Assembly (NCBI RefSeq): GCF_000184705.1
Contig: NC_014831.1
Coordinates: 1-64,000 of the forward strand
Source: Thermaerobacter marianensis DSM 12885
GTDB taxonomy: Bacteria > Bacillota > Sulfobacillia > Thermaerobacterales > Thermaerobacteraceae
Length of the DNA stretch: 64,000 nt
Direction: 5' to 3'
Positions 1 through 64,000 of this stretch are shown here, piece by piece. Positions within the stretch are counted from its first letter, which is position 1, and each line of letters begins with the position of its first letter. The position numbers and the translations under genes are program-made. The notes below the pieces were generated by a model. That model did no database searches. It saw nothing but the letters and a program-made list of their open reading frames with translations, and had not been told where the DNA came from.

Positions 1-164
1 TAGCTGAGTTGACACGCGCGGCCGGGCGTCGCGCACCCCCCAGCTCATCCGTTCCCGATTGTGGGAATTCCGGCCGACCTGCTATCATCTTGGCGCCGGC
101 CTCCATGGCCGCATTGGCGGGGGTGGCCCACGCCGGCGGCCCGCGTGCCGGGCGTTCCGGCGAT

Positions 165-485
165 CCTTCTTATTCACACCCTGTGGATAGGCTGTTGATA
201 CCTCGACAACGCCCGGCATGGCTCGACCCCTCCCGCCGGCAGGAGATCGGCCGCGGGAGGAGGAAGTAAATCCGTCCCATCCCACGTCGCCCAGGGGGCC
301 GACACCTTTCGACCTTCCACCGCCCGTTCCGGGTGGTGGAAGGGTCTTTTTGCGTTAGGGGGCTCTGTGGATAGGTTGTGGATGAACCGTGGACAGCCGG
401 TTCGTCCCGCCCCGGCCGGCGGGAAAACGGGCCGACGCGACGGCCTTGGCCGGACCTGTCCGGGGTGCCAACTTATCCACAATCC
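165..485. other. oriC: Candidate oriC (DnaA-box cluster upstream of dnaA)
   Basis: Several matches to the DnaA box TTATCCACA lie just upstream of dnaA: a perfect box at 473-481 (+), one-mismatch boxes at 170-178 (+, TTATTCACA), 182-190 (-, TGTGGATAG) and 366-374 (-, TGTGGATAG), plus a weaker TGTGGATGA at about 377. In Firmicutes the origin usually lies beside dnaA, often bipartite with the dnaA-dnaN gap. Bases 1-164 hold no convincing gene, only GC-rich sequence; rpmH, usually upstream, is not in the window. The assignment is by motif and position only. Confidence 0.7.
312..351 (+). terminator. Rho-independent terminator upstream of dnaA
   Basis: CCTTCCACC (313-321) pairs with GGTGGAAGG (335-343) and is followed by T5 (347-351). 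It would end any rightward transcript entering the origin region. No clear gene lies directly upstream. Confidence 0.6.
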
Positions 486-512
486 GGACCCATCCGTTAG
501 GAGGACCGTGCC

Positions 513-1892
513 GTGGTGAAGGGCGAGCTGGCCGAGGTCTGGGCGGAGGCGCTCCAGCACATCGAGCGCCAGCTGACCCGGCCGAGCTACGAGGCCTGGT
601 TGCGCAACACGCGACCCGTATCCCTGGAGGGCGACCGCCTGGTCCTGGCGGTGCCCAACCAGTTTGCCCGCGACTGGGTGCTGGAGCGGTGCTCCGGTGC
701 CATCGTGGACTCCTTGCGGCAGGTGGTCGGTCACGCCGTCCGCCTGGAGGTGGTGGTGGAACCGCAGCCGGCGCCGGCCGCGGCCCAGACCGCGGCCACC
801 ACCGAGGCTCCGCTGGCGCCCCCGCCGGCCGCCGCGGCAAGCGACGCCGGTTCCTCCTGGCGGACCCTCTCGCAGCCGCTGAATCCCAAGTACACCTTCG
901 ACACCTTCGTCACCGGCTCGGGCAACCGGCTGGCCCATGCCGCGGCCCTGGCCGTGGCAGAGGCCCCGGCGCGCACCTACAACCCGCTGTTCATCTACGG
1001 CGGGGTGGGGCTCGGCAAGACCCACCTGATGCAGGCCGTCGCCCATCACGTGCTGCGCAAGCACGGCAGCCGGGTGGCCTACGTCTCCTGCGAGACCTTC
1101 ACCAACGAGATGATCAACGCCATTCGCGACGGCAAGACCCTGGAGTTCCGCAACCGCTACCGCAACGTGGACGTCTTGCTGGTCGACGACATCCAGTTCC
1201 TGGCGGGCAAGGAGAGCACCCAGGAGGAGTTCTTCCACACCTTCAACGCGCTGCACGAGGCGAACCGGCAGATCGTCATCTCCAGCGACCGGCCGCCCAA
1301 GGAGATCCCCACCCTGGAGGAGCGGCTGCGCTCCCGCTTCGAGTGGGGCCTGATCTCCGACATCCAGCCGCCGGACTTCGAGACCCGGGTGGCCATCCTG
1401 CGCAAGAAGGCTCAGCTGGAGAAGCTGCGGGTGCCCGACGACGTCATCGCCTTCATCGCCGAGCGCATCGACACCAACATCCGCGAGCTGGAAGGTGCCC
1501 TGATCCGGCTGGTGGCCTTCGCCTCGCTGACCAACCACCACATCGACCTGGACCTGGCCCAGGAGGTGCTGAAGGACATCCTGCCGCCGCCCCGGGCCAA
1601 CAAGGTCACCATCGCCCGGATCCAGGAGGTGGTGGCGGAGTATTACGGCGTCAAGGTGCGGGACCTCAAGGCCCGGCGCCGTACCCGCGCCATCGCCTTC
1701 CCGCGCCAGGTGGCCATGTACCTGTGCCGCGAGCTGACCGAGGCCTCGCTGCCCCGCATCGGCGAGGAGTTCGGCGGCCGCGATCACACGACGGTGCTCC
1801 ACGCCTACGAGAAGATCCGGCACGATTTGCGCAACGACCCCCAGCTGGGGCGCCAGATCAAGGAGCTGATGGACCTGATCCGCAAGGGCTGA
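513..1892 (+). CDS. dnaA: Chromosomal replication initiator DnaA
   Basis: DnaA, 459 aa, the AAA+ ATPase that binds DnaA boxes and opens the chromosomal origin. The GTG start at 513 is preceded by a Shine-Dalgarno TAGGAGG at 498-504. An N-terminal DnaB-interaction domain (about 1-85) is followed by a Pro/Ala-rich linker. The AAA+ core has Walker [11 protein letters not shown] (about residue 165) and Walker B LLVDDIQ. The C-terminal DNA-binding domain carries the signature [15 protein letters not shown]. Length and architecture are normal. It heads the dnaA-dnaN-recF block, and nearby DnaA boxes suggest autoregulation. Confidence 0.99.
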
Positions 1893-2216
1893 CGGACGAA
1901 CCCGGCCCGCGGCGGGGGAGCGGGGCGGCCCGGCTCCGGCAAGGGGACCGGGCCGCCTGCCTGTAGGCCCTCCGGCCCGGCACTGTGGACAGGCCGTGGA
2001 AAACCCGTTGGCTTGTCCGGGGACAAGCGCCAGGCCATCCGGAGGGATCCGGCCGGCGCCGGGGAAAGTGTGGAGAACGGGACGCCGTTGTCGACAGGTT
2101 GTCCCCCGTTCCGACACCGTTCGACACCGGGGCTCTGCGGGCTTTTCCACAATGCCCACAGCCCCTACTACGACTGCGGCGAGGGAAACATCCTCAATCC
2201 AAGGAGGAAGGCCACC
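1893..2216. other. dnaA-dnaN intergenic region with DnaA-box-like sites
   Basis: This 324-bp gap holds no gene. It contains a one-mismatch DnaA box TTTTCCACA at 2143-2151 and several weaker TGTGGA-type words (about 1984 and 2070). It may be the second half of a bipartite origin as in other Firmicutes and should contain the dnaN promoter, though no consensus promoter was identified by eye. Confidence 0.45.
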
Positions 2217-3326
2217 TTGCGGCTCGTCATCGACCAGAGCGACCTCCACGCGGCGTTGCAAGTGGCCATCCGCGGCGTGGCCACCCGTTCCACCCTGCCG
2301 GTGCTGTCCGGCATCCTGCTGGTGGCCGAGCCGGAGCAGCTGCGCCTGGTGGCCACCGACATGGAGATGACGGTGGAGGTGCTGGCCCCGGCCCGGGTCC
2401 AGGAAGAAGGATCCGTGGTCCTCCCCGGGCGGCACCTGGTGGAGATCGTGCGCCGCCTGCCGCCCGGCGAGGTGCACCTGGAGGTGGAGGGCTTCCGGGC
2501 CCGGATCCTGCAGGAACGGTCGCGATTCACCATCCACGGCACCGACCCGGGCATCTTTCCGGCGATGCCGCACATCAGCGCCGGCAGCACCGTGCTCTTC
2601 GACAACGGCCTGCTGCGCAACGTGCTGCGCCGGACGACCTTCGCGGTGTCCACCGACGAGGGGCGCCCCATCCTGACCGGCGTCAGCTTCCGGGCCGAGG
2701 GTGACCGGCTTCAGGCCGTGGCGACCGACGGGTTCCGGATCGCTGCTTGCAGCGTGACCCTGGAGCGGCCCGTGGAAGGGCAGCCCGTGGCGGCGGTGAT
2801 CCCCGGCCGCAGCCTGGCCGAGGTGGCGCGCCTCCTGCCCGACCAGGGGATCGGGCGGCTCTTGTTGGACGAGACCCAGGCCGGCTTCCAGCTGGGCGAG
2901 GTGCGGCTGATCACGCGGCTGGTGGACGGCGTCTACCCCGACGTGCTCGGCCTGGTGCCGTCGGAGTATCCCACCCGCGTGCAGCTGCCCACCCGGGCCT
3001 TCCAAGAGGCCTGCGAGCGGGCCGCCTTGCTGGCCGATACCCGCCAGCCGGCGCGGTGGGTCATCCGCCTGGCCGTGGAACCCGGCCGGCTGGTGATCAC
3101 GGCCAGCGACCCCGAGCTGGGCGAGGCGCGGGAGGAGATCCCCGCCCAGGTGGACGGCGAGGGCATGGTCATCGGCTTCAACGCCCGCTACCTGGTGGAC
3201 GGCCTCAAGGCCATCGACACCGAGGAGGTCCTCTTCGAGCTGACCGAGCCCCTGAAGGCCAGCCGGCTCCGGGGCGTCGGCGCCGACGACTTCACGTACA
3301 TCGTGCTGCCGGTCAAGATCTCGTGA
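2217..3326 (+). CDS. dnaN: DNA polymerase III beta clamp DnaN
   Basis: Sliding clamp, 369 aa from the TTG at 2217, which follows AAGGAGGAAG at 2201-2210; the open frame runs further upstream but only from here is there a ribosome site and homology (starts RLVIDQSDLHAALQVA). Three clamp domains are visible, ending in the typical YIVLPVKIS with the conserved C-terminal VLPVK motif. The clamp dimer encircles DNA and tethers polymerase III. Length fits the family (about 370 aa). It sits between dnaA and recF as in most Firmicutes. Confidence 0.98.
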   Translation: MRLVIDQSDLHAALQVAIRGVATRSTLPVLSGILLVAEPEQLRLVATDMEMTVEVLAPARVQEEGSVVLPGRHLVEIVRRLPPGEVHLEVEGFRARILQERSRFTIHGTDPGIFPAMPHISAGSTVLFDNGLLRNVLRRTTFAVSTDEGRPILTGVSFRAEGDRLQAVATDGFRIAACSVTLERPVEGQPVAAVIPGRSLAEVARLLPDQGIGRLLLDETQAGFQLGEVRLITRLVDGVYPDVLGLVPSEYPTRVQLPTRAFQEACERAALLADTRQPARWVIRLAVEPGRLVITASDPELGEAREEIPAQVDGEGMVIGFNARYLVDGLKAIDTEEVLFELTEPLKASRLRGVGADDFTYIVLPVKIS

Positions 3327-3396
3327 CGGGTGGCGGGGGGCTGCCGGGTTGCGGCCCGGCGCCGCCCCGACCCGCGCCGGCCGGGGAGGGTGGGCC

Positions 3397-4595
3397 GTGG
3401 TCATCCGGAGGGTGGTGCTGCGCCAGTTCCGCAGTTACGAACGGGCCACCCTGGAACTCGAGCCCGGGCTCACCCTGCTGGTCGGACCCAACGGCATCGG
3501 CAAGACGAACCTCCTCGAGGCGATCCACTTCGCCGCCACGGGCCGCTCGCCCCGGACGTCACGGGATGCCGACCTGATCCGCAACGGCGAACCCGTCTGC
3601 TACGTCCGCGTCGAGTGGGACGACCCCGTGGCCGGCCGACGGGCGGTGGAGATGGCCTATCACCGGGAGCAGGGCAAGGCGCTGCGCCTGGACGGCCGCA
3701 AGCGACGCCGGGTGGCCGACCTGCACGGCGCCCTGCCGGTGGTGTACTTCGCCCCGGAGAGCCTGGCCCTGGTCAAGGCGGGACCGGCTGCCCGCCGCGA
3801 CTACCTGGACCGCCTGCTGGTCCAGGTGGTCCCCGGTTACGGTCCGCTCCTGCACGACTACCAGCGGGTGCTGGCCCAGCGCAACCAGCTGCTGCGCGAG
3901 ATCCGGGCGGGACGCGCCGCGGCGTCGCTGCTGGCCATCTGGGACGAGCCCCTCCTCCGGCACGGGACCGCCCTGCGGCGGCACCGCCAGGCCCTGCTGG
4001 ACGAACTGGCTCCCCTGGTGGCCGCGGCGGCCGCCCGGGTGGAGGCGGGCGGCGCGGTGGGGCCCGGCGAGGTGAAGCTGGGCTACCTGGCCGGTGACGG
4101 GCCCGGCGATGCGGCACACGAGCCGGGCAGGGAGGAGCCTTCAGGGGCTCCCGAGGAAGCAGGCGATCCCGGTCAGCGGGCAGCCGGTGTGCCGCCGTCC
4201 CTTGCGGCCTGGCACCGCGAGGAGATCGCCCGCGGCACGACCCTCTGGGGCCCCCAGCGGGACGACTTCGCCATCCTGCTGGACGGCCGCGACGCCCGGG
4301 CATTCGCGTCCCAGGGACAGCAGCGGGCCCTGGCCCTGGCCCTCACCCTGGCGGAGGTCCACTTGATCCACCGGCGGCTGGGCCGCTGGCCCGTGCTGCT
4401 GCTGGACGACGTCCTGTCGGAACTGGATGCCCGGCGCCGGCGGCACTTGCTGGAGACGGTCGCCGGGCTGCCCCAGGTAATCGTGACGGCGACCGACGAG
4501 CCCGCCTGGCCGGAAGGGATGACACCGCGGGTCGTCCCGCTGCCCCTGCCGGCTGCTGGACGGCCAGGGGCCGCTGCCCCGCGGGGGGTGGGTCC

Positions 4596-4599
<4 letters not shown>
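3397..4599 (+). CDS. recF: DNA replication and repair protein RecF
   Basis: RecF, 400 aa, an SMC-like ATPase that helps load RecA at single-strand gaps. The GTG start at 3397 follows GGGGAGGG at 3383-3390. The N-terminal P-loop is GPNGIGKTN, preceded by VVLRQFRSYERATLEL; the C-terminal part has the ABC signature region FASQGQQRALALAL and Walker B VLLLDDVLSELD. A Gly/Glu/Pro-rich insert (about residues 235-275) makes it somewhat longer than usual. Its stop overlaps the next start (ATGA at 4596), implying translational coupling. Confidence 0.97.
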
Positions 4600-8745
<4,146 letters not shown>

Positions 8746-8964
8746 GGAGCCGGCACGGCCGGTTCGTCCGCACGGCAACGCCCGCACGGCAACGGGGCGG
8801 ACCCACCCGGCGCGGGCCCGGGATCGACCTCCTAGGGGACTCCGCCGGACGAACCGGCGCGGCGGCGCCCACCGCTCCCGCGGTGCGAAATGGCCGGGCT
8901 GATGCCGGGCGGCGCCCGGCCCGGTGCGGAACCGGCCCGGTGCGGAGGAACGAGGAGCGACGAC

Positions 8965-11397
<2,433 letters not shown>

Positions 11398-11520
11398 CGA
11401 CGGGCACCGGCGTGGGTCCGGACGACCGGCTCGACCGGCACCGCCCGGCTCGCGCCGGTTCAGCGGGAGCGGATCCGCGGAGGCAACGGCCCAGGCGGAC
11501 GAACGGGCAGGGGAGGGGCC

Positions 11521-12609
11521 ATGGGATTGCAGCCGGACAGGCCGCAGGATGTCACGGCGGCACCGGCGGATGAGGCCGGGGCGCCGCTTCCGGAAGGCAA
11601 GCTGCCGGCCGCTCTCCTGGAGCGGCTGGTTCTTCCGCGGACGGGGGTCCAGCGCCGCGAGGTGGTGCTGGCCGCCGCCCCCGGGGAGGACGCCGCCGCC
11701 CTGGACCTGGGGGGCGACCTGTGCGTGGCCGCCAGCGATCCCATCACCGGCGCGGGGCACCACGCCGGCTGGCTGGCCGTCCACGTCAACTGCAACGACG
11801 TGGCCGCCACGGGCGCCGAGCCGGTGGCCGTCCTGCTGACCATCCTGCTGCCGCCGGGCTCGCCGCCGGCGGTGCTGGAAGACATCATGGCCGGTGCCCA
11901 CGCCGCCGCCCGGGAGGTGGGCTGCCAGATCGCCGGCGGCCACACCGAGGTGACGCCGGGCCTGGCTCAGCCCCTGGTGGTGGCGACGGCCCTGGGGCGG
12001 ACCCCGGCGGCGCGGCTGGTGCCCAGCGGCGGGGCCCGGCCGGGCGACGTGCTGCTCCTGACCAAGTGGGCGGGCCTCGAGGGGACGGCCATCCTGGCCG
12101 CCGACTGCCGGGAGGCCCTGGCCCGTCGTGGGGTGCCGGAGGCGGTGCTGGATGCCGCGGCCGAGCTGGGGCGCTGGCTGAGCATCGTCCCCGAAGCCCG
12201 GGTCGCGGCCGGGCGCGGTGCCCGCGCCATGCACGACGTCACCGAGGGCGGCGTCCTGGGGGCAACCTGGGAGATGGTCACCGCCGCCCGCCAGGCCCTG
12301 GGTCAGGCCGTCGGGTGCGTGATCGAAGCTGCGGCGATCCCCGTGCGGGACGAGACGCGGGCCATCTGCGCGGCGGCGGGCGTCGATCCCCTGCGGCTCA
12401 TCGGCTCCGGGGCGCTCCTGGTGGCGGCGCCGCCCGAGACCGCGGCCGCCCTGCAAGCGGCCTGGGCGGAGGCCGGGATCCCCGCTGCCGCCATCGGCCG
12501 GATCACGGGTGACGGCATCCTGCGCCTGATCGACGCCGGCGGCCACGAGACGGAGCTGGAACCGCCCGGTACCGATGCCCTGTGGGTCGCCCGGACACGG
12601 CTGGCGTGA
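11521..12609 (+). CDS. AIR synthase-related (HypE/PurM-fold) protein
   Basis: A 362-aa protein of the PurM/HypE/SelD superfamily. An N-terminal ATP-binding half has GEDAAALDLG, VHVNCNDVAATGAEPVAVL and a Gly-rich turn IAGGHTEVTPG; the C-terminal half contains MHDVTEGGVLGATWEM. These are the family's nucleotide and metal-binding loops. It is not PurM itself by length or context, and no hyp or pur genes are adjacent, so the substrate cannot be named. It stands alone between gyrA and serS; ATG 11521 follows GGGGAGGGG. Confidence 0.8.
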   Translation: MGLQPDRPQDVTAAPADEAGAPLPEGKLPAALLERLVLPRTGVQRREVVLAAAPGEDAAALDLGGDLCVAASDPITGAGHHAGWLAVHVNCNDVAATGAEPVAVLLTILLPPGSPPAVLEDIMAGAHAAAREVGCQIAGGHTEVTPGLAQPLVVATALGRTPAARLVPSGGARPGDVLLLTKWAGLEGTAILAADCREALARRGVPEAVLDAAAELGRWLSIVPEARVAAGRGARAMHDVTEGGVLGATWEMVTAARQALGQAVGCVIEAAAIPVRDETRAICAAAGVDPLRLIGSGALLVAAPPETAAALQAAWAEAGIPAAAIGRITGDGILRLIDAGGHETELEPPGTDALWVARTRLA

Positions 12610-12696
12610 TCCCAGGCCGGGTGCCGGTCGGGCGGCCTGTGCGGCCGGCACCGGGCCGCAGGCTGCCAACGCCGCGAGACGAAGGAGGATCGGTCC

Positions 12697-13974
12697 TTGC
12701 TGGACTTGCGGTTCGTGCGCCAGAACCCGGAGGTGGTCCGCGAGGCCCTGCGCCGGCGGCGCCTGGATCCCGCGGAGCTTGATGCCCTCCTGGATGCCGA
12801 CGCCCGCTGGCGCCAGGACCTCCAGCAGCTCGAGGAGTTGCGCGCCCGGCGCAACCAGACCTCGGAGGCCATCGGCCGACTGCGCCGGGAGGGGGCCGAC
12901 GCCAGCGAGCTCATCGCCGCCATGCGCCAGGTGGGTGACTCCATCAAGGAACTGGAGGAGCGGGTGCGTGGCCTGGAACAGGAGATCCAGGATCGACTGC
13001 TGCGCATCCCCATGATCCCCGACCCCGATGTACCCGAGGGCGACGACGCGGACGACAACGTGGAGGTGCGCCGCTGGGGAACGCCGCCTTCCTTCGACTT
13101 CACACCGAAGGCCCACTGGGAACTGGGGCCGGCCTTGGGGCTGTTGGACTTCGAGCGGGCGGCCAAGATCACCGGCGCGCGCTTCACCGTCTTCCGCGGC
13201 CGCGGCGCGCGCCTGGTGCGGGCGCTGATCCAGTTCATGCTGGATCTTCACACGCAAGAACACGGCTACACCGAGGTGCTGCCGCCCTTCCTGGTCCACC
13301 GGCAGAGCATGGTGGGCACGGGCCAGTTGCCCAAGTTCGAGGAAGACGCCTTCCGGGTGGCGGACTCGGATTTCTTCCTGGTCCCCACGGCGGAGGTGCC
13401 CGTCACCAACCTCTACCGCGACGAGATCCTGGACGGCGCGCAGCTGCCGATCTACCACGTGGCGTACACGCCGTGCTTCCGCGCCGAGGCGGGCTCCGCC
13501 GGCCGCGACACCCGCGGCCTGATCCGCCAGCACCAGTTCGACAAGGTGGAGCTGGTCAAGTTCGTCCACCCCGACCGTTCCGCCGAGGAGCACGAGAAGC
13601 TGGTGGCCGACGCCGAGGCCGTGCTGCAGCGGCTGGGCCTGCCGTACCGGCTGGTGCTGATCTGCACCGGCGATATGGGCTTCGCCCAGGCCAAGCAGTA
13701 CGATCTGGAGGTGTGGATGCCCAGCTACGGGCGCTACGTGGAGATCTCCTCCTGCAGCAACTACCGCGACTACCAGGCGCGGCGCGCCAACATCCGCTTC
13801 CGCCCGGAGCCCGGCGCGCGGCCGCAATTCGTCCACACGCTGAACGGGTCGGGGCTCGCCGTGGGCCGCACCCTGGCGGCGCTGCTCGAGAACTATCAGC
13901 AGGCCGACGGCAGCGTGGTCATCCCCGAGGCGCTGCGGCCCTACATGGGCGGACTCGACGTGCTGAAGCCGTAG
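12697..13974 (+). CDS. serS: Seryl-tRNA synthetase
   Basis: SerRS, 425 aa, charging tRNA-Ser. It starts at TTG 12697 after AAGGAGG (12682-12688). The N-terminal coiled-coil tRNA-binding arm (about 1-105) is followed by the class II core with motif 2 ([20 protein letters not shown]) and motif 3 ([18 protein letters not shown]). Two tRNA-Ser genes follow within 800 bp. The 87-bp upstream gap is too short for a T-box leader, unlike many Firmicutes serS genes. Confidence 0.98.
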
Positions 13975-14070
13975 GGCGACCGCCGTGGCGGGTGGGCAGC
14001 CGGCGATCGGGGTCGCCCGCGCGGCGGCGTGCCCGCCGGCACCCCCGCGCGCCGACGGGCCGGGCCGTGC

Positions 14071-14076
14071 TACAAT
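14071..14076 (+). promoter_or_regulatory. -10 element of tRNA-Ser(TGA)
   Basis: TACAAT at 14071-14076 is preceded by TGC, giving an extended -10; initiation would fall just 5' of the tRNA at 14088. No convincing -35. Confidence 0.55.
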
Positions 14077-14087
14077 TCGAGGTGCCT

Positions 14088-14175
14088 GGAAGGGTGGCGG
14101 AGTGGTTGAACGCGGCGGTCTTGAAAACCGCAGTGGGCCTCCGGCCCACCGTGGGTTCGAATCCCACCCCTTCCG
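14088..14175 (+). tRNA. tRNA-Ser(TGA)
   Basis: An 88-nt class II tRNA with acceptor GGAAGGG/CCCTTCC, D-arm GCGGAGTGGTTGAACGC, anticodon TGA in loop CTTGAAAAC, a long variable arm GTGGGCCTCCGGCCCAC and T-arm GTGGGTTCGAATCCCAC. G73 is the discriminator. CCA is not encoded. It lies beside serS. Confidence 0.97.
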
Positions 14176-14219
14176 CACCGGAGCCGGCGCGCCGGTGCCG
14201 GCGGCGCGCCGGTCCTACC

Positions 14220-14489
14220 TCAGATTCGGGTGCCGATGAGGATCAGGGCCACACCGGCCAGGATCAGCGCCAGCTTCAACGGGGGGACGGAGCCGGCCAG
14301 TCCGGCCAGGCCGATGGTCGTGGCCAGCATCATGGCCAGCGGGCCGGCCCCGGCGAGCAACGCGTTGATTTCCAACGCGCGATCCACGCGGCCGTACCGC
14401 CAGATCAACACGGCGGCCAGCACTTCCAGGCTGCCGGACAGCACTCGGGTCAACGCCATGCCGGCGACATAGGGGTTGGGGGACACCAT
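14220..14489 (-). CDS. yqhV: YqhV-like (DUF2619) membrane protein
   Basis: An 89-aa integral membrane protein on the minus strand with about three hydrophobic segments (near residues 15-32, 42-62, 68-86). Its pattern (ALTRVLSGSLEVLAAVLIWR, then EINALLAGAGPLAMMLAT, ending LILAGVALILIGTRI) resembles Bacillus YqhV, a DUF2619 protein of unknown function. The gene is isolated between two tRNA-Ser genes and transcribed against them. Confidence 0.75.
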   Translation of the reverse strand: MVSPNPYVAGMALTRVLSGSLEVLAAVLIWRYGRVDRALEINALLAGAGPLAMMLATTIGLAGLAGSVPPLKLALILAGVALILIGTRI

Positions 14490-14604
14490 GGTTCTCGCCT
14501 CCGTTCCTCCGGGTTCACCCTACGCCGGGATGAAGGTGGCCATGATGATCCCAGCCTTGGCGCGGTGCGGGCCCGGCAACCCCGCCCGGCCAACGCGCGC
14601 CGGG

Positions 14605-14633
14605 TTGCACGGCCGGCGGCCCTGTGCTAACAT
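14605..14633 (+). promoter_or_regulatory. Promoter of tRNA-Ser(GCT)/Arg cluster
   Basis: TTGCAC (14605-14610), 17-bp spacer, TAACAT (14628-14633) with TG one base upstream. Placed to start transcription just before the tRNA at 14648 and perhaps to read on into tRNA-Arg. Confidence 0.6.
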
Positions 14634-14647
14634 TGGGGCTGTCGCCG

Positions 14648-14739
14648 GGAAGGGTGCCTGAGAGGTCGAAAGGAGCCGCCTGCTAAGCGGTTGAGGGGCC
14701 TTTAAAGCTCCTCCGAGGGTTCGAATCCCTCCCCTTCCG
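14648..14739 (+). tRNA. tRNA-Ser(GCT)
   Basis: A 92-nt class II tRNA: acceptor GGAAGGG/CCCTTCC, anticodon GCT in CTGCTAA, long variable arm, T-arm GAGGGTTCGAATCCCTC, G73, no encoded CCA. It shares its acceptor stem with tRNA-Ser(TGA). Confidence 0.97.
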
Positions 14740-14769
14740 CCGAGCGCATGTTGAGTAAGTTAAAGGCGT

Positions 14770-14844
14770 GCGCCGTTAGCTCAGTCCGGATAGAGCGGCT
14801 GACTACGGATCAGCAGGTCGGGGGTTCAAATCCTCCACGGCGCA
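14770..14844 (+). tRNA. tRNA-Arg(ACG), prophage integration target
   Basis: 75 nt: acceptor GCGCCGT/ACGGCGC, anticodon stem GCTGA/TCAGC with loop CTACGGA (anticodon ACG), T-arm with TTCAAAT loop, A73. The sequence from the anticodon stem to C75 is the phage attachment core. In the lysogen the gene is followed by CCG; at the right junction the same core is followed by A, so the undisturbed host gene encoded CCA. Confidence 0.97.
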
Positions 14845-14846
14845 CC
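14801..14846 (+). repeat. attL: attL core (46-bp direct repeat)
   Basis: Identical over 46 bp to 59294-59339. It covers the 3' part of tRNA-Arg from within the anticodon stem through the first two bases of CCA. Flanking bases differ on both sides (T/G before, G/A after), so the boundaries are exact. Confidence 0.95.
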
Positions 14847-14854
14847 GCAAGAAA

Positions 14855-14878
14855 GCCCCGAGCTACGAGGCTCGGGGC
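14855..14878 (+). terminator. Prophage-borne replacement terminator for tRNA-Arg
   Basis: GCCCCGAGC (14855-14863) pairs with GCTCGGGGC (14870-14878), followed by a modest T-rich stretch. It resembles the host terminator now displaced to 59349-59377, so the prophage appears to supply a substitute hairpin. Confidence 0.6.
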
Positions 14879-14918
14879 GATCTGTTTCTGCGCGGGTCGC
14901 CGCAGAATCAGCATATCA

Positions 14919-14937
14919 TTGCCACCCTATTGCCACC
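14919..14937. repeat. Candidate integrase arm-type site, left
   Basis: The 18-bp word TGCCACCCTATTGCCACC at 14920-14937 recurs at 59133-59150 near the right end. Two TTGCCACC units lie in each. Pairing of such repeats near both att cores suggests integrase/excisionase arm sites; this role is inferred. Confidence 0.5.
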
Positions 14938-16047
14938 CTACCGGCGCAGGTACCCCTCCTGCGCGCCGGGGATCACATGGGCGTAGACCTCGGCCGTGAA
15001 CGCCGGCGAGTAGTGCCCCAGGCGCTCGGAGACGGCCGTGATGGACCAGCCATGGTACTGGAGCAGGTGCGAGCCGTGGATATGGCGGAGGTCGTGCATG
15101 GAGAGCGGGGGTAGGCCGAGGCGCTTGGCGTGCTTGCGGAGCACCTGCGTCGGCACGTCCGGGCGCAGGAACCGTCCTCCGGGCGCCGTGAACACGTGCT
15201 CCGGGTGTTCCCAGCGCTGGGCGCGGGCGATCTCTAGCTGCTGCTCGGCGCGGTGCCTGTCCAGAACCTCGGCAGTCCGGTCGTCTAGCCAGACGACCCG
15301 GGCCTCGTGGTTTTTCACATCGCCAAGGATGAGGCGCTTGCCCTCACGGTCCTGTTTGAGCGCGCGCCGGACGCGGATGGCCGGCCGGCTCCAGTCGATG
15401 TCTTCCCACCACAGGCCGCAGAGTTCGCCAACGCGCAGGCCGGTATGAGCGGCGACGTACCAGAGGGGATACCATCGGGTGCCCAGGGCCGCCTCCAGCA
15501 GCTGCTCCAGCTGCTCGCGGGTCAGCATGGGCGGCTCGGACCTCTGGCGGCGCGGCAGGGTGAGGTTGTCCGCCGGGTTGTACCCGAGATAGCCCATGCG
15601 CACGGCGTAGGAGAGGGCGGCATGGAGGGCTCGGTGGTGCTTCTGGACGGTCGTCGCGCTCAGGTTGCCGGGCCGGCCATCATCCCGAGGCGCCTGCTGC
15701 AGCTCGTCCAGCCACCGCTGGATCTGCGCCCGGGTGAGCCTGTCCACGCGCATGGGGCCGAAGGCGGCCCGGATTCTGCGCGTGCAATAGGCGTAGTCGT
15801 CGTAGGTCCGCCCCTCCCGGTTCGTCCGCACGTGGGCCAGCCACTCGTCTAGGAGCTCGTCCACGGTCATGCGGACGGCCGTCAGCTCGCCCTGCATGTG
15901 CCGAGCCTTGAGCTGCTGTTCGACTCGCTCCGCGTCGCGCTTGGTGCCGCGGACCGACGTGTACTTCCAAAGCCTTTTGCCCGTCTTCGGGTCGCGGCCG
16001 ATGTCGACCCGAATCTCCCAGTAGTCCTTGCCACGCTTACGGATCAT
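14938..16047 (-). CDS. int: Tyrosine site-specific integrase
   Basis: A 369-aa phage integrase that recombines attP with attB in tRNA-Arg. The open frame extends through the upstream tRNA, but ATG 16047 is preceded on its strand by GGAGAGGGAGAT and begins the normal N-terminus (MIRKRGKDYWEIRVDIG, an AP2-like arm-binding region). A SAM-like core-binding domain spans about 60-165. The catalytic domain contains HTGLRVGELCGLWWEDID (first Arg), HDLRHIHGSHLL (HxxR) and a final Tyr in AEVYAHV. It lies 92 bp from the attL core. Confidence 0.96.
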   Translation of the reverse strand: MIRKRGKDYWEIRVDIGRDPKTGKRLWKYTSVRGTKRDAERVEQQLKARHMQGELTAVRMTVDELLDEWLAHVRTNREGRTYDDYAYCTRRIRAAFGPMRVDRLTRAQIQRWLDELQQAPRDDGRPGNLSATTVQKHHRALHAALSYAVRMGYLGYNPADNLTLPRRQRSEPPMLTREQLEQLLEAALGTRWYPLWYVAAHTGLRVGELCGLWWEDIDWSRPAIRVRRALKQDREGKRLILGDVKNHEARVVWLDDRTAEVLDRHRAEQQLEIARAQRWEHPEHVFTAPGGRFLRPDVPTQVLRKHAKRLGLPPLSMHDLRHIHGSHLLQYHGWSITAVSERLGHYSPAFTAEVYAHVIPGAQEGYLRR

Positions 16048-16066
16048 TTCCGTGATCTCCCTCTCC

Positions 16067-16075
16067 TGGTATAAT
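16067..16075 (+). promoter_or_regulatory. Extended -10 promoter of the phage tRNA-like gene
   Basis: TGGTATAAT at 16067-16075, identical to the element before gyrB, 12 bp upstream of the tRNA-like gene at 16087 and pointing rightward, away from int. The -35 is weak. Confidence 0.65.
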
Positions 16076-16086
16076 AGGCCCGAGGT

Positions 16087-16163
16087 GCGCCGGTAGCTCA
16101 GTTGGAAGAGCGGTGTTGTGGCGAAACACCAGGTCGAGGGTTCGAGTCCCTCCCGGCGCACCA
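16087..16163 (+). tRNA. Phage-encoded tRNA-like gene, anticodon read as GGC
   Basis: A full cloverleaf: acceptor GCGCCGG/CCGGCGC, D-arm GCTC/GAGC, anticodon stem GTGTT/AACAC with 7-nt loop GTGGCGA, T-arm GAGGG-TTCGAGT-CCCTC, A73 and encoded CCA (16161-16163). With T33 in register the anticodon is GGC (Ala), but the G3-U70 identity pair of tRNA-Ala is absent (G3-C70). G32 and G37 are also unusual. The loop contains GTG, so an automatic call as His is possible, but no stem supports that register. The flanking GT can extend the acceptor helix by two pairs. Function uncertain. Confidence 0.8.
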
Positions 16164-16181
16164 AAATTTTTCCCAGCCCCG

Positions 16182-16211
16182 TTGACTAGGACGTGCGCTG
16201 GCGCATAGACT
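16182..16211 (+). promoter_or_regulatory. Promoter of putative anti-tRNA small RNA
   Basis: TTGACT (16182-16187), 18-bp spacer, TAGACT (16206-16211), predicting a start near 16218, immediately before the first tRNA-complementary block. Confidence 0.5.
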
Positions 16212-16217
16212 AGAAGT

Positions 16218-16323
16218 GAGCCACAACACCGCATACCGGGTTGGTCTCTCAACTGAGCTAGGGAGACGAACCCGAGACCTGGTGCAGGAACGGCGTCCAC
16301 CTCGGGCGCCTTTCCTGTTTTTT
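16218..16323 (+). ncRNA. Putative small RNA complementary to the adjacent phage tRNA
   Basis: A ~105-nt segment with its own predicted promoter and a rho-independent terminator (AGGAA/TTCCT plus GGCG/CGCC, then T6 at 16318-16323). It contains four blocks exactly complementary to the tRNA-like gene at 16087: 16220-16232 (anticodon arm, 13 nt), 16250-16260 (D-arm, 11 nt), 16267-16273 (T-loop, 7 nt) and 16276-16284 (variable region, 9 nt). Their order is a circular permutation of the expected antisense order. CGGGTT-g-GTCTC and GAGAC-g-AACCCG form an internal hairpin. No open frame fits. It may instead be a decayed inverted tRNA copy. Confidence 0.5.
16286..16323 (+). terminator. Terminator after the tRNA/small-RNA unit
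   Basis: AGGAA (16286-16290) pairs with TTCCT (16312-16316), GGCG (16292-16295) with CGCC (16307-16310), then T6. It meets the 3' end of the converging DUF3800 gene. Confidence 0.7.
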
Positions 16324-16990
16324 AGGACCAGTCCCACACCCACACCCGCGGCTTTTCTCCGATCGTGTACGGTTGGATCAGCCGGGCGAGTGCCTTCTTG
16401 TTCTGGTTGCCCGACGGATACTTGAGCTGGCGCACCGCGCCGACTAGTAGGTCTACGACTTGGAGCAGGTCCTCGTTGCTAGAACTGGCCAGCCGGACTT
16501 CAATCTGTTTATGCGGCAGCACGTCTCTCAGGATGGCCTCGATGCCGACGGGTAGATAGTCGTCGTCTTTGGGCCTGTTTCGCTCGTCGATGGTTATCAC
16601 GATCCGGGGCTCAGGGATGTGGGGAGCGAACTTCACCAACAGTTCCGTGAGCAGCGTATCGTAGATGTCCCTGCGGTTCATGCGGCGCCACTGGTCCAGC
16701 TTGTCTCCGGGAACGTGTAAGAGGCGGGCATACCAGTTCTTGTATATAAACTTCCTGGCGATGCGCCGGCCAAACCGGTAGCGCCAGTCGTTGGGGTTCC
16801 GGCTAATTTTGTGGAAGTGAAACTCCTTGAAGAAGGCCTCCGCTGCGCGCTGATCGGAGACCATGGTGCGCCACTTGTCGCCTTGCCACGTGATCCAGAG
16901 ACCGGCGTAGAACGGTTCCGTAGCACGCAGGGCACCAGACTCATCGAGGAAGACCTCCATGACTTCGCTCGTCTTATAAGCCACCCGCAT
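16322..16990 (-). CDS. DUF3800 domain protein
   Basis: 222 aa, leftward. Recognised as DUF3800 by FLDESG near the N-terminus, the central VITIDERNRP, and the C-terminal EDLLQVVDLLVGAV, the acidic positions that define this RNase H-like family of unknown activity. Such genes are common as isolated accessory genes in prophages and defence-type loci. A GGGAGGGAG lies directly before ATG 16990; GTG 16984 would be better spaced. It sits between the phage tRNA/small RNA and the lysogeny genes, a typical moron position, and looks less GC-rich than its neighbours. A nuclease role is possible but unproven. Confidence 0.75.
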   Translation of the reverse strand: MRVAYKTSEVMEVFLDESGALRATEPFYAGLWITWQGDKWRTMVSDQRAAEAFFKEFHFHKISRNPNDWRYRFGRRIARKFIYKNWYARLLHVPGDKLDQWRRMNRRDIYDTLLTELLVKFAPHIPEPRIVITIDERNRPKDDDYLPVGIEAILRDVLPHKQIEVRLASSSNEDLLQVVDLLVGAVRQLKYPSGNQNKKALARLIQPYTIGEKPRVWVWDWS

Positions 16991-17010
16991 CTCCCTCCCG
17001 CGTATCCGCC

Positions 17011-17289
17011 TCAGACCGGCCCAGACAATTCCCAGTAGCCCTCGCTTATGGCCCCTGGCGCATTCGCCACCTTAAGGCCAGGTACGGTTCCGCCGGGCGC
17101 GGGCTCGGAAGGCACCACCCGAACTGGAACAGGTTGGGCTCGCCATAGCAAGGGATGTCGCCGCATTCGGCGATGAGGACACGGCGCACCCGGTGCTCCG
17201 CTCACCGTGCCGGCCGAGGACGGCGCCCCGCTGCAGGCGGCAAAGACCAGGGCCGCTCCCACAAGCAAGCCCCCAACCATTCGGCGCAT
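17011..17289 (-). CDS. Small lipoprotein, possibly frameshifted
   Basis: 92 aa, leftward, start ATG 17289 after GGGGGAG. The N-terminus is a lipoprotein signal (MRRMVGGLLVGAALVFAACSG, lipobox FAAC at about residue 19). Genes for small lipoproteins between int and the repressor are often superinfection-exclusion factors in Firmicutes phages, as with Ltp of TP-J34. The middle of the gene has poor third-position GC in this frame, while another frame there (containing AECGDIPCYGEPNLFQFGWC) has very high third-position GC. Two compensating frameshifts, or one shift ending in that frame, are therefore likely. Confidence 0.55.
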   Translation of the reverse strand: MRRMVGGLLVGAALVFAACSGAPSSAGTVSGAPGAPCPHRRMRRHPLLWRAQPVPVRVVPSEPAPGGTVPGLKVANAPGAISEGYWELSGPV

Positions 17290-17319
17290 GACATACTCCC
17301 CCTTGTCTCTCTCATGCGG

Positions 17320-17802
17320 CTAAGCTGCCTCTGGGCAGCCCAGACACGTCAACTCGCGACACAACAGTAGACAGCGGCAGAGGTGTGACGGTAGGAATCG
17401 AAACCGCGCATGCACCATCCACGGCGTGACGTAAAAATAGTCCGCCAACTCCTCGACCGTACTCACACCCTCCCGCATGGCCTGTAAAAACTGGTCCAGG
17501 GGCATGAGATGGTCGCACGCCCAGCGCAGGGCCCGCGCCTCATCGCGACGGTAGGATGTGCGCGCCGTGGCCGACGTGCAGGCCACGAAGGTGGACGTAA
17601 CCGGCACGGTGAAATGGTGGCCCAGCTCTTCCGCCATGACACACCGTTCCAGCCGCGGGTTCGCCGGCAGACTGGAATCGAGCACGATGGCTGCGCCGTG
17701 CGGCGTCCGCAAATAGAGGCCTAACAGGCCCTTGCTGGGCAGCAACGGCACGTACTCGACGAGGATACCCTCAGTGGCGGCCATTTGGAGAAGCCTCTCC
17801 AC
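17320..17802 (-). CDS. ImmA/IrrE-type metallopeptidase
   Basis: 160 aa, leftward, GTG start at 17802 overlapping the repressor gene by 32 bp, so probably co-translated with it. The motif AEELGHHF corresponds to the zinc site of the ImmA/IrrE family in the EELGHH variant common in phages. In ICEBs1 ImmA cleaves the ImmR repressor to derepress the element; pairing with an HTH repressor here suggests the same antirepressor role. The C-terminal part has an HTH-like segment (TVEELADYFYVTPWMVHARF) and four cysteines near the end. Confidence 0.85.
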   Translation of the reverse strand: MERLLQMAATEGILVEYVPLLPSKGLLGLYLRTPHGAAIVLDSSLPANPRLERCVMAEELGHHFTVPVTSTFVACTSATARTSYRRDEARALRWACDHLMPLDQFLQAMREGVSTVEELADYFYVTPWMVHARFRFLPSHLCRCLLLCRELTCLGCPEAA

Positions 17803-18166
17803 CCTGCGACTCCCCCTGCTGCCGTTGCCTCCATTTTTCCTCCAGCTTCCGCGAGATCTCCCGGAATGCGCGCTCCATGATGAGCTGGACCTCGGGGTCT
17901 AGGGGATCGCCGGGGTCCGTCCCCTCGCGGTGCGCCGCGACACCGGATCGTGGAAGCGGGGAGGGGTCGTCGGTTTCACCGACGAGGTAGGAAATCGACG
18001 TCCTCAACACATGGGCCAGCTTTTGAATCGTCGTTAAGTCAGGTTCCCGCTCGCCAGCCTCATAGAGCCCAATGGCTTGCCGGGATACGCCGATGGCCGT
18101 TGCTAGTTCCCGCTGGGTCAGCCCTCTCGCTTCGCGCATCTTCCGCAACCGATCCGCAAACTGCAT
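17771..18166 (-). CDS. CI-like HTH (XRE) repressor
   Basis: 131 aa from ATG 18166, chosen because GGGAGG lies 8 bases upstream; the frame is open to 18199 but those codons overlap an operator. An XRE HTH occupies residues about 3-60 (LTQRELATAIGVSRQAIGLY), followed by a short acidic and basic C-terminal tail with no LexA-type peptidase. Release therefore probably depends on the ImmA-like protease encoded next. It faces the Cro-like gene across three inverted-repeat operators and should maintain lysogeny. Confidence 0.88.
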   Translation of the reverse strand: MQFADRLRKMREARGLTQRELATAIGVSRQAIGLYEAGEREPDLTTIQKLAHVLRTSISYLVGETDDPSPLPRSGVAAHREGTDPGDPLDPEVQLIMERAFREISRKLEEKWRQRQQGESQGGEASPNGRH

Positions 18167-18180
18167 CGCCATCGCCTCCC

Positions 18181-18280
18181 GGCTACGGTCTGTAGCCATT
18201 ATGATGCCGCCCGTAGCCGGGGCGCAATGAAGGCTACGAATTGTAGCTACACCCCCTTGACAAGGCTACTTGCTGTAGCC
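18181..18280. promoter_or_regulatory. Operator region, three GGCTAC-N5-GTAGCC sites
   Basis: Sites at 18181-18197 (perfect inverted repeat), 18232-18248 (last base T) and 18264-18280 (perfect). Isolated GTAGCC half-sites lie at 18213-18218 and 18304-18309. The third site fills the spacer of the rightward promoter; the first lies just upstream of the repressor ribosome site, next to a possible leftward promoter (TTGCGC, 18 bp, CATAAT at 18203-18198). Confidence 0.85.
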
Positions 18281-18286
18281 CATATT
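18257..18286 (+). promoter_or_regulatory. Rightward early promoter (PR)
   Basis: TTGACA at 18257-18262, 18-bp spacer holding an operator, CATATT at 18281-18286. It is positioned to transcribe the Cro-like gene and the early operon, and repressor binding would block it directly. Confidence 0.8.
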
Positions 18287-18323
18287 AGAGCCAGCAACAG
18301 GTCGTAGCCCAGGAGGCCACACA

Positions 18324-18545
18324 ATGAAGCGTGAGAACTGGGTTCAACTCCGAAAGGCGCGCGGCTGGACGCAGTACGACGTGGCCCGGATGCTCGGCAT
18401 TAGCCGGGCCCGCTACAGCCAGTACGAGCTAGGCTTGCGGAACCCGCCGATCGACGTGGCGATTCGCCTGGCCGACCTGTTTGGCGTTCCGATTCAGGAG
18501 CTGTTTCCGACCTCGCAACCTGGGCACGCCAGGCAGGCGTCCTAA
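18324..18545 (+). CDS. Cro-like HTH regulator
   Basis: 73 aa, rightward, ATG 18324 after AGGAGG. Almost the whole protein is one XRE-family HTH domain (RKARGWTQYDVARMLGISRA, then YSQYELGLRNPPIDVAIRLA). It is the first gene of the rightward early transcript, opposite the CI-like gene, so a Cro-type role in opposing the repressor is inferred from position. It lacks any C-terminal oligomerisation domain. Confidence 0.85.
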   Translation: MKRENWVQLRKARGWTQYDVARMLGISRARYSQYELGLRNPPIDVAIRLADLFGVPIQELFPTSQPGHARQAS

Positions 18546-18547
18546 GT

Positions 18548-18632
18548 GCCTCGCCCCACCCGGCCGGTTGGGCTGGCCGCTCCGGACCTCCTCGGGACCA
18601 TCCCGGGCCTGACCGGCCCGGCGGGGCGAGGC
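18548..18632. repeat. Long inverted repeat after the Cro-like gene
   Basis: GCCTCGCCCC (18548-18557) and GGGGCGAGGC (18623-18632) are perfect complements around a 65-base GC-rich loop. No T-tract follows, so this is not a standard terminator. The rest of the 316-bp gap to the next gene shows nothing further. Confidence 0.5.
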
Positions 18633-18861
18633 GCCCCAGCACCTTGACAATTCAGCCTCCCCGCTCTCGCCCGGCCGGCCGGACGCCGTGCGTCCGCCGG
18701 TCGTCATCCCCTCTCGCGGGCGGCCGTCGCCGCCATGACGCATCCCCCTGATCCGGGCCGGTGCCCCCGGCCGGCCCGGCGGGGGCGGGGAGGACGAGAT
18801 CAGCATGCACCCGTCGAGATGCGGACGGCATGCATGGCGCGTGCCGCATGGGGAGGAGGGG

Positions 18862-19359
18862 ATGCACGTGGCCATCGGGCGCATGATGGCCGAGGCTCGG
18901 CAGCGAGCCGGGCTTACCCAGGAGCAGGCGGCCCCGCGGCTGGCCGTTAGCCGGCGGGCGCTCGCCTACTACGAGGCTGGCGAGCGGACGCCGCCACCGG
19001 AGGTGGTGCGGGCAGCGGCCCGGGCATACCAGGCGCCGGAGCTACTCGTAGCGCTTGCGGGAGAGACACCGCTGGTCGGCGTGGCGATGGAAGACGATCC
19101 CCTCGAGGCGGTCGGCTGGCTCCGAGAGGAGCTCCGAGAGGCCCTTGAGGCGGCCGAGCGGGCAGAGGCGATGCTGCGGCGGGGCGAGCCCACGCCGGAG
19201 GTCGACGAGCAGATCTACGACCTGACCACGGCGCTGGCCAGCTACCTAGTCGCCCGCGGCAGGCAGGGCCTCGACCTCGAGGCGCTCGCCCGGCAGCACC
19301 GGCGGAAGATCGCCGACCGGTACCTGCGCCGGCACCGGCCTGAGGGGGTGGCGGCGTGA
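18862..19359 (+). CDS. XRE-family HTH protein with helical C-terminus
   Basis: 165 aa from ATG 18862, chosen over in-frame starts further upstream because GGGAGGAGGGG lies directly before it. Residues about 4-60 form an HTH (LTQEQAAPRLAVSRRALAYY). The rest is rich in Glu, Ala and Arg and predicted helical (LREELREALEAAERAEAM). Probably a second early regulator of the phage; target unknown. Its end overlaps the next gene by four bases (GTGA). Confidence 0.75.
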   Translation: MHVAIGRMMAEARQRAGLTQEQAAPRLAVSRRALAYYEAGERTPPPEVVRAAARAYQAPELLVALAGETPLVGVAMEDDPLEAVGWLREELREALEAAERAEAMLRRGEPTPEVDEQIYDLTTALASYLVARGRQGLDLEALARQHRRKIADRYLRRHRPEGVAA

Positions 19360-19580
19360 GGCTGGAGGTCGAGCGGTACCCGATGATCCTGACCACGCCC
19401 CAGGTCCACGAGATGCTGGGGCGGCAGATCGGGATCAACCGGCTCCGCGAGCTCGCCCGCCAGCAACCCCGAGAGCTCGGCGTCAAATGGCACGGCCGCC
19501 GGATCCTCTGGGATCGTGACCGTGTACTGGCGTGGTGGGACAAGCAGTTGCGCTACGCAGGCGGCCGGCTGAGCGCGTGA
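19356..19580 (+). CDS. Small HTH/excisionase-like protein
   Basis: 74 aa, GTG start overlapping the previous stop. The sequence TTPQVHEMLGRQIGINRLRE followed by WHGRRILWDRDRVLAWWD fits the winged-helix MerR/excisionase-like fold of small phage DNA-binding proteins, where the last motif is the wing. It could be the excisionase or another early regulator; the distance from int argues against a confident Xis call. Confidence 0.6.
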   Translation: MRLEVERYPMILTTPQVHEMLGRQIGINRLRELARQQPRELGVKWHGRRILWDRDRVLAWWDKQLRYAGGRLSA

Positions 19581-19594
19581 AGGGAGGCGACGAT

Positions 19595-19948
19595 ATGCGA
19601 GACGTGGTCATTCGGATCGGCGGTCGCCGGTATCGCTACGTCGGCCGACGGAAGAAGATCGAGCGGACACCGGCACCGGCCGAACGGATCACGGCGATCG
19701 GCGGGCGGTGCCCGCGGTGCGGCTCCGAGTGGCTACGCGGCGACGGCGACCCGGTGATCCGGTACAGGACGACCCGGTATCCCGTGTGGTGCGAGCGGTG
19801 CGGCGCGCGAGCCGTGATGGCGTGGCCCACGTCGCCGGCGCTGCGCGACCTGTACTGCGCCGAGCGGGTGGGGGTCGACGTGGCAACGTTCCGGCGGTAC
19901 CGGGACGCCGCACGGAAGCTTTGGGAGGACGATCGGCATGGTGCATGA
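19595..19948 (+). CDS. Early protein with two CxxC zinc motifs
   Basis: 117 aa from ATG 19595 after AGGGAGGCGA. CPRCGSEW and CERCGARAV, about 30 residues apart, form a probable zinc ribbon. A basic N-terminus (GGRRYRYVGRRKKIER) precedes it. No family recognised. It lies in a tight early operon, overlapping the next gene by 11 bp. Confidence 0.65.
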   Translation: MRDVVIRIGGRRYRYVGRRKKIERTPAPAERITAIGGRCPRCGSEWLRGDGDPVIRYRTTRYPVWCERCGARAVMAWPTSPALRDLYCAERVGVDVATFRRYRDAARKLWEDDRHGA

Positions 19949-20453
19949 GGCCGCCATGGCTACCAGTAGCTGCAGCCGGTGCGGTCGGCCGCTGAAAGAT
20001 CCAAGGTCTCGAGCAATGGGCATGGGACCGGTCTGTGCGGCCAGAGCGCGGGATGACAAGGCGATGTCCATGTTGCCGCCCGGCTCGCCCGTGGTGACGG
20101 TCAATGGCCGGCACCTGCATCACGTCGTCCGGCACAGCCCGACCGGGATGGAGTGGGGCTACGGCGGCAGCGGGCCGGCGGACCTGGCGCGGTCGATCCT
20201 GCTGGATTACCTGAGCCGGTGCGGATCGGGCCTCCGTGTCCGCGCGATGCCCGGCGCCCGGCTCGGGAAGCGAGGAAGGGAACGTTTGGTGGACCAGCTC
20301 TACCAGGCGTTCAAGTGGGACTTCGTCGCCCGCTTTCCCTATGAGAGCTGGCGGCTGACGGGCCCGGAGATCGCAGCATGGCTCATGCAGACCGGCCTGA
20401 TCGAATCAGTGCCGGCACTGCCGGTGACCTACGAGGGGAGGCGGACGGCATGA
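19938..20453 (+). CDS. DUF6011/DUF6166-like early protein
   Basis: 171 aa. The N-terminal zinc motif CSRCGRPLKDPRSRAMGMGP followed by VC matches the DUF6011 pattern often seen in phage and plasmid proteins. The C-terminal part (DLARSILLDYL, then a region ending VTYEGRRTA) resembles DUF6166. Both families are of unknown function. Start ATG 19938 overlaps the preceding gene; an in-frame ATG at 19956 is also possible. Confidence 0.6.
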   Translation: MVHEAAMATSSCSRCGRPLKDPRSRAMGMGPVCAARARDDKAMSMLPPGSPVVTVNGRHLHHVVRHSPTGMEWGYGGSGPADLARSILLDYLSRCGSGLRVRAMPGARLGKRGRERLVDQLYQAFKWDFVARFPYESWRLTGPEIAAWLMQTGLIESVPALPVTYEGRRTA

Positions 20454-20881
20454 CGACGTGCAGCACCTGCGGCGCGGAGATTGTGCCGGGCGACATCGCC
20501 TACGCGGACCCGCACGACAGCACGACCCTCTATTGCTCGGCGGACTGCTTAGCGGACGCATGTGCCACGACGGTGATCGTGGACGAGGAGGAGCACCTGC
20601 CCTACCACGGCGGGCCGACCTGGACCTACGACCAGGCCGTGGAGGGACTGCGGCGCTACCTATACCTGCATGATCGGCTGCTGACCATCGCTCGTGCGTG
20701 GAGGCTCATCGCGGAAGAAAAGCACCGGGACGGCCGGCACATGGAAGCCGTTTCACTTCAGTCCTGCGCGGCCCAGATCGAGGATGCGCTGGCGGATGCG
20801 GTCGATCGGGCGCGGGGAGTGGTTGCGCCCGCCGATCTTGGTTCAGGGCTGCCGGCGGGCGCAGACGCGGGCAATCGGTAA
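20450..20881 (+). CDS. Zinc-finger early protein, hypothetical
   Basis: 143 aa from ATG 20450, overlapping the previous stop (ATGA). An N-terminal CSTCGAEI and a later CSADCLADAC form a treble-clef-like cysteine set, as in small phage proteins that mark a stripped-down zinc knuckle. The remainder is helical with no recognised family. Expressed with the early recombination genes. Confidence 0.6.
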   Translation: MTTCSTCGAEIVPGDIAYADPHDSTTLYCSADCLADACATTVIVDEEEHLPYHGGPTWTYDQAVEGLRRYLYLHDRLLTIARAWRLIAEEKHRDGRHMEAVSLQSCAAQIEDALADAVDRARGVVAPADLGSGLPAGADAGNR

Positions 20882-20916
20882 TAACCCCACCGACATCGTA
20901 CCGGAGGCGAAACGCG

Positions 20917-21873
20917 ATGGCAACGGCGAAAGTGCTGGTCAGGACGGCGGGGATGGATCGGGCGACGTGGCTTGCGTGGCGGCGCCGGGGCATCGGCGGT
21001 TCCGATGCCCCGGCCGTCGCCGGCCTCGACCCTCTACGGTCGCCTCTGGCCCTATGGATGGAGAAGACGGGGCAGATGGAACCTGAGGAGCCCGGCGAGT
21101 CGGCGCTGTGGGGGACGCTCCTTGAGCCGGTGATCGTCGAGGAGTGGGAGCGGCGCACGGGCAAGAAGGCCCGCCGCCGGAATGCGATCCTCCAGCACCC
21201 TGAGCAGCCCTTCATGCTCGCCAACCTGGACCGCGAGGTGGTAGGCGAGCGTGCCCTGCTGGAGATCAAGACGACGGCCGCATGGCACGGGCACGAGATC
21301 GGCGAGGACCGTCTCCCAGACCGGTACGTGGTACAGGCCCAGCACTACCTTGCGGTCACCGGCTATGAGCGGTGCTATTTCGCGGTCCTCGTCGGCGGAC
21401 AGCATTTGGTCACAACCTACGTAGATCGCGACGAGGAGCTCATTTCCTACCTGGTCGAGATGGAGCGCGACTTCTGGCGGTGCGTGGAGACCTGCACGCC
21501 GCCAGCCCCTGGGGGCTCGGATCTCGACCGCGCCATCCTGCAGCGGCTCTATCCCGACGTGGAGCCTGATAGCGTAGTCGACCTGCCCGAGGAGGCAGCG
21601 GAGTGGCTGCGCGTCTACCGCGAGGCCCATGCGGCGGAGCGTGCGGCCACGGCGCGCAAGCAGGAGGCCGCGAACCGCCTGCGGTCCCTGCTTGGGGGGC
21701 ACGAGCTCGGACGCATTGGCGGCGAGGTCGTCGTGCGCCAGCGGCAGATCATGCAGAAGCGGCTCGACACCAAGCGCCTGAAGAGCGAGCGACCCGACGT
21801 GTATGACGCCTATCTCACCGAGGCCGTCCAGCGTCGGCTGGAGGTACTGGGCGGCAACGAGGAGGGAGCCTGA
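20917..21873 (+). CDS. YqaJ-family recombination exonuclease
   Basis: 318 aa, related to lambda exonuclease. ATG 20917 follows GGAGGCGAAACGCG. Key features are WLAWRRRGIGGSDAPAVAG (N-terminal conserved helix), WGTLLEPVIVEEW with its catalytic Glu, and the nuclease core in LLEIKTTAAW, where the Glu-x-Lys is the metal site, followed by YVVQAQHYLAVTG. It resects double-strand ends 5' to 3' to supply single strands for the RecT annealase encoded next, forming a phage single-strand-annealing system. Confidence 0.9.
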   Translation: MATAKVLVRTAGMDRATWLAWRRRGIGGSDAPAVAGLDPLRSPLALWMEKTGQMEPEEPGESALWGTLLEPVIVEEWERRTGKKARRRNAILQHPEQPFMLANLDREVVGERALLEIKTTAAWHGHEIGEDRLPDRYVVQAQHYLAVTGYERCYFAVLVGGQHLVTTYVDRDEELISYLVEMERDFWRCVETCTPPAPGGSDLDRAILQRLYPDVEPDSVVDLPEEAAEWLRVYREAHAAERAATARKQEAANRLRSLLGGHELGRIGGEVVVRQRQIMQKRLDTKRLKSERPDVYDAYLTEAVQRRLEVLGGNEEGA

Positions 21874-21874
21874 C

Positions 21875-22801
21875 GTGGCGGTGCAGACGGATCAGGTGAG
21901 GAATAAGCTGGCGCGGCGCGCGCAGGAAAACGGGGCACCCGCGCCCTCGCAGCAGCCCAAGACAATCGAGCAGTGGCTCCGCGACGAGCGGTTCCGGGCC
22001 GAGATTGAGCGTGCTCTGCCGCGCCACCTGAGCGCGGACCGGCTTCTGCGGATCACCTTGACCGTGCTCCGGACGACGCCGGAATTGCGCCGTTGCACGG
22101 TGCCGAGCCTGCTGGCGGCCGTGCTCCAGTGCGCGCAGCTGGGCCTGGAGCCGGGCGTGCTGGGGCACGTGTACCTGGTACCGTTCAAGAACGGCAAGAC
22201 CGGCGAGTACGAGGTCCAGGTCATCATCGGGTACAAGGGCTGGGTCGAGCTCGCCCGGCGGTCGGGGCAGATCCAATCGCTCACTGCCCGAGTCGTCTAC
22301 CAGAACGATGAGTTCGAGCTCTCCTTCGGCATCGAGGACAACCTCCGGCACGTCCCCTGGTATATGCGCCCGAACGTGCAGGACGGCGGCCCGATCCGTG
22401 GCGCGTATTCCGTCGCGCGGTTCAAGGACGGCGGTTACCACCTGCACTACATGCCGATCCAGCAGATCGAGGCGCGACGCAAGCGTTCCCGGGCGGCCGA
22501 CAGCGGCCCCTGGAAGACGGACTATGAGGCGATGGTCCTCAAGACCGTCGTGCGTGATGCCTCCAAGTGGTGGCCGCTCTCGCCGGAGATTGCACGGGGC
22601 CTTGCGCAGGACGAGTCCATCAAGCGCACGGTGGACGACGTGGACTCGGATGCGCCCTATTTCGGCGAGGACGTCATCGACGTGCAGGGCGAGGACGTCG
22701 GCGAGGGAGGAGAGGACGCGGCTCACGAGGAGGGCGGCGACGCCTCTGCTGGGGGCGATGGTAGCGCGCAATTCGGGCTGTTCGGGGGCGGCGGGCAATG
22801 A
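21875..22801 (+). CDS. recT: RecT-family single-strand annealing protein
   Basis: 308 aa from GTG 21875, one base after the exonuclease stop. Conserved RecT features include LLAAVLQCAQLGLEPG, LVPFKNGKTGEYEVQVIIGY and KTVVRDASKWWPLS. The acidic, Gly-rich C-terminal tail is typical. RecT coats single strands produced by the YqaJ nuclease and anneals them to complementary DNA, for circularisation or recombination-dependent replication of the phage. Confidence 0.93.
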   Translation: MAVQTDQVRNKLARRAQENGAPAPSQQPKTIEQWLRDERFRAEIERALPRHLSADRLLRITLTVLRTTPELRRCTVPSLLAAVLQCAQLGLEPGVLGHVYLVPFKNGKTGEYEVQVIIGYKGWVELARRSGQIQSLTARVVYQNDEFELSFGIEDNLRHVPWYMRPNVQDGGPIRGAYSVARFKDGGYHLHYMPIQQIEARRKRSRAADSGPWKTDYEAMVLKTVVRDASKWWPLSPEIARGLAQDESIKRTVDDVDSDAPYFGEDVIDVQGEDVGEGGEDAAHEEGGDASAGGDGSAQFGLFGGGGQ

Positions 22802-22837
22802 GCCCGTCGCCCCGCCCTGCACGGGAGGGTGGCCGGC

Positions 22838-23362
22838 GTGTGGGATGAGTGGCCGCCCGACCGGCAACTGCGCTGGATGATCTGGCTCTGGATTGCGGCG
22901 CTATGGGCGGCCGTGATCGCCACCGCCGTCTTCGGAGAGCGGGCCCTGGGTACGACGGGTCATGGACCGGCGGATGCAGACCAAGCCTCCGCCGCACAGG
23001 AGCCCGCCATCGACCCGGCGCCACCTGCGGATCGGTCCGTCTCGCGGAGGCACGCCAGGACTGCGTCGGCTGGCGAGTGGCAGACGTGGACGGCGAGCTG
23101 GTACGGCGAGGAGAGCGGATCGGTGACGGCCTCTGGGGAGCGTTTCGACCCGCAGGCGATGACGGCGGCGCACCGGACCCTGCCGTTTGGGACGCGGCTG
23201 GAGGTCTGCTATGGAGGCCGATGCGTTGTGGTCCGGGTCAACGACCGCGGCCCCTACGTGCCGGGCCGTGACCTGGACCTGAGCCGAGGCGCCGCGGAGG
23301 CCCTGGGCATGACCGAGGCCGGCGTGGCGCCGGTGCAAGTGCGGATCGTGGGGGAGGAGTGA
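22838..23362 (+). CDS. Membrane-anchored RlpA-like (double-psi barrel) protein
   Basis: 174 aa from GTG 22838, correctly spaced from GGGAGGG. An N-terminal membrane segment (MIWLWIAALWAAVIATAVF) precedes a linker and an RlpA-like double-psi beta-barrel (about 85-174): WTASWYGEESGSVTASGERF, THRTLPFGTRLEV-type core (AAHRTLPFGTRLEV) and VRVNDRGPYVPGRDLDLS with the catalytic-type Asp. RlpA-type domains act on peptidoglycan. Its place among early recombination genes rather than lysis genes is unusual. Confidence 0.8.
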   Translation: MWDEWPPDRQLRWMIWLWIAALWAAVIATAVFGERALGTTGHGPADADQASAAQEPAIDPAPPADRSVSRRHARTASAGEWQTWTASWYGEESGSVTASGERFDPQAMTAAHRTLPFGTRLEVCYGGRCVVVRVNDRGPYVPGRDLDLSRGAAEALGMTEAGVAPVQVRIVGEE

Positions 23363-23919
23363 GTGCCATGATGGTCGGCATTGGCGGGGAGGGTTACGTG
23401 CGGGCGGACGAAGTGGTGGCGATCCTGGGACCGATGACAGCCGAAGATGCGCGGCAGGTTACACCGCTAGCCTTCCGCGTTGACGGCCCAGATGCCATGG
23501 TCGTCCTGCGGTCGGGGCAGATCGTGCCAGCGTACCTCAGTCCGCAGACGATCCGGAAGCGTGTGGAGAAGGCATTGCGTGGCCAGGAAGTAGCACGGAC
23601 CAGCGCCGCAAAGGTTGAGCGTGCCTTGTTGGCCGCCTATGAGGCCATGAACTACATGGGAGACATCCTGAACGATATGGATGCCGTCACGGCTAAGGAT
23701 GAGGCGTACTTGAACCAACGGTTTAAAGTCGTGAGGTCCGTGCTTGGGGAGCAGAAGTTGGAGATCCGTGAGGTCCGCTTGGAGCGCGGCCAGACGCTGT
23801 TCGTCCTGTACGACGATCCTCACTCGGACATGGTGCGCGAGGCATGGATCACCTGCGAGGACCTGGACCGGCTGATGGACGGCGTGCCCCACGGGGCGGC
23901 TCCGCAGGACAACGACTAG
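23359..23919 (+). CDS. RemA-like (DUF370) phage regulator
   Basis: 186 aa, GTG start overlapping the preceding stop. Residues about 5-75 resemble the DUF370/RemA/RemB family: IGGEGYVRADEVVAILGP corresponds to the family's N-terminal strand and helix, and AMVVLRSGQIVPAYLSPQTI to its C-terminal motif ending in PQTIRKRV. The last 110 residues are extra and unrecognised, including EIREVRLERGQTLFVLYDD. RemA proteins are DNA-binding regulators of matrix genes in Bacillus. Here a phage regulatory role is plausible; the match was made by eye. Confidence 0.6.
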   Translation: MSAMMVGIGGEGYVRADEVVAILGPMTAEDARQVTPLAFRVDGPDAMVVLRSGQIVPAYLSPQTIRKRVEKALRGQEVARTSAAKVERALLAAYEAMNYMGDILNDMDAVTAKDEAYLNQRFKVVRSVLGEQKLEIREVRLERGQTLFVLYDDPHSDMVREAWITCEDLDRLMDGVPHGAAPQDND

Positions 23920-23950
23920 CGCGGCCCCGCGCCTGAAGGGGTGAAATGAC

Positions 23951-24187
23951 ATGCGGATCGGCCACGAGTGTCCTTATTGCGACGGAACGGGGCACGTTGA
24001 GGATTGTCCCGCACGTGAACCGGTGGAGGGCTTTGCCGACCTTGTAATGAGGTACGCGGGATGTGAAGGATGCTGTCCGCGGGGGTGTGCGGATGCAAGC
24101 GAGATCAAGCAGGCAGCGATAAAGGCCCGTGCATTCGTTCGTCGTGCCGCTGGTAGGGCCCGTCGTCACGGGCACGTCGGGCGGTGA
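23951..24187 (+). CDS. Small cysteine-rich protein, hypothetical
   Basis: 78 aa from ATG 23951, with GAAGGGGTG upstream. CPYCDGTGHVEDCPAR and CEGCCPRGC suggest one or two zinc-binding sites, reminiscent of DnaJ-type or molecular-glue zinc knuckles; the C-terminus is basic (RRAAGRARRHGHVGR). No family recognised. Early region, likely co-transcribed. Confidence 0.5.
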   Translation: MRIGHECPYCDGTGHVEDCPAREPVEGFADLVMRYAGCEGCCPRGCADASEIKQAAIKARAFVRRAAGRARRHGHVGR

Positions 24188-24218
24188 GCGGGGTGTGGGG
24201 AGGGAGGTGGGGTAGACC

Positions 24219-24452
24219 ATGGACATCCGCGAGCTCGTGCAGGCCATGGATCGACGCGGCAAACACATCCGCGGCACTGGCGTCTGGCGTGAGAATCGAG
24301 AGCTACTCGTCATTGCCTGCATGGCGTGCGGACGTGAGTGGTTCTGCTGGTCCCCACCGCCGGCCAATTGGTGGCTGGAGGTGGGCCGGGACTGCGAGCA
24401 TTGCGGCGACGCCGGCGACATGGATGCGGTTAGCGGGGGTGCGAGGAGGTGA
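24219..24452 (+). CDS. Small zinc-motif protein, hypothetical
   Basis: 77 aa from ATG 24219 after GGGAGGTGGGG. CMAC and CEHC lie about 27 residues apart, consistent with one zinc site, separated by Trp-rich sequence (EWFCWSPPPANWWLEV). No family recognised. Stop and next ribosome site are adjacent, indicating an operon. Confidence 0.5.
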   Translation: MDIRELVQAMDRRGKHIRGTGVWRENRELLVIACMACGREWFCWSPPPANWWLEVGRDCEHCGDAGDMDAVSGGARR

Positions 24453-24456
24453 GGGG

Positions 24457-24810
24457 ATGCCGTCCAAGATCGAGCATCATGCCCAGGTCGGCGATCTGGT
24501 CCTGGCCAGCCGAACACGGACGGTGTGGTACCAGGACCGGATCGAGAGGACCAGCCGTTGGTATCTGTTCCGCGTTGAGTTGGTCGACCGCAAAGGCCGG
24601 GTGCGCGCCCTGCGCGAGCATGACAGCTATCATGCTAACCCAGTAATGACGGTCGACAGCCCGATTTACGTTGTCTCACGAGATCAGTTCGACGTCGACA
24701 CCGCGATGGCTGCGTATGCGCAGGAGCACCCGGAGGGGTTTGACAGCTTCGAAGAGGCAAGAGAGTTTTTGCGGCGGTTTTTGAAGGCGGCCGATGCAAA
24801 GGAGGGATAA
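24457..24810 (+). CDS. Hypothetical early protein
   Basis: 117 aa from ATG 24457, preceded by GAGGAGGTGAGGGG. Predicted beta-rich N-terminal half (VGDLVLASRTRTVWYQDRIE, YLFRVELVDRKGRVRALRE) and a helical end (SFEEAREFLRRFLKAADA). Not recognised. It lies in the stretch of small early genes between the recombination and replication modules. Confidence 0.55.
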   Translation: MPSKIEHHAQVGDLVLASRTRTVWYQDRIERTSRWYLFRVELVDRKGRVRALREHDSYHANPVMTVDSPIYVVSRDQFDVDTAMAAYAQEHPEGFDSFEEAREFLRRFLKAADAKEG

Positions 24811-24811
24811 C

Positions 24812-25123
24812 ATGGCCGATCCAAAGTGGACGCCGGGGCCGTGGGAACTGTGTCGTCTATCAGATAGAGCCCTTGCTGTCAAGAAGGCAGGGGAGACATG
24901 GGGCAACTGCGGCATTGCTATCGTGCTCTCTGACAATCGGGAGGCCGATGGGCACTTAATAACCGCCGCGCCGGACATGTACGAGGCGTGCGAGGCAGCC
25001 TTGCTAGCGATAGAAACAAACCCGATCGACCGCTTTCTGACGCCAGAAGAGGTTGATGCGGTTGAAAAGTTGCAGGCTGCCCTCCGCAAGGCGCGGGGTG
25101 AACAGGAGGAGGGAGATGCATGA
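24812..25123 (+). CDS. Phage protein of the 'TPGPWE...APDMYEA' type
   Basis: 103 aa from ATG 24812 after AAAGGAGG. The start WTPGPWELCRLSDRALAV, a middle IAIVLSDNREADGHLITAAP and DMYEACEAALLAIE form the pattern of a small family widespread in phages of many hosts, of unknown function. The C-terminal part is helical. The last four bases overlap the next start (ATGA). Confidence 0.65.
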   Translation: MADPKWTPGPWELCRLSDRALAVKKAGETWGNCGIAIVLSDNREADGHLITAAPDMYEACEAALLAIETNPIDRFLTPEEVDAVEKLQAALRKARGEQEEGDA

Positions 25124-25392
25124 TTCCGATCGGTACCGAGGTCGAGTGGGTATCGCAGTCGCAGGGCTGGTGGACGGTCAAGCGTGGCATTGTCATCGCC
25201 CATCTCGAGCCGGGCCAGCCTGTGGAGACGGTTCTGCCGCCGGGCACCGACCGAAGGCACGTCCGGGGCAATCGGATCTCGAAGCACCGCCGCTACGTCG
25301 TAGCGGTCAAGCGACCCAAGGGCAAGGTGACGTATTACTACACTCCCGTCGCCGAGTGGCTGGAGAATGGCGTGGCGAGCAAGGATGGATGA
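25120..25392 (+). CDS. Hypothetical beta-rich early protein
   Basis: 90 aa from ATG 25120, overlapping the previous gene. Starts IPIGTEVEWVSQSQGWWTVK, reminiscent of small SH3-like barrels; positively charged in the second half (RRYVVAVKRPKGKVTYYY). No family recognised. Confidence 0.5.
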   Translation: MIPIGTEVEWVSQSQGWWTVKRGIVIAHLEPGQPVETVLPPGTDRRHVRGNRISKHRRYVVAVKRPKGKVTYYYTPVAEWLENGVASKDG

Positions 25393-25514
25393 GGCATGGC
25401 CTGGGCCGGCCGGCCCGGTGCTGACCCCACCCGTCGGATCCTGGGCCGAAAGCCCACATGCTGCCATCGTAGCGCAGTGACCGTGCACGTCATGCAACGA
25501 TGGAGGGCATGGAC

Positions 25515-26714
25515 GTGGCCTGGATCGAGAGCCATCAAAGCCTGAAAGACCACCCGAAGACGAGACGTCTTGCGCGGCGCCTGGGTATTAGCGTGCCGGC
25601 AGCCATTGGGCATCTGCACTGCCTGTGGTGGTGGGCCCTCGAGTATGCGCAGGACGGGAGCCTCGCCCAGTACGACGCCGATGACATCGCCGACGCCATG
25701 ATGTGGGACGGCGACAGCCAGCAGCTCGTCCAGGCCCTCGTGCATGCCGGATTCCTCGATGAGACGGGGGATGGCCTCCGCATCCATGATTGGCGGGATT
25801 ACGCAGGTCGACTGATCGAGCAGCGCGAGCGGGCGGCAGCCCGCAAGCGTGAAATGCGCCAGGCCTACGAGGACGGCGTGATCGACCAGGTCCGCGCTCG
25901 AGACGGAAGCATCTGCCGTTACTGCGGCAAGACGGTGAACTGGAAGGACCGGCGAGGGCCTGATGGCGGTACGTATGATCACATCGACCCCAATGGTCCG
26001 AGCACGGTCGACAACTTGGTCGTATGCTGCCGCTCATGCCATTCACGAAAGGGGGCACGGACACCCCAAGAGGCGGGTATGCGGTTGCTGCCGCCAGGTA
26101 AGCACCAGGTTCGTTCTAGGTCTGTACCAGATCCGAACCAGAACGGAACTGGAACAAACCTGCCTACAGTAACCGTAACCCAAACCGGAGAAGAAAATAA
26201 CCCCCCTCCCCCCTTACGGGGGGCTTCCCCCCACGGGGGGGACGCCCGGCCCGCAGATCGTGGCGCCACCAACCCGCCGGACGAGCAGAGCGGCCGCGTG
26301 CGCCGGATGATCCCCCACGAGGCGATCAAGGACGCCTGGAACGAGATCTGCGGCGCCGCCGGCCTGCCCCGGGTGCAGGTTCTCAGCGCCAAGCGGAGGC
26401 AGTACCTGACGGCCCGCTGTACGGAGCTGGCACGCTACTTCGGCGAGCAGGTCTACACGGTGGACTGGTGGCGCGGCGTGTTCCACCGCGTGCGCGGCAG
26501 CCCATTCTGCATGGGCGCTGGCGGACGCGGGTGGCGTGCCACGTTCGACTGGTTGATCGAGCGCCGCGAGGCGGTGGTCCGCCTCATCGAGGGTCACTAC
26601 GACCGGGTGGCTGATGCGCAGACGGCGTTCGAGCGCACGCGCGAGCAGTTCCAGCCCGGCCGGACGGACGAGGACTTCGCAGGCTGGCGAAAGCGCGGGG
26701 GTGGATCGACGTGA
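25515..26714 (+). CDS. Phage replication protein with internal HNH domain
   Basis: 399 aa from GTG 25515, seven bases after GGAGGG, giving the common start MAWIESHQSLKDHPKT of Firmicutes phage replication initiators; the frame opens at 25500. A winged-helix N-terminus (about 1-100) is followed by an HNH module (about 120-185: CRYCGKT, TYDHIDPNGPSTVDNLVVCC, CRSCHSRKGARTP). A low-complexity Pro/Thr/Asn linker and a C-terminal domain (about 255-399) follow. It precedes a DnaC-type loader, so it should recognise the phage origin. The linker DNA is locally AT-rich and then contains runs of C and G able to form hairpins. Confidence 0.75.
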   Translation: MAWIESHQSLKDHPKTRRLARRLGISVPAAIGHLHCLWWWALEYAQDGSLAQYDADDIADAMMWDGDSQQLVQALVHAGFLDETGDGLRIHDWRDYAGRLIEQRERAAARKREMRQAYEDGVIDQVRARDGSICRYCGKTVNWKDRRGPDGGTYDHIDPNGPSTVDNLVVCCRSCHSRKGARTPQEAGMRLLPPGKHQVRSRSVPDPNQNGTGTNLPTVTVTQTGEENNPPPPLRGASPHGGDARPADRGATNPPDEQSGRVRRMIPHEAIKDAWNEICGAAGLPRVQVLSAKRRQYLTARCTELARYFGEQVYTVDWWRGVFHRVRGSPFCMGAGGRGWRATFDWLIERREAVVRLIEGHYDRVADAQTAFERTREQFQPGRTDEDFAGWRKRGGGST

Positions 26715-27454
26715 ACGCGGCGGAGTGGTTCGAGCGGACGTACGGTGTGCCCGCCCCTCGGCTCGTCTACGCCCTGCCCACCGAGGTGGCGATGGTCACG
26801 CATCTCTACTGCCCGGACTGCCCGGGTCTGGACCACTGCCGGTCACCCGTCCGTGGCATGCAGTGCCACTACTGCCCCGAGGAGTCGCATGAGTATCCCG
26901 TTTTTCGCTGGCAGCCGTGTCCGCACGAGCTCATGCGGATCGTGGACGAGCACCTGGGCCGGCGGTTCGCCAGGCGCCAGTTCGCCACGTTCCGTCGGAC
27001 GCCGGCCAACGAGGAGGCGTACTGGCGGGCCCGGGCATACGTGGAGGCCTACGTACCGGGCGAGACCGGAACCGGGCTCATTTTCGTCGGCCCGCCCGGG
27101 ACCGGGAAGACCCACCTTGCGGCGGCCACGTTGCGCGAGATCGTGCGGACCCGCGGGGAGAGGGACTTCGCCTGGGTGCACGTGCCGTCGAAGCTGGACC
27201 GCCTGGAGGCGTATGCGGAACGGCGCTTGCTGGTCCTCGACGACCTGACGGGAACGACGTGGAGCCCCCAGGCGCAGCGCCAGCTCTATGTGCTCATCAA
27301 CCGCCGGTACGAGGCCGAGTTGCCGACCATCGTGACGGCCAACATGGGCAAGGAGCGCATGGAGCGCCTGTTCGGTGCCGACCTTGTGGACCGGCTGAAC
27401 GAGATGTGCGAGCCGTGCATGACAGGCGGAGTGTCGTGGCGATCCGTGGCGTGA
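26711..27454 (+). CDS. DnaC/DnaI-type helicase loader ATPase
   Basis: 247 aa, GTG start overlapping the replication-protein stop. Walker A GPPGTGKTHLAAATL (about residue 122), Walker B RRLLVLDDL and sensor-1-like TIVTANMG identify a DnaC-like AAA+ ATPase. The N-terminal part has CPDC and CHYC, a likely zinc-binding pair as in DnaI. It should load the host replicative helicase at the phage origin together with the upstream protein. No phage helicase is encoded nearby. Confidence 0.9.
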   Translation: MNAAEWFERTYGVPAPRLVYALPTEVAMVTHLYCPDCPGLDHCRSPVRGMQCHYCPEESHEYPVFRWQPCPHELMRIVDEHLGRRFARRQFATFRRTPANEEAYWRARAYVEAYVPGETGTGLIFVGPPGTGKTHLAAATLREIVRTRGERDFAWVHVPSKLDRLEAYAERRLLVLDDLTGTTWSPQAQRQLYVLINRRYEAELPTIVTANMGKERMERLFGADLVDRLNEMCEPCMTGGVSWRSVA

Positions 27455-27607
27455 CCCCGAACTAGCTAGAGCGGGCCCGGGGGCGGCGAGGCGCACACGC
27501 CGGCGACGTTGCAGGCGCCTAAAAACGGGAGCATGGCCGAGGATGTGTCGCAGATGCCTCGCGAGTTGACCATGATGGACGAGCACGAAATGCAGGGGTG
27601 CGGCGTG

Positions 27608-27994
27608 ATGCCGGTGCGGCGTATGACCCTGCCTATCCCGACGGAGGACGAAGAACAGCGGGTCGTGGTGCAGTGGCTGCAGTTGCACGGCATCCTGTTT
27701 GCCCATGTACCCAACGGCGGCTACCGGCGGAGGGTCGAGGCGGCCATCTTTCGGGGCCTCGGGGTCCAGCCCGGGGTGCCGGACCTGCTCATATTCGACC
27801 CGCCGCCGGCGGCGCCGGACCGTCGTGGGGTGGCGCTGGAACTAAAGCGCCGCCAGGGCGGTCGGCTCACTGAGCCGCAGCGGCAGTGGCTCGAGGCCCT
27901 GCGGGCGCGGGGATGGTATGCGACGGTCTGCCGCGGAGCGGACGAGGCGATCGAGACGCTGGAGCGGCTGGGGTATGGGAGGCGATCAGCGTGA
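27608..27994 (+). CDS. VRR-NUC domain nuclease
   Basis: 128 aa from ATG 27608, the start with the best-spaced ribosome site (AGGGGTG); the frame is open from 27509. The VRR-NUC pattern is clear: PTEDEEQRVVVQWLQLHGI, FAHVPNGGYRR, GVQPGVPDLLIF with the catalytic Asp, and ALELKRRQGGRLTEPQRQWL with Glu-x-Lys. These small standalone nucleases are frequent in phages near replication genes and are thought to process branched or damaged DNA. Confidence 0.88.
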   Translation: MPVRRMTLPIPTEDEEQRVVVQWLQLHGILFAHVPNGGYRRRVEAAIFRGLGVQPGVPDLLIFDPPPAAPDRRGVALELKRRQGGRLTEPQRQWLEALRARGWYATVCRGADEAIETLERLGYGRRSA

Positions 27995-28221
27995 TCCGCG
28001 TGTGGAGGCCGTGGCAGCCGGTGCGGGTCGGTGACGTATACCAGCCGGTGGCCAGGGTGCTCAAGGTGCGCAAGGGCAGGCCTACGGTGATTGAGATCGA
28101 CGGCGAGCGGTACGTGTGGATGCCCCGTAGCATGTACATGGGGCCGGGTGCCAAGCATGGCGCATCCGGCGGCGGAGGCAACCGGCCGGCGGAGGGTAAC
28201 GCAGATGGAATGGCGGGATGA
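27991..28221 (+). CDS. Hypothetical small protein
   Basis: 76 aa, GTG start overlapping the VRR-NUC stop (GTGA). The first 45 residues are beta-strand-like (VWRPWQPVRVGDVYQPVARV, PTVIEIDGERYVWMP); the end is Gly/Asn-rich. No family recognised. It overlaps the next gene by 17 bp. Confidence 0.5.
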   Translation: MIRVWRPWQPVRVGDVYQPVARVLKVRKGRPTVIEIDGERYVWMPRSMYMGPGAKHGASGGGGNRPAEGNADGMAG

Positions 28222-28393
28222 ATCTCGCCCATGCGAGCGAGTAGACGGAGACCCAAGCGAGCGGGCGCGGATAAAGGCGCTGGCGCGGGTGGAGGCAGCG
28301 CTTCGACAATTGCGATATGGGCGGGTCGTCGTAACGGTCCAGGACGGTCGCCCGATGATCGTGGAGGTCGTTGAACAAGAGAAGATAGCCTGA
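28205..28393 (+). CDS. DUF2292 (YezD-like) small protein
   Basis: 62 aa from ATG 28205. ALRQLRYGRVVVTVQDGRPM followed by IVEVVEQEKI matches the short DUF2292 pattern (helix, then two strands, ending in a conserved Glu-Lys). Function of the family is unknown; members occur in Firmicutes chromosomes and mobile elements. It is the last gene before the terminator closing the early operon. Confidence 0.65.
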   Translation: MEWRDESRPCERVDGDPSERARIKALARVEAALRQLRYGRVVVTVQDGRPMIVEVVEQEKIA

Positions 28394-28418
28394 TCGCAAC
28401 CGGCTGACGGAGCGACCG

Positions 28419-28465
28419 AGGCCGGCCTGACCCGGGACATCCCGGACGGGCCGGCCTTCGCTTTT
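28419..28465 (+). terminator. Terminator closing the early operon
   Basis: GGCCGGCC at 28420-28427 pairs with GGCCGGCC at 28449-28456, with an inner CCCGGGA/TCCCGG pairing, followed by TTCGCTTTT. It separates early genes from the packaging and structural operon. Confidence 0.85.
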
Positions 28466-28480
28466 AGGGGGTGAGCACGG

Positions 28481-29089
28481 TTGTGGCCGGATCTCCAGCC
28501 CCTGATCGAGGAGTACAGGGACAGCCTGCGCCGGGTGCGGAGGGCGTGGGAGCGGGCGACGGAGCCGGCTGACCGGCAGATCATGTCGAGCATGGCCCGC
28601 GACCTCGAGTGGACCATTGAGTACATGCGGACCGGCTGGCCGCCCCAGCCCGACGAGCGGAGCCGGTCATGGCGGAAGGCCCGGGTAGTGCCCGTCGATC
28701 CGCTGGTCATGCAGGCGATCGTGTGGCAGCACAACCGCATTGTGGAGCGGGCCGCGATGCACGGTGTGGACCTGACCGTGTTCGATCGCCCCGAGCGCCA
28801 CCGGACGACGGCCGCCGAGCGCTCGGCCCTCGAGGCCGTGCTGCAAGACCTGACGGCGGAGGAGCGCGACGTCTTCGTGCTGATCGCCGGCAACCGGTAC
28901 TCCGAGCGCGAGGCGGCCCGGCTGATGGGGCGCAGCCAGACGTGGGTGCGGCTCCGGTACGGTTCCGCCTACCGCAAGGTGATGGAGCGGGCCCGAGGAA
29001 TCACCGCGGCCCTTATTAGTGAGAGGGACTCTCGGGCAGGGGGTGGTGGCCATGGCCCGCACGCAGCGCGTCCCGGACGAGCATCGTAG
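28481..29089 (+). CDS. Sigma-region-4-like late transcription regulator
   Basis: 202 aa, TTG/ATG-type start at 28481 directly after the early terminator. A helical N-terminal region (about 1-110) is followed by LTAEERDVFVLIAGNRYSER and EAARLMGRSQTWVRLRYGSA, a sigma-70 region-4 style HTH. Proteins of this kind (ArpU and RinA-like) sit just before terminase genes and switch on late transcription. It overlaps the terminase small subunit by 38 bp. Confidence 0.7.
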   Translation: MWPDLQPLIEEYRDSLRRVRRAWERATEPADRQIMSSMARDLEWTIEYMRTGWPPQPDERSRSWRKARVVPVDPLVMQAIVWQHNRIVERAAMHGVDLTVFDRPERHRTTAAERSALEAVLQDLTAEERDVFVLIAGNRYSEREAARLMGRSQTWVRLRYGSAYRKVMERARGITAALISERDSRAGGGGHGPHAARPGRAS

Positions 29090-29510
29090 GGAGATTGCGG
29101 AGGCCTTGGTAGCGGGCGCGTCGGCGGCCGAGCTGGCCCGGCAGTACGGCTACCACCGGGCCACGATCTACCGGATCGCCCGAGAGGCGGGCATCAACAT
29201 GGTCGACGTTCGCACCCAGCAGGCCACACGGGCCCGCCGCGACTACGACAAGGCCCGTCGGCTCCAGCTCCTGAACCAGGGGTTCGAGGCCGCGGCCGCC
29301 ATCCTGCCCGAGATCCGCAAGCCGCACCAGCTCAGGGACTGGGCGATCGCTGTTGCGACGCTCGTGGACAAGCGGCGCCTCGAGGACGGCGAGGCCACGG
29401 AGCGGACCGAGGTGTCCAGCGTTGGGGCGCGAGAACGCCTTGCCGAAAGGCTCGACGAGCTCGCCCGGCGGCGACTCGCTCGCGAGCAGACTGGCCGCGC
29501 TGCCGGCTGA
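29052..29510 (+). CDS. Terminase small subunit-like HTH protein
   Basis: 152 aa from ATG 29052. An N-terminal HTH (EIAEALVAGASAAELARQYG, YHRATIYRIAREAG) and a helical C-terminal part match small terminase subunits that recognise packaging sites. Position immediately before the large subunit supports this. The reading frame overlaps the likely N-terminus of TerL. Confidence 0.7.
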   Translation: MARTQRVPDEHRREIAEALVAGASAAELARQYGYHRATIYRIAREAGINMVDVRTQQATRARRDYDKARRLQLLNQGFEAAAAILPEIRKPHQLRDWAIAVATLVDKRRLEDGEATERTEVSSVGARERLAERLDELARRRLAREQTGRAAG

Positions 29511-30759
29511 CGAGCGGCGCAAGCTCATGGCCGAGCTGTCCGACGAGGAAGCAGAGGCGCTGCTGTACGACTGGCGGTTCTGGGCCCGGCCGAAGCAGCT
29601 GCCACCGGAGGGGCCGTGGCGGATATGGCTCATCCTGGCCGGCCGCGGGTTCGGCAAGACGCGGACCGGGGCCGAGTGGGTGCGGGAACAGGTGGAGCGG
29701 CACGGTCGGCGCCGCATCGCCATCGTCGGCCGCACCGCGGCGGACGTGCGCGACGTGATGGTGGAGGGCGAGAGCGGCATCCTCTCCATCAGCCCGCCCT
29801 GGTTCCGGCCGGTCTATGAGCCGTCGAAGCGGCGCCTCACGTGGCCGAACGGCGCCATCGCCACGCTGTACTCGGCCGACGAGCCCGACCTGCTGCGCGG
29901 TCCCCAGCACGACGCCGCCTGGGCGGACGAGCTGGCCGCCTGGCGTCGGCCGGAGGCGTGGGACAACCTGATGTTCGGCCTCCGGCTCGGTCCGGATCCG
30001 CGCGTCGTCGTGACCACCACGCCGCGGCCGGTCAAGCTGATCCGGGACCTGCTCAACGATCCCACGTGCGTTGTTACCCGCGGCTCGACCTACGAGAACG
30101 CCGCCAACCTGGCGCCGGCGTTCCTGGAGCAGATCATATCCCGCTACGAGGGCACCCGCCTTGGGCGTCAGGAGCTCTACGGTGAGGTGTTGGATGACGT
30201 GCCGGGTGCTTTGTGGCAGCGGAAGCGCATCGACGAGCTGCGGGTCCGGGAGGCGCCGGAGCTGGTCCGGGTGGTGGTAGCGATCGACCCGGCCGTGACC
30301 AGCGAGGAGGGTTCGGACGAGACCGGGATCGTGGTGGCCGGCCGGGGCGTCGACGGGGACGCCTACGTGCTGGCGGACCGCAGCTGCCGGATGTCGCCCG
30401 ACGGCTGGGCTCGCCGGGCGGTGAAGGCCTACTACGACTTCGACGGCGACCGGATCGTCGGCGAGGTCAACAACGGCGGCGACCTGGTGGAGACGGTGAT
30501 CCGCACGGTGGACCCCAAGGTCCCCTACAAGGCCGTGCGGGCCAGCCGAGGTAAGGCCGTCCGGGCTGAGCCGGTGGCTGCGCTCTACGAGCAGGGCAAG
30601 GTGCACCACGTTGGCACGTTCGACCACCTTGAGGACCAGCTTTGCCAGATCACACCCGACGGCTACCAGGGTGCCGGATCACCGGACCGGGCGGACGCCC
30701 TCGTGTGGGCGCTGACGGAGCTCATGCTGGAGGACTACGCGGAGCCGGACATCTTCTGA
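29440..30759 (+). CDS. terL: Terminase large subunit
   Basis: About 439 aa; start uncertain between TTG 29440 and ATG 29527, the upstream one retaining a helical segment (LASRLAALPADERRKLMAEL). ATPase domain: WLILAGRGFGKTRTGAEW (Walker A), then YSADEPDLLRGPQHDAAWAD with the Walker B region. Nuclease domain: VAIDPAVTSEEGSDETGI, VGEVNNGGDLVE and the final SPDRADALVWAL. The enzyme pumps DNA into the prohead and cuts it. It resembles HK97/Terminase_6-type subunits. Confidence 0.95.
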   Translation: MPKGSTSSPGGDSLASRLAALPADERRKLMAELSDEEAEALLYDWRFWARPKQLPPEGPWRIWLILAGRGFGKTRTGAEWVREQVERHGRRRIAIVGRTAADVRDVMVEGESGILSISPPWFRPVYEPSKRRLTWPNGAIATLYSADEPDLLRGPQHDAAWADELAAWRRPEAWDNLMFGLRLGPDPRVVVTTTPRPVKLIRDLLNDPTCVVTRGSTYENAANLAPAFLEQIISRYEGTRLGRQELYGEVLDDVPGALWQRKRIDELRVREAPELVRVVVAIDPAVTSEEGSDETGIVVAGRGVDGDAYVLADRSCRMSPDGWARRAVKAYYDFDGDRIVGEVNNGGDLVETVIRTVDPKVPYKAVRASRGKAVRAEPVAALYEQGKVHHVGTFDHLEDQLCQITPDGYQGAGSPDRADALVWALTELMLEDYAEPDIF

Positions 30760-30777
30760 GGCGGGGGTTGGCGATGC

Positions 30778-33027
30778 ATGAAGCTGCGTGACCGGCTACG
30801 GGTGCTGTTCACCGGCCGACTCCCCATCGACGTGTTCGTGGACCAGGCCTACGAGCGAGTGAAGCAGGTCGCCGGCGGCACGGTGGTCAGCCCTGGCGTC
30901 GCCCGGTGGCCGGAAGACGGCTACGCGAACTGGGCCCGCGAAGCGTACGGGAAGAACGAGCTCGTCTATGCCTGCATCACCGAGATCGCGACCAGCGTGC
31001 CGGAGGCCCCCCTGCGCATCTACCGCGACACAGCGGCCGGCTGGGAGGAAGTGCCCGACCACCCGCTACGCCAGCTGATCCGGCGGCCGAACCCGGTTCT
31101 GAGCGAGTACGAGCTGTGGGAACTGACCGTCGTCCACCTGTACCTGGCTGGGAACGCCTACTGGGAGATCGTCAGAAGCCGCGACGGCCGGCCGAAGGAG
31201 CTCTGGCCGCTCCGACCAGACCGGGTGCGGATCATCCCGGATCCGGACCCGCGCATCCACCACACCTACGCTTACGCGGTGGACGGACAGCTGTACCCGT
31301 TGGGCACAGACGTCCTGCATTTCAAGTTCCCGAACCCGTTGGACGAGTATTTCGGCCAGCCGCCCTTGCGGGCCGCAGTCCGGGCAGTGGCGGTGGACAA
31401 CGAGGCGACCGCGTACGTCCAGTCGCTGCTCCAGAACGACGCCATGCCCCGCGTCATCGTGACCACGCAGCAGAAGCTCGACGAGGACACCGTGGAGCGG
31501 CTGCGGAGCCGGTGGCGCGAGCGGTACGGGCGTGAGAACCGCGGCATGCCCGCCTTCCTTCAGGCCGGCATGGACGTCAAGGTGCTGGGCCTGAACCTGA
31601 AGGACCTGGAGTTCCCAGACCTGCGGGCCACCTCGGAGTCGCGCATCTGCGCGGCGTTCGGCGTGCCGCCGGTGCTGGTTGGGGCGAAGGTGGGACTGGA
31701 CCGCAGCACGTTCGCCAACTACAGCGAGGCCCGGCGTTCCTTCTGGGAAGAGACCATCTCGCCTTTGTTGCGCAGGTTGGCTGACCGGATCAACCACAAG
31801 CTTCTGCCCATGTTCCGGGACTCCGAGGGCCTGGAGGCGCGGTTTGACACCAGCGAGGTGTCGGCGCTGCAGGAGAGCGTCAACGAGAAGTGGCGCCGGA
31901 TCACCGAGGCGGTGGAGGCCGGGTGGCTCATGGTGGACGAGGCCCGGGCCGAAGCGGGATACGACCCGTTCCCGGACGGCCGCGGTCGCGTGCTGCTGCG
32001 GCCCACCAGCGTGGCGGAAGTGCCGGTTGGCGGCGGGGGCGAGGACGGGGGCGGCGGTGGAGAGCCGGGCGACGACGAGGCGCCGGCCCGGCGGCCGCGG
32101 CCCACTCCGGGTGGCGACGAGGGTGGCCTGGGCGAGCCGGGCGACACGCCGGGTGCCGAGCCGTCCACCCCGACCGAAGACGGGCCGCCGCCGGGCGGCG
32201 ATGGCGAACCGGGCAAGCAGCGGTCCGGCCCGAGGCGCATCCTCAAGAGCCGCGAGGCCATCGCCGAGTCGCGGAACCGGCTGGCCGACCGCTACGAACG
32301 CCGGTGGCGGGAGTGGGCCCGGGAAGAGTTTCAAGCTGAGGCGCGGGATACGCTCCGCGCCTTTTGGCTTGCCACGACGGGCCGTCGGTTCAAGGCGTTG
32401 GCCGACGACGAGCTGATGGAGTTCCTGACCACGCTGGAGCAGATGGGAATCAGCTGGCGCCAGCGGATTCAGGACGGCTCCGCCGAGCTGATCTACGAAC
32501 AGCTGGTGGATGCGGCCGGGGAGGCCGGCTCCGAGCTGGACGTGGCGTTCCAGCTCAACAACGACTTCGCCAAGCGGTTCGTTGAGCGCTACGTGTTCAT
32601 CTTCGCGCAGGCGCTGTCACGGGCCAGCCAGGACCGCATCCGCGAGATCATCCTGGCCGGCCAGCGCGATGGCCTGACCATCAACGAGATGAAGCGCCGG
32701 CTGCTTGAGGAGTTCGACGACTGGACCGCGGCTCGTGCCGAACGGGTGGCCCGGACGGAGACGCTCCGGGCCAGTAATGCTGGGGCGATGATGGCCTACC
32801 AGCAGGCCGGGGTGCAGGTGGTGGAGTGGCTGCCTGCCGGAGACGCCTGCCCGTACTGCAAGGCCCTCAAGGGCAGGCGCTGGGCGGTCGGTAGTGCGCT
32901 GTTCCAGGTTGGGGATGAGTGGCACCCCGAGGGCGTGGAGCGGCCGTACCGGATCACATACGAACCCGTTCAACACCCCCCGCTCCATCCCCACTGTCGC
33001 TGCACCATCGTGCCAGTGGTCGACTGA
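30778..33027 (+). CDS. Portal protein fused to MuF/SPP1 gp7-like head protein
   Basis: 749 aa. Residues about 1-405 are an HK97-type portal (YACITEIATSVPEAPLRIYR, YLAGNAYWEIVRS, FGVPPVLVGAKVGLDRSTFA). A Gly/Glu/Pro-rich linker (about 415-485) leads to a C-terminal MuF-like minor head domain (about 495-749) with ARAERVARTETLRASNAGAM and the cysteine/His cluster in GDACPYCKALKG and PPLHPHCRCTIVP. In most phages these are two genes; here they form one chain, so each portal subunit would carry a MuF domain. Confidence 0.92.
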   Translation: MKLRDRLRVLFTGRLPIDVFVDQAYERVKQVAGGTVVSPGVARWPEDGYANWAREAYGKNELVYACITEIATSVPEAPLRIYRDTAAGWEEVPDHPLRQLIRRPNPVLSEYELWELTVVHLYLAGNAYWEIVRSRDGRPKELWPLRPDRVRIIPDPDPRIHHTYAYAVDGQLYPLGTDVLHFKFPNPLDEYFGQPPLRAAVRAVAVDNEATAYVQSLLQNDAMPRVIVTTQQKLDEDTVERLRSRWRERYGRENRGMPAFLQAGMDVKVLGLNLKDLEFPDLRATSESRICAAFGVPPVLVGAKVGLDRSTFANYSEARRSFWEETISPLLRRLADRINHKLLPMFRDSEGLEARFDTSEVSALQESVNEKWRRITEAVEAGWLMVDEARAEAGYDPFPDGRGRVLLRPTSVAEVPVGGGGEDGGGGGEPGDDEAPARRPRPTPGGDEGGLGEPGDTPGAEPSTPTEDGPPPGGDGEPGKQRSGPRRILKSREAIAESRNRLADRYERRWREWAREEFQAEARDTLRAFWLATTGRRFKALADDELMEFLTTLEQMGISWRQRIQDGSAELIYEQLVDAAGEAGSELDVAFQLNNDFAKRFVERYVFIFAQALSRASQDRIREIILAGQRDGLTINEMKRRLLEEFDDWTAARAERVARTETLRASNAGAMMAYQQAGVQVVEWLPAGDACPYCKALKGRRWAVGSALFQVGDEWHPEGVERPYRITYEPVQHPPLHPHCRCTIVPVVD

Positions 33028-33040
33028 GGGAGGGAAGACA

Positions 33041-34471
33041 ATGCCGACCCGCGGTTACCCCACGGAGTTCAAGACGGTGTCCTTCTCGTTGACGCGCTTC
33101 GACGAGAGCGCGGGCACCGTTGAGGGCTACGCCTCCACGTGGGACCGCGACGAGGACGGGGACGTGATCGTCAAGGGTGCCTTCAAGAAAACGATTCAGG
33201 AGCGGGTACCGGCGGGCAAGGTCAAGCTACTGGATTCCCACCGCTGGGACTCGCAGCACGTCCTTGGCACCGTCGTCGAGGCCCGCGAGGAGGATCATGG
33301 CCTTTGGATCAAGGCGATTTTCTCAGGTTCCGCCGAGGCGCAGGCCGTCAGGCAGAAGGTGCTGGAGGGACACCTGACCGCCTTCAGTATCGGCTTCGAG
33401 AGCTTGCGGGACGAGATCAAGGCTGACGAGCAGGGACGGCCGACCCGCTATATCTACGAGGTCAAGTTGTACGAGGTCAGCATTGTGCCGTTCCCGGCAA
33501 ACGAAAATGCGGTCATAATGGCGGCCAAGCAGGCTAACGGCTCCGGCAGGGCAGGGATGGATAAGCCGATCGAGCCTTTGTTCCCGCCCGGGACCAGAGT
33601 CCGCCTGCTGGTGCCGCCACACATCGAGGGACAGCCCACCGAGGCGATTGTGCGAGAGGCCGTCGTCGGTGTTGCCTACGGGCTCTTGTTCGAGGGCGAC
33701 AGCACGATCCATCGCTGGTACGTAGAGTCCGAGCTGGCGCCAGCCGACGGGGGCCAAGCGGAGGGGCACAGTGCGGGTCACAAGTACAAGGGCGTCGTGC
33801 CATTCCAGGACCTGCCCCTGGCTGATCGCGACCGCCCCTGGGACGCCGACGCAGCCGTTCAACGGGTCCGCCGGTGGGCATCCCGGGATGGGAGTGGCGA
33901 GAAGGACACGATCGACTGGGCCCGCTACAGGCGGGCCTTTGTTTGGTACGACAGCTCCAACGCGGAGCACTTCGGCAGCTACAAGTTGCCCGTCGCGGAC
34001 GTCATCGACGGCCAGCTTCGCGCGGTTCCCCGCGCGATTTTTGCTGCCGCGGCGGCTGTGCAGGGCGCTCGGGGAGGGGTGGACATCCCCGCGAGCGACC
34101 TGCCGGCCGTCCGAAACCACCTGGCCCGGTACTACCGCAAGATGGGCGAGACGCCGCCCTGGGAGCAAGACAGCCTGGACTTGATCGTGGCCGAAGTGAA
34201 GGCCGGGCGGCGCAACAGCCAGGCGGACTTTGAACGGATTGCCGGGGCGATTTCGCTGCTCTGGGAGGCGCTGAATGACGACGAGAAGGCGCAGGTCATG
34301 GAGCGTCTGGGCCTTGCCCCTGCGGCCGGGCCGGATGAGACTCCACCCACCGACGGGGGCGAGGTAAAGGGCGAGGCCACCGAGCCGCCGACGGAGGATG
34401 CGTCGGCACTCATGGCGGCCCTGGAGGTTCTGGACGCCGAACTGGACCTGCTTGAGACGGAGGTGGCATGA
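33041..34471 (+). CDS. HK97-type prohead protease with long C-terminal extension
   Basis: 476 aa from ATG 33041 after GGGAGGGAAG. The protease domain (about 1-170) has TVEGYASTWDRDEDGD, the catalytic His in LLDSHRWDSQHVLG, and the Ser in HLTAFSIGFES, then VSIVPFPANENAVI. It cleaves scaffold/delta domains during maturation. The remaining 300 residues include two extra domains: a short beta segment (PGTRVRLLVPPHIEGQ) and a region (SYKLPVADVIDGQLRAVPRA, VRNHLARYYRKMGETPPW) seen in some phage serine-protease/structural proteins. The usual length is about 200 aa. Its stop overlaps the capsid start. Confidence 0.9.
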   Translation: MPTRGYPTEFKTVSFSLTRFDESAGTVEGYASTWDRDEDGDVIVKGAFKKTIQERVPAGKVKLLDSHRWDSQHVLGTVVEAREEDHGLWIKAIFSGSAEAQAVRQKVLEGHLTAFSIGFESLRDEIKADEQGRPTRYIYEVKLYEVSIVPFPANENAVIMAAKQANGSGRAGMDKPIEPLFPPGTRVRLLVPPHIEGQPTEAIVREAVVGVAYGLLFEGDSTIHRWYVESELAPADGGQAEGHSAGHKYKGVVPFQDLPLADRDRPWDADAAVQRVRRWASRDGSGEKDTIDWARYRRAFVWYDSSNAEHFGSYKLPVADVIDGQLRAVPRAIFAAAAAVQGARGGVDIPASDLPAVRNHLARYYRKMGETPPWEQDSLDLIVAEVKAGRRNSQADFERIAGAISLLWEALNDDEKAQVMERLGLAPAAGPDETPPTDGGEVKGEATEPPTEDASALMAALEVLDAELDLLETEVA

Positions 34472-35748
34472 CCGTGGATCTGAAGGAGTTGGTCGGGAAG
34501 GCCCGGCAGCGGGTCGAGGAAGCCCGACGCATTGTCGAGGAGTACGCGGGCAAGGCGATGCCCGCCGATGTCAAGGAACAGGTAGATCGGCTGTTGGCGG
34601 AGGCCAAGGAACTGAAAGCACAGGCCGACCGGGCGGCGGAGGTCCAGAAGCTGCAGGCGTGGCTGGACGAGCCCCAGTACCGCCGGCCTATGAACGAGGG
34701 CGCAGCCAAGGCCCTTGCGCCGGAGGACGAGCCGGCGGAGGACGGGGGCCTGAGCGAGGCCCAGAAGAAGAAGCAGACCCGGGCGTTCTTCAAGGCTCTG
34801 CGTGGTGGGTTGGGCGTATTGACCCGCGAGGAGCGGGAGCTGCTGAACCCGGCCCGCAAGGGGCTGGTGGCAACGAAGGCGCTGGTGGAGGACGCCGCCG
34901 GCGAAATCCTGGTGCCCGAGGAAGTGGAGGCGGAGATCTACCGGCGGCTGCCCAAGCTGACCGTCATCCGGCCCCTGGCGACGGTCCGGACCACCGGGTC
35001 AAACCGGGTACGCCGTCGGAGCCTGACCGAACTGCAGGTCGGCTGGGGCAAGCTGGAGACCGGCACGGCGCTGGTGCAGTCCACGCCGCAGCCCGGCGAG
35101 GAATACACCTACGTCGAGGACCTGTACGGGCTGACGCTGGTCGGCGAGGACGAGCTGGATGACACCGATGTCAACCTGACGTCGTTCGTCGCCGATTCGT
35201 TCGCCCAGGCCATCGCGGAGGCGGAAGATACGGCGTTTATCGCCGGCACCGGTCACGCGAACCAGCAGCCGGAGGGCATCCTCAATGCCGCGGACGTTCC
35301 GACGGTAGCGGCGGGCCAGACGGCGGCCATCACCACCGACGACATCCTGACGCTGATCTACAAGGTGCCCGCCCAGCACCGCCGGAACGGCGTGCTGATC
35401 GCCAACCCCGAGACGGTGCTGCGGCTGCGGCTGCTGAAGACGACCGACGGCCAGTATCTGTGGCAGCCGTCCCTGGTGGCCGGTCAGCCGGACACCTTCG
35501 CAGGCTATCCGGTCTACGACTCGGTGGACGTTCCGACCATCCCGACCACCGCTGGCCAGACCAACAAGGTCGCCATCTTCGGTGACGTGCGGTCGGGCTA
35601 CCGTATCCTGGACCGCCAGGGTATGACGGTCAAGGTCCTGCAGGAGAGGTACGCAGACCAGGGCCTGATCGGCTACCGCGTGCGCTACCGGGTTGGTGGC
35701 AGTGTGGTCCGGCCGGAGGCCTTTGCGATCTTGACGGTGGCGGCGTAG
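34468..35748 (+). CDS. HK97-fold major capsid protein
   Basis: 426 aa, ATG overlapping the protease stop. An N-terminal coiled-coil delta domain (about 1-105, rich in Glu/Lys/Ala) should be removed by the protease. The mature HK97 fold begins near LVATKALVEDAAGEILVPEE and includes EDTAFIAGTGHANQQPEGIL and the C-terminal LIGYRVRYRVGGSVVRPEAF. Forms the icosahedral shell. Confidence 0.94.
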   Translation: MTVDLKELVGKARQRVEEARRIVEEYAGKAMPADVKEQVDRLLAEAKELKAQADRAAEVQKLQAWLDEPQYRRPMNEGAAKALAPEDEPAEDGGLSEAQKKKQTRAFFKALRGGLGVLTREERELLNPARKGLVATKALVEDAAGEILVPEEVEAEIYRRLPKLTVIRPLATVRTTGSNRVRRRSLTELQVGWGKLETGTALVQSTPQPGEEYTYVEDLYGLTLVGEDELDDTDVNLTSFVADSFAQAIAEAEDTAFIAGTGHANQQPEGILNAADVPTVAAGQTAAITTDDILTLIYKVPAQHRRNGVLIANPETVLRLRLLKTTDGQYLWQPSLVAGQPDTFAGYPVYDSVDVPTIPTTAGQTNKVAIFGDVRSGYRILDRQGMTVKVLQERYADQGLIGYRVRYRVGGSVVRPEAFAILTVAA

Positions 35749-35811
35749 GTGTAGGCAGGGCGGGCGGTCCTTGAATGGGCCGCCCGCCTCACTGGTTGAA
35801 GGAGTGGTAGC

Positions 35812-36108
35812 GTGAGAGTGCGATTGCTCCGCTCCCTGGCAACCGCCGACCGGGTTTACCGCGCTGGGCAGGAAGTCTGGGTTGCGGACATGCTGGCGGA
35901 GCGGTGGGTTGCAGAAGGCGTCGCAGAGCTCATCGAAGGCGGCGTCGAGGCAAAGAACAAGGCTGGGCCGCCGGAGACGAAGGCGCTGGATGGGCCGGTG
36001 GCGGTGAAGGATGCGGCGGGAGTGAACGAGGATGCCGCAGCTGGTAACGCTGGCGGAGGCGAAAAGCCTGCTGCAAAGCCCCGCCGAGGACGACGGGCTG
36101 GTCAGTGA
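35812..36108 (+). CDS. Small head-region protein
   Basis: 98 aa, GTG 35812 after GAAGGAG. The N-terminal 45 residues (MRVRLLRSLATADRVYRAGQ) resemble short proteins encoded between capsid and connector in HK97-like phages; the C-terminal half is an Ala/Lys-rich tail. Its last 77 bp overlap the next gene in another frame. Possibly a head decoration or structural accessory protein. Confidence 0.5.
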   Translation: MRVRLLRSLATADRVYRAGQEVWVADMLAERWVAEGVAELIEGGVEAKNKAGPPETKALDGPVAVKDAAGVNEDAAAGNAGGGEKPAAKPRRGRRAGQ

Positions 36109-36577
36109 CCTGATCGAGCGGGCCTCAGCGGCGGTGGAGTCCTACACGCGCCGGCGCATCCTCCACGCCAAGGTGCTGGACCTGCTTCCCGGCGGGAGCA
36201 AGGCGCTGGTCCTGCGTTACCGGCCGGTGGTGTCGGTCGAGCAGGTGGTGGACCTGGAGAGCCAGCAGGCCGTGTCGACGGAGGACTACGTGATCGACAG
36301 CCGGGCCGGGCTGATCCTGCGCCGGCGCGGCAAGTGGCCCAAGGGCGATCTGCGCTGGGAGGTGCGCTATACAGCCGGCTACGCGGCCACCGTGGACGAT
36401 GTACCTGCAGACATCAAACAGGCCGTCCTGCTGCTGGTCCAAACGTGGTACCAGCGCCGCGACCCGGCGATCCAGCAGGAGCGCATCGGCGACTACAGCT
36501 ACACGCTGGCAGACCGGCGCGGATGGCCGGATGCAGTGCAGGACCTGCTGGCCCCCTACGTCGAGGTGGTGGTTTAG
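36032..36577 (+). CDS. Head-tail connector (gp6-like)
   Basis: 181 aa from ATG 36032, inside the end of the previous gene. VTLAEAKSLLQSPAEDDGLV and LIERASAAVESYTRRRI form the typical helical start of phage gp6/YqbG-like DNA-packaging connectors, followed by a beta segment and a final helix (IKQAVLLLVQTWYQRRDP). It forms the ring below the portal. Confidence 0.85.
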   Translation: MPQLVTLAEAKSLLQSPAEDDGLVSDLIERASAAVESYTRRRILHAKVLDLLPGGSKALVLRYRPVVSVEQVVDLESQQAVSTEDYVIDSRAGLILRRRGKWPKGDLRWEVRYTAGYAATVDDVPADIKQAVLLLVQTWYQRRDPAIQQERIGDYSYTLADRRGWPDAVQDLLAPYVEVVV

Positions 36578-36811
36578 ATGGGCGAGTCTCGCAACGTGAT
36601 CCATCTGCAAGTCAAGGTACGGCCGGCTGTCTACGCAGGGCTGGTGCAAGCCGTCCTCGCTGCTGCAGTTCGAGCCGGCCTCCTGTCGCCCGCGAAGGCG
36701 TTGGACTGGTTCTGGCGGATTTACAGGCGGACCGCGCGAGTCTGCGTTGAGCCGGTGCAGGTCAACACCACCCTGAAGGTGGTGCTCGACGGTGCTGCAC
36801 CTGCTGAATGA
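36578..36811 (+). CDS. Hypothetical protein in connector region
   Basis: 77 aa, ATG directly after the connector stop. A strand-helix-helix-strand pattern (NVIHLQVKVRPAVYAGLVQA, TTLKVVLDGAAPAE). No family recognised; not essential to standard head-tail sets. Overlaps the next gene by 20 bp. Confidence 0.5.
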   Translation: MGESRNVIHLQVKVRPAVYAGLVQAVLAAAVRAGLLSPAKALDWFWRIYRRTARVCVEPVQVNTTLKVVLDGAAPAE

Positions 36812-37112
36812 GACCGTCCAGATCCAGCGCCGGACGCGCACCTCGGACGGCCAGGGCGGCTGGAAAGAGGGCTGGCAGGATGTCGGGACGGCTCGGGTCC
36901 GCATCCGGCCGGCCTCAGCTCGGGAGCGGGAAGCAGGGGCCGTCACCGAGGCGCTGCTGAGCCACGTCGTCTATGCCCTGGACGGAGCCGACATCCGTCG
37001 AGGCGACCGCCTGGTACGAGCAAGCGGGGAGACGCTGGCGGTGATCTCCGTCCGTCAGCCCTCAGCGGGCCACCACCTGGAGATTGACGCGGAGGCGGTC
37101 CAGCGTGGCTAA
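36792..37112 (+). CDS. Head closure / head-tail adaptor protein
   Basis: 106 aa, GTG 36792. LNETVQIQRRTRTSDGQGGW followed by TARVRIRPASARE and the end GHHLEIDAEAVQRG match the SPP1 gp16 / phage head-tail adaptor family, small beta-barrel stoppers that close the portal channel. Position after the connector fits. Confidence 0.85.
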   Translation: MLHLLNETVQIQRRTRTSDGQGGWKEGWQDVGTARVRIRPASAREREAGAVTEALLSHVVYALDGADIRRGDRLVRASGETLAVISVRQPSAGHHLEIDAEAVQRG

Positions 37113-37596
37113 GGTGGTCACCAAGTGGTACCTGGGCGAGTTTATGCGGGCGGCCCAGGCCCATGTGGTCCGGGGCATGACGAAGGCCGTCCTGTATTGC
37201 GAGGGTGTAGCCAAGCAGAAGGTCAGCCGCGGCAACGTGGACGGCAAGAACCCGTCCAAGCCCGGCGAGCCTCCGAAGACGGTGACCGGCACCCTTCGGG
37301 CCAACATCGGCCATGACGTGGCGGTGACTCCGAGTGAGGTCATCGGCATGATCGGGGTCCGCAAGGGCCCGGCGAACAAGTACGCGAGGCGGCTGGAGCT
37401 AGGTTTCCACGGGACGGTCAAAGTGAAAGCGCACACCCGGACGCAGACCCATGCTTGGGGCCGGCCGCTGAAGACGCCGAAGAAGGTGCGGGTACGGGCC
37501 TACAGCTACACCGTCAACCAAGCGCCGCGGCCGTACCTGCGGCCGACGGTGGCAGAGAACAAGGAGCAGATCCTCAAGCTGATCGCCAAAGGCTAG
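37105..37596 (+). CDS. HK97 gp10-like tail-completion protein
   Basis: 163 aa from GTG 37105, overlapping the adaptor gene. KPGEPPKTVTGTLRANIG is the characteristic segment of HK97 gp10/neck proteins, and the end APRPYLRPTVAENKEQIL is also typical. Strongly basic. It joins head and tail or terminates the tail. Confidence 0.85.
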   Translation: MAKVVTKWYLGEFMRAAQAHVVRGMTKAVLYCEGVAKQKVSRGNVDGKNPSKPGEPPKTVTGTLRANIGHDVAVTPSEVIGMIGVRKGPANKYARRLELGFHGTVKVKAHTRTQTHAWGRPLKTPKKVRVRAYSYTVNQAPRPYLRPTVAENKEQILKLIAKG

Positions 37597-37610
37597 GTAG
37601 GTGAGGCCCG

Positions 37611-38033
37611 ATGGCGGCGCTCACCCAGGCGCTGTATGACCGGCTGGCCGGGGACACCGAGCTGCGTACCATGCTCGGGACCTATAAGGGCCAGCCGGCT
37701 ATCTTTACGGCACCGCCGCCAGGGGACGCGGGGGAAGCCGCCTACCCAATGATCGTCACCCTGGGCGCGGTGTCTGATACACCCGACGACACGAAGACCA
37801 GCCGTGGCCGGGAGGTCCAGCGGGACATCACCTGCTACACCTTGGCCGATGGCAGCATGTCGCAGGTGGAGGCCATCGCTGAGCGGGTCCGGCAGCTGCT
37901 CCACCGCCAGCCGCTGGCTGTGGACGGTTATCACGTCTGGCTGGCTGAGGTCAACGGGCCGATCCTCGCGGAGACCGACGACACGGTGTACGGCCTGACC
38001 TTGACGGTCCGGCTGAGGATGGAGGAGGTGTAA
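37611..38033 (+). CDS. Tail terminator/completion protein (DUF3168-like)
   Basis: 140 aa from ATG 37611. LTQALYDRLAGDTELRTMLG and YPMIVTLGAVSDTPDD, then QRDITCYTLADGSMSQVEAI and YGLTLTVRLRMEEV, match the DUF3168 tail-completion family, which caps the tail tube. Order relative to gp10 and the tail tube gene is standard. Confidence 0.85.
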   Translation: MAALTQALYDRLAGDTELRTMLGTYKGQPAIFTAPPPGDAGEAAYPMIVTLGAVSDTPDDTKTSRGREVQRDITCYTLADGSMSQVEAIAERVRQLLHRQPLAVDGYHVWLAEVNGPILAETDDTVYGLTLTVRLRMEEV

Positions 38034-38036
38034 CCC

Positions 38037-38459
38037 ATGCCGGAGGGGCTGAACGGGTCGGCGGTGCTGGTGCTGGTCCAGACGGGGACCGACGCGACGA
38101 GCGGCCAGCCCATCTTCGAGGCAGTGGCGAAGCAGACCGGCCTGTCGGATGAGTCGAGCCGGGAGCTGATCGACGACAGCGCCAAGGGTGATGACCATGT
38201 CTCGCACCTGTACGGCCGTGCCGAGACCAGCGTGGAGCTGGAAGCGGCCTATGTGCCGAACGACGCGGCATTCCAGGCGCTCTGGCAGGCGTACCTGAGC
38301 AAGCAGGACGTGGTGCTTAGGCGGACGGAGAATGGGACGATGGTGGAAGAAGCGCGGGCGAAGATCGAGAGCATTAGCCGAGAATTCCCGGATAATGACC
38401 GGTCTACCGTGACTGTCTCGTTCCAGTTGCAAGAGTTCTGGCGGAAGGTGACGGCGTAA
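38037..38459 (+). CDS. Major tail (tube) protein
   Basis: 140 aa from ATG 38037 after GGAGGAGG. The pattern NGSAVLVLVQTGTDATSGQP, DDSAKGDDHVSHLYGRAETS and the end RSTVTVSFQLQEFWRKVTA fits TP901-1-type tail tube proteins. It polymerises around the tape measure protein. Its stop overlaps the chaperone start (taATGg). Confidence 0.85.
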   Translation: MPEGLNGSAVLVLVQTGTDATSGQPIFEAVAKQTGLSDESSRELIDDSAKGDDHVSHLYGRAETSVELEAAYVPNDAAFQALWQAYLSKQDVVLRRTENGTMVEEARAKIESISREFPDNDRSTVTVSFQLQEFWRKVTA

Positions 38460-38791
38460 TGGCGAACCCGTTGCGCGGAGAAGTTGAGCTGAAGGCCGGG
38501 GGAAAGACCTACGTGCTGCGCTATACCACGAACGCCATGGTCCAATTGGAGGAAATGCTGGGGCGGTCTGTCCTGGAAATAGTGAACAACCCGTCGTTCA
38601 CGGACGCCCGGGCGATGGTCTGGGCTGGATTGCTCCATGCGCATCCCGGCCTGACGCTGGAGCAGGCTGGAGAGATCATGGATGAGGCCGGGGTCGTGGA
38701 GGCCATCCAGGCCGCCGGCCAGGCGCTGAAGAAAGCCTTCGGGCGTGCTGTGGATGAGGGAAAACCGCAGGGCGAGGAAACGATCGTGTAG
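38459..38791 (+). CDS. Tail assembly chaperone G (zero-frame product)
   Basis: 110 aa from ATG 38459. Small, mostly helical after a beta start (VELKAGGKTYVLRYTTNAMV). By position between tube protein and tape measure it is the G-type tail assembly chaperone. A slippery heptamer near its end allows production of a longer G-T fusion. Confidence 0.85.
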   Translation: MANPLRGEVELKAGGKTYVLRYTTNAMVQLEEMLGRSVLEIVNNPSFTDARAMVWAGLLHAHPGLTLEQAGEIMDEAGVVEAIQAAGQALKKAFGRAVDEGKPQGEETIV

Positions 38792-39123
38792 ACTGGTGGG
38801 CGCTCTTGGAGGCCGGCCTGCGGGCCGGCCTGGACATCGAGACGTTCTGGCAGCTGACGCCGGGCGAAGTGTGGGAAGTCGTGAAAGCGGACTGGGAACG
38901 TCATGACCGCTGGGGACAGACCCTGGCGGTCTTTTTTGCGCCGCTCATCAACGCCCAGGGTGTCAAACGCCGGGTCCGTCCGCGTGATCTGTGGCGTTGG
39001 CGGGCACCCTGGGCGAGGCCGCTCAAAAGCCGCGAGGAGCACCAGCGAGAGTTTGAGCAGCTGGTGCAGATCATGGGGCCGCAGGCGATCCCGGTGCGCC
39101 CTGAAGGGAAGGGGGTGGCGTAG
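38459..39123 (+). CDS. Tail assembly chaperone G-T (programmed -1 frameshift product)
   Basis: The zero frame is read to 38764, then a -1 slip at G-GGA-AAA (38758-38764) continues through an overlapping open frame to 39123, giving about 221 aa. After the slip the reading is open with no stop (AGRGNDRVDWWALLEAGLRA, then IETFWQLTPGEVWEVVKADW). The downstream frame lacks a credible ribosome site of its own, supporting fusion. In lambda-like phages G and G-T chaperone the tape measure protein during tail assembly. Confidence 0.8.
38758..38764 (+). promoter_or_regulatory. Slippery site GGGAAAA for -1 ribosomal frameshift
   Basis: G-GGA-AAA in the exact X-XXY-YYZ register of the chaperone gene (GGA codon at 38759). 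A 9-bp stem AGGCCGGCC/GGCCGGCCT with a 4-base loop lies at 38810-38831, rather far downstream to be the classical stimulator. Confidence 0.85.
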
Positions 39124-42100
39124 GTGGCGCTGAGTGCGGTGCTGGGCGAGGCGCTGGTCCCGATCCGGGCGCAGTTCGACGCGCTGGAGCGGGATCTCAA
39201 GCAAGCTCGCCAGAAGGTCGAGGCCAACCTCGGCAAGGCGATGCGGGACGTCGGCAAGTCCTTACGGTCGACGGGGCAGACCCTCTCTACCTACGTCACC
39301 CTGCCCATCATGGGCGCGGCGGGTGCAGCCGTCAAGCTGGCCGGGGATTTTGAGTACGCGATGAACGTGCTCCAGTCTGTATCCGGCGCGACGAGCACAG
39401 AACTCGCCAAGATGCGCCAGCTTGCGGTGGAGCTTGGGAACGACGTCGCCCTGCCAGGTACCTCGGCCATCGACGCCGCGGAAGCGATGACCGAATTGGT
39501 CAAGGCGGGCCTAAGCGTGGAGCAGACGATGAAGGCGGCCCGGGGCGTGCTCGTCCTGTCGGCGGCTGCGGAGGTATCGAATGCCGAGGCCGCGGAGATT
39601 ACGGCCAACGCGCTCAATGCCTTCCGCCTCAGCGGCGACAAGGCGACCTATGTAGCTGACCTGTTGGCCAACGCGGCCAACGCGGCATCGGGCGAGATCA
39701 TCGACATGGCCTACGGCCTGCGGCAGTCGGCTGCTGTGTCTGCCATGGCCGGTCAGGACATCGCGGATGTCGTGACGGCCCTCTCCTTGATGGCGAACGC
39801 AGGCATCCAGGGAAGCGACGCCGGTACGTCGCTCAAGCAGATGTTCCTGAGCCTGATCAACCCGACAGACAAGGCGAAGAAGCTCATGAAAGAGCTGGGC
39901 ATCGAGCTGTTTACATCGTCCGGGCAGCTGAAGCCGCTCCCGCAGCTCATCGAGGAGTTTCGTGGCGCGCTGAGCAAGCTGACCCCCGCCCAGCGGAACC
40001 AGGCTCTGGCGACCATCTTCGGCAGCGATGCGATCCGCGCGGCCAACATCGTCCTGATGGCGAGCGCCGACGAGTGGAACAACATGCGGGCAGCCGTCAC
40101 CCGGGCTGGTGGGGCACAGGACGTCGCGGCGGCCAAGATGAAGGGCTTTCGGGGGGCACTGGAAGCGTTCAGGAGCACGCTGGAGACCCTTGGGATCACG
40201 CTCGGGGAGAAGATCTTGCCGCACGTCACCGCGTTCCTCCAGACCCTCACGAAGCTCGTCAACTGGTTCGGCGAATTGCCTGGTCCGGTGCAGACGACCA
40301 TCCTGGCTCTGGCAGGGGTGGCCGCCATCGTGGGCCCGCTCCTGGTTGGGTTGGGCGCCGTTGTCAGCGCGATCGGCACGCTGATGACGGTGGGGCCTGC
40401 TGTCGCTGCTGCGCTGGGGTCCGTCGTGACCGTGGCCGGCCCAGTGGTGCTGGCCGTCATGGGCGCAGCAGCGGCCCTATATGTGCTGTTCCGCGCTGGC
40501 AAGGCCGTGTGGCCGAAGCTGGCCGCCGCGGCGAAGAAAGCTGGTCCCGCCATCGCCGGAGCCATGGACCAGGCCAACAAGGCCCTGGGGCGCCTCGGAC
40601 AGGAGTTGCGGTCGATGCTGGGCAGGGCTGTTGATTGGGTCGTGCGGACTGCCGGGCAGATTGGATCCGGCATCGAGCGTGCTGGTCAGGCTGTAGCTGA
40701 TGCTCTTGGCCGCGCAGGGGATGCCGTGACGGCCTTTGTGCGGAGGGGCGTGGCGCAGCTGCAAACCTTCCTGGTGCGCGTTGCGTCGTGGGCTAACGGC
40801 ATCGTAAGCAACGCGACCTCGGCCATGGCAAGGTTTGGGTCTGTGGTCGCCTCCGCAATGAGCCGCGCGTTATCCACGGTGTCTGGATTCGTGTCCTTGG
40901 CAACATCCAGGCTGCAGGCGATCGTCCGCTACGTTGCGTCCTGGGGCTCGTCCATCGCAGCCCGGGCGGCCTCGGCCATGTCCGCTTTTGCTTCGGCCGT
41001 GCGCTCCGGAATCAACCGCGCCGTGTCCTTCTTTGGCGACCTTGGCAACCGTGCCCTGAGTGCGGTTCGCGGTGCGTTGGGACGCATGGTATCTATTGGC
41101 CGCAATCTTGCGGAGGGCCTGTGGAGCGGCATCTCCAAGATGGGCGGCTGGCTGAAGAACAAGATTCTGGGTTGGGCAAAGTCTGTCATCCCGGACCCGC
41201 TGGAGCGGTTCTTCGGCATCCGGTCTCCCAGCCGCCTGATGGCCCGTTACGGCAAGTTCATTGCTCAGGGCCTGGTCAAGGGCCTGACCGGCTCGGCCAG
41301 CGAGATCAAACGAGCCGCTGAGCAGACCGCACGACTGATGCGGGACGCCTTTGGCGGTGCGCGCGAGAAGCGGCTGCTTGCGATGCTCAGTGCCAACACG
41401 GCACGGTTGCAAAAACTGGCGGCCCAGCGTGACGCCATCGCCAAGCAGATCGCCGAAGCGCACAAGATGGCGGCCGACGTGGCCTCCAAGGCGCTGGAGT
41501 ACGCCTCTATCGGCAACCTGAACCTGGGCGTCGAAGGACCGGTCACCGCGAATAGCGTGATCCAGTCGCTGTCCGACCGGCTACGGCAGATGCGTGCCTT
41601 TGCGTCCAACCTTCGCATCCTTGGGGGCATGGGCCTCTCAAAGGACCTGCTGCGCCAGCTCATTGACATGGGCGTGGATCAGGGAGGCGCCTATGCGGCG
41701 GCCCTGGTGGCCGGCGGCAGGAGCGCGGTGGCACAGATCAATAAACTGCAGCGCCAGATCAACGCCGCTGCCCAGGTCCTTGGGCAAGTCGCCGCGGACA
41801 TCATGTATGACGCAGGGATGCTGGCGGCCAAGGGATTCTTGGCTGGGTTGCAGGAGCAGAAGAAGGACATCGAGGCCGCGATGCGGCGCATCGCACAATC
41901 GGTCCAGGCGACGCTGAGGTCCGAACTGCGGATGCGTTCGCCGTCCAGGGTGATGATGGACCTGGGTCGCAACATCGTTCGCGGCCTGGTGGCCGGCATG
42001 GAGCGGCAGGCAGTGCTAGTTGCTGCTGCGGCGAGCTACCTGTCGTCCCAGGCGGCATCGGCTGTTGCGGCCAGCGCCTTGCCACCGGTCTCGGTCGTCC

Positions 42101-42270
42101 ACGCAGACATGCAAGAGGCAGCAATCATGGGGGCCGGGAAGCCTATCACGATCCTGGTCCCTGTGTACCTGAACGGACGACAGATTGCCCGCGCGTCCGC
42201 CACCTACGTGGATGAGGAACTTGCAGCCCGGCAGCGGCGGGTCAGCCGTGCGCGGGGTGAGGTCTACTGA
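39124..42270 (+). CDS. Tail tape measure protein
   Basis: 1048 aa, GTG 39124. The TP901-type core is clear in FEYAMNVLQSVSGATSTELA, ELGNDVALPGTSAIDAAEAM and GSDAGTSLKQMFLSLINPTD. Hydrophobic segments near residues 390-460 and long Ala-rich helices follow, with repeated FGIRSPSRLMARYGKFIAQG and RMRSPSRVMMDLGRNIV-type motifs (two copies, near 700 and 940), a common feature of the C-terminal part. It sets tail length and is ejected during infection. The stop overlaps Dit (ATGA). Confidence 0.96.
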   Translation: MALSAVLGEALVPIRAQFDALERDLKQARQKVEANLGKAMRDVGKSLRSTGQTLSTYVTLPIMGAAGAAVKLAGDFEYAMNVLQSVSGATSTELAKMRQLAVELGNDVALPGTSAIDAAEAMTELVKAGLSVEQTMKAARGVLVLSAAAEVSNAEAAEITANALNAFRLSGDKATYVADLLANAANAASGEIIDMAYGLRQSAAVSAMAGQDIADVVTALSLMANAGIQGSDAGTSLKQMFLSLINPTDKAKKLMKELGIELFTSSGQLKPLPQLIEEFRGALSKLTPAQRNQALATIFGSDAIRAANIVLMASADEWNNMRAAVTRAGGAQDVAAAKMKGFRGALEAFRSTLETLGITLGEKILPHVTAFLQTLTKLVNWFGELPGPVQTTILALAGVAAIVGPLLVGLGAVVSAIGTLMTVGPAVAAALGSVVTVAGPVVLAVMGAAAALYVLFRAGKAVWPKLAAAAKKAGPAIAGAMDQANKALGRLGQELRSMLGRAVDWVVRTAGQIGSGIERAGQAVADALGRAGDAVTAFVRRGVAQLQTFLVRVASWANGIVSNATSAMARFGSVVASAMSRALSTVSGFVSLATSRLQAIVRYVASWGSSIAARAASAMSAFASAVRSGINRAVSFFGDLGNRALSAVRGALGRMVSIGRNLAEGLWSGISKMGGWLKNKILGWAKSVIPDPLERFFGIRSPSRLMARYGKFIAQGLVKGLTGSASEIKRAAEQTARLMRDAFGGAREKRLLAMLSANTARLQKLAAQRDAIAKQIAEAHKMAADVASKALEYASIGNLNLGVEGPVTANSVIQSLSDRLRQMRAFASNLRILGGMGLSKDLLRQLIDMGVDQGGAYAAALVAGGRSAVAQINKLQRQINAAAQVLGQVAADIMYDAGMLAAKGFLAGLQEQKKDIEAAMRRIAQSVQATLRSELRMRSPSRVMMDLGRNIVRGLVAGMERQAVLVAAAASYLSSQAASAVAASALPPVSVVHADMQEAAIMGAGKPITILVPVYLNGRQIARASATYVDEELAARQRRVSRARGEVY

Positions 42271-43706
42271 TGGCATGGGGATTCCGCTACGACGGCATCC
42301 ACAGCGCGAACAAGGGCGTGCATTCCGTCACCGACGTGCGCCGGTCCATCTTGCCGCCGGTCACGGCGCGGACCCTGGACACTCCGGGACGGCCGGGCGT
42401 CTACTACCAGGGGTTCGACTACGGTGCCCGGGAGATCCAGGTGGACATCATCCTTGCCGAGTCCACTCTGGAGAGCCTGCGGTCCAGAGTCCGCAACCTG
42501 GCTGCATGGCTGCGGCCTGACGACACGCCGCGGCCCCTGGTTTTTGACGACGAGCCGGAGCTAACGTGGTATGCCGTCCTGAGCGGCGACACGAACCTCG
42601 AGGAGATCGTGACGGTCGGACGGGGCACGCTAACCTTTCTGTGCCCCGAACCTTACGCCATCGGTCCTGAGCGCGTGTTAACGATTGCGGACGGCGCCAC
42701 AGTGACCGCGCAGGGTACGGCGGACACCTACCCTATCATCCGGGCCACCGTGCAACGGGATATCACGTTCCTGTCCATCGGAACCGTGGACCGCTACGTG
42801 CTACTTGGCACGCCGTCCGAAGTGGAGCAGGCGTCCGTGCCGCCCTACGAGCGCATCATGTCTGACGAGCTGACCACCACCGAGGGCTGGGTGGACGGCC
42901 TGGATGCGGACGGCGGGCTTGTCGCAGGGACGATGACCTCCAACGGCAACGAGTTCGTCGTTGCCGATTACGGCATCGGTTCGGGTTGGCACGGGCCGGC
43001 CCTTCAGAAAGGGCTACCCGAGCTCGTGCAGGACTTCCGCGTGACCATGTGGGTCCAGGCGATCAACGGAAAGGCCGAGGTCGGCCGTGTTGAGGCGTAC
43101 CTGCTGGATCAGACTGGAGCGATCATCGGCAAGATCGGGCTGGCCGACAAGTATGCTGGCCGCGACGAGATGTGGGGCATTGCACGGGCCGGGAACCTCG
43201 CCAACGGCACGTACATCATCAACGAGTACGGCGACCGGCGAGGCGTCTGGAACGACTTCTACGGCGTCCTGCGGATCGGACGTGTGGGCAACACGTGGGA
43301 GGCCTACATCGCCAAGTACGACCCGGTGAAGCGGGTGTACCACACCAGGCGGTTACGGCGCTGGACTGACACGAAGGGCAGGTGGACGGCGCCCCTAGCG
43401 CGGGTGCAGCTGCACGCGGGCGCCTATGGCGAGAACCCGCCCATGAGCGTCCGCATCCTGTCCGTGACTGTGGAGCGGGTCAACAAGCTGCAGCTCTCCG
43501 ATGTCCCCATCATCGCAGGTCCGGGAGATGAAATCGAGATCGACTGCGAACGGTTCGCCGTGCGGCTGAACGGCGAGCACGCGCTGGAGCTGCTGGACCC
43601 GTCCAGCCAGTTTTTCGTCCTCCGACCGGGTGAGCCGGTTACATTCGACGTATCGCCACCCGGCGCGGCGACCGTCGAGCTCCGCTACCGGGAGCGGTGG
43701 TTGTGA
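42270..43706 (+). CDS. Distal tail protein (Dit)
   Basis: 478 aa. The N-terminal part (WGFRYDGIHSANKGVHSVTD, VYYQGFDYGAREIQVDIILA) is the Dit belt domain that forms the hexameric hub at the tail tip. It is longer than a minimal Dit (about 250 aa); the middle (about 190-390) is an inserted beta-sandwich-like region (FRVTMWVQAINGKAEVGRVE) similar to carrier or carbohydrate-binding insertions in evolved Dits. The gene follows the tape measure and precedes Tal. Confidence 0.85.
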   Translation: MAWGFRYDGIHSANKGVHSVTDVRRSILPPVTARTLDTPGRPGVYYQGFDYGAREIQVDIILAESTLESLRSRVRNLAAWLRPDDTPRPLVFDDEPELTWYAVLSGDTNLEEIVTVGRGTLTFLCPEPYAIGPERVLTIADGATVTAQGTADTYPIIRATVQRDITFLSIGTVDRYVLLGTPSEVEQASVPPYERIMSDELTTTEGWVDGLDADGGLVAGTMTSNGNEFVVADYGIGSGWHGPALQKGLPELVQDFRVTMWVQAINGKAEVGRVEAYLLDQTGAIIGKIGLADKYAGRDEMWGIARAGNLANGTYIINEYGDRRGVWNDFYGVLRIGRVGNTWEAYIAKYDPVKRVYHTRRLRRWTDTKGRWTAPLARVQLHAGAYGENPPMSVRILSVTVERVNKLQLSDVPIIAGPGDEIEIDCERFAVRLNGEHALELLDPSSQFFVLRPGEPVTFDVSPPGAATVELRYRERWL

Positions 43707-45125
43707 ATGTTGCAGGTCATGGTGCTGGACCGCAACGAGGTGGTCCGGGCCGTGCTGGGCGACGCGCCCGGGGCGTGCCCGGTGCTGGAGGACCTCCACA
43801 CGGAGGACCTGGAGAACGCCGACATCACTTACGAGTTCGCGGTGCCTGCCGACCACCCGGACGCCTGGAAGATCGAGAACGGCGGGTACATCATCATCCG
43901 GGACCTGGACGGCCTGCTGCAGCTGCTCCGCGTCGTGCGGGTGGAGCAGACGAACGACCAGGACGGCAAGCAGCTGCGGCAGGTGCTGGCCGAAAACGCG
44001 GCCCTGGAGCTCAACGGCACTATCGTGCCGCCCCAAACCCTGCGGGGCGTGTCGGCCGAGCAGGCCATGGCAGCCGTCCTTTCCGCGACCCGGTGGCAGC
44101 CCGGCATCGTCGAGTGGGCCGGCATCCAGGACCTCGTGATCGACCAGCACACGACGGCCCTCGCGTTGGTCCACCAGATCCGCCAGAAGTACGGGGGCGA
44201 GATCCGGTGGCGGGTGGAGTGGGACCGCGGGCGAGCCACGGGCCGCTACGTGGACCTGCTCCGTCAGCGCGGGCGCCGTACCGGGAAGCGGGTGGAGTAT
44301 CGCAAGGACATCGACGAGATGCGCGTCATCGAGGACACCAGCGAGCTGGTCACGGCGATGATCGGATTGGGGCGGTCGGATGATTCCGGCCGCCGCCTCA
44401 CTTTTGTGGGGGTGGAGTGGAGCACGGCGAAGGGCGACCCGGTGGACAAGCCGCTGGGGCAGGAGTGGGTGGGTGACCCGGAGGCCTTGCAGCGGTGGGG
44501 CCTCCCCGGCGGCCGTCACCTGATGGGTGTCTACGAGGACTCCGAGGAAACCGACCCGGCCCGCCTGCTCCAGAAAACGTGGGACGCCCTGCAGGAGCGC
44601 ATCAAGAGCCGGTACACCTACGAGATCACGGCGGTGGCCCTGGAGCGCATCGCCGGCCTGGAACACGAGGCGGTGCGCCTGGGCGATACCGTGACGGTCC
44701 ACAACTTCGACGTGGACCCGCCGCTGGTCCTGGAGGCCCGTGTGGTCAAGCTGGAGCGGTCCTACACCGACCCCACGCGGGACCGGGTGTACCTGGGCTA
44801 TTACGAGCCCTCCAAGCTCGGCCGGGCGGTGCTGGACAGCGCCGAAAGACAGGTCCGGCGCCTGAGGACCGTCGTCCAAACCATCCAGGCCCGGGACGAA
44901 CCGGCGCTGGTGGACATCACCTACGGACCGGACGGGCGGTTCCAGAAGGCGGTCTCGGGCGGCTGGTGGTGGGAGGCGGAATACACCACCGGGCCGACGG
45001 GTCAGGTGGTGGCCTCCAAGATCACGGAGCGCCGGCCGGACGGGACAACGGTGGCCTGGACACTCGAGTATGACGCCTCCGGACGGCTGATCCGGGCCAC
45101 GCCGGCCGTCACGGCGGCATCGTGA
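43707..45125 (+). CDS. Tail-associated hub protein (Tal/gp27-like)
   Basis: 472 aa from ATG 43707. The first 370 residues follow the gp27-like fold of phage tail hub/endopeptidase-tail proteins: VLEDLHTEDLENADITYEFA, VRRTGKRVEYRKDIDEMRV-type core and YTYEITAVALERIAGLEHE, then VRLGDTVTVHNFDVDPPLVL. No recognisable lysin domain follows, only a short C-terminal beta segment. It closes the tail tube below Dit. Confidence 0.85.
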   Translation: MLQVMVLDRNEVVRAVLGDAPGACPVLEDLHTEDLENADITYEFAVPADHPDAWKIENGGYIIIRDLDGLLQLLRVVRVEQTNDQDGKQLRQVLAENAALELNGTIVPPQTLRGVSAEQAMAAVLSATRWQPGIVEWAGIQDLVIDQHTTALALVHQIRQKYGGEIRWRVEWDRGRATGRYVDLLRQRGRRTGKRVEYRKDIDEMRVIEDTSELVTAMIGLGRSDDSGRRLTFVGVEWSTAKGDPVDKPLGQEWVGDPEALQRWGLPGGRHLMGVYEDSEETDPARLLQKTWDALQERIKSRYTYEITAVALERIAGLEHEAVRLGDTVTVHNFDVDPPLVLEARVVKLERSYTDPTRDRVYLGYYEPSKLGRAVLDSAERQVRRLRTVVQTIQARDEPALVDITYGPDGRFQKAVSGGWWWEAEYTTGPTGQVVASKITERRPDGTTVAWTLEYDASGRLIRATPAVTAAS

Positions 45126-45138
45126 GGAGGTGGTGCCG

Positions 45139-45552
45139 GTGCCGGCCGGGTTCGGCGTGACCGTGGTGGCCGACGGGCAGGTCCGCGTCATGGACCTGCC
45201 CCATCCGCTATACCCGAGCAAACGGAGGCCCTACATCAAGGGTCTCCAGCTCTCCGTGCCGGCCGTGGCGCAGACCTACAGCGTCACCTACACGCCGGCG
45301 GAGGACGTGGAGCTGCTGTCCATCGCCATGGCCGCCTCCGGCTACGGCCTGGGCGATTACTGGTGGGCGGACGTGGGCACGGAGCGGCTGCTCGACTCCA
45401 TCTACACCAAGGAGCTGCCCGAGAGCGTGCTGCTCGGCACGCCGTGGTCGATTGTCTACCCGGTGGCGGCCGGAACAGAGATCAAGCTGTCCTTCAACAA
45501 CGCCAGCGGGACGGCCAAGCGAGTCTGGTGGAACCTGCACATGTTGCGTTGA
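45139..45552 (+). CDS. Baseplate-region protein, hypothetical
   Basis: 137 aa from GTG 45139, nine bases after GAGGAGG; earlier in-frame GTGs overlap the ribosome site. Beta-rich (GLQLSVPAVAQTYSVTYTPA, GTEIKLSFNNASGTAKRVWW). Probably a small adaptor or fibre-attachment protein given its place between hub and fibre genes; no family recognised. Confidence 0.55.
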   Translation: MPAGFGVTVVADGQVRVMDLPHPLYPSKRRPYIKGLQLSVPAVAQTYSVTYTPAEDVELLSIAMAASGYGLGDYWWADVGTERLLDSIYTKELPESVLLGTPWSIVYPVAAGTEIKLSFNNASGTAKRVWWNLHMLR

Positions 45553-45564
45553 GGAGGGACTGGC

Positions 45565-46818
45565 ATGGCGTGGATCCAGGGCTACGCGACGCCCGCCACG
45601 ATCACGAGGGTGTTGCGCGACGCCATGGTGGCCGCGGGCTGGACTGAGGTGGCCAACCCGGCTGCGGAGGAATACATCCTCCAGACGACGACGGACCCAG
45701 AGGGCGCGATCCGGGCACCGAAGGCCGTCAAGGCGGCGCTGACCGGAGCCGCCGCGTCCGGGACCGGGTTTACGGGCGGTGCGACATACGACTACGTGGT
45801 GACCGCCGAGGGCCCGAAGGGCGAGTCGGTGGCGTCGGCCACGGCCTCGGTGACCCAGCCAACGACGCCTGAGCGGGTCAAGTTGTCCTGGCGGCTGCTG
45901 GATGGCGCCTTGCGGTATCACATCTACCGCAAGACCGGGACCGGCGGCTTTGAGCGCGTCGGCTCCACGGAGGGCCAATGCACCACGTGGATCGACGACG
46001 GTGCGACGCCGCAGGCGGGTGTGACGCCGCCGGCAGGCCAGAGCCTGACCATTCTCGCGCGTATTCGGCGCCCGAGCGCGTCCAAGTTTGCCATCGAGGT
46101 GTCGATGCTTGAGGCTTACGACACGGTGGCTGCCACGGCGACCAATGAGTCTCCCAAGGTTCCGCTCTATTTCTGGTACGGTGGCGCCACGACGCCGAGC
46201 TGGGGCGACAATAGCCAGCTCCTTTACTGGGGCAATGTGAGCAAGAATCGGGTGGCGGTTGTAATCTACGGCGACCCGACGATTGATTTCTCGAACTACA
46301 GAGTCGGATTCCTTTACCTCGGTCGTTTGACACCGTTTCCTGAGGCCGGTCAGGATGTGGCCGGTAACTTTGCCCTGTGCGGGAATTTTGCTGGTTCCGG
46401 CACGCTCAGCGTACCGACCACCTATGGCCCTTACACGGGTAGTGGCGTGCTCGACGTGATGGTCTATAAGACAAAGTCCGGTGTCCTGTATCAAAGGCAT
46501 GAGCTGGCCTTCGTGACCCAGAGATCCGGTATGACGCTCGAAGACAAGGGCTTCAACCCGAGCCAGTGGACGCAAAAGTACCACTTGTCCCCGGCCTACG
46601 TCGTACACGGCTATGACGGCTATCGTGGCTGGCTAGAGGACGTGCTGGTGGTGCAGGACCACAACCTTGTGCACCTAGATGAGTTCATCGTCAGCTATCC
46701 TGACGGCGGGACGGAGCGGTACAAGTATTTCCGCGTCGACCCGGCCGGCAACTGGCCAATTGGCAACGCATCGCCGAACTCGAAATATTCCGTGGCCATC
46801 CTCAAGGAAGCGGCGTAA
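45565..46818 (+). CDS. Tail/baseplate protein with Fn3-like domain
   Basis: 417 aa from ATG 45565. Residues about 50-150 look like a fibronectin-III-type module (TYDYVVTAEGPKGESVASAT, SWRLLDGALRYHIYRKTGTG). The C-terminal 250 residues are rich in Tyr, Gly and aromatic strands (YFWYGGATTPSWGDNSQLLY) without a recognised family; probably a virion surface protein. Similar large beta proteins follow in the same operon. Confidence 0.7.
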   Translation: MAWIQGYATPATITRVLRDAMVAAGWTEVANPAAEEYILQTTTDPEGAIRAPKAVKAALTGAAASGTGFTGGATYDYVVTAEGPKGESVASATASVTQPTTPERVKLSWRLLDGALRYHIYRKTGTGGFERVGSTEGQCTTWIDDGATPQAGVTPPAGQSLTILARIRRPSASKFAIEVSMLEAYDTVAATATNESPKVPLYFWYGGATTPSWGDNSQLLYWGNVSKNRVAVVIYGDPTIDFSNYRVGFLYLGRLTPFPEAGQDVAGNFALCGNFAGSGTLSVPTTYGPYTGSGVLDVMVYKTKSGVLYQRHELAFVTQRSGMTLEDKGFNPSQWTQKYHLSPAYVVHGYDGYRGWLEDVLVVQDHNLVHLDEFIVSYPDGGTERYKYFRVDPAGNWPIGNASPNSKYSVAILKEAA

Positions 46819-46833
46819 TGGGGGTGACGGGCC

Positions 46834-49800
46834 GTGCCGGTGGCCGAGCTACTGGCGTCCTATCAACCGGCGCGGAACAGCGTCACCCTTGCGGCGGGCT
46901 ACCGGGTGGACCGGCTGGGATCGCAGGAGGACCTGCTGCGGGCCGGCTACCTGCCTTATGCCATCCTGCCCGGCCGGCAGGAGGCGGTACCCCGTCCGGT
47001 CGCCCTTGCCATCGAGCGGCCGGCGGCCGTCGCGGAATGCTGTCCGGCGGACCGGGTAGACGGGCGCGGGGCGCGGATCGACGTTGGGATGTCGGCCGCC
47101 CGTCTGCCGGACCGCCAGGCCGTCGCGGTACGCAGGCCGATGGCCGGGGAACGCCCGTTGGAGCGCCAGGCCGTGCCACCGGCTGGCACGATCCTTGTAG
47201 CCCGGCGCCCCATCGAGCGCGGCGGGTCTGCACGGTGGGCGCCCACGCCAGAAGGCCAGCGGATCATCGAGCGGGCAGGGATTCCGCGGTCGGGCCTGTC
47301 GGCTGGCGTCCGGCTGATCGACCGGCCCGGGATCGCGCATCCGGTCACCCGCGAGGCCATGCGGCCCGTCGGCCGCGATGTTACCCTGGTCGTCGCCGGG
47401 GCGGCGGCCGGGAGGTCGATCGAGCGACTGGGCGCGACGCGGCCGGTCCTCGTCCTACCCGACCGCGACGCCGAACGGACGGCCCTGCTCATCGCCGGAT
47501 ACTTGCCGGTGGCCCGTGACCCGTCGCACGAGGCTCTGGTGGTGGCCGGCCGATGGGCCGACCGGGACGCCAGCAAGTCCGCGGTGGTCATGCCGGCGCC
47601 ATGGCGGGCCGTCCACGACGGCGACCGCACGGCCCTGGTGGTGTGGGGCAGCCGGCCCATCGAGTACCTGGGCGGCAACACGATCATCATGCGCCCGCAC
47701 ATCATGGGCGCCCTGAATAACCTGCGGGTGGTGGAGGTCCTGCCCCACCGGCCGCCGGCGGCCCGAGTAGACGAGCACGGGGCAGCCGTGGGCCATGGTC
47801 TGGCCGGCGCCCGGCCCGTGGAGCATGGCGCCGACATCGTGTGGCTGGTGGCTGGCGAGAGGCCGTCCGAACTTGGGGCGGCCATGATCCGTCTAGGACT
47901 GGCCGGAGAGCGGCCAACGAGCCTGGGCGGCGTCATGGTCCGGCTGGCCGCGGCCGGCGAACGGCCCACCGTCCACGGCGCCGTCGTCGGTGGGTTCGCG
48001 GCGGCGGGATCGCGGCCTGCCGAACATGGATCCACGGTCTGGCACCGGCCTCTGCCCGGCGGCACCGAAGCCCGGGCCGCAGCGATGCTGTGGGCGCCCA
48101 TGGCAGTCCGCGAGACCGTGGAGCCTGGGCTGGTCCTGGCGCGTCTACCGCTGCTGGTGCCTGTGCCGAAGCAAGCCCTGGTCGTGGCGCCTCAGCCGAT
48201 GGCCGACAAGGCGCCGAAGGACGGCCGCCTGGTTCTGCCTCGGTGGTGGGCAGAGACAGCCCCCAAGGAGGCCCGGTCCGGTGTCGGCCTGTGGGTGGAG
48301 CGCGACCAGGGGCGGACGACGATCGTCGTGCCGGGCCGCCCTACGGGTGGCGAGCTCCCGGACGCCATCGGGGCGGCCCCTTACATGCCGCGGCCCAAGG
48401 ACAACGAGCGGCCCTACGACTCGCCGCAGGAGCCTTGGCCGGACACGGAGCCGATCACCGGCCCGTACAACCCGCCGCCGCCACCGAGTACGGACCCTGA
48501 GACTGGGGCGCCAGTCAACCCGCCGCCGCAGAACCACGTGGAGCCGCCGCCCAATTCGGTGGCGGACCCGGTAACGGGCGAGCCGCGCCACCCGACCGGC
48601 GGTACCGACCCGGTAACCGGGGACCCGGAGATCCTGCCGCCCCGGGACCCGGCGCATGTTCCCGGCGACATGTGCGGCGCAGTGGACGAGGCGGACGTGC
48701 CGGAAGGCGTCCTACTGGAGTTCATTGCCAGGTTCTGGGACGTGTGGAAGACATTCGAGGTCTACTACGGCCACGTCACGGCCGATGAGGCCGTCCGTCA
48801 CCTGCTCAGCGAGCTGGTCCGGTGGCTGGGCGACAACCCGTACGATCCGCGATACTGGGTGCTCTACTGCGATTTGCGCGACTGCGCAAGGTCTGCGGTC
48901 ATGCGGTACTGCCGCACGTACCTGCGCAAGCAGTGGGGGCAGGAGAGGGCCTCGGCGCTAGACTACGGCACCGATGCCTTCAACACTGGCAACTTCATGG
49001 ACCCGAGCCGGTGGACGGTCAGCGGGTGGTCGTTCCGCTACCACCTGAACCCTACCGACATTGCCCTGGCCCCGGACGGGGATGGGGCGACGGTCACGCT
49101 GTCCTGCAATCTGCCGGACGGGGGTTGGGTCGACTTCGAGTACCTGATCGCGACGGGCAACGCAATGAGGCTGATCGCCCTGCCGTCGGGCACGGTCCTC
49201 TGGTCCGCCGAGGGCACGGTGGACGACCCCTACGGCGTGGCCGGCCCGCACGCTTCGGTGGAGGTTCCGCCGGGCACGACGGGATTGCAGTGGGTTTTCG
49301 AGTGGAAAGCCACGACGCGACAGGAGTCCATCGACTACGGCACCGACGATTACAACGCTGCCGCCTTTTTGGACGCGACTCGGTGGACGGTGACCGGATG
49401 GAGCTTTAAGAACCAGTCTGCCACCGACATCGCGCTGGCCCCCGACGCCGATGGGGCGACGGCGGAGCTGTCCTGCAACCTGCCCGACGGCGGGCGGGTG
49501 GAGTTTGAGGTGGCGGTCACCAACGGCAACCAGCTCCAGCTCGTCGCGCTGCCGTCCGGGACGGTGGTCTGGTCCAGCGCCGGCACGACGGACGAGCCCT
49601 ACGGGACCGCGTGGCCCAAGGTTGCCGTGGAACTGCCGGCGGGCACGACGGCCATCCGGTGGCAGTTCGCCGGGACGGCTGTAGCGCCGAGTGGCCTCCG
49701 GGCCCTCATCGACGTGGTGACGGTCTACCGCTATGCCTACACCCTGGCCGCCCCGCCGAGCGGGCTGGCCGGCATCCTCGATGTCGTGACGCTCTGGCGG

Positions 49801-49959
49801 TACGACTACCGCCAGGTCCTCATCGGCGCCTGGCCGGAGACGGTCTGCGAGCCCAACCGGGGCAACGACGCCGTGCGGGACGCCTGGGAGTGCTGGCGCC
49901 GAAAGTGGGAGGAGCGGCACAAGGACAAGACCCTGCGCCGGCGGTGGCTCGTGACCTGA
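46834..49959 (+). CDS. Large repetitive baseplate/fibre protein
   Basis: 1041 aa, GTG 46834. Residues about 1-515 are made of degenerate 16-17-residue repeats of the form AGxRPxExGAxxVxLxxA, clearest around 325-400 (AGERPSELGAAMIRLGL, AGERPTSLGGVMVRLAA, AGERPTVHGAVVGGFAA). A Pro-rich linker (about 525-605) and a conserved cysteine-containing helical segment (VLYCDLRDCARSAVMRYCRT) follow. Then come two tandem ~120-residue beta domains beginning DYGTDAFNTGNFMDPSRWTV and DYGTDDYNAAAFLDATRWTV. No known family identified; a virion fibre or scaffold is inferred from position. Confidence 0.6.
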   Translation: MPVAELLASYQPARNSVTLAAGYRVDRLGSQEDLLRAGYLPYAILPGRQEAVPRPVALAIERPAAVAECCPADRVDGRGARIDVGMSAARLPDRQAVAVRRPMAGERPLERQAVPPAGTILVARRPIERGGSARWAPTPEGQRIIERAGIPRSGLSAGVRLIDRPGIAHPVTREAMRPVGRDVTLVVAGAAAGRSIERLGATRPVLVLPDRDAERTALLIAGYLPVARDPSHEALVVAGRWADRDASKSAVVMPAPWRAVHDGDRTALVVWGSRPIEYLGGNTIIMRPHIMGALNNLRVVEVLPHRPPAARVDEHGAAVGHGLAGARPVEHGADIVWLVAGERPSELGAAMIRLGLAGERPTSLGGVMVRLAAAGERPTVHGAVVGGFAAAGSRPAEHGSTVWHRPLPGGTEARAAAMLWAPMAVRETVEPGLVLARLPLLVPVPKQALVVAPQPMADKAPKDGRLVLPRWWAETAPKEARSGVGLWVERDQGRTTIVVPGRPTGGELPDAIGAAPYMPRPKDNERPYDSPQEPWPDTEPITGPYNPPPPPSTDPETGAPVNPPPQNHVEPPPNSVADPVTGEPRHPTGGTDPVTGDPEILPPRDPAHVPGDMCGAVDEADVPEGVLLEFIARFWDVWKTFEVYYGHVTADEAVRHLLSELVRWLGDNPYDPRYWVLYCDLRDCARSAVMRYCRTYLRKQWGQERASALDYGTDAFNTGNFMDPSRWTVSGWSFRYHLNPTDIALAPDGDGATVTLSCNLPDGGWVDFEYLIATGNAMRLIALPSGTVLWSAEGTVDDPYGVAGPHASVEVPPGTTGLQWVFEWKATTRQESIDYGTDDYNAAAFLDATRWTVTGWSFKNQSATDIALAPDADGATAELSCNLPDGGRVEFEVAVTNGNQLQLVALPSGTVVWSSAGTTDEPYGTAWPKVAVELPAGTTAIRWQFAGTAVAPSGLRALIDVVTVYRYAYTLAAPPSGLAGILDVVTLWRYDYRQVLIGAWPETVCEPNRGNDAVRDAWECWRRKWEERHKDKTLRRRWLVT

Positions 49960-49974
49960 GGGGAGGGGACGAGG

Positions 49975-51081
49975 GTGCCAACGATCTACCGCACTCGATC
50001 CGGCCTGCTGTTCTACGACGACTTTTCGGCCGTTCCCCTCGGCCCCTCCTGGCGGGTCGAGCCGGAGAGCGAGGCGGCCCGGGTCAGCTTGTCGGCCCGC
50101 CCTGGGTGGCTCCAGCTCTCGCATGGCTCTGTGCGCCTCTTTGCCCTGGCGCCCATCCCCGACGGAGACCTGGTAATCGAAGCGGAGGTGGACTACGACC
50201 CCACCGACCCCGCGGAGATGGGCGGTCTGGTGCTGTTCGCGGCCGCCCCAGACGAGTGGGCCGGCATCGTGGAGCGGATGGACGGTTCGACCACCGTCAC
50301 CGGCTGGTCGCACCTGCGCCTTGTGCGGACAGGGGACCGCTGGGACGCCTACGCCAGCCACGACCGGGTGACCTGGGATTGGCTCGGCGCCCAGCGGTTC
50401 CGCGAGGTCACGGAGTTCGGCCTGGTCCTCGACGGCGCCGCCGGCGACACCCTGGACGTGGACGTGGTGCGGGTCTACCGCTCCACCCGCATCCGCGTCG
50501 AGGCCGTGCCTGCGGGCTCCACAGTGCGGCTGGTGGCAGAGGACGGCACAACGGTTCTCAAGGAGGCTGTGGTGCCCACCGGCGCGACGGCGGTGGAGCT
50601 CGACGTGGGCGACCTGCGTTGTCCCATCGCCGGCTCCATCCGGGTCTACGACGGCGCTGGCACCATGGTCCGGGACACCGGCCTGCTCAATGACATCTGG
50701 GGCGGCGACGTATACCGCGCCGAGATCATGGTGGCGGTCTACGACGACGCCGCCAAGCCGGTGCCGTTGGATCGAGAGTGGGACTTCGGCCCGGTGCAAG
50801 GGACCGATCACGCACGCCGTCTGGAGCTCCGCAATGACACCGGCCTGGATCTGGCCGATGTGACCGTGGCGGTGATCCCGCACCCGGACGGAACCTGGGG
50901 CGATGCCTGGGTGGACGTGGCGCCTGATGCCGGCGGCGTGCCGGGGACCTACGGCGACATCGCCACCATCGCTTCGATCCCGGCTGGCACCAGCGGCTAC
51001 GTCTGGGTCCGGGTGACGCGGGGTCTGGACGGTCCGCCGCAGGACCGCTACAAGTTCGGCTTGCGCATCACCATCCCGTAA
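49975..51081 (+). CDS. Tail protein with concanavalin-like domain
   Basis: 368 aa, GTG 49975 after GGGAGGGGAC. The first 180 residues have the LamG/DUF1349-type pattern (FYDDFSAVPLGPSWRVEPES, GGLVLFAAAPDEWAGIVERM, LRLVRTGDRWDAYASHDRVT), a fold often used to bind sugars. The C-terminal half is a series of beta-sandwich segments (VRLVAEDGTTVLKEAVVPTG, TSGYVWVRVTRGLDGPPQDR). Probably displayed on the tail and involved in host-surface contact. Confidence 0.7.
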   Translation: MPTIYRTRSGLLFYDDFSAVPLGPSWRVEPESEAARVSLSARPGWLQLSHGSVRLFALAPIPDGDLVIEAEVDYDPTDPAEMGGLVLFAAAPDEWAGIVERMDGSTTVTGWSHLRLVRTGDRWDAYASHDRVTWDWLGAQRFREVTEFGLVLDGAAGDTLDVDVVRVYRSTRIRVEAVPAGSTVRLVAEDGTTVLKEAVVPTGATAVELDVGDLRCPIAGSIRVYDGAGTMVRDTGLLNDIWGGDVYRAEIMVAVYDDAAKPVPLDREWDFGPVQGTDHARRLELRNDTGLDLADVTVAVIPHPDGTWGDAWVDVAPDAGGVPGTYGDIATIASIPAGTSGYVWVRVTRGLDGPPQDRYKFGLRITIP

Positions 51082-51094
51082 GGAGGCGGTCGGC

Positions 51095-52453
51095 ATGGGC
51101 TCCCGAGTGGCCTTTGTGCGGGCACCGCGTGGGGACGCGACACAGGCTCCGCCGCCGATTGGTGCCTACGGGCAGCTCGGCACGTCGGCGAGGGCGGCCC
51201 GGGAGGACCATACGCACGAAGGCGTGCACCAGCTGGTGGCGGGCGATGGGGTAGCTGTCACGCCGTCCTCGGGCCTCGGCGACGTGACGGTGGCCGTGCG
51301 CCACTGGCGCCCTCCGGTGCCGACCGCCAGCGCCCTGCCGGCCTCCGGCAACGAGACGGGCGACGCGCGGGTGGTGCTGGACGAGGCGTCCATCTACGTG
51401 TGGACCGGCGTGGTGTGGCAGCGCGTAACTGCCACCGGGGGCGGTGGGGGACCGGGGTTCGACGAGTGGGGTGCCATCAACCGGCTGTACCTGGGACTGG
51501 AGCAGGTCGCGGCAGCCGGTCGCCCAGCCCTGACCACTCTCTCAGAGCGTTACGACGCCCTGGTGGACGATTCGGGCATCGACTGGACACGCTCAGCCAA
51601 CGTCGAGCTGCGCAACGGGCGCATCGTGGCGGTGCCCGCCCAGTGGGTCGGGTTCGGCGACGACTGGGTTCGCATCCCACCACGCGCCGGGCGGGTGCGG
51701 ACCATCAGCGTCCTGGCGTCCATGGCGCCCGGATCGTTCGAGCAGGGCCTGCCTAGCGTATTAGGCGCAGGCGACTTCGAGGCCGGTATCTCCGGCGTGG
51801 TGACGCCGACGCCAAGGATGCACAACCTCGCCACGGAGGGCCTGCCGCTTTCGGGAGCCATCGCGGACGGTTCCTTCGACGCGGGCCTGACGGGCGTCAT
51901 TGCCATGCTGCCTGCGGCCGCCAGGCCGCCCACGTCGCGGAAGCTCAAGGTGACGCAGCGTGATGACGGAGAGCCCGCCCGGTTTGTGCCACTCTCGCCG
52001 GGCGGGTTCGATTTTGGCGTGCAAAGCGTTGTGGATCCGTGGGGCCGGACGGGCAGCTTCGAGGGTGGCGTGGTGAGTACCATCGTCGCCCGCCGCGAGG
52101 TGGTGCAGTTCGCCACTGGTCCGATGGCTCAGGTGCAGGCGGCGGACGGCACTTTCGAGGCGGGCGTGGCAAGCGTCATTACTCGCCCCTTGCGGCGCGG
52201 AGGGACGCCGATGGCAGTATCCGAGCGCATTGCCCTGCCAGCTGTGCCTGCGCGGGCGTATCTCACCGCTCGGTCGGAGCGGGTGCGGTACGAGGTGAGC
52301 CGCGACGACGGCGTAACGTGGACGCCCATCGAGCCCGACCGCGTGGTGGATCTTTCGACGCAGCCTGTCGGGGTCAGGTTGCGGGTCCGTGCCATCTTGG
52401 ACGACGAGGTACGGTCTTACGTCGAGGCATGGGCCTATGGCGCGAGCAAGTGA
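51095..52453 (+). CDS. Tail fibre/collar protein with six short repeats
   Basis: 452 aa from ATG 51095 after GGAGG. The N-terminal AREDHTHEGVHQLVAGDGVA segment is typical of phage fibre proteins (histidine-rich trimerisation or metal-binding region). The middle carries six copies of a short motif G-S/D-F-E-x-G-L/V-x-x-V-I (GSFEQGLPSVL, GDFEAGISGVV, GSFDAGLTGVI, GGFDFGVQSVV, GSFEGGVVSTI, GTFEAGVASVI). The C-terminal part is a beta domain (RYEVSRDDGVTWTPIEPDRV). It precedes the tailspike and may connect it to the baseplate. Confidence 0.65.
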   Translation: MGSRVAFVRAPRGDATQAPPPIGAYGQLGTSARAAREDHTHEGVHQLVAGDGVAVTPSSGLGDVTVAVRHWRPPVPTASALPASGNETGDARVVLDEASIYVWTGVVWQRVTATGGGGGPGFDEWGAINRLYLGLEQVAAAGRPALTTLSERYDALVDDSGIDWTRSANVELRNGRIVAVPAQWVGFGDDWVRIPPRAGRVRTISVLASMAPGSFEQGLPSVLGAGDFEAGISGVVTPTPRMHNLATEGLPLSGAIADGSFDAGLTGVIAMLPAAARPPTSRKLKVTQRDDGEPARFVPLSPGGFDFGVQSVVDPWGRTGSFEGGVVSTIVARREVVQFATGPMAQVQAADGTFEAGVASVITRPLRRGGTPMAVSERIALPAVPARAYLTARSERVRYEVSRDDGVTWTPIEPDRVVDLSTQPVGVRLRVRAILDDEVRSYVEAWAYGASK

Positions 52454-52470
52454 TAGGGAGGTAACTGGGC

Positions 52471-53862
52471 ATGGCGACCTACTACGTAGCGCCCTACGGC
52501 AACGACACCAACGCGGGCACGTCTCCGAGTGCGCCTTTCGCCACGATCAATAAAGCGGCGCAGGTTATGGTCGATGGAGACGTGTGCTACGTGGCGCCTG
52601 GAGTTTACCGTGAAGCGGTGTCTGTTCCCGCACAGGCCAGCGGCACGAAGCTCGTATCGTTCATTGGCGACACTGAAGCGCGTAATTTCCCCGGCGTGCA
52701 GCCCGGCGAGGTGCGGCTAGACGGATCCGACGACGACGTGAATCCGGTACGCACTACAGGAGTTAGCATTGGAAGTGGCGCTCTTGTGAGGTGGCGCAGA
52801 ATCAATGTTGTCCGATTCTCGAGCTACGGCTTCACCATTGGAAGCGCAAACCTTAACATTGCAAACATTGTTGAAGAATGCATTGTTAATTCAAGGGATG
52901 TAGCTTTTTACATTACCAATGCGGCGTTTTTTACCATCAGAAAAGTAAATGTCGAAAACTGTGCTCGTGCGCTGCAGGTACCTGGTGGCAATAATTTTGT
53001 TTTGACCGCTGAGGATATGCTTCTTGAATCGGTCGACGTTGGTTTTGATCTATCAACGCATTCTTGGAGTCGAGTTGTTTTGCGCCGGATTTACCACCGC
53101 GCTGCAGGTTCCACTCGGCTCTTAGTTTTCATGCAAGCTGGCGAGCTATACGCCGAGGATGTGGTTGTGGTCAACGGAGCACTCCTTAGCACGGCTGTTG
53201 CAGGTTCGGGCAACTTTAGACACGTAACTATTGTCAGAGCAACTGCGGTCAAACCAGGAGGCACAAACTGTTTGTACTTTAGTCAGTTCAATAATTACGA
53301 TGGTTCAGATAGCCTAAATGTCTACGATTCGTTATTCGCGGAATCACAATATGGTGTTTATGTAACAAGTGGCTATCCTCGAGTTCTTCTACACAGCTGT
53401 GCTTTCCCAGATGTGACTACGGCTGCATTGAACGCAGACATAATCACTGGTGTAAAGAATACAACAACCGATTCTCAGGCTAATGTCATACTGCCCGACT
53501 TCACGCCGGTAGGTGCACAGATCCTGCGTGCCGAGGAACAGAACCCCATCGAGGGCCTGCGCTCAGCGCGGATCGACGTGCCTCGGGTGGCCTATTACAA
53601 GTTCCAGGTGGCTGTTAGTGGCCCGAACACGATCACCTTGAAGGCGAAGAAGTCCCACGCCACCGGCACCACGGTGAAGTTCCGCGTGGACGAAGACCCC
53701 AACAAGGTGGTCACGCTGGCCGACACCGATCAGGTGCAGACGGTCCAACTCGGGCCTGTGGAAGACCGTGGGCCACGGTTCGTGCCGCTGGAGGTTTGGG
53801 CGCAGCAGGTGGACTACATCGACGGCCACTACCTGCTCATCGACAGCATCCAGGTGATCTGA
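52471..53862 (+). CDS. Tailspike with right-handed beta-helix
   Basis: 463 aa from ATG 52471. The start MATYYVAPYGNDTNAGTSPS with PFATINKAAQVMVDGDVCYV is the standard N-terminus of pectate-lyase-like beta-helix spikes. Strand-turn repeats run to about residue 340, then a small C-terminal beta domain (VAVSGPNTITLKAKKSHATG). Such spikes bind or cut surface polysaccharide. DNA for the central helix (about 52740-53500) is much poorer in GC and has AT-ending codons, whereas both ends match the rest of the phage: a domain swap. Confidence 0.85.
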   Translation: MATYYVAPYGNDTNAGTSPSAPFATINKAAQVMVDGDVCYVAPGVYREAVSVPAQASGTKLVSFIGDTEARNFPGVQPGEVRLDGSDDDVNPVRTTGVSIGSGALVRWRRINVVRFSSYGFTIGSANLNIANIVEECIVNSRDVAFYITNAAFFTIRKVNVENCARALQVPGGNNFVLTAEDMLLESVDVGFDLSTHSWSRVVLRRIYHRAAGSTRLLVFMQAGELYAEDVVVVNGALLSTAVAGSGNFRHVTIVRATAVKPGGTNCLYFSQFNNYDGSDSLNVYDSLFAESQYGVYVTSGYPRVLLHSCAFPDVTTAALNADIITGVKNTTTDSQANVILPDFTPVGAQILRAEEQNPIEGLRSARIDVPRVAYYKFQVAVSGPNTITLKAKKSHATGTTVKFRVDEDPNKVVTLADTDQVQTVQLGPVEDRGPRFVPLEVWAQQVDYIDGHYLLIDSIQVI

Positions 53863-53887
53863 CGAAGGCAACAACGCAAACCACACC

Positions 53888-53920
53888 AGGGGCGCCCTCT
53901 CGCGGGGCGCCCCTCGCTTT
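53888..53920 (+). terminator. Terminator after the tailspike
   Basis: AGGGGCGCC (53888-53896) pairs with GGCGCCCCT, followed by CGCTTT. It separates structural genes from the lysis cassette, though some read-through is likely. Confidence 0.7.
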
Positions 53921-53934
53921 GGGAGGTGTCTTGT

Positions 53935-54390
53935 GTGCGGGAGGATACCATCTGGACGGGCGCGGTGGCGCTTGCCGGCACGGTGGCGACGGCCGTGTTC
54001 GGCGCGTGGGACCGGCCCCTGCAGCTCTTGCTCGTCGCAATGGCCCTTGACTACGTGACGGGGGTTGTGGCGGCTGCCGTGACGGGGCGTTTATCCAGCG
54101 AGGTCGGCTTGCGGGGGGTTGCACGTAAACTGGCCCTGCTGGGCCTCGTGGCCGTGGCCAACCTGATCGACCAGATGCTGGCCGCTGGTGCGGCCCAAGC
54201 GCTCGACCTGGCGCTGCCGGAGGGCACGTCCGCTATCCGGACGGCCGTCTGCTTTGCCCTGGGCGTCTCGGAGGTGGTCTCGATCATCGAGAACCTGGGC
54301 GAGGCCGGGGCGCCGATCCCGGAGCCCTTGCGGCGGATGGTGGCGGCGCTGAAGCGGGCGGAGGGGGGCGCCGAAGATGGCCGTGCGTAA
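53935..54390 (+). CDS. Phage holin (holin 4 / TcdE-like family)
   Basis: 151 aa from GTG 53935, nine bases after GGGAGG; an upstream GTG at 53926 is too close. Three hydrophobic segments (TIWTGAVALAGTVATAVFGA, QLLLVAMALDYVTGVVAAAV, and a third near residue 95) with a conserved LDYVTGVVAA motif match holins of the toxin-secretion/lysis family. It permeabilises the membrane so that the adjacent amidase reaches peptidoglycan. It overlaps the amidase gene by 14 bp. Confidence 0.88.
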   Translation: MREDTIWTGAVALAGTVATAVFGAWDRPLQLLLVAMALDYVTGVVAAAVTGRLSSEVGLRGVARKLALLGLVAVANLIDQMLAAGAAQALDLALPEGTSAIRTAVCFALGVSEVVSIIENLGEAGAPIPEPLRRMVAALKRAEGGAEDGRA

Positions 54391-55189
54391 GGTATACGTG
54401 GACCCCGGACATGGTGGCTCTGACCCCGGGGCCGTCGGCAATGGGGTCCGCGAGGCCGACGTGGCGCTGGCGGTGGCCGTCAAGGTGGCCGACCACCTGC
54501 GCCGCCACGGCCTGGAGGTGCGGCTGTCTCGCACCGTGGACACCGCCAAGAGCCTCCAGGCCCGCACCGACGAGGCCAACGCCTGGGGCGCCGACGCCTA
54601 TGTATCCATCCATTGCAACGCCGCGGGCACGCCGGAGGCCAGCGGGTGGGAGGTCTGGCACACGATCCACGAGGAGCGGTCCATGGGCGACGAGCTAGCG
54701 GAGGCGATCGCGGACCAGCTCAAGCGCCTGCCGATGGTGGCCCGGGGCACGAAGTCGAAGCCCAGCACGTCGAACCCGCAGACGGACTACTACCACGTGA
54801 TCCGGGAGACGCGCATGCCCGCCGTCATCGTGGAGTGCGGGTTCGTGACGAGCCCGAAGGACGCCGGGTACCTGAAGTCCGCAGAGGGCCAGGCGGCAAT
54901 CGCCGAGGCCATTGCCCGGGGCGTCATCGCGTGGGCGGGGCTTGCGTGGCGGCCGGCCGAACAGCCGAAGTCGGCTCCCGTCCCGTCCCCCGCGCCGAAG
55001 GCCCCGGTGAAGCCCGGCCCGTTCCGCGACGTGCCCGGCGACCATTGGGCGGCGGTGTCCATCGAGCGGCTGAAAAGGGCGGGCATCATCGAGGGGTTTG
55101 CGGACGGCACGTTCCGCCCCGACGAGCCTGTCACACGGGCGCAGCTTGCCGCTATTCTAGATCGCCTGCAAAGCGCGCTGAGAAAATGA
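54377..55189 (+). CDS. N-acetylmuramoyl-L-alanine amidase with SLH domain (endolysin)
   Basis: 270 aa. Residues about 4-185 form an Amidase_3 zinc enzyme: VYVDPGHGGSDPGAVGNG (zinc His), READVALAVAVKVADHLRRH (zinc Glu), SIHCNAAG (zinc His) and MPAVIVECGFVTSPKDAGYL with the catalytic Glu. A Pro/Lys linker leads to a single SLH motif (FRDVPGDHWAAVSIERLKRA, IIEGFADGTFRPDEPVTRAQ). SLH modules bind secondary cell-wall polymers in S-layer-bearing Firmicutes, so this endolysin is tailored to such an envelope. No signal peptide, as expected with a holin. Confidence 0.95.
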   Translation: MAVRKVYVDPGHGGSDPGAVGNGVREADVALAVAVKVADHLRRHGLEVRLSRTVDTAKSLQARTDEANAWGADAYVSIHCNAAGTPEASGWEVWHTIHEERSMGDELAEAIADQLKRLPMVARGTKSKPSTSNPQTDYYHVIRETRMPAVIVECGFVTSPKDAGYLKSAEGQAAIAEAIARGVIAWAGLAWRPAEQPKSAPVPSPAPKAPVKPGPFRDVPGDHWAAVSIERLKRAGIIEGFADGTFRPDEPVTRAQLAAILDRLQSALRK

Positions 55190-55206
55190 CAGGTTTTATG
55201 ACACTG

Positions 55207-55230
55207 AGGGGGCGCCGCGTGGCGCCCCCT
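55207..55230. terminator. Convergent bidirectional terminator
   Basis: AGGGGGCGCC and GGCGCCCCCT form a 10-bp stem with loop GCGT between the amidase (+) and the convergent leftward gene ending at 55237. Confidence 0.75.
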
Positions 55231-55236
55231 CTCGGC

Positions 55237-55650
55237 TCACTCCGCCATGAGTGTCTCGACCAGCTTGCGGTACTCCTCTGCGGCCGACCTCATGGCGGTG
55301 CGCCATTCTTCAAAGGACTCTTCTAGTGGGAACCACGGACGAAACCGAAATGGAGGAGGCACTTTGATGACCCGGTCGGTGTATTTTCTGGCTTCCCGGA
55401 CCCAGGCCTTGGTCTCCTCCGGGTCGTATGAGGCCCTGACGAAGATGATGTCTGTTGCTACGAGGGCTTGCGCCTCGTAGCTGTCATGCAGATACAGGTA
55501 GCCTGGACGGAGGGAGTCCTCCTTGACGCCAAGATAGGTGTGTAGGCGCCCAGCCGCCCAGTTGCGCGCGTGCTCCAGGGATACCGGATCGCCCTCACAC
55601 GCGGCGAGCAAGTCCTCGATGGACTGGATCGCCGATAGGTTGACACCCAT
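55237..55650 (-). CDS. Hypothetical cargo protein
   Basis: 137 aa, leftward, ATG 55650 after TAGGAGGT. Mixed helix/strand (EARKYTDRVIKVPPPFRFRP is a recognisable Pro/Arg stretch); no signal, membrane segment or known motif. Last gene of a three-gene leftward operon in the lysogenic-conversion region. The promoter of the putative small RNA at 55640-55669 overlaps its start on the other strand. Confidence 0.65.
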   Translation of the reverse strand: MGVNLSAIQSIEDLLAACEGDPVSLEHARNWAAGRLHTYLGVKEDSLRPGYLYLHDSYEAQALVATDIIFVRASYDPEETKAWVREARKYTDRVIKVPPPFRFRPWFPLEESFEEWRTAMRSAAEEYRKLVETLMAE

Positions 55651-55669
55651 GGGCCGTACCTCCTATACT
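55640..55669 (+). promoter_or_regulatory. Promoter of putative structured small RNA
   Basis: TTGACA (55640-55645), 18-bp spacer, TATACT (55664-55669): a near-consensus promoter pointing rightward, predicting initiation near 55676. Confidence 0.75.
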
Positions 55670-55675
55670 TGGAGA

Positions 55676-55782
55676 CGCATCTGGCCGTTCCAGGCCAGCT
55701 ACGTAGCAGGGTAATGTTGATCAATGTGACAACGACGCTATGGGCGTCGCCATCCGGGGCTTACGCCCCGGCCTCTTTTTTT
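55676..55782 (+). ncRNA. Putative structured small RNA (~107 nt)
   Basis: Between the promoter at 55640-55669 and T7 at 55776-55782 lie successive perfect hairpins: CTGGCC-N6-GGCCAG (55681-55698), the palindrome GCTACGTAGC (55698-55707), CGACGC-N5-GCGTCG (55733-55749) and the terminator CCGGGGC-N4-GCCCCGG (55754-55771). A short frame (ATG at 55713) crosses the terminator and is not a credible gene. It resembles no known RNA family by eye. It lies inside a leftward operon in antisense orientation, so it could also control those genes. Confidence 0.6.
55754..55782 (+). terminator. Terminator of putative small RNA
   Basis: Seven-bp perfect stem CCGGGGC/GCCCCGG, 4-base loop, then CCTC and T7. 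All annotated neighbours run leftward, so it must serve a rightward transcript. Confidence 0.8.
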
Positions 55783-55902
55783 CGGCGCTATTTCACCCCA
55801 GCATCGCGTGACCGGATGCGCTCCTGCAGGTGCTGGATGACCATGCCCGCCCGCTCTCGGTTGAGGCCGTTGATGGGCACCTTAGCCCGTTCGGTGCGTC
55901 CG

Positions 55903-56220
55903 TCAGTGCGGGTCGCCGACGATGTAATAGGTCATGTCGTCGCCGTCAACCTCAACCTCGCCCAACACTGCCGCCGTGTCCTCGCTCCACCCCGGCAGTG
56001 CGACGCGCCAGTTGGCGTTGCCGCCGCGGAAGGCGGGGTGGAGGACCCCATTCGCGTCCCGGAGCGGTTCCGGTGTAGCGTACCAATACACCCGCGCCTT
56101 TCGGTGGCGGCCGATGATGTCCGCCGCCACGTCATCGATCACAGACCCGCCCGGCGCATCGATCATATCGCGCCCCTCTGCCCAAAGGGCACGGAGGATG
56201 TCTTCCAGGGTCCCTTCCAT
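55903..56220 (-). CDS. Hypothetical cargo protein
   Basis: 105 aa, leftward, ATG 56220 after AAGGAGGAAAG. Helical N-terminus (EGTLEDILRALWAEGRDMID) and a beta-rich end (ARVYWYATPEPLRDANGVLH, VDGDDMTYYIVGDPH). No family recognised. Second gene of the leftward operon behind the ribbon-helix-helix gene. Confidence 0.6.
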   Translation of the reverse strand: MEGTLEDILRALWAEGRDMIDAPGGSVIDDVAADIIGRHRKARVYWYATPEPLRDANGVLHPAFRGGNANWRVALPGWSEDTAAVLGEVEVDGDDMTYYIVGDPH

Positions 56221-56313
56221 GATCTTTCCTCCTTCCCCCTCGTGCTCGGGTCCTCACTGACACGGCCCCCAGCGGCCCCGACTCCCGCCGGGACCGCCGA
56301 AGCCCGTCCGGCG

Positions 56314-56730
56314 TCAATCGGGCCGTTCCGCAAGCCACCGGACCCGCTCCGTTTCCGCCTCCTCCTCGTGGGAGGCGGTCCAGCCGTCGTACTGGTACGC
56401 GACCGCTTCCTCGCGGGTGGCATGGATGCTCACCCGGTCCAGTGCGATCTCCGCGTCATCCCACGCAGCCCAGCGGCCGTCGGGGAGACGCGACACGTAC
56501 CACGAGATGTCGCCTTCGACGGCGACCTCCTCCGAGGCCGCCATGAGCGCGTCCCAGTCGGCGTATCCGAGGGTCCGCGCGAATTCGTCCCGGTTCGTCA
56601 TCTCGCCCAGCTCCTTTCGCAGCGCCCGCTCGACGATGGCGCTCATGGTTGTCCGCTCCTCCGCCGCCCGCACCCGCAGGCGCTGGGCGAGTGCGGGGTC
56701 AATCTTGAGTAGTACCGCCTCCTTTGCCAT
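56314..56730 (-). CDS. Ribbon-helix-helix protein with C-terminal domain
   Basis: 138 aa, leftward, ATG 56730 after GGAGGTGAGG. Residues 1-42 are a ribbon-helix-helix DNA-binding domain (EAVLLKIDPALAQRLRVRAA, ERTTMSAIVERALRKEL). The remainder (GDISWYVSRLPDGRWAAWDD, IHATREEAVAYQYD) is an unrecognised domain. RHH proteins are usually dimeric repressors, often antitoxins that bind tandem sites in their own promoter; such tandem octamers lie in the promoter at 56857-56884. Confidence 0.7.
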   Translation of the reverse strand: MAKEAVLLKIDPALAQRLRVRAAEERTTMSAIVERALRKELGEMTNRDEFARTLGYADWDALMAASEEVAVEGDISWYVSRLPDGRWAAWDDAEIALDRVSIHATREEAVAYQYDGWTASHEEEAETERVRWLAERPD

Positions 56731-56856
56731 CGGGCCTCACCTCCGGCGTGATCCAGGCTGTAGCCGCGCTAAATGTCCTTGGCCGGCGACGTCGACCACC
56801 GGACGTAGAGCCGGTCGGGGTACTGCTGGATCAGCCGCCGTACTTCGTCGGATATA

Positions 56857-56884
56857 AGTATATCTGTATATCTAGCAAAGTCAA
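56857..56884 (-). promoter_or_regulatory. Leftward promoter with tandem octamer operator
   Basis: On the minus strand: TTGACT (56884-56879), 16-bp spacer, TATACT (56862-56857). On the plus strand GTATATCT is repeated in tandem at 56858-56865 and 56866-56873, filling the spacer and -10. It should drive the leftward operon. Confidence 0.7.
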
Positions 56885-57005
56885 CGCCACCCACCAGGAG
56901 TTTGCGGCAGGCGCCGGGCCGGGTGTTTGGCTCGCGTGCCAAACGCGAGCCAAAGAGTGGGCAGGTGGGGGTCGAATCGGGGTCTGTGGACAAGATGGGG
57001 AAAAC

Positions 57006-57048
57006 GAGAAACCCGCGCCAGACAAGGGTTTCTCGGTCTGGCGCGGGT
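57006..57048 (-). terminator. Terminator of the lipoprotein gene with alternative pairing
   Basis: ACCCGCGCCAGAC (57011-57023) pairs perfectly with GTCTGGCGCGGGT (57036-57048); on the minus strand TTTCTCGTTTT follows, making a leftward terminator. GAGAAACCC (57006-57014) can instead pair with GGGTTTCTC (57026-57034), a mutually exclusive hairpin. Confidence 0.7.
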
Positions 57049-57102
57049 CGGTCGGTGTTGCGATTGCTGCTGTTAGCGGAATTGGCGAAAACGGACGACT
57101 TG

Positions 57103-57603
57103 CTACTGGGATGGGCGGTTATCCACGACATCCAGCAGATTTTGGGGAACGAAGTTATCCCAGTTGATCTTCTCGTAAAGATTCCGATCGAAGGCGAATG
57201 AAAACGCAGGTTTCCAGGTAGTGTTGCCGTATCCATCGTCATATGGCAGATAGACCTGCATATCGAGGCGCTGGAGATCCGCATGGTCACGGAAAACTTT
57301 GCGTAGCTTTGGCGAAAGGTGCACGCCGAGCTCTCGCTCTACGTCGACAGCGCCCAAGGGATAGAACCTATACTCAACCTGGATGTGCCCATCTCCGACC
57401 AGCTTAGCCGATACGGCGCCGCTGCTCTCGTCACCCTCCTGCTTCCCTAGCGAGGCGACCACCTGCTGCGCTAGATCACCGGATGCGGCCGAATCACCGG
57501 CGGTGTCGCTACACCCAGCCAGGCCGGTCAGTATCAATGCTGCGGCGCACAGTGCAAAGGTGATCCGGGACCAGAGGACACGGCGCAAGTGAACCACCCC
57601 CAA
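57103..57603 (-). CDS. Prophage lipoprotein
   Basis: 166 aa, leftward; TTG 57603 with GGGGAAGGG upstream (a GTG two codons later is also possible). A signal sequence (RITFALCAAALILTGLAGCS) ends in lipobox LAGC at about residue 31. The mature part begins with a Ser/Gly/Ala linker, then a beta-rich domain (HIQVEYRFYPLGAVDVEREL, LQRLDMQVYLPYDDGYGN). No family recognised. A surface lipoprotein in prophage cargo suggests superinfection exclusion or another change of the lysogen's surface; this is inference. Confidence 0.75.
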   Translation of the reverse strand: MGVVHLRRVLWSRITFALCAAALILTGLAGCSDTAGDSAASGDLAQQVVASLGKQEGDESSGAVSAKLVGDGHIQVEYRFYPLGAVDVERELGVHLSPKLRKVFRDHADLQRLDMQVYLPYDDGYGNTTWKPAFSFAFDRNLYEKINWDNFVPQNLLDVVDNRPSQ

Positions 57604-57638
57604 TGCGGATACCCTTCCCCTTGTCGGTTATCGACACA

Positions 57639-57712
57639 GACGCACGGCCGATTAGGGCCGTGACGAAGCGTCGTCGTAGTCGGAGCGCGCCCTCGGGGCG
57701 TGCCCCCTTTTT
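57639..57712 (+). terminator. Rightward hairpin pair ending in a terminator
   Basis: GACGC-ACGGCC (57639-57649) pairs with GGCCGT (57656-57661) and GCGTC (57668-57672); then GCGCGCCC-tcg-GGGCGTGC (57685-57703, one G-U) and T5 at 57708-57712. No rightward gene or clear promoter precedes it. Nothing else is recognised in the 57604-57770 gap. Confidence 0.5.
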
Positions 57713-57774
57713 GTTTCTGGACTGTGCCATGGTGGGAGCCTACTCGCCGTGGTCTGAGTTATTAACCAAAACTA

Positions 57775-57803
57775 TTGACATGCACCATCAGCCGGTTTAT
57801 AAT
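57775..57803 (+). promoter_or_regulatory. Perfect consensus promoter
   Basis: TTGACA (57775-57780), 17-bp spacer, TATAAT (57798-57803): both hexamers and the spacer match the sigma-A consensus exactly. CCGGTTTAT (57792-57800) overlaps the -10 and recurs inverted in the promoter at 58168. Confidence 0.92.
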
Positions 57804-57827
57804 TAAGGCGAAAGGAGGTGATCCGAG

Positions 57828-58136
57828 GTGGTCAAGGCCACGATCCTGGTCCCGGTCAAGGACAACGACGGCCGGCCGTTCGAGTGGGAGGCCTGGCAGG
57901 AGCTGCAGCAGCGGCTCCTCCAGTTTGGCGGCTACACCGACGGCGGCCTGGTGGCCGGGGCCTGGGAGTCCGAGGGACGGGTCTACCAGGACGAAAACCG
58001 CCAGTTCATCATCGCCCTCAGCAGCTGGCGGGACGTCCCCCGGTTCCTCGACCTGGCGGAATGGGTCCGGGTCCGGTTCCGCCAGGAGGCGGTCTACATC
58101 GAGATCGCCGGGATTCCCGAAATCCTAGCCGGGTAG
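57828..58136 (+). CDS. Highly expressed cargo protein of unknown function
   Basis: 102 aa, GTG 57828. The ribosome site AAAGGAGGTGATCC (57811-57824) complements the whole 3' tail of 16S rRNA, and a consensus promoter lies just upstream with a leader of only about 18 nt. The protein (VKATILVPVKDNDGRPFEWE, LQQRLLQFGGYTDGGLVAGA, AWESEGRVYQDENRQFIIAL) is a compact alpha/beta domain of a type I have seen only as hypothetical, with a conserved Gly-Tyr/Phe-Thr turn. A DNA-binding-like protein follows. Enzyme or toxin roles cannot be decided. Confidence 0.75.
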   Translation: MVKATILVPVKDNDGRPFEWEAWQELQQRLLQFGGYTDGGLVAGAWESEGRVYQDENRQFIIALSSWRDVPRFLDLAEWVRVRFRQEAVYIEIAGIPEILAG

Positions 58137-58167
58137 GGCGGGCCACCCCCGCCCTACCCACCACCCC

Positions 58168-58196
58168 TTGACGTTGATAAACCGGCAGGTTAATAT
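58168..58196 (+). promoter_or_regulatory. Promoter of the second cargo gene
   Basis: TTGACG (58168-58173), 17-bp spacer, TAATAT (58191-58196). The spacer contains ATAAACCGG (58177-58185), the reverse complement of CCGGTTTAT in the promoter at 57775, implying a shared regulator. Confidence 0.75.
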
Positions 58197-58230
58197 GATG
58201 GGGTAAGTCGGCAGAAGGGGGGTGCCGAAC

Positions 58231-58740
58231 ATGACCTACACGACGCTGGACGGGCGGGTGCTGGACCTGGGCGGGCTGACCGAGGTCGAGCAGCAGCACC
58301 TGGATCGGTGCATCGAGGCGTATCGGCAGGGCATGGACTGGGATCAGTTCATGCGGCTTGTCGACACGCCGGAGAACCCGCTGGTTCGCACCGTCGGCCG
58401 GGGCTGGGTGACGCGCGAGGTCGCTGTGCGCCCCATGTACCAGGCCATCCGGGACATGGCCGACCGGCTGGCCATCCAGCAGGGGTACATGGCGCCCTCC
58501 GAGGGCATCGACCCGGACAGCGACCCCTTCGCCGACGAGTGGATCCCGGCGCGCGAGGCGGCCGAGCGGAAGGGCGTCAGCCTAGTGGCCTTGCACAAGG
58601 CCATCGACCGCGGCGACATTATCGCGCGGCCGGCGACGCCGGGAGGCGGGCGCATCGTGGTCAGCGCTCGGTCCCTGGAAAAGTGGAAGGTAGACCGTGC
58701 GCGCCAGCAGGCGGGGCGCGCACGGGCGCGCACGAGGTAA
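58231..58740 (+). CDS. HTH (excisionase-fold) protein of the cargo module
   Basis: 169 aa from ATG 58231 after AAGGGGGG; GTG 58222 lies inside the ribosome site. The N-terminal two-thirds (MTYTTLDGRVLDLGGLTEVE, LDRCIEAYRQGMDWDQFMRL) is an unrecognised helical domain. The C-terminal 60 residues look like a winged helix of the MerR/excisionase type: WIPAREAAERKGVSLVALHK, AIDRGDIIARP and IVVSARSLEKWK, ending in a basic tail. Probably the regulator of this two-gene module, with its own promoter. Confidence 0.75.
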   Translation: MTYTTLDGRVLDLGGLTEVEQQHLDRCIEAYRQGMDWDQFMRLVDTPENPLVRTVGRGWVTREVAVRPMYQAIRDMADRLAIQQGYMAPSEGIDPDSDPFADEWIPAREAAERKGVSLVALHKAIDRGDIIARPATPGGGRIVVSARSLEKWKVDRARQQAGRARARTR

Positions 58741-58779
58741 AATAAAAGTGGCCTTGACCACCCGGATCACACCCGGGGC

Positions 58780-58824
58780 GCGGGCGTCGGTTCACCGGAC
58801 CCACACCGGCGCCCGCTCGTTTTT
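58780..58824. terminator. Terminator after the cargo module
   Basis: GCGGGCG-t-CGGT (58780-58791) pairs with ACCG-g-CGCCCGC (58805-58816), followed by T5 (58820-58824). It ends the rightward module facing the convergent DUF6504-like gene. Confidence 0.85.
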
Positions 58825-58833
58825 GTGCCCCGA

Positions 58834-59085
58834 TCAGTCCCACACCTTGTACAGGAACCAGCGCCCCGCCGGCCGCCGGTACTCGATCTCATAGACCCCG
58901 CCGTCCTCTGTCCGCACGCGGTACACGTAGCGCTCCTCCGGCGGGTCGCCCTCCCACCAGCGCCCGAGTTCCCGCCACTCGTCCAGGATCTCCACCACGC
59001 GCCTGCGGACCCCGCGCCATAGGAACGCCGCGGGGCGGCCCTGGGCATCCGCCCACGCCTGGACCGGTTGGTCCACCAGCCCCAT
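58834..59085 (-). CDS. DUF6504-like protein
   Basis: 83 aa, leftward, ATG 59085 six bases after GAGGTGG (GTG 59100 is an alternative). VQAWADAQGRPAAFLWRGVR, RRVVEILDEWRELGRWWEGD and the end AGRWFLYKVWD fit the DUF6504 pattern, small proteins often encoded near Y-family DNA polymerases in GC-rich bacteria; function unknown. Here it is the last gene before attR, so it is prophage cargo rather than part of a mutasome operon. Confidence 0.7.
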   Translation of the reverse strand: MGLVDQPVQAWADAQGRPAAFLWRGVRRRVVEILDEWRELGRWWEGDPPEERYVYRVRTEDGGVYEIEYRRPAGRWFLYKVWD

Positions 59086-59132
59086 GGCCCACCACCTCAC
59101 CGTTCGTGTACAGCCCTCCCCACTGCCACCAC

Positions 59133-59150
59133 TGCCACCCTATTGCCACC
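59133..59150. repeat. Candidate integrase arm-type site, right
   Basis: TGCCACCCTATTGCCACC, identical to 14920-14937. Further short repeats lie between it and attR: TGAACGTG at 59164-59171 and 59182-59189. Inferred integrase or excisionase sites. Confidence 0.5.
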
Positions 59151-59293
59151 ATACTTCCGTAGCTGAACGTGGCCCAATGTGACTGAACGTGACTCGGGGC
59201 GATGGCCGACAAACCGCGTGCTGACGCCGTTTGTGGGCACTAAGCCTTGCCACCCAAGGGTTCGCCGGATCGGGCCGGAAACCCGCCGCAGCG

Positions 59294-59339
59294 GACTACG
59301 GATCAGCAGGTCGGGGGTTCAAATCCTCCACGGCGCACC
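59294..59339 (+). repeat. attR: attR core (46-bp direct repeat)
   Basis: Identical to 14801-14846: the 3' half of tRNA-Arg(ACG) without a 5' half. It is followed by A, restoring the original host CCA, and by the host terminator. Confidence 0.95.
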
Positions 59340-59348
59340 AAGGCCGAA

Positions 59349-59377
59349 GCTCCGAGCCGTCGGGCTCGGGGCTTTTT
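59349..59377 (+). terminator. Original tRNA-Arg terminator (host)
   Basis: GCTCCGAGCC pairs with GGGCTCGGGGC (one internal mismatch), then T5. Now separated from the functional tRNA gene by the prophage. The remaining 320 bp to the germination operon show no gene. Confidence 0.8.
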
Positions 59378-59698
59378 GCTTTGCGGCCGTATCAAGAAGG
59401 CGCGATGCCGCGGGGATCGGTGCTTGTGGCCGCCCGACCGCGAGCACGGCCTGCGGGGCGCGGGCAGCACAGGATCGAGGACGTGACTGCGCCGCCAGGC
59501 GGGAGCGGCGGGCACAGCATGAGGGACCGCACCCCCTGTCACGCTAAGCGGGGAGGCCAGGCCCGGCGGGTGGGCGCCCGCCCGACCATCCCTGGGAAGT
59601 TTGCCGCCCGGGAGCGGGCCCTGGCGCGACGGGACAGGCGGTGCCCACCCGGCGGGTTCTGCCAGGGCCGGGCGGGGCGGGGGGAGGTGACGCCGGCC

Positions 59699-61363
59699 GT
59701 GTCCATGTTCTACCGGCCGGGTCCCTGGTACCGGAAGCAGGGCACGGAGGACGACACGCCGTGGCGGAACCTGGAGGGGTCCCTGCGGCACCTGGAGACC
59801 AGCCTCCTCGACCTGCGCTCCACCCTGGACCGCACGCTCCTGTTGGACCGGCGGAACCTGAGCGGCCGGCTCCAGGAGGACATCCAGCTTTTTCAGCATG
59901 CCCTGGAGCGGGTGGACGACTTCGTCGTGCGGCGCCTCTTCCTGAGGAACGGTACGGGCGTGGCCCTGATGTTCATCGAAGGGCTGGTGGATACCCGGGC
60001 CGTGCAGGAATTCATCGTGGCGCCGCTGCTGCGGGTGCGGGCCGCCCGCCTGCCCCGAGGCCGCCGCCTCCAACGCGTCCTGGCCCAGCGGATCCTGCCC
60101 ACCACGGGCAACGTGGCGACCCGATCCATCGACGGCCTGTTAAAGGGTCTGCTCTCCGGCAGCGTCGTCGTCCTGATCGACGGGTGCACCGAAGCGCTCC
60201 ATATCGACGTTCGGAAGCTGCCCGAGCGGTCGGTGGAGGAACCCACCGTCGAGGCCGTGATCCGCGGCCCGCGGGACGGCTTCACCGAGGACCTGCGCAC
60301 CAACATCAGCCTGATCCGCCGCCGCCTGGCCGACATCCGGTTCAAGGTGGAAGAGCTGCGGGTGGGCCGCGTCACCCACACCCTGGTGGCCGTCTGTTAC
60401 CTGCAGGGGATCGTCAACCCGCACCTGGTGACGGAAGTCAAGAGCCGGATCAACCGGATCACGGCGGACGCCATCCTCGAAAGCGGGTATATCGAAGAGT
60501 GGATCGAAGACTGCCCCAGCTCCCTGTTCCCGCAGATCCTTCATACCGAGCGGCCCGACGTGGTGGCCGGCGCCCTGCTGGAAGGGCGGGTGGCCGTCAT
60601 CACCGACGGGACACCGTTTGCCCTGGTGGTTCCCGTCTCTTTGTGGACGCTGTTGCAAACGCCCGAAGACTATAACGAGCGCTTCATCGCCACCACCGCC
60701 CTGCGCTGGCTGCGCTACCTGTTCGCCCTGGTGGCGTTGCTGCTGCCGTCGCTCTACGTGGCCATCACCACCTACCACCCGGAGATGCTGCCCACCCCGC
60801 TGCTGATGACGGTGGCGGCCAGCCGTGAGGGGATCCCGTTCCCTGCCATGGTGGAAGCCCTGCTGGTGGAGATCATCTTCGAGGCCCTGCGGGAAGCGGG
60901 GGTGCGCCTGCCGCGGACCATCGGCCAGGCGGTGAGCATCGTCGGGGCCATCGTCATCGGCGAGGCGGCCGTCATGGCGGGCATCATCTCGGCGCCCATG
61001 GTGATCATCGTGGCCACGACAGGCATCGCCAACTTCACCGTCGCGCGCTTCAACCTGGCCTTCACCATCCGCCTGCTGCGGTTTCCGCTGAGGGTGCTGG
61101 CGGGCATGTTCGGCCTGTACGGCATCATCCTGGGGCTGCTGGCCATCCTGATCCACCTGGCCGGCCTGCGTTCCTTCGGCTATCCCTACTTGTCGCCGGT
61201 GGCACCCCTGAACGCGCCGGACCTTCGGGACGTGGTGATCCGGGCCCCGCGGTGGGCGCTGACGCGCCGCCCGACCCAGCTGCCCCGGCGCAACTGGCGC
61301 CGTGCCCGCCCGGGTCTGCAGCCCCACGCCGGCCGCTGGCCGGGGCTGGGGGGAGCCCGGTGA
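59699..61363 (+). CDS. GerA-family spore germination receptor subunit A
   Basis: About 554 aa; GTG 59699 follows GGGGAGG by 11 bases (ATG 59705 is also possible). The soluble N-terminal domain includes LERVDDFVVRRLFLRNGTGV and LLSGSVVVLIDGCTEALHID, followed by RGPRDGFTEDLRTNISLIRR, a family hallmark. Membrane segments lie in the C-terminal half (YLFALVALLLPSLYVAITTY and three more). GerA subunits form the nutrient-gated channel in the spore inner membrane. The C-terminal 35 residues are an Arg/Pro-rich tail. First gene of a ger operon. Confidence 0.95.
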   Translation: MSMFYRPGPWYRKQGTEDDTPWRNLEGSLRHLETSLLDLRSTLDRTLLLDRRNLSGRLQEDIQLFQHALERVDDFVVRRLFLRNGTGVALMFIEGLVDTRAVQEFIVAPLLRVRAARLPRGRRLQRVLAQRILPTTGNVATRSIDGLLKGLLSGSVVVLIDGCTEALHIDVRKLPERSVEEPTVEAVIRGPRDGFTEDLRTNISLIRRRLADIRFKVEELRVGRVTHTLVAVCYLQGIVNPHLVTEVKSRINRITADAILESGYIEEWIEDCPSSLFPQILHTERPDVVAGALLEGRVAVITDGTPFALVVPVSLWTLLQTPEDYNERFIATTALRWLRYLFALVALLLPSLYVAITTYHPEMLPTPLLMTVAASREGIPFPAMVEALLVEIIFEALREAGVRLPRTIGQAVSIVGAIVIGEAAVMAGIISAPMVIIVATTGIANFTVARFNLAFTIRLLRFPLRVLAGMFGLYGIILGLLAILIHLAGLRSFGYPYLSPVAPLNAPDLRDVVIRAPRWALTRRPTQLPRRNWRRARPGLQPHAGRWPGLGGAR

Positions 61364-62643
61364 GCCGCGCTGCCCGCCGTTCTACAAGACGAACCGGTCC
61401 CGGACAGCGGGGCCCGCGGGCGCCCGCCCGCCGGCCGCCGATGCGGGCCCGCCTATCCCGCCCTCGCCGGCGGCGGGCACGCGGGCCGTGGGCGGCGGCC
61501 CTGGTGCTGGTGGTGGCGGCGTTCCTCCTGACAGGGTGTTGGGACCGGATCGAGATCAACGACCGTGCCATCGTACTGGGGATGGCGGTGGACCGGGACC
61601 CGCGCGGCGGGTTCCTCCTGACCCTGAGCGTGGCCGATCCGGCTCGCTTCCCGCGTCCGGGGCAGCCGGGTGGGGCGTTGCAACCGGGGCAGAAGCCGGT
61701 CAGCTACGTTCAGGGTTCCGGACGCACCCTGGCCGAGGCGTTGTCCCTGATGCAAGAGTCGGAACCCCGCCGGTTCTTCTTCGGGCACCTGAAGGTGGTG
61801 CTCATCGGGGAGCAGGTCGCGCGGCAGGGCATCGGGCCCGCCCTCGACTTCCTCGTGCGGGAACCACAGCCCCGGCCGGAGGTGATGATGGCCGTCACAC
61901 CGGGTCCGGCCGGTTCCCTTCTGATGCAGGCCACACCGCCCCTGGAATCCTTGCCGTCGGAGGCTTTGCGGGAACTGATCCGTCTACGCCTGGGAATGGT
62001 GGTTCCCCTGTACCGCCTGGTCCGCGCGCTCTACGAAGAGGGGATCGAAGCGGTCGTGCCGCGGGTGGAACTGGTACCCATGGTGGACGACGGCCTCCGG
62101 GTCAAGGGCTGGCGGGTGAACGGGGTGGGGGTCTTCCGGGGCGACCGGCTGGTGGGCTGGCTGGACGACGGCCAGACCCGGGGCCTGATGTGGCTGCGAG
62201 GCGAGGTCCAACGGGGCACTCTAACGGTGGACATCGACGGCAGCCCCGTGAGCCTCCGCCTGCTACGGGCCCGAAGCCAGCTGCGGCCCGTGGTGGAGGG
62301 CGACCGGGTGGTCATGGAGGTGCGCGTGGTGACGGAGGACGACCTGGTGGACAACCCCGCCGGCTTGGACCTGACGTCGCCCGCGGCCATCCGGGACATC
62401 GAGCGCCGGGCGGCAGAGGCGATCATCAAGCGGGCCGAAGTGGCGCGCACCATCGCCCAGCAGCAGCTGCGGACGGACATCCTGGGTTTCGGGGACGCGG
62501 TCCGCCGCCGGGCGCCGGCCGCCTGGGCACGGCTGGGCCCCGCCTGGGCGGAGATCTTCCCCCGGGTGGAAGTGCGTTACGATGTCCGGGTCTTCCTCCG
62601 GCGGCCCGGGTTGGCGACGGCATCCCCCGGCCGGTCCCGGTAG
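61360..62643 (+). CDS. Ger(x)C-family spore germination lipoprotein
   Basis: 427 aa from GTG 61360, overlapping the A-subunit stop; ATG 61441 is a shorter alternative. A basic N-terminus and hydrophobic segment end in lipobox LLTGCWD. Conserved family features include EINDRAIVLGMAVDRD, MQESEPRRFFFGHLKVVLIG and, at the C-terminal domain, RDIERRAAEAIIKRAEVA. It is the lipid-anchored C subunit of the germinant receptor. Confidence 0.95.
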   Translation: MSRAARRSTRRTGPGQRGPRAPARRPPMRARLSRPRRRRARGPWAAALVLVVAAFLLTGCWDRIEINDRAIVLGMAVDRDPRGGFLLTLSVADPARFPRPGQPGGALQPGQKPVSYVQGSGRTLAEALSLMQESEPRRFFFGHLKVVLIGEQVARQGIGPALDFLVREPQPRPEVMMAVTPGPAGSLLMQATPPLESLPSEALRELIRLRLGMVVPLYRLVRALYEEGIEAVVPRVELVPMVDDGLRVKGWRVNGVGVFRGDRLVGWLDDGQTRGLMWLRGEVQRGTLTVDIDGSPVSLRLLRARSQLRPVVEGDRVVMEVRVVTEDDLVDNPAGLDLTSPAAIRDIERRAAEAIIKRAEVARTIAQQQLRTDILGFGDAVRRRAPAAWARLGPAWAEIFPRVEVRYDVRVFLRRPGLATASPGRSR

Positions 62644-62740
62644 GCGAAAAAGGGAGCGGCCCGCGCTCCGCGCGGCCCGCCGCCGCCCGGATCCCGTGTG
62701 GCCGGCAAGCCCGCCCAGGGACGGGGGAGGGTGACGGGCC

Positions 62741-62953
62741 ATGATGGTGCTGGCCCTACTGGCGGCCCTGGCCGCCGTGCTGTGGCTCGAGTTGCCCTCC
62801 ATCGTGCAGGCGGGGTCGCGGCGGCTGGTGGCGGTGTACCTTCTGCTGCTGTTCCTGGCGGCTGCCATCGGGTTCGTGCTGGTGCTGCCAGGACGGACGC
62901 CGACGCTGACGGATGTGACCAATGCGGTGTTTGCCCGTGGCGGTCGTGGATGA
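62741..62953 (+). CDS. Small two-helix membrane protein (receptor D-subunit-like)
   Basis: 70 aa from ATG 62741 after GGGGAGGGTGACGGG. Two hydrophobic segments (MVLALLAALAAVLWLELPSI, YLLLLFLAAAIGFVLVLPGR) separated by a short charged loop. Some ger operons of Bacillus and relatives carry a small two-transmembrane D subunit that tunes receptor activity; size, topology and position between C and B genes suggest the same here. Sequence alone does not prove it. Confidence 0.7.
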   Translation: MMVLALLAALAAVLWLELPSIVQAGSRRLVAVYLLLLFLAAAIGFVLVLPGRTPTLTDVTNAVFARGGRG

Positions 62954-63024
62954 CACCCCCCAGCCGGTAGGTACGGGGTCCCGGGGCGCGGAACACCGGC
63001 CGGCGACCAGGCAACACTACGGGC

Positions 63025-64000
63025 ATGGTCCCCTTCGACCCGCGGCGCGAGCAGATCTCGGCATGGCAGCTTTTCGTGCTGCTCTTCTTCACCATTTCGC
63101 CCACCGCCATCTTGACGCTGTCTGCCCTCATCGGGCGGTACGCCGGGCACGACGCGTGGCTGTCCATCATCCTAGCCACCGGGTTGGGCGTGGCCGTAGC
63201 CTGGCTTCACCTGGCCCTGGCCCGCCGCTTTCCCGGCCAGGGGTGGACCGACATCCACCGCCTGGTTCTCGGCCGCTGGCTGGGGACGGGCCTCAACCTG
63301 CTGGTCTGGGTCTGGATCCTCCAGACGGCGGGGGTGATCGTCCGCGAGTTCGGCGAGTTCGTGGTCGCCACGGTGCTGCCGCTCACCCCTCTGGTGGTGA
63401 TCCATGGTTCCGCCATGCTGCTGGTCATGTGGGCCGCGCGGGCGGGGATCGAGGTCCTGGCCCGGGTGGGGGAACTGCTGCTGCCGCTGATCGTCATCTC
63501 CCTGCTCTTCGTCCTGGTCCTGCTGATACCCAATGCCGACTGGCGCAGCGCCTTGCCGGTGCTGGAGAGCGGCTGGACGAACCTGGTGCGCGGCGGCCTG
63601 CCCCTGGTGGCCTGGCTCGGGGAGACGGTCCTGGCCCTGGTGATCCTGCCGTCCCTGGCCCAGTGGCAGGGCGCCGGCCGGGCCGCGGTCATGGCCGTCC
63701 TTGCCGTGGGCGGGCTGTTGGCGCTGCTGACCCTTGGGACCATCCTGGTGCTGGGGGACACCGCGCCCCTGTTCACCTTTCCCCCTTTTGCCGCCACCCG
63801 CACCGTCACCGTTGCCAACTTTCTCGAGCGCCTGGAGCCTGTCATCACGGCCGTATGGGTGGGGGGCCTGGTGGTGAAGATGGGCATCTGGCTCTACGCG
63901 GCCACCGTCACCGGCGCGGCTGTCTTCGGCATCGAAGACTACCGCCCGCTGGTGACGCCCATGGCGGCCCTGATGCTGGCCCTCTCCCTTTGGCTTTTCG
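63025..64000 (+). CDS. GerB-family germination permease, cut by window end
   Basis: At least 325 aa from ATG 63025; the frame stays open to the last base. ISAWQLFVLLFFTISPTAIL is the typical start of the GerAB/endospore germination permease family (APC superfamily), followed by about nine hydrophobic segments, e.g. LLPLIVISLLFVLVLLIPNA. The B subunit carries the germinant-binding site. No good ribosome site precedes the ATG, so the start is tentative. Fourth gene of the operon (order A, C, D-like, B). Confidence 0.93.
   Translation, partial: MVPFDPRREQISAWQLFVLLFFTISPTAILTLSALIGRYAGHDAWLSIILATGLGVAVAWLHLALARRFPGQGWTDIHRLVLGRWLGTGLNLLVWVWILQTAGVIVREFGEFVVATVLPLTPLVVIHGSAMLLVMWAARAGIEVLARVGELLLPLIVISLLFVLVLLIPNADWRSALPVLESGWTNLVRGGLPLVAWLGETVLALVILPSLAQWQGAGRAAVMAVLAVGGLLALLTLGTILVLGDTAPLFTFPPFAATRTVTVANFLERLEPVITAVWVGGLVVKMGIWLYAATVTGAAVFGIEDYRPLVTPMAALMLALSLWLF

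What the first reader, a model, noticed from the sequence alone, without database searches (positions are those of the whole stretch)
16182..16323. Putative small RNA built of four anti-tRNA blocks in circularly permuted order
Directly downstream of the phage tRNA-like gene lies a unit with promoter TTGACT-N18-TAGACT, predicted start near 16218 and a terminator at 16286-16323. It contains exact complements of the tRNA's anticodon arm (13 nt), D-arm (11 nt), T-loop (7 nt) and variable region (9 nt), 40 nt in all. The order is anticodon', D', T', variable', a rotation of true antisense order. Read on the minus strand this is the arrangement of a permuted tRNA (3' half, then 5' half), but the acceptor stem is missing. 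Either it is an RNA that base-pairs with the phage (or a host) tRNA, or a decayed inverted tRNA copy. The precise fit of promoter, blocks and terminator favours a functional RNA. I know of no described system like this.
Basis: partly seen in the sequence, partly recalled or inferred. Interest (0 to 1): 0.8.

Follow-up and report, generated by a model that had tools for sequence, protein, structure and literature searches.

The report
Prophage small RNA matching its tRNA
A prophage carries a small RNA gene that looks built to base-pair with the tRNA gene next door, beside a predicted nuclease-family gene, and a copy of the same three-part arrangement with different sequence in another bacterium keeps the match, which points to an undescribed tRNA-reading device.

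Summary
Promoter-like site, four tRNA-complementary blocks (13, 11, 7, 9 nt) and terminator lie where stated; the + strand folds far better than chance (z -5.1). Rfam's DUF3800-VII and -VIII RNAs are convergent to their DUF3800 genes in the same way.

The decisive evidence is a second tRNA-sRNA-DUF3800 module (L128; proteins 39% identical). Its sRNA also starts with an exact 13-nt complement of its own tRNA, ending at the same place (third anticodon base), although 9 of 13 positions differ; all 9 are compensated. Among 109 tRNA genes, only these two have 13 or more nt of self-complement within 250 nt downstream (others at most 10). So the RNA is very probably functional, not a tRNA relic.

The conserved core is antisense to the tRNA 5' half. 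Predicted binding is much stronger to the 5' half (-20.1/-18.5 kcal/mol) than to intact tRNA (-5.5/-9.2). My favoured, unproven mechanism: a sensor of anticodon-cut tRNA coupled to DUF3800. Limits: two complete modules, no expression data, DUF3800 activity unknown.

The parts
14801..14846 (+). attL: 3' part of host tRNA-Arg(acg); 46-bp direct repeat bounding the prophage (other copy 59294-59339)
14938..16164 (-). integrase ORF (tyrosine recombinase) next to the module
   Evidence: PF00589 E=1.6e-20
16070..16075 (+). TATAAT, likely -10 element of the phage tRNA gene
   Evidence: sequence; no scan hit in window, but L128 has TTGAAA-N17-TATAAT at the same place
16087..16163 (+). phage tRNA gene (ARAGORN: Ala GGC; 6-bp anticodon stem; CCA encoded)
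16182..16211 (+). sRNA promoter-like site TTGACT-N18-TAGACT
16218..16323 (+). predicted small RNA
   Evidence: homologous unit in L128
16220..16232 (+). anticodon' block: exact 13-nt complement of tRNA 24-36 (16110-16122); covaries in L128
16250..16260 (+). D' block in the apical loop: complement of tRNA 8-18 (16094-16104)
16267..16273 (+). T' block, part of the sRNA's own hairpin; no counterpart in L128
16276..16284 (+). V' block: complement of tRNA 41-49; its 3' part closes the sRNA stem with anticodon'
16285..16323 (+). intrinsic terminator; AGGAACGGCGTCC identical in L128; U-run overlaps the DUF3800 stop codon
16322..16990 (-). DUF3800 gene (222 aa), convergent with the sRNA
   Evidence: PF12686 E=5.5e-7

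Best explanation
This is a mobile three-part module: a dedicated tRNA gene, an antisense small RNA, and a convergent DUF3800 gene. SHOWN by sequence: the sRNA starts with a 13-nt exact complement of its neighbour tRNA's anticodon arm (5' strand through the third anticodon base), followed by a D-arm complement; a second module keeps this geometry with a different sequence; in both, the sRNA terminator lies at or near the 3' end of a convergent DUF3800 gene. INFERRED: both RNAs are made, and the sRNA binds the tRNA. INFERRED MECHANISM (about 0.3-0.35 on its own): the first ~9 nt of the sRNA are an unpaired toehold that touches the anticodon loop. An intact tRNA resists invasion. A tRNA cut at the anticodon releases a 5' half that is colinear antisense to the sRNA and opens the sRNA's closing stem. 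The rearranged sRNA then switches on, or aims, the DUF3800 protein (a family predicted to have an RNase H-like nuclease fold). The module would guard the prophage or host against tRNA-cutting events, with the dedicated tRNA as bait. The confidence given is for the functional module with sRNA-tRNA pairing coupled to DUF3800, not for the sensor step.
For: L128: tRNA 142-218, promoter TTGACC-N18-TATATT, sRNA from ~308 with a 13-nt complement of tRNA 25-37, terminator, convergent DUF3800. 9 of 13 positions changed and all compensated; cross-pairs reach only 6 nt. Each sRNA's unique best match among 120 tRNAs is its neighbour. Among 109 tRNA genes only these two have 13 nt or more of self-complement downstream. 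+ strand fold z -5.1. Terminator 13-mer AGGAACGGCGTCC identical in the two. Rfam DUF3800-VII and -VIII RNAs lie convergent and 3' of their DUF3800 genes, 6 of 6 (with match strands). Predicted pairing gain: 5' half -20.1/-18.5 vs intact -5.5/-9.2 kcal/mol; host 5' halves at best -12.4/-11.2. DUF3800 acidic residues (DESG, D135, D180) conserved among relatives. Relatives lie beside Shedu and restriction-modification genes. Literature: DUF3800 predicted RNase H fold and ncRNA association (PMC10910872); 5' tRNA halves are sensed by RtcR (PMC7790460).
Against: Only two complete modules were found; a third relative (G390) is truncated beside an IS66 element and keeps neither tRNA nor sRNA. No transcription data. 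In L128, 2 of 300 shuffled sRNAs pair with the 5' half as well as the real one, so the exact-complement statistic is the stronger one. By cofold energy alone host tRNA-His scores like the cognate tRNA for the window sRNA. Other DUF3800 RNA classes show no comparable tRNA complementarity. The AlphaFold model failed (mean pLDDT 34.6), so the nuclease fold rests on literature and Pfam. The sensor step has no direct evidence.
Confidence: 0.7

Rival explanations
1. Guide model: the sRNA 5' end guides the DUF3800 nuclease to cut the tRNA (or foreign tRNAs with that anticodon arm) at the anticodon boundary.
For: The 13-nt block ends exactly at the last anticodon base in both modules; it is 5'-terminal like a guide; DUF3800 predicted RNase H fold.
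Against: The perfect target is the module's own tRNA; host tRNAs match the 13-mer poorly. An anticodon stem is hard to invade.
Confidence: 0.2
2. Antisense control model: the odd tRNA is itself harmful (mis-decoding or uncharged) and the sRNA is its antisense antitoxin, acting on the nascent 5' half before it folds; DUF3800 clears or protects the duplex.
For: Both tRNAs are atypical: window has a 6-bp anticodon stem and an Arg-like GGAAGAGC D-arm with an Ala anticodon and no G3-U70; L128 has a Ser anticodon but no long variable arm. In a read-through transcript the antisense pairing outcompetes the cloverleaf (-108.7 vs -100.5; -89.7 vs -82.7 kcal/mol).
Against: No sign of toxicity in the data; charging unknown; does not explain the need for DUF3800.
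Confidence: 0.25
3. Decayed inverted tRNA copy (relic), no function.
For: A T-arm-like stretch is 21 of 25 identical to antisense of the tRNA (sequence); permuted order.
Against: Conserved module with compensated changes in L128, promoter and terminator at the same places, strong + strand fold.
Confidence: 0.03
4. Minus-strand tRNA mimic of the YrlA (bacterial Y RNA) kind.
For: Same permuted order (3' half before 5' half); my pattern search for this order found true YrlA-like RNAs in phage contigs.
Against: No YrlA match even at E 10, no TROVE/Ro60 gene in the genome, no acceptor hairpin, T-loop A58 and D-loop G19 lost, poor minus-strand fold.
Confidence: 0.02

Closest known systems
DUF3800 RNA motifs (Rfam DUF3800-I RF02969, -VII RF02967, -VIII RF03075, -IX RF02968, -XI RF02975)
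   Same: Structured sRNA next to a DUF3800 gene; VII and VIII are convergent and 3' of the gene as here.
   Different: No Rfam match; a dedicated tRNA gene is part of the unit; the RNA is antisense to that tRNA; the other classes show no such pairing.
Phage tRNAs that counter tRNA-cutting defences (PMC11555353; PARIS/AriB, PMC12409363)
   Same: A phage-encoded tRNA in a setting of tRNA-centred phage-host conflict.
   Different: Those tRNAs replace depleted host tRNAs; no antisense sRNA or DUF3800 partner is described in the passages read.
RtcR sensing of 5' tRNA halves (PMC7790460)
   Same: A bacterial response to a tRNA cut after the anticodon.
   Different: RtcR is a protein (CARF domain) sensor of cyclic-phosphate ends; here sensing would be by RNA pairing.
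CreTA type VIII toxin-antitoxin (PMC12737573)
   Same: A small RNA whose partner is a tRNA.
   Different: CreT sequesters a tRNA through rare codons in an ORF and is repressed by a CRISPR effector; here the link is direct antisense pairing.
YrlA Y RNAs (RF02553)
   Same: Permuted tRNA-like order when the minus strand is read.
   Different: No model match, no Ro60 gene, opposite strand is the structured one.

Membership tests
DUF3800-associated sRNAs (general kind) | Adjacent gene with a DUF3800 domain | tested here: met
   PF12686 E=5.5e-7, 30.8 bits vs cut-off 21
DUF3800-associated sRNAs (general kind) | Structured RNA, convergent and 3' of the gene as in VII/VIII | tested here: met
   Fold z -5.1; same geometry in 6 of 6 VII/VIII loci
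A described DUF3800 class (Rfam DUF3800 families) | Covariance-model match | tested here: not met
   No DUF3800 family among matches up to E 10
YrlA Y RNA | Match to RF02553 and a Ro60/TROVE gene in the genome | tested here: not met
Antisense RNA of a tRNA | Exact complementarity preserved by compensatory change in a homologue | tested here: met
   (one homologue)
Antisense RNA of a tRNA | Both RNAs expressed and bound in the cell | not testable with these tools
   needs RNA-seq, northern blots, gel-shift
RNase H-fold nuclease (DUF3800) | RNase H-like fold and catalytic acids | tested here: inconclusive
   Conserved acidic residues; AlphaFold failed, pLDDT 34.6; no relative in the PDB by sequence
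Toxin-antitoxin or defence system | Toxicity neutralised by a partner, or protection against phage | not testable with these tools
   Only context: prophage, Shedu and R-M neighbours of relatives; weak PADLOC candidate PDC-M04A hit E=0.0029

The most novel reading that the evidence does not exclude
A new kind of RNA-based tRNA-surveillance or tRNA-targeting system: a mobile element encodes a bait tRNA, a toehold-switch antisense RNA that reads the tRNA's 5' half through its anticodon, and a DUF3800 nuclease that acts when the two RNAs pair. It would give a first functional clue for the large, unexplained group of DUF3800-RNA pairs.
Probability: 0.35. Interest if true: 0.92.

Novelty: new variant of a known kind. 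Interest (0 to 1): 0.78.

Why it matters
DUF3800 genes and their structured RNAs are widespread (43 of 299 sampled genomes of the phylum carry the domain; 8 of 30 loci carry a known DUF3800 RNA), and I found no stated function for them in the papers held. A class whose RNA is antisense to a co-encoded tRNA names a concrete binding partner that can be tested at once, and links these elements to the growing field of tRNA cleavage in phage-host conflict.

Tried and rejected
Close homologues of the window DUF3800 in genome contigs, viral contigs, phages and plasmids: none beyond the same element and one distant relative. sRNA homologues by blastn in phages and plasmids: none. Terminator pattern in viral contigs: two chance hits. 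Pattern for the D'-T' order: found YrlA-like Y RNAs instead; considered and rejected as an explanation. tRNA complementarity of other DUF3800 RNA classes: nothing comparable, though the L113 RNA reaches 11 nt with two tRNAs of other genomes. An early protein comparison was invalid because whole-genome loci are not flipped to the match strand; positions were re-read with the strands. A class search from G145 returned a single genome. AlphaFold with two sequences failed, so no fold search was run.

Full report
1. Setting. The window is the first 64 kb of a 2,844,696-base single-contig genome (the size matches Thermaerobacter marianensis, from memory). A prophage lies between two copies of a 46-bp repeat, 14801-14846 (3' part of tRNA-Arg(acg)) and 59294-59339. 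Relatives keep tRNA-Arg(acg) next to tRNA-Arg(cct); here about 50 kb separates the two. Inside the left end lie the integrase (14938-16164, -), the phage tRNA (16087-16163, +), the reported unit, a DUF3800 gene (16322-16990, -), an IrrE-type peptidase (17320-17802, -) and HTH repressor-like genes.

2. The observation. All stated features are present. The promoter-like site is the only one in 400 bases; the shuffle mean is zero. The predicted RNA 16218-16323 folds at -51 kcal/mol, z -5.1. The reverse strand gives z -1.7, and a U-G pair in the long stem exists only on +. The anticodon complement sits at the very 5' end, mostly unpaired; the D-arm complement forms the apical loop.

3. What the four blocks mean. 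The 13-nt block complements tRNA 24-36. The D' block follows in the order expected for plain antisense to the tRNA 5' half. V' partly arises because the sRNA closes a stem with its own anticodon' block. T' belongs to the sRNA's long hairpin. So the circular permutation largely dissolves into 5'-half antisense plus self-structure.

4. The missing partner. The next gene, convergent and overlapping the terminator's U-run with its stop codon, is DUF3800 (PF12686). DUF3800 genes are known to travel with structured RNAs: Rfam lists DUF3800 motifs, and the fold has been predicted as RNase H-like (PMC10910872; PMC11701678). Of 30 DUF3800 loci from the phylum, eight hold a known DUF3800 RNA. With the match strands, all six VII/VIII RNAs are 3' of the gene and convergent, as in the window. 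The window RNA itself matches no Rfam DUF3800 family.

5. The second module. A profile of the window protein and relatives found L128 (G485). It has a tRNA (142-218, Ser GCT anticodon, no long variable arm), an sRNA with its own promoter (272-301) and terminator, and a convergent DUF3800 gene whose protein is 39% identical to the window's. Its sRNA begins with AGCAGGTGCGTGC, the exact complement of tRNA 25-37, which ends at the third anticodon base just as in the window. Nine of 13 positions differ between the two tRNAs and all nine are compensated in the sRNAs. A shorter D' block (7 nt) follows in the same order. The terminator motif AGGAACGGCGTCC is identical. Cross-pairing window and L128 gives at most 6 nt.

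6. Null expectations. Across 109 distinct tRNA genes in all loci fetched, the longest self-complement in the 250 nt downstream is 13 and 14 nt for these two and 10 or less for all others. Among 120 distinct tRNAs each sRNA matches its own neighbour best, by a unique 13-nt run. This effectively excludes chance and makes relic status very unlikely.

7. Other relatives. G390 (65% identical to L128's protein) has its DUF3800 cut short by a stop codon beside an IS66 transposase gene, with no tRNA or sRNA left. Its neighbour is a Shedu-domain gene; L128's neighbours include a DNA methylase and an HSDR_N protein. More distant relatives in G145 and G429 lie between an HTH gene and an IrrE gene near a recombinase or integrase, and carry a different convergent RNA.

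8. Energetics. Predicted gain on pairing is -5.5/-9.2 kcal/mol with intact tRNA but -20.1/-18.5 with the 5' half ending at the anticodon; host 5' halves give at best -12.4/-11.2. In a read-through tRNA-sRNA transcript, the antisense pairing beats the cloverleaf. These are secondary-structure estimates without modifications or tertiary structure.

9. Mechanism. Shown: module anatomy and compensated complementarity. Inferred: transcription, binding, coupling to DUF3800. Favoured (about 0.3-0.35): a toehold sensor for anticodon-cut tRNA. Rivals: guide for tRNA cleavage (0.2), antisense control of an abnormal tRNA (0.25). These cannot be separated with the data at hand. A precedent for sensing 5' tRNA halves in bacteria exists (RtcR, PMC7790460), and tRNA cleavage with phage tRNA counter-measures is established (PMC11555353; PMC12409363).

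10. Novelty. As an RNA next to DUF3800 it belongs to a known general kind. The co-encoded tRNA and the antisense relation were not found in the papers searched (the library is partial and the original paper on the DUF3800 motifs is not held). I file it as a new variant of a known kind, with a real chance of being categorically new.

Noticed in passing
L112/L138 and L113/L139 (G145, G429), just 3' of the DUF3800 gene: A second apparently undescribed DUF3800-associated RNA: convergent, multi-branched fold, 3' end at the DUF3800 stop codon, similar in two distant prophage-like regions; no Rfam match.
   Followed up: partly
L084, L087, L088 (viral contigs): YrlA-like Y RNAs with the acceptor stem closed by a UUCG loop, below Rfam's gathering score (E 1e-4 to 4e-3).
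   Followed up: partly
window 16087-16163; L128 142-218: Both tRNAs beside the sRNA are atypical (6-bp anticodon stem and Arg-like D-arm with an Ala anticodon; Ser anticodon without a long variable arm) and may not be charged normally.
   Followed up: partly
L132, about 200 nt 3' of its DUF3800-like gene: The convergent strand contains CAGCACGC...GTGTGGGATCCTTGAGC, resembling DUF3800-VII; not scanned against Rfam.
   Followed up: no
L130, 3' of its DUF3800 gene: Two similar direct copies containing GGCGTGACCAGTTGGTAGTGGA, a possible tandem pair of DUF3800-associated RNAs.
   Followed up: no
L087 2000-2300 and 3842-4318: A viral contig with six tRNA genes and a tmRNA-like match besides the Y RNA.
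   Followed up: no

Follow-up and report, generated by a model that had tools for sequence, protein, structure and literature searches.

A degenerate 16- to 17-residue repeat in a giant prophage tail protein of Thermaerobacter marianensis recurs at one gene position in phages of the Bacillales

The window analyzed here is the 64,000-nt stretch at positions 1 to 64,000 of contig NC_014831.1 from Thermaerobacter marianensis DSM 12885. The 1041-aa protein studied here is encoded in a prophage tail region of this strain, where it is flanked by two genes that we refer to as the upstream and downstream module genes. The features of the locus are as follows.

39124-42270: tape-measure gene, ahead of the 1041-aa ORF in the tail region
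42270-43706: Dit gene, between the tape-measure gene and the endopeptidase-type tail gene
43707-45125: prophage endopeptidase-type tail gene, ahead of the module genes
45565-46818, plus strand: upstream module gene, phrog_9485/phrog_11431 type (PHROG E=1.9e-21 and 4.7e-25)
46834-49959, plus strand: giant repeat protein ORF, GTG start, 1041 aa
46834-48393, plus strand: repeat region, residues 1-520, about 30 degenerate 16- to 17-residue units, pattern roughly AGxRPxExGAxxVxL
47803-48054, plus strand: most regular block, residues 324-407, five near-regular 17-residue copies (Viterbi parse; sliding-window z=9.6 at residues 321-440)
48394-48678, plus strand: Pro-rich linker, residues 521-615, with two DPVTG motifs
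48703-48984, plus strand: helical domain, residues 624-717, helices in the AlphaFold2 (AF2) model with pLDDT of about 60-70 over most of it
48961-49317, plus strand: beta-rich domain copy 1, residues 710-828, strands in the AF2 model
49333-49683, plus strand: beta-rich domain copy 2, residues 834-950, strands in the AF2 model
49921-49956, plus strand: C-terminal basic/Trp tail, KDKTLRRRWLVT, compared by eye
49975-51081, plus strand: downstream module gene, phrog_7317 type, with a GH43_C2-like domain (PHROG E=2.9e-27)

Residues 531 to 615 of the linker are 41% Pro+Gly and plot as disordered in the charge-hydropathy analysis. The helical domain that follows is weakly common to L009, a locus of 218,948 bp (BLASTP E=0.001 over 61 aa), and aligned by hhalign with the relatives from phages AR9 and BpSp at E=0.0004, yet with a probability of only 35%. 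The two beta-rich copies are 60% identical to each other over 113 aa, and Foldseek matched these domains of the low-confidence AF2 model to Xyn30D and CBM6/CBM35-type modules, the only part of the protein for which that search was informative, and weakly so. Compared by eye, the C-terminal ends among relatives read RRVWNVQT or ...RIWLI..K..SW..WNWKKTR, and the RRRWLVT end of the 1041-aa protein resembles those of L009 and L044, not the Bacillales form RIWLIxGKxxSWxxWNWKKTR. The upstream module gene is a relative of Gp133 of phage BpSp and is 45% identical over 130 aa to a gene of L009 (E=9e-34), and the downstream module gene scores exactly at the Pfam cut-off for GH43_C2. Elsewhere in the window, the C-terminus of the endopeptidase-type tail protein shows a weak, below-cut-off match (E=0.002) to an RHS repeat. 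Positions 52471-53862, 3' of the module, encode a pectate-lyase-like right-handed beta-helix protein (PF22842, E=2.2e-8) that is possibly of tailspike type. A small holin-like ORF at 53926 precedes ORF 54377-55189, which we take, by eye from its motifs, to be amidase-like with a C-terminal SLH-like segment.

The original prediction for this locus was that about 500 residues of a giant tail-region protein consist of a 16- to 17-residue repeat, and autocorrelation, a cyclic HMM, and sliding windows agree that they do. BLOSUM autocorrelation over residues 1 to 520, compared with 300 shuffles, gave z=7.3 at lag 17, 5.8 at lag 16, 4.4 at lag 33, and 2.8 at lag 34. The period was also present in sub-blocks taken alone (lag 17 with z=4.4 for residues 1-320 and z=9.3 for 321-410; lag 16 with z=5.0 for 411-520). 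The cyclic profile HMM found 17 to be the best of periods 12 to 20 and scored 337 bits, compared to 187 to 201 bits for six identically trained shuffles. In sliding 120-aa windows the signal was strong at about residues 81 to 480, peaked at residues 321 to 440, and was absent past about residue 520, where the Pro-rich linker starts. The repeat in residues 1 to 520 is thus confirmed. A Viterbi parse divided residues 1 to 530 into 33 rows including the ends, which corresponds to about 30 units, and the at least five nearly regular copies expected at residues 325 to 400 appeared as five copies at 324 to 407. Eroded copies had been expected before this regular block and were found there; they also follow it, so their restriction to the preceding part did not hold. 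No 48- to 51-bp tandem array was found by TRF in the repeat-encoding DNA, indicating that the repeat exists at the protein level only. The original prediction recognized no named repeat family for it, and this also stood, given that the 1041-aa protein had nothing above cut-off in Pfam or NCBIfam and no PHROG match, that solved structures in the PDB offered no credible match to it, and that we found no description of this 16- to 17-residue repeat in the literature searched.

Direct similarity searches with the 1041-aa protein recovered this prophage only from viral contigs and phage collections, and none of 60 related genomes besides its own gave a match. The C-terminal part, used as the query against bacterial genome contigs, likewise returned this prophage only, and a relative from locus L031 had no match among plasmids. 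We therefore describe the family through its neighbors, for which phage records did give matches: 5 for the downstream gene and 12 for the upstream gene. Between or beside these neighbors, Brevibacillus phage Jenst, Bacillus phage EZ-2018a (whose locus spans the ends of its record and is contiguous in the copy L011), and Parageobacillus phage JGon-2020a each encode a giant protein, of 696 to 1243 aa, with a top autocorrelation lag of 17 in Jenst and EZ-2018a and of 48/49 in JGon-2020a. A profile of the downstream gene drew more loci from viral and bacterial contigs (given here as L-numbers), mostly from Paenibacillus, Brevibacillus, and Bacillus where the organism was named. The same profile gave 4 short partial matches among 150 related genomes besides its own, and the small loci around them had no clear 16/17 period. 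A search for the repeat elsewhere, proposed with the original prediction, thus succeeded by gene position, where giants unrelated by BLAST have the same period.

Of 36 loci examined, 33 had a candidate ORF, and L040, L042, and L043 had no family ORF. In the set of 23 non-redundant members, from which near-duplicates were omitted, lag 16 or 17 ranked first of 68 in 17 members and in the top 3 in 21; those lacking a clear 16/17 peak were JGon-2020a, where the better of the two lags ranked 9th, and L044, where it ranked 20th and the top lag was 19. A z of at least 2.5 together with a rank of 2 or better was reached by 18/23 members, compared to 3/69 of the control ORFs, which were the remaining reading frames of 400 aa or more at these loci. 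One of these three is a missed member at 1734-5477 of L010, where the automatic pick was wrong and the true member was counted among the controls. L018 joined the set after its period was seen, and its WNWKKTR end provides independent support.

We trained a cyclic model on nine Bacillales members, leaving out the 1041-aa protein, and it scored residues 1 to 520 of that protein at 13 bits, compared to a maximum of -6 in 60 shuffles. The corresponding z was 9.5 at period 16 and 7.1 at period 17, and the C-terminal part of the 1041-aa protein and six neighbor proteins, used as controls, did not exceed 2.7. At period 16 the model recognized L035 (z=24.9), L039 (10.3), L049 (8.9), and L050 (5.5), was marginal for JGon-2020a (2.9) and EZ-2018a (2.2), and did not clearly recognize AR9 or L009 (1.9 each) or L046 (-0.3). 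In the reverse direction, a model trained on the 1041-aa protein recognized no other member (z at most 2.1). All nine training members also belong to the 23-member period set, and the two tests are therefore not independent. At the sequence level, homology of the 1041-aa protein to its AR9 and L009 relatives is weak. In the nine-member consensus, one position is mostly Ala or Gly (about 77-78%), and a weaker small-residue position lies eight residues away from it. Indels of more than a few residues between close relatives are mostly whole repeats (65, 130, 32, 16, 18, 54, and 35/36 aa), with a few odd lengths in the closer pairs (e.g., 6, 8, 9, and 15 aa) and many in pairs of about 40% identity; the whole-repeat indels weigh only weakly, given that simple DNA slippage could also yield them.

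The 1041-aa protein shares the characters of this Jenst-type family: it lies between phrog_9485/11431- and phrog_7317-type genes, carries a 16- to 17-residue period over hundreds of residues, and is recognized by a profile trained without it, although the reverse recognition fails. The repeat recurs at one gene position in many phages, with common neighbors, and marks out a gene family that is spread across phages and goes with a particular gene module, a point that the original prediction did not contain. The best-supported account is that these tail proteins, built from repeats, make up an unrecognized family that is part of a fiber module; the most specific hypothesis is that the fibers are corkscrews.

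Several members carry arrays that are young. The 2320-aa member of Bacillus sp. FJAT-27264 (L035:1023-7982) has tens of near-identical 32-aa units, each composed of a pair of 16-mers, and an autocorrelation z of 55.6 at lag 32. A Brevibacillus member (L017:3727-7983) has about 17 near-identical 16-aa copies, and the L039 member also has 16-aa copies. A near relative of the L017 member, also from Brevibacillus (L038:3757-7983), carries a deletion relative to it of roughly a single repeat (15 aa), suggesting a recent change in copy number. The upstream module gene, single in this prophage, has two tandem relatives in JGon-2020a (L006:8541-11655) and three in EZ-2018a (L007:1-5601, first ORF judged by eye). 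A 1037-aa ORF at L024:5546-8656 has a 14-residue period (z=17.7) and apparently lies outside the Jenst-type family.

The domain encoded by the upstream gene (phrog_9485/11431) is rare, occurring in 12 of 50,697 phage records, on which two different queries agree. Its carriers are the jumbo Bacillus phages AR9, PBS1, Goe21, and BpSp together with Jenst, SecTim467, EZ-2018a, and JGon-2020a, some of them in several records, and in 12/12 records a repeat protein adjoins it or lies within about one gene. The AR9 protein, gp058 (859 aa), is annotated as a virion structural protein, and its two highest-ranking lags are 17 and 34; in BpSp, the module's upstream gene encodes Gp133, and the repeat protein is Gp134. 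Flagella are the attachment site of PBS1 and AR9. The T. marianensis genome has two flagellin loci, which permit flagellar binding and do not show it.

BpSp carries curly tail fibers, for which Gp133 and Gp25 were named as candidates (Yuan and Gao 2016, PMC4870245). In the portion of that paper available to us, Gp133 is described as similar to ORF129 of phage 0305phi8-36, whose ORF119, ORF129, and ORF131 were proposed for its curly fibers, and AR9 and PBS1 are listed among phages with helical fibers (PMC4870245). According to the same portion, the proteins of curly fibers are not known outside 0305phi8-36, and its candidates for BpSp itself are genes other than the repeat gene, one being the repeat gene's neighbor (PMC4870245). 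Virion mass spectrometry as reported there detected 23 BpSp proteins, Gp133 among them and Gp134 not (PMC4870245), and the absence of Gp134 from this list speaks against a high copy number and weighs against a place for the repeat protein in the fiber. The upstream neighbor of the 1041-aa protein, being related to Gp133, is hence also related to ORF129. For 0305phi8-36 (218 kb), the sections consulted place the curly-fiber candidates within orfs 119-121 and 126-134 (Hardies et al., PMC2147016) and give the corkscrew fibers as 187 x 10 nm (PMC1817643), and the fibers of PBS1 are described, in the excerpt at hand, as about 125 nm long and wrapping flagella (PMC9266447).

In L009, one strong Gp133-like gene is followed directly by the repeat protein and then by a phrog_7317 gene. 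We infer that L009 is 0305phi8-36, given its length of 218,948 bp versus 218 kb, the Gp133-like gene, and a weak VWA match. The pair of upstream gene and repeat protein is thus present in AR9, PBS1, BpSp, and presumably 0305phi8-36, all phages with corkscrew fibers, and genes of the module are related to published curly-fiber candidates, with the link of L009 to 0305phi8-36 a presumed one. In the literature text available to us, no corkscrew fiber is reported for Jenst, and to our knowledge none is known on particles of this prophage. Fiber length set against protein size (125 nm and 859 aa; 187 nm and 1072 aa) gives ratios of 1.50 and 1.25, a comparison of two points only that proves nothing.

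We consider the evidence evenly balanced on whether the 1041-aa protein is a structural component of a long tail fiber with the repeats as its backbone; that this prophage makes a corkscrew fiber is less likely than that. In such a fiber, the approximately 30 units of residues 1 to 520 would form an elongated backbone, from which the Pro-rich linker would lead to the helical domain, the two carbohydrate-binding-like beta domains, and the short basic/Trp tail. The protein would be made together with its neighbors at 45565-46818 and 49975-51081 as one module. Jenst-like siphophages and prophages of Paenibacillus have this module as well. In the jumbo phages, where the upstream gene is found together with the repeat protein, it would be the most likely origin of the corkscrew (curly) tail fibers. 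The repeat protein may itself lie in the fiber with its repeats as the backbone, and the same may be true of this prophage.

AF2 modeling of the 1041-aa protein, which had practically no alignment to draw on in the repeats, returned a pLDDT of about 25-40 over most of them, and an L052-led alignment of 13 relatives gave about 25. Structure prediction of residues 1 to 520, also proposed with the original prediction, thus produced a few hairpins and no confident fold. Low confidence in both of these proteins is what would be expected of a disordered, length-variable tether that spaces the C-terminal binding domains from the tail tip, with the period a trace of old tandem duplication and not of a fold. 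In the charge-hydropathy plot, 8/15 relatives have repeat regions that lie on the side of disorder, and the large copy-number changes in L035, L017, and L039 would also suit such a tether. However, the repeats of the 1041-aa protein itself fall on the folded side (0.494 versus a boundary of 0.424), and the 16- to 17-residue spacing and the Ala/Gly position outlast sequence identity; we regard the tether as rather unlikely.

A trimeric shaft of known kind, either a triple beta-spiral or a phi29-like helix-turn-helix supercoil, is a distinctly doubtful alternative. Trimers are common among virus fiber shafts, and each of the two folds has precedent, according to the part of the source consulted (PMC7565637), but the phi29 gp8.5 stem, the one such shaft that we compared, has a period of 26/13 rather than 17 and scores z=-0.6 with the family model. 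On these figures phi29 gp8.5 was rejected as a structural relative.

The original prediction favored a beta-solenoid or beta-prism-like rod, based on the period and on alternating hydrophobic residues. Short hydrophobic runs (LVV) bordered by Pro/Gly-rich turns, and the few hairpins in the AF2 model, are in keeping with a self-standing rod of this kind. However, lag-2 hydrophobicity was negative in 20/20 repeat regions (z=-3.5 for the 1041-aa protein), so that the alternation expected of a simple beta-strand repeat is absent, and AF2 returned no confident solenoid. A beta-solenoid rises about 0.48 nm per coil, and thirty coils would reach only about 15 nm, far below the 125- to 187-nm fibers of the jumbo relatives. 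A self-standing rod is therefore quite improbable; the proposal is left unsupported and not strictly refuted, given that the AF2 and lag-2 results leave room for beta structure that depends on partners or on a deeper alignment. Averaging the repeat columns gave a secondary structure that was ambiguous between alpha and beta, and the Pro/Gly content of the 1041-aa protein (21%) speaks against long helices. A spurious ORF or mere chance composition, which high GC and long overlapping ORFs on the other strand might suggest, is a negligible prospect and already refuted, given the coding-like GC by codon position of residues 1 to 550 (0.80/0.58/0.85), the failure of autocorrelation and HMM shuffles to reproduce the signal, the cross-recognition by the family model, and the relatives at the same gene position of other phages.

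Returning to the fiber backbone, we considered a more specific form of it, which we rate as unlikely: the repeat protein could be both the backbone and the length ruler of corkscrew fibers, a low-copy, largely extended chain in which each unit docks one abundant Gp133/ORF129-type subunit. Repeat number would then set fiber length, and repeat spacing would set the corkscrew. Thirty 17-residue units could extend up to about 180 nm, and the known fibers measure 125 and 187 nm; a low copy number would also explain why Gp134 of BpSp was missed by mass spectrometry. If a ruler of this kind exists, the siphophages and this prophage would carry unrecognized corkscrew fibers.

Our findings describe a repeat family that is invisible to ordinary sequence search and whose module is common to corkscrew-fiber phages and many Bacillota prophages. 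The family supplies a concrete knockout target in laboratory B. subtilis phages, where the ruler idea is testable, and its module is detectable in genomes through periodicity instead of similarity.

Among named systems, the phi29 head fiber gp8.5 is likewise a repeat-built phage fiber, and differs in the period and model score given above. Jenst gp147 (phrog_28065, unknown function) lies between the same two neighbors and has a 17-residue period, but it is acidic (pI 4.5) and a model trained on it alone misses the 1041-aa protein (z -0.3 to 0.8). AR9 gp058 and PBS1 248 (phrog_22568, virion structural protein) follow a phrog_9485 gene and share period 17 and a C-terminal helical domain; in contrast to the protein described here, they have no detectable phrog_7317 neighbor and no CBM-like copies were seen in them, they belong to jumbo myophages, and their homology to the 1041-aa protein is weak. 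The ORF119/ORF129/ORF131 candidates of 0305phi8-36 and the Gp133/Gp25 candidates of BpSp meet our module at its upstream gene, which is related to Gp133 and thereby to ORF129, although in the portions of the literature available to us the named candidates are neighbors of the repeat protein and not identifiably the repeat protein itself. L009, presumably 0305phi8-36, differs in that its repeat signal is more local (residues ~361-520), but its module is complete, with the three genes in unchanged order, and it has the helical domain and an RRxWxV-type end like that of the T. marianensis protein.
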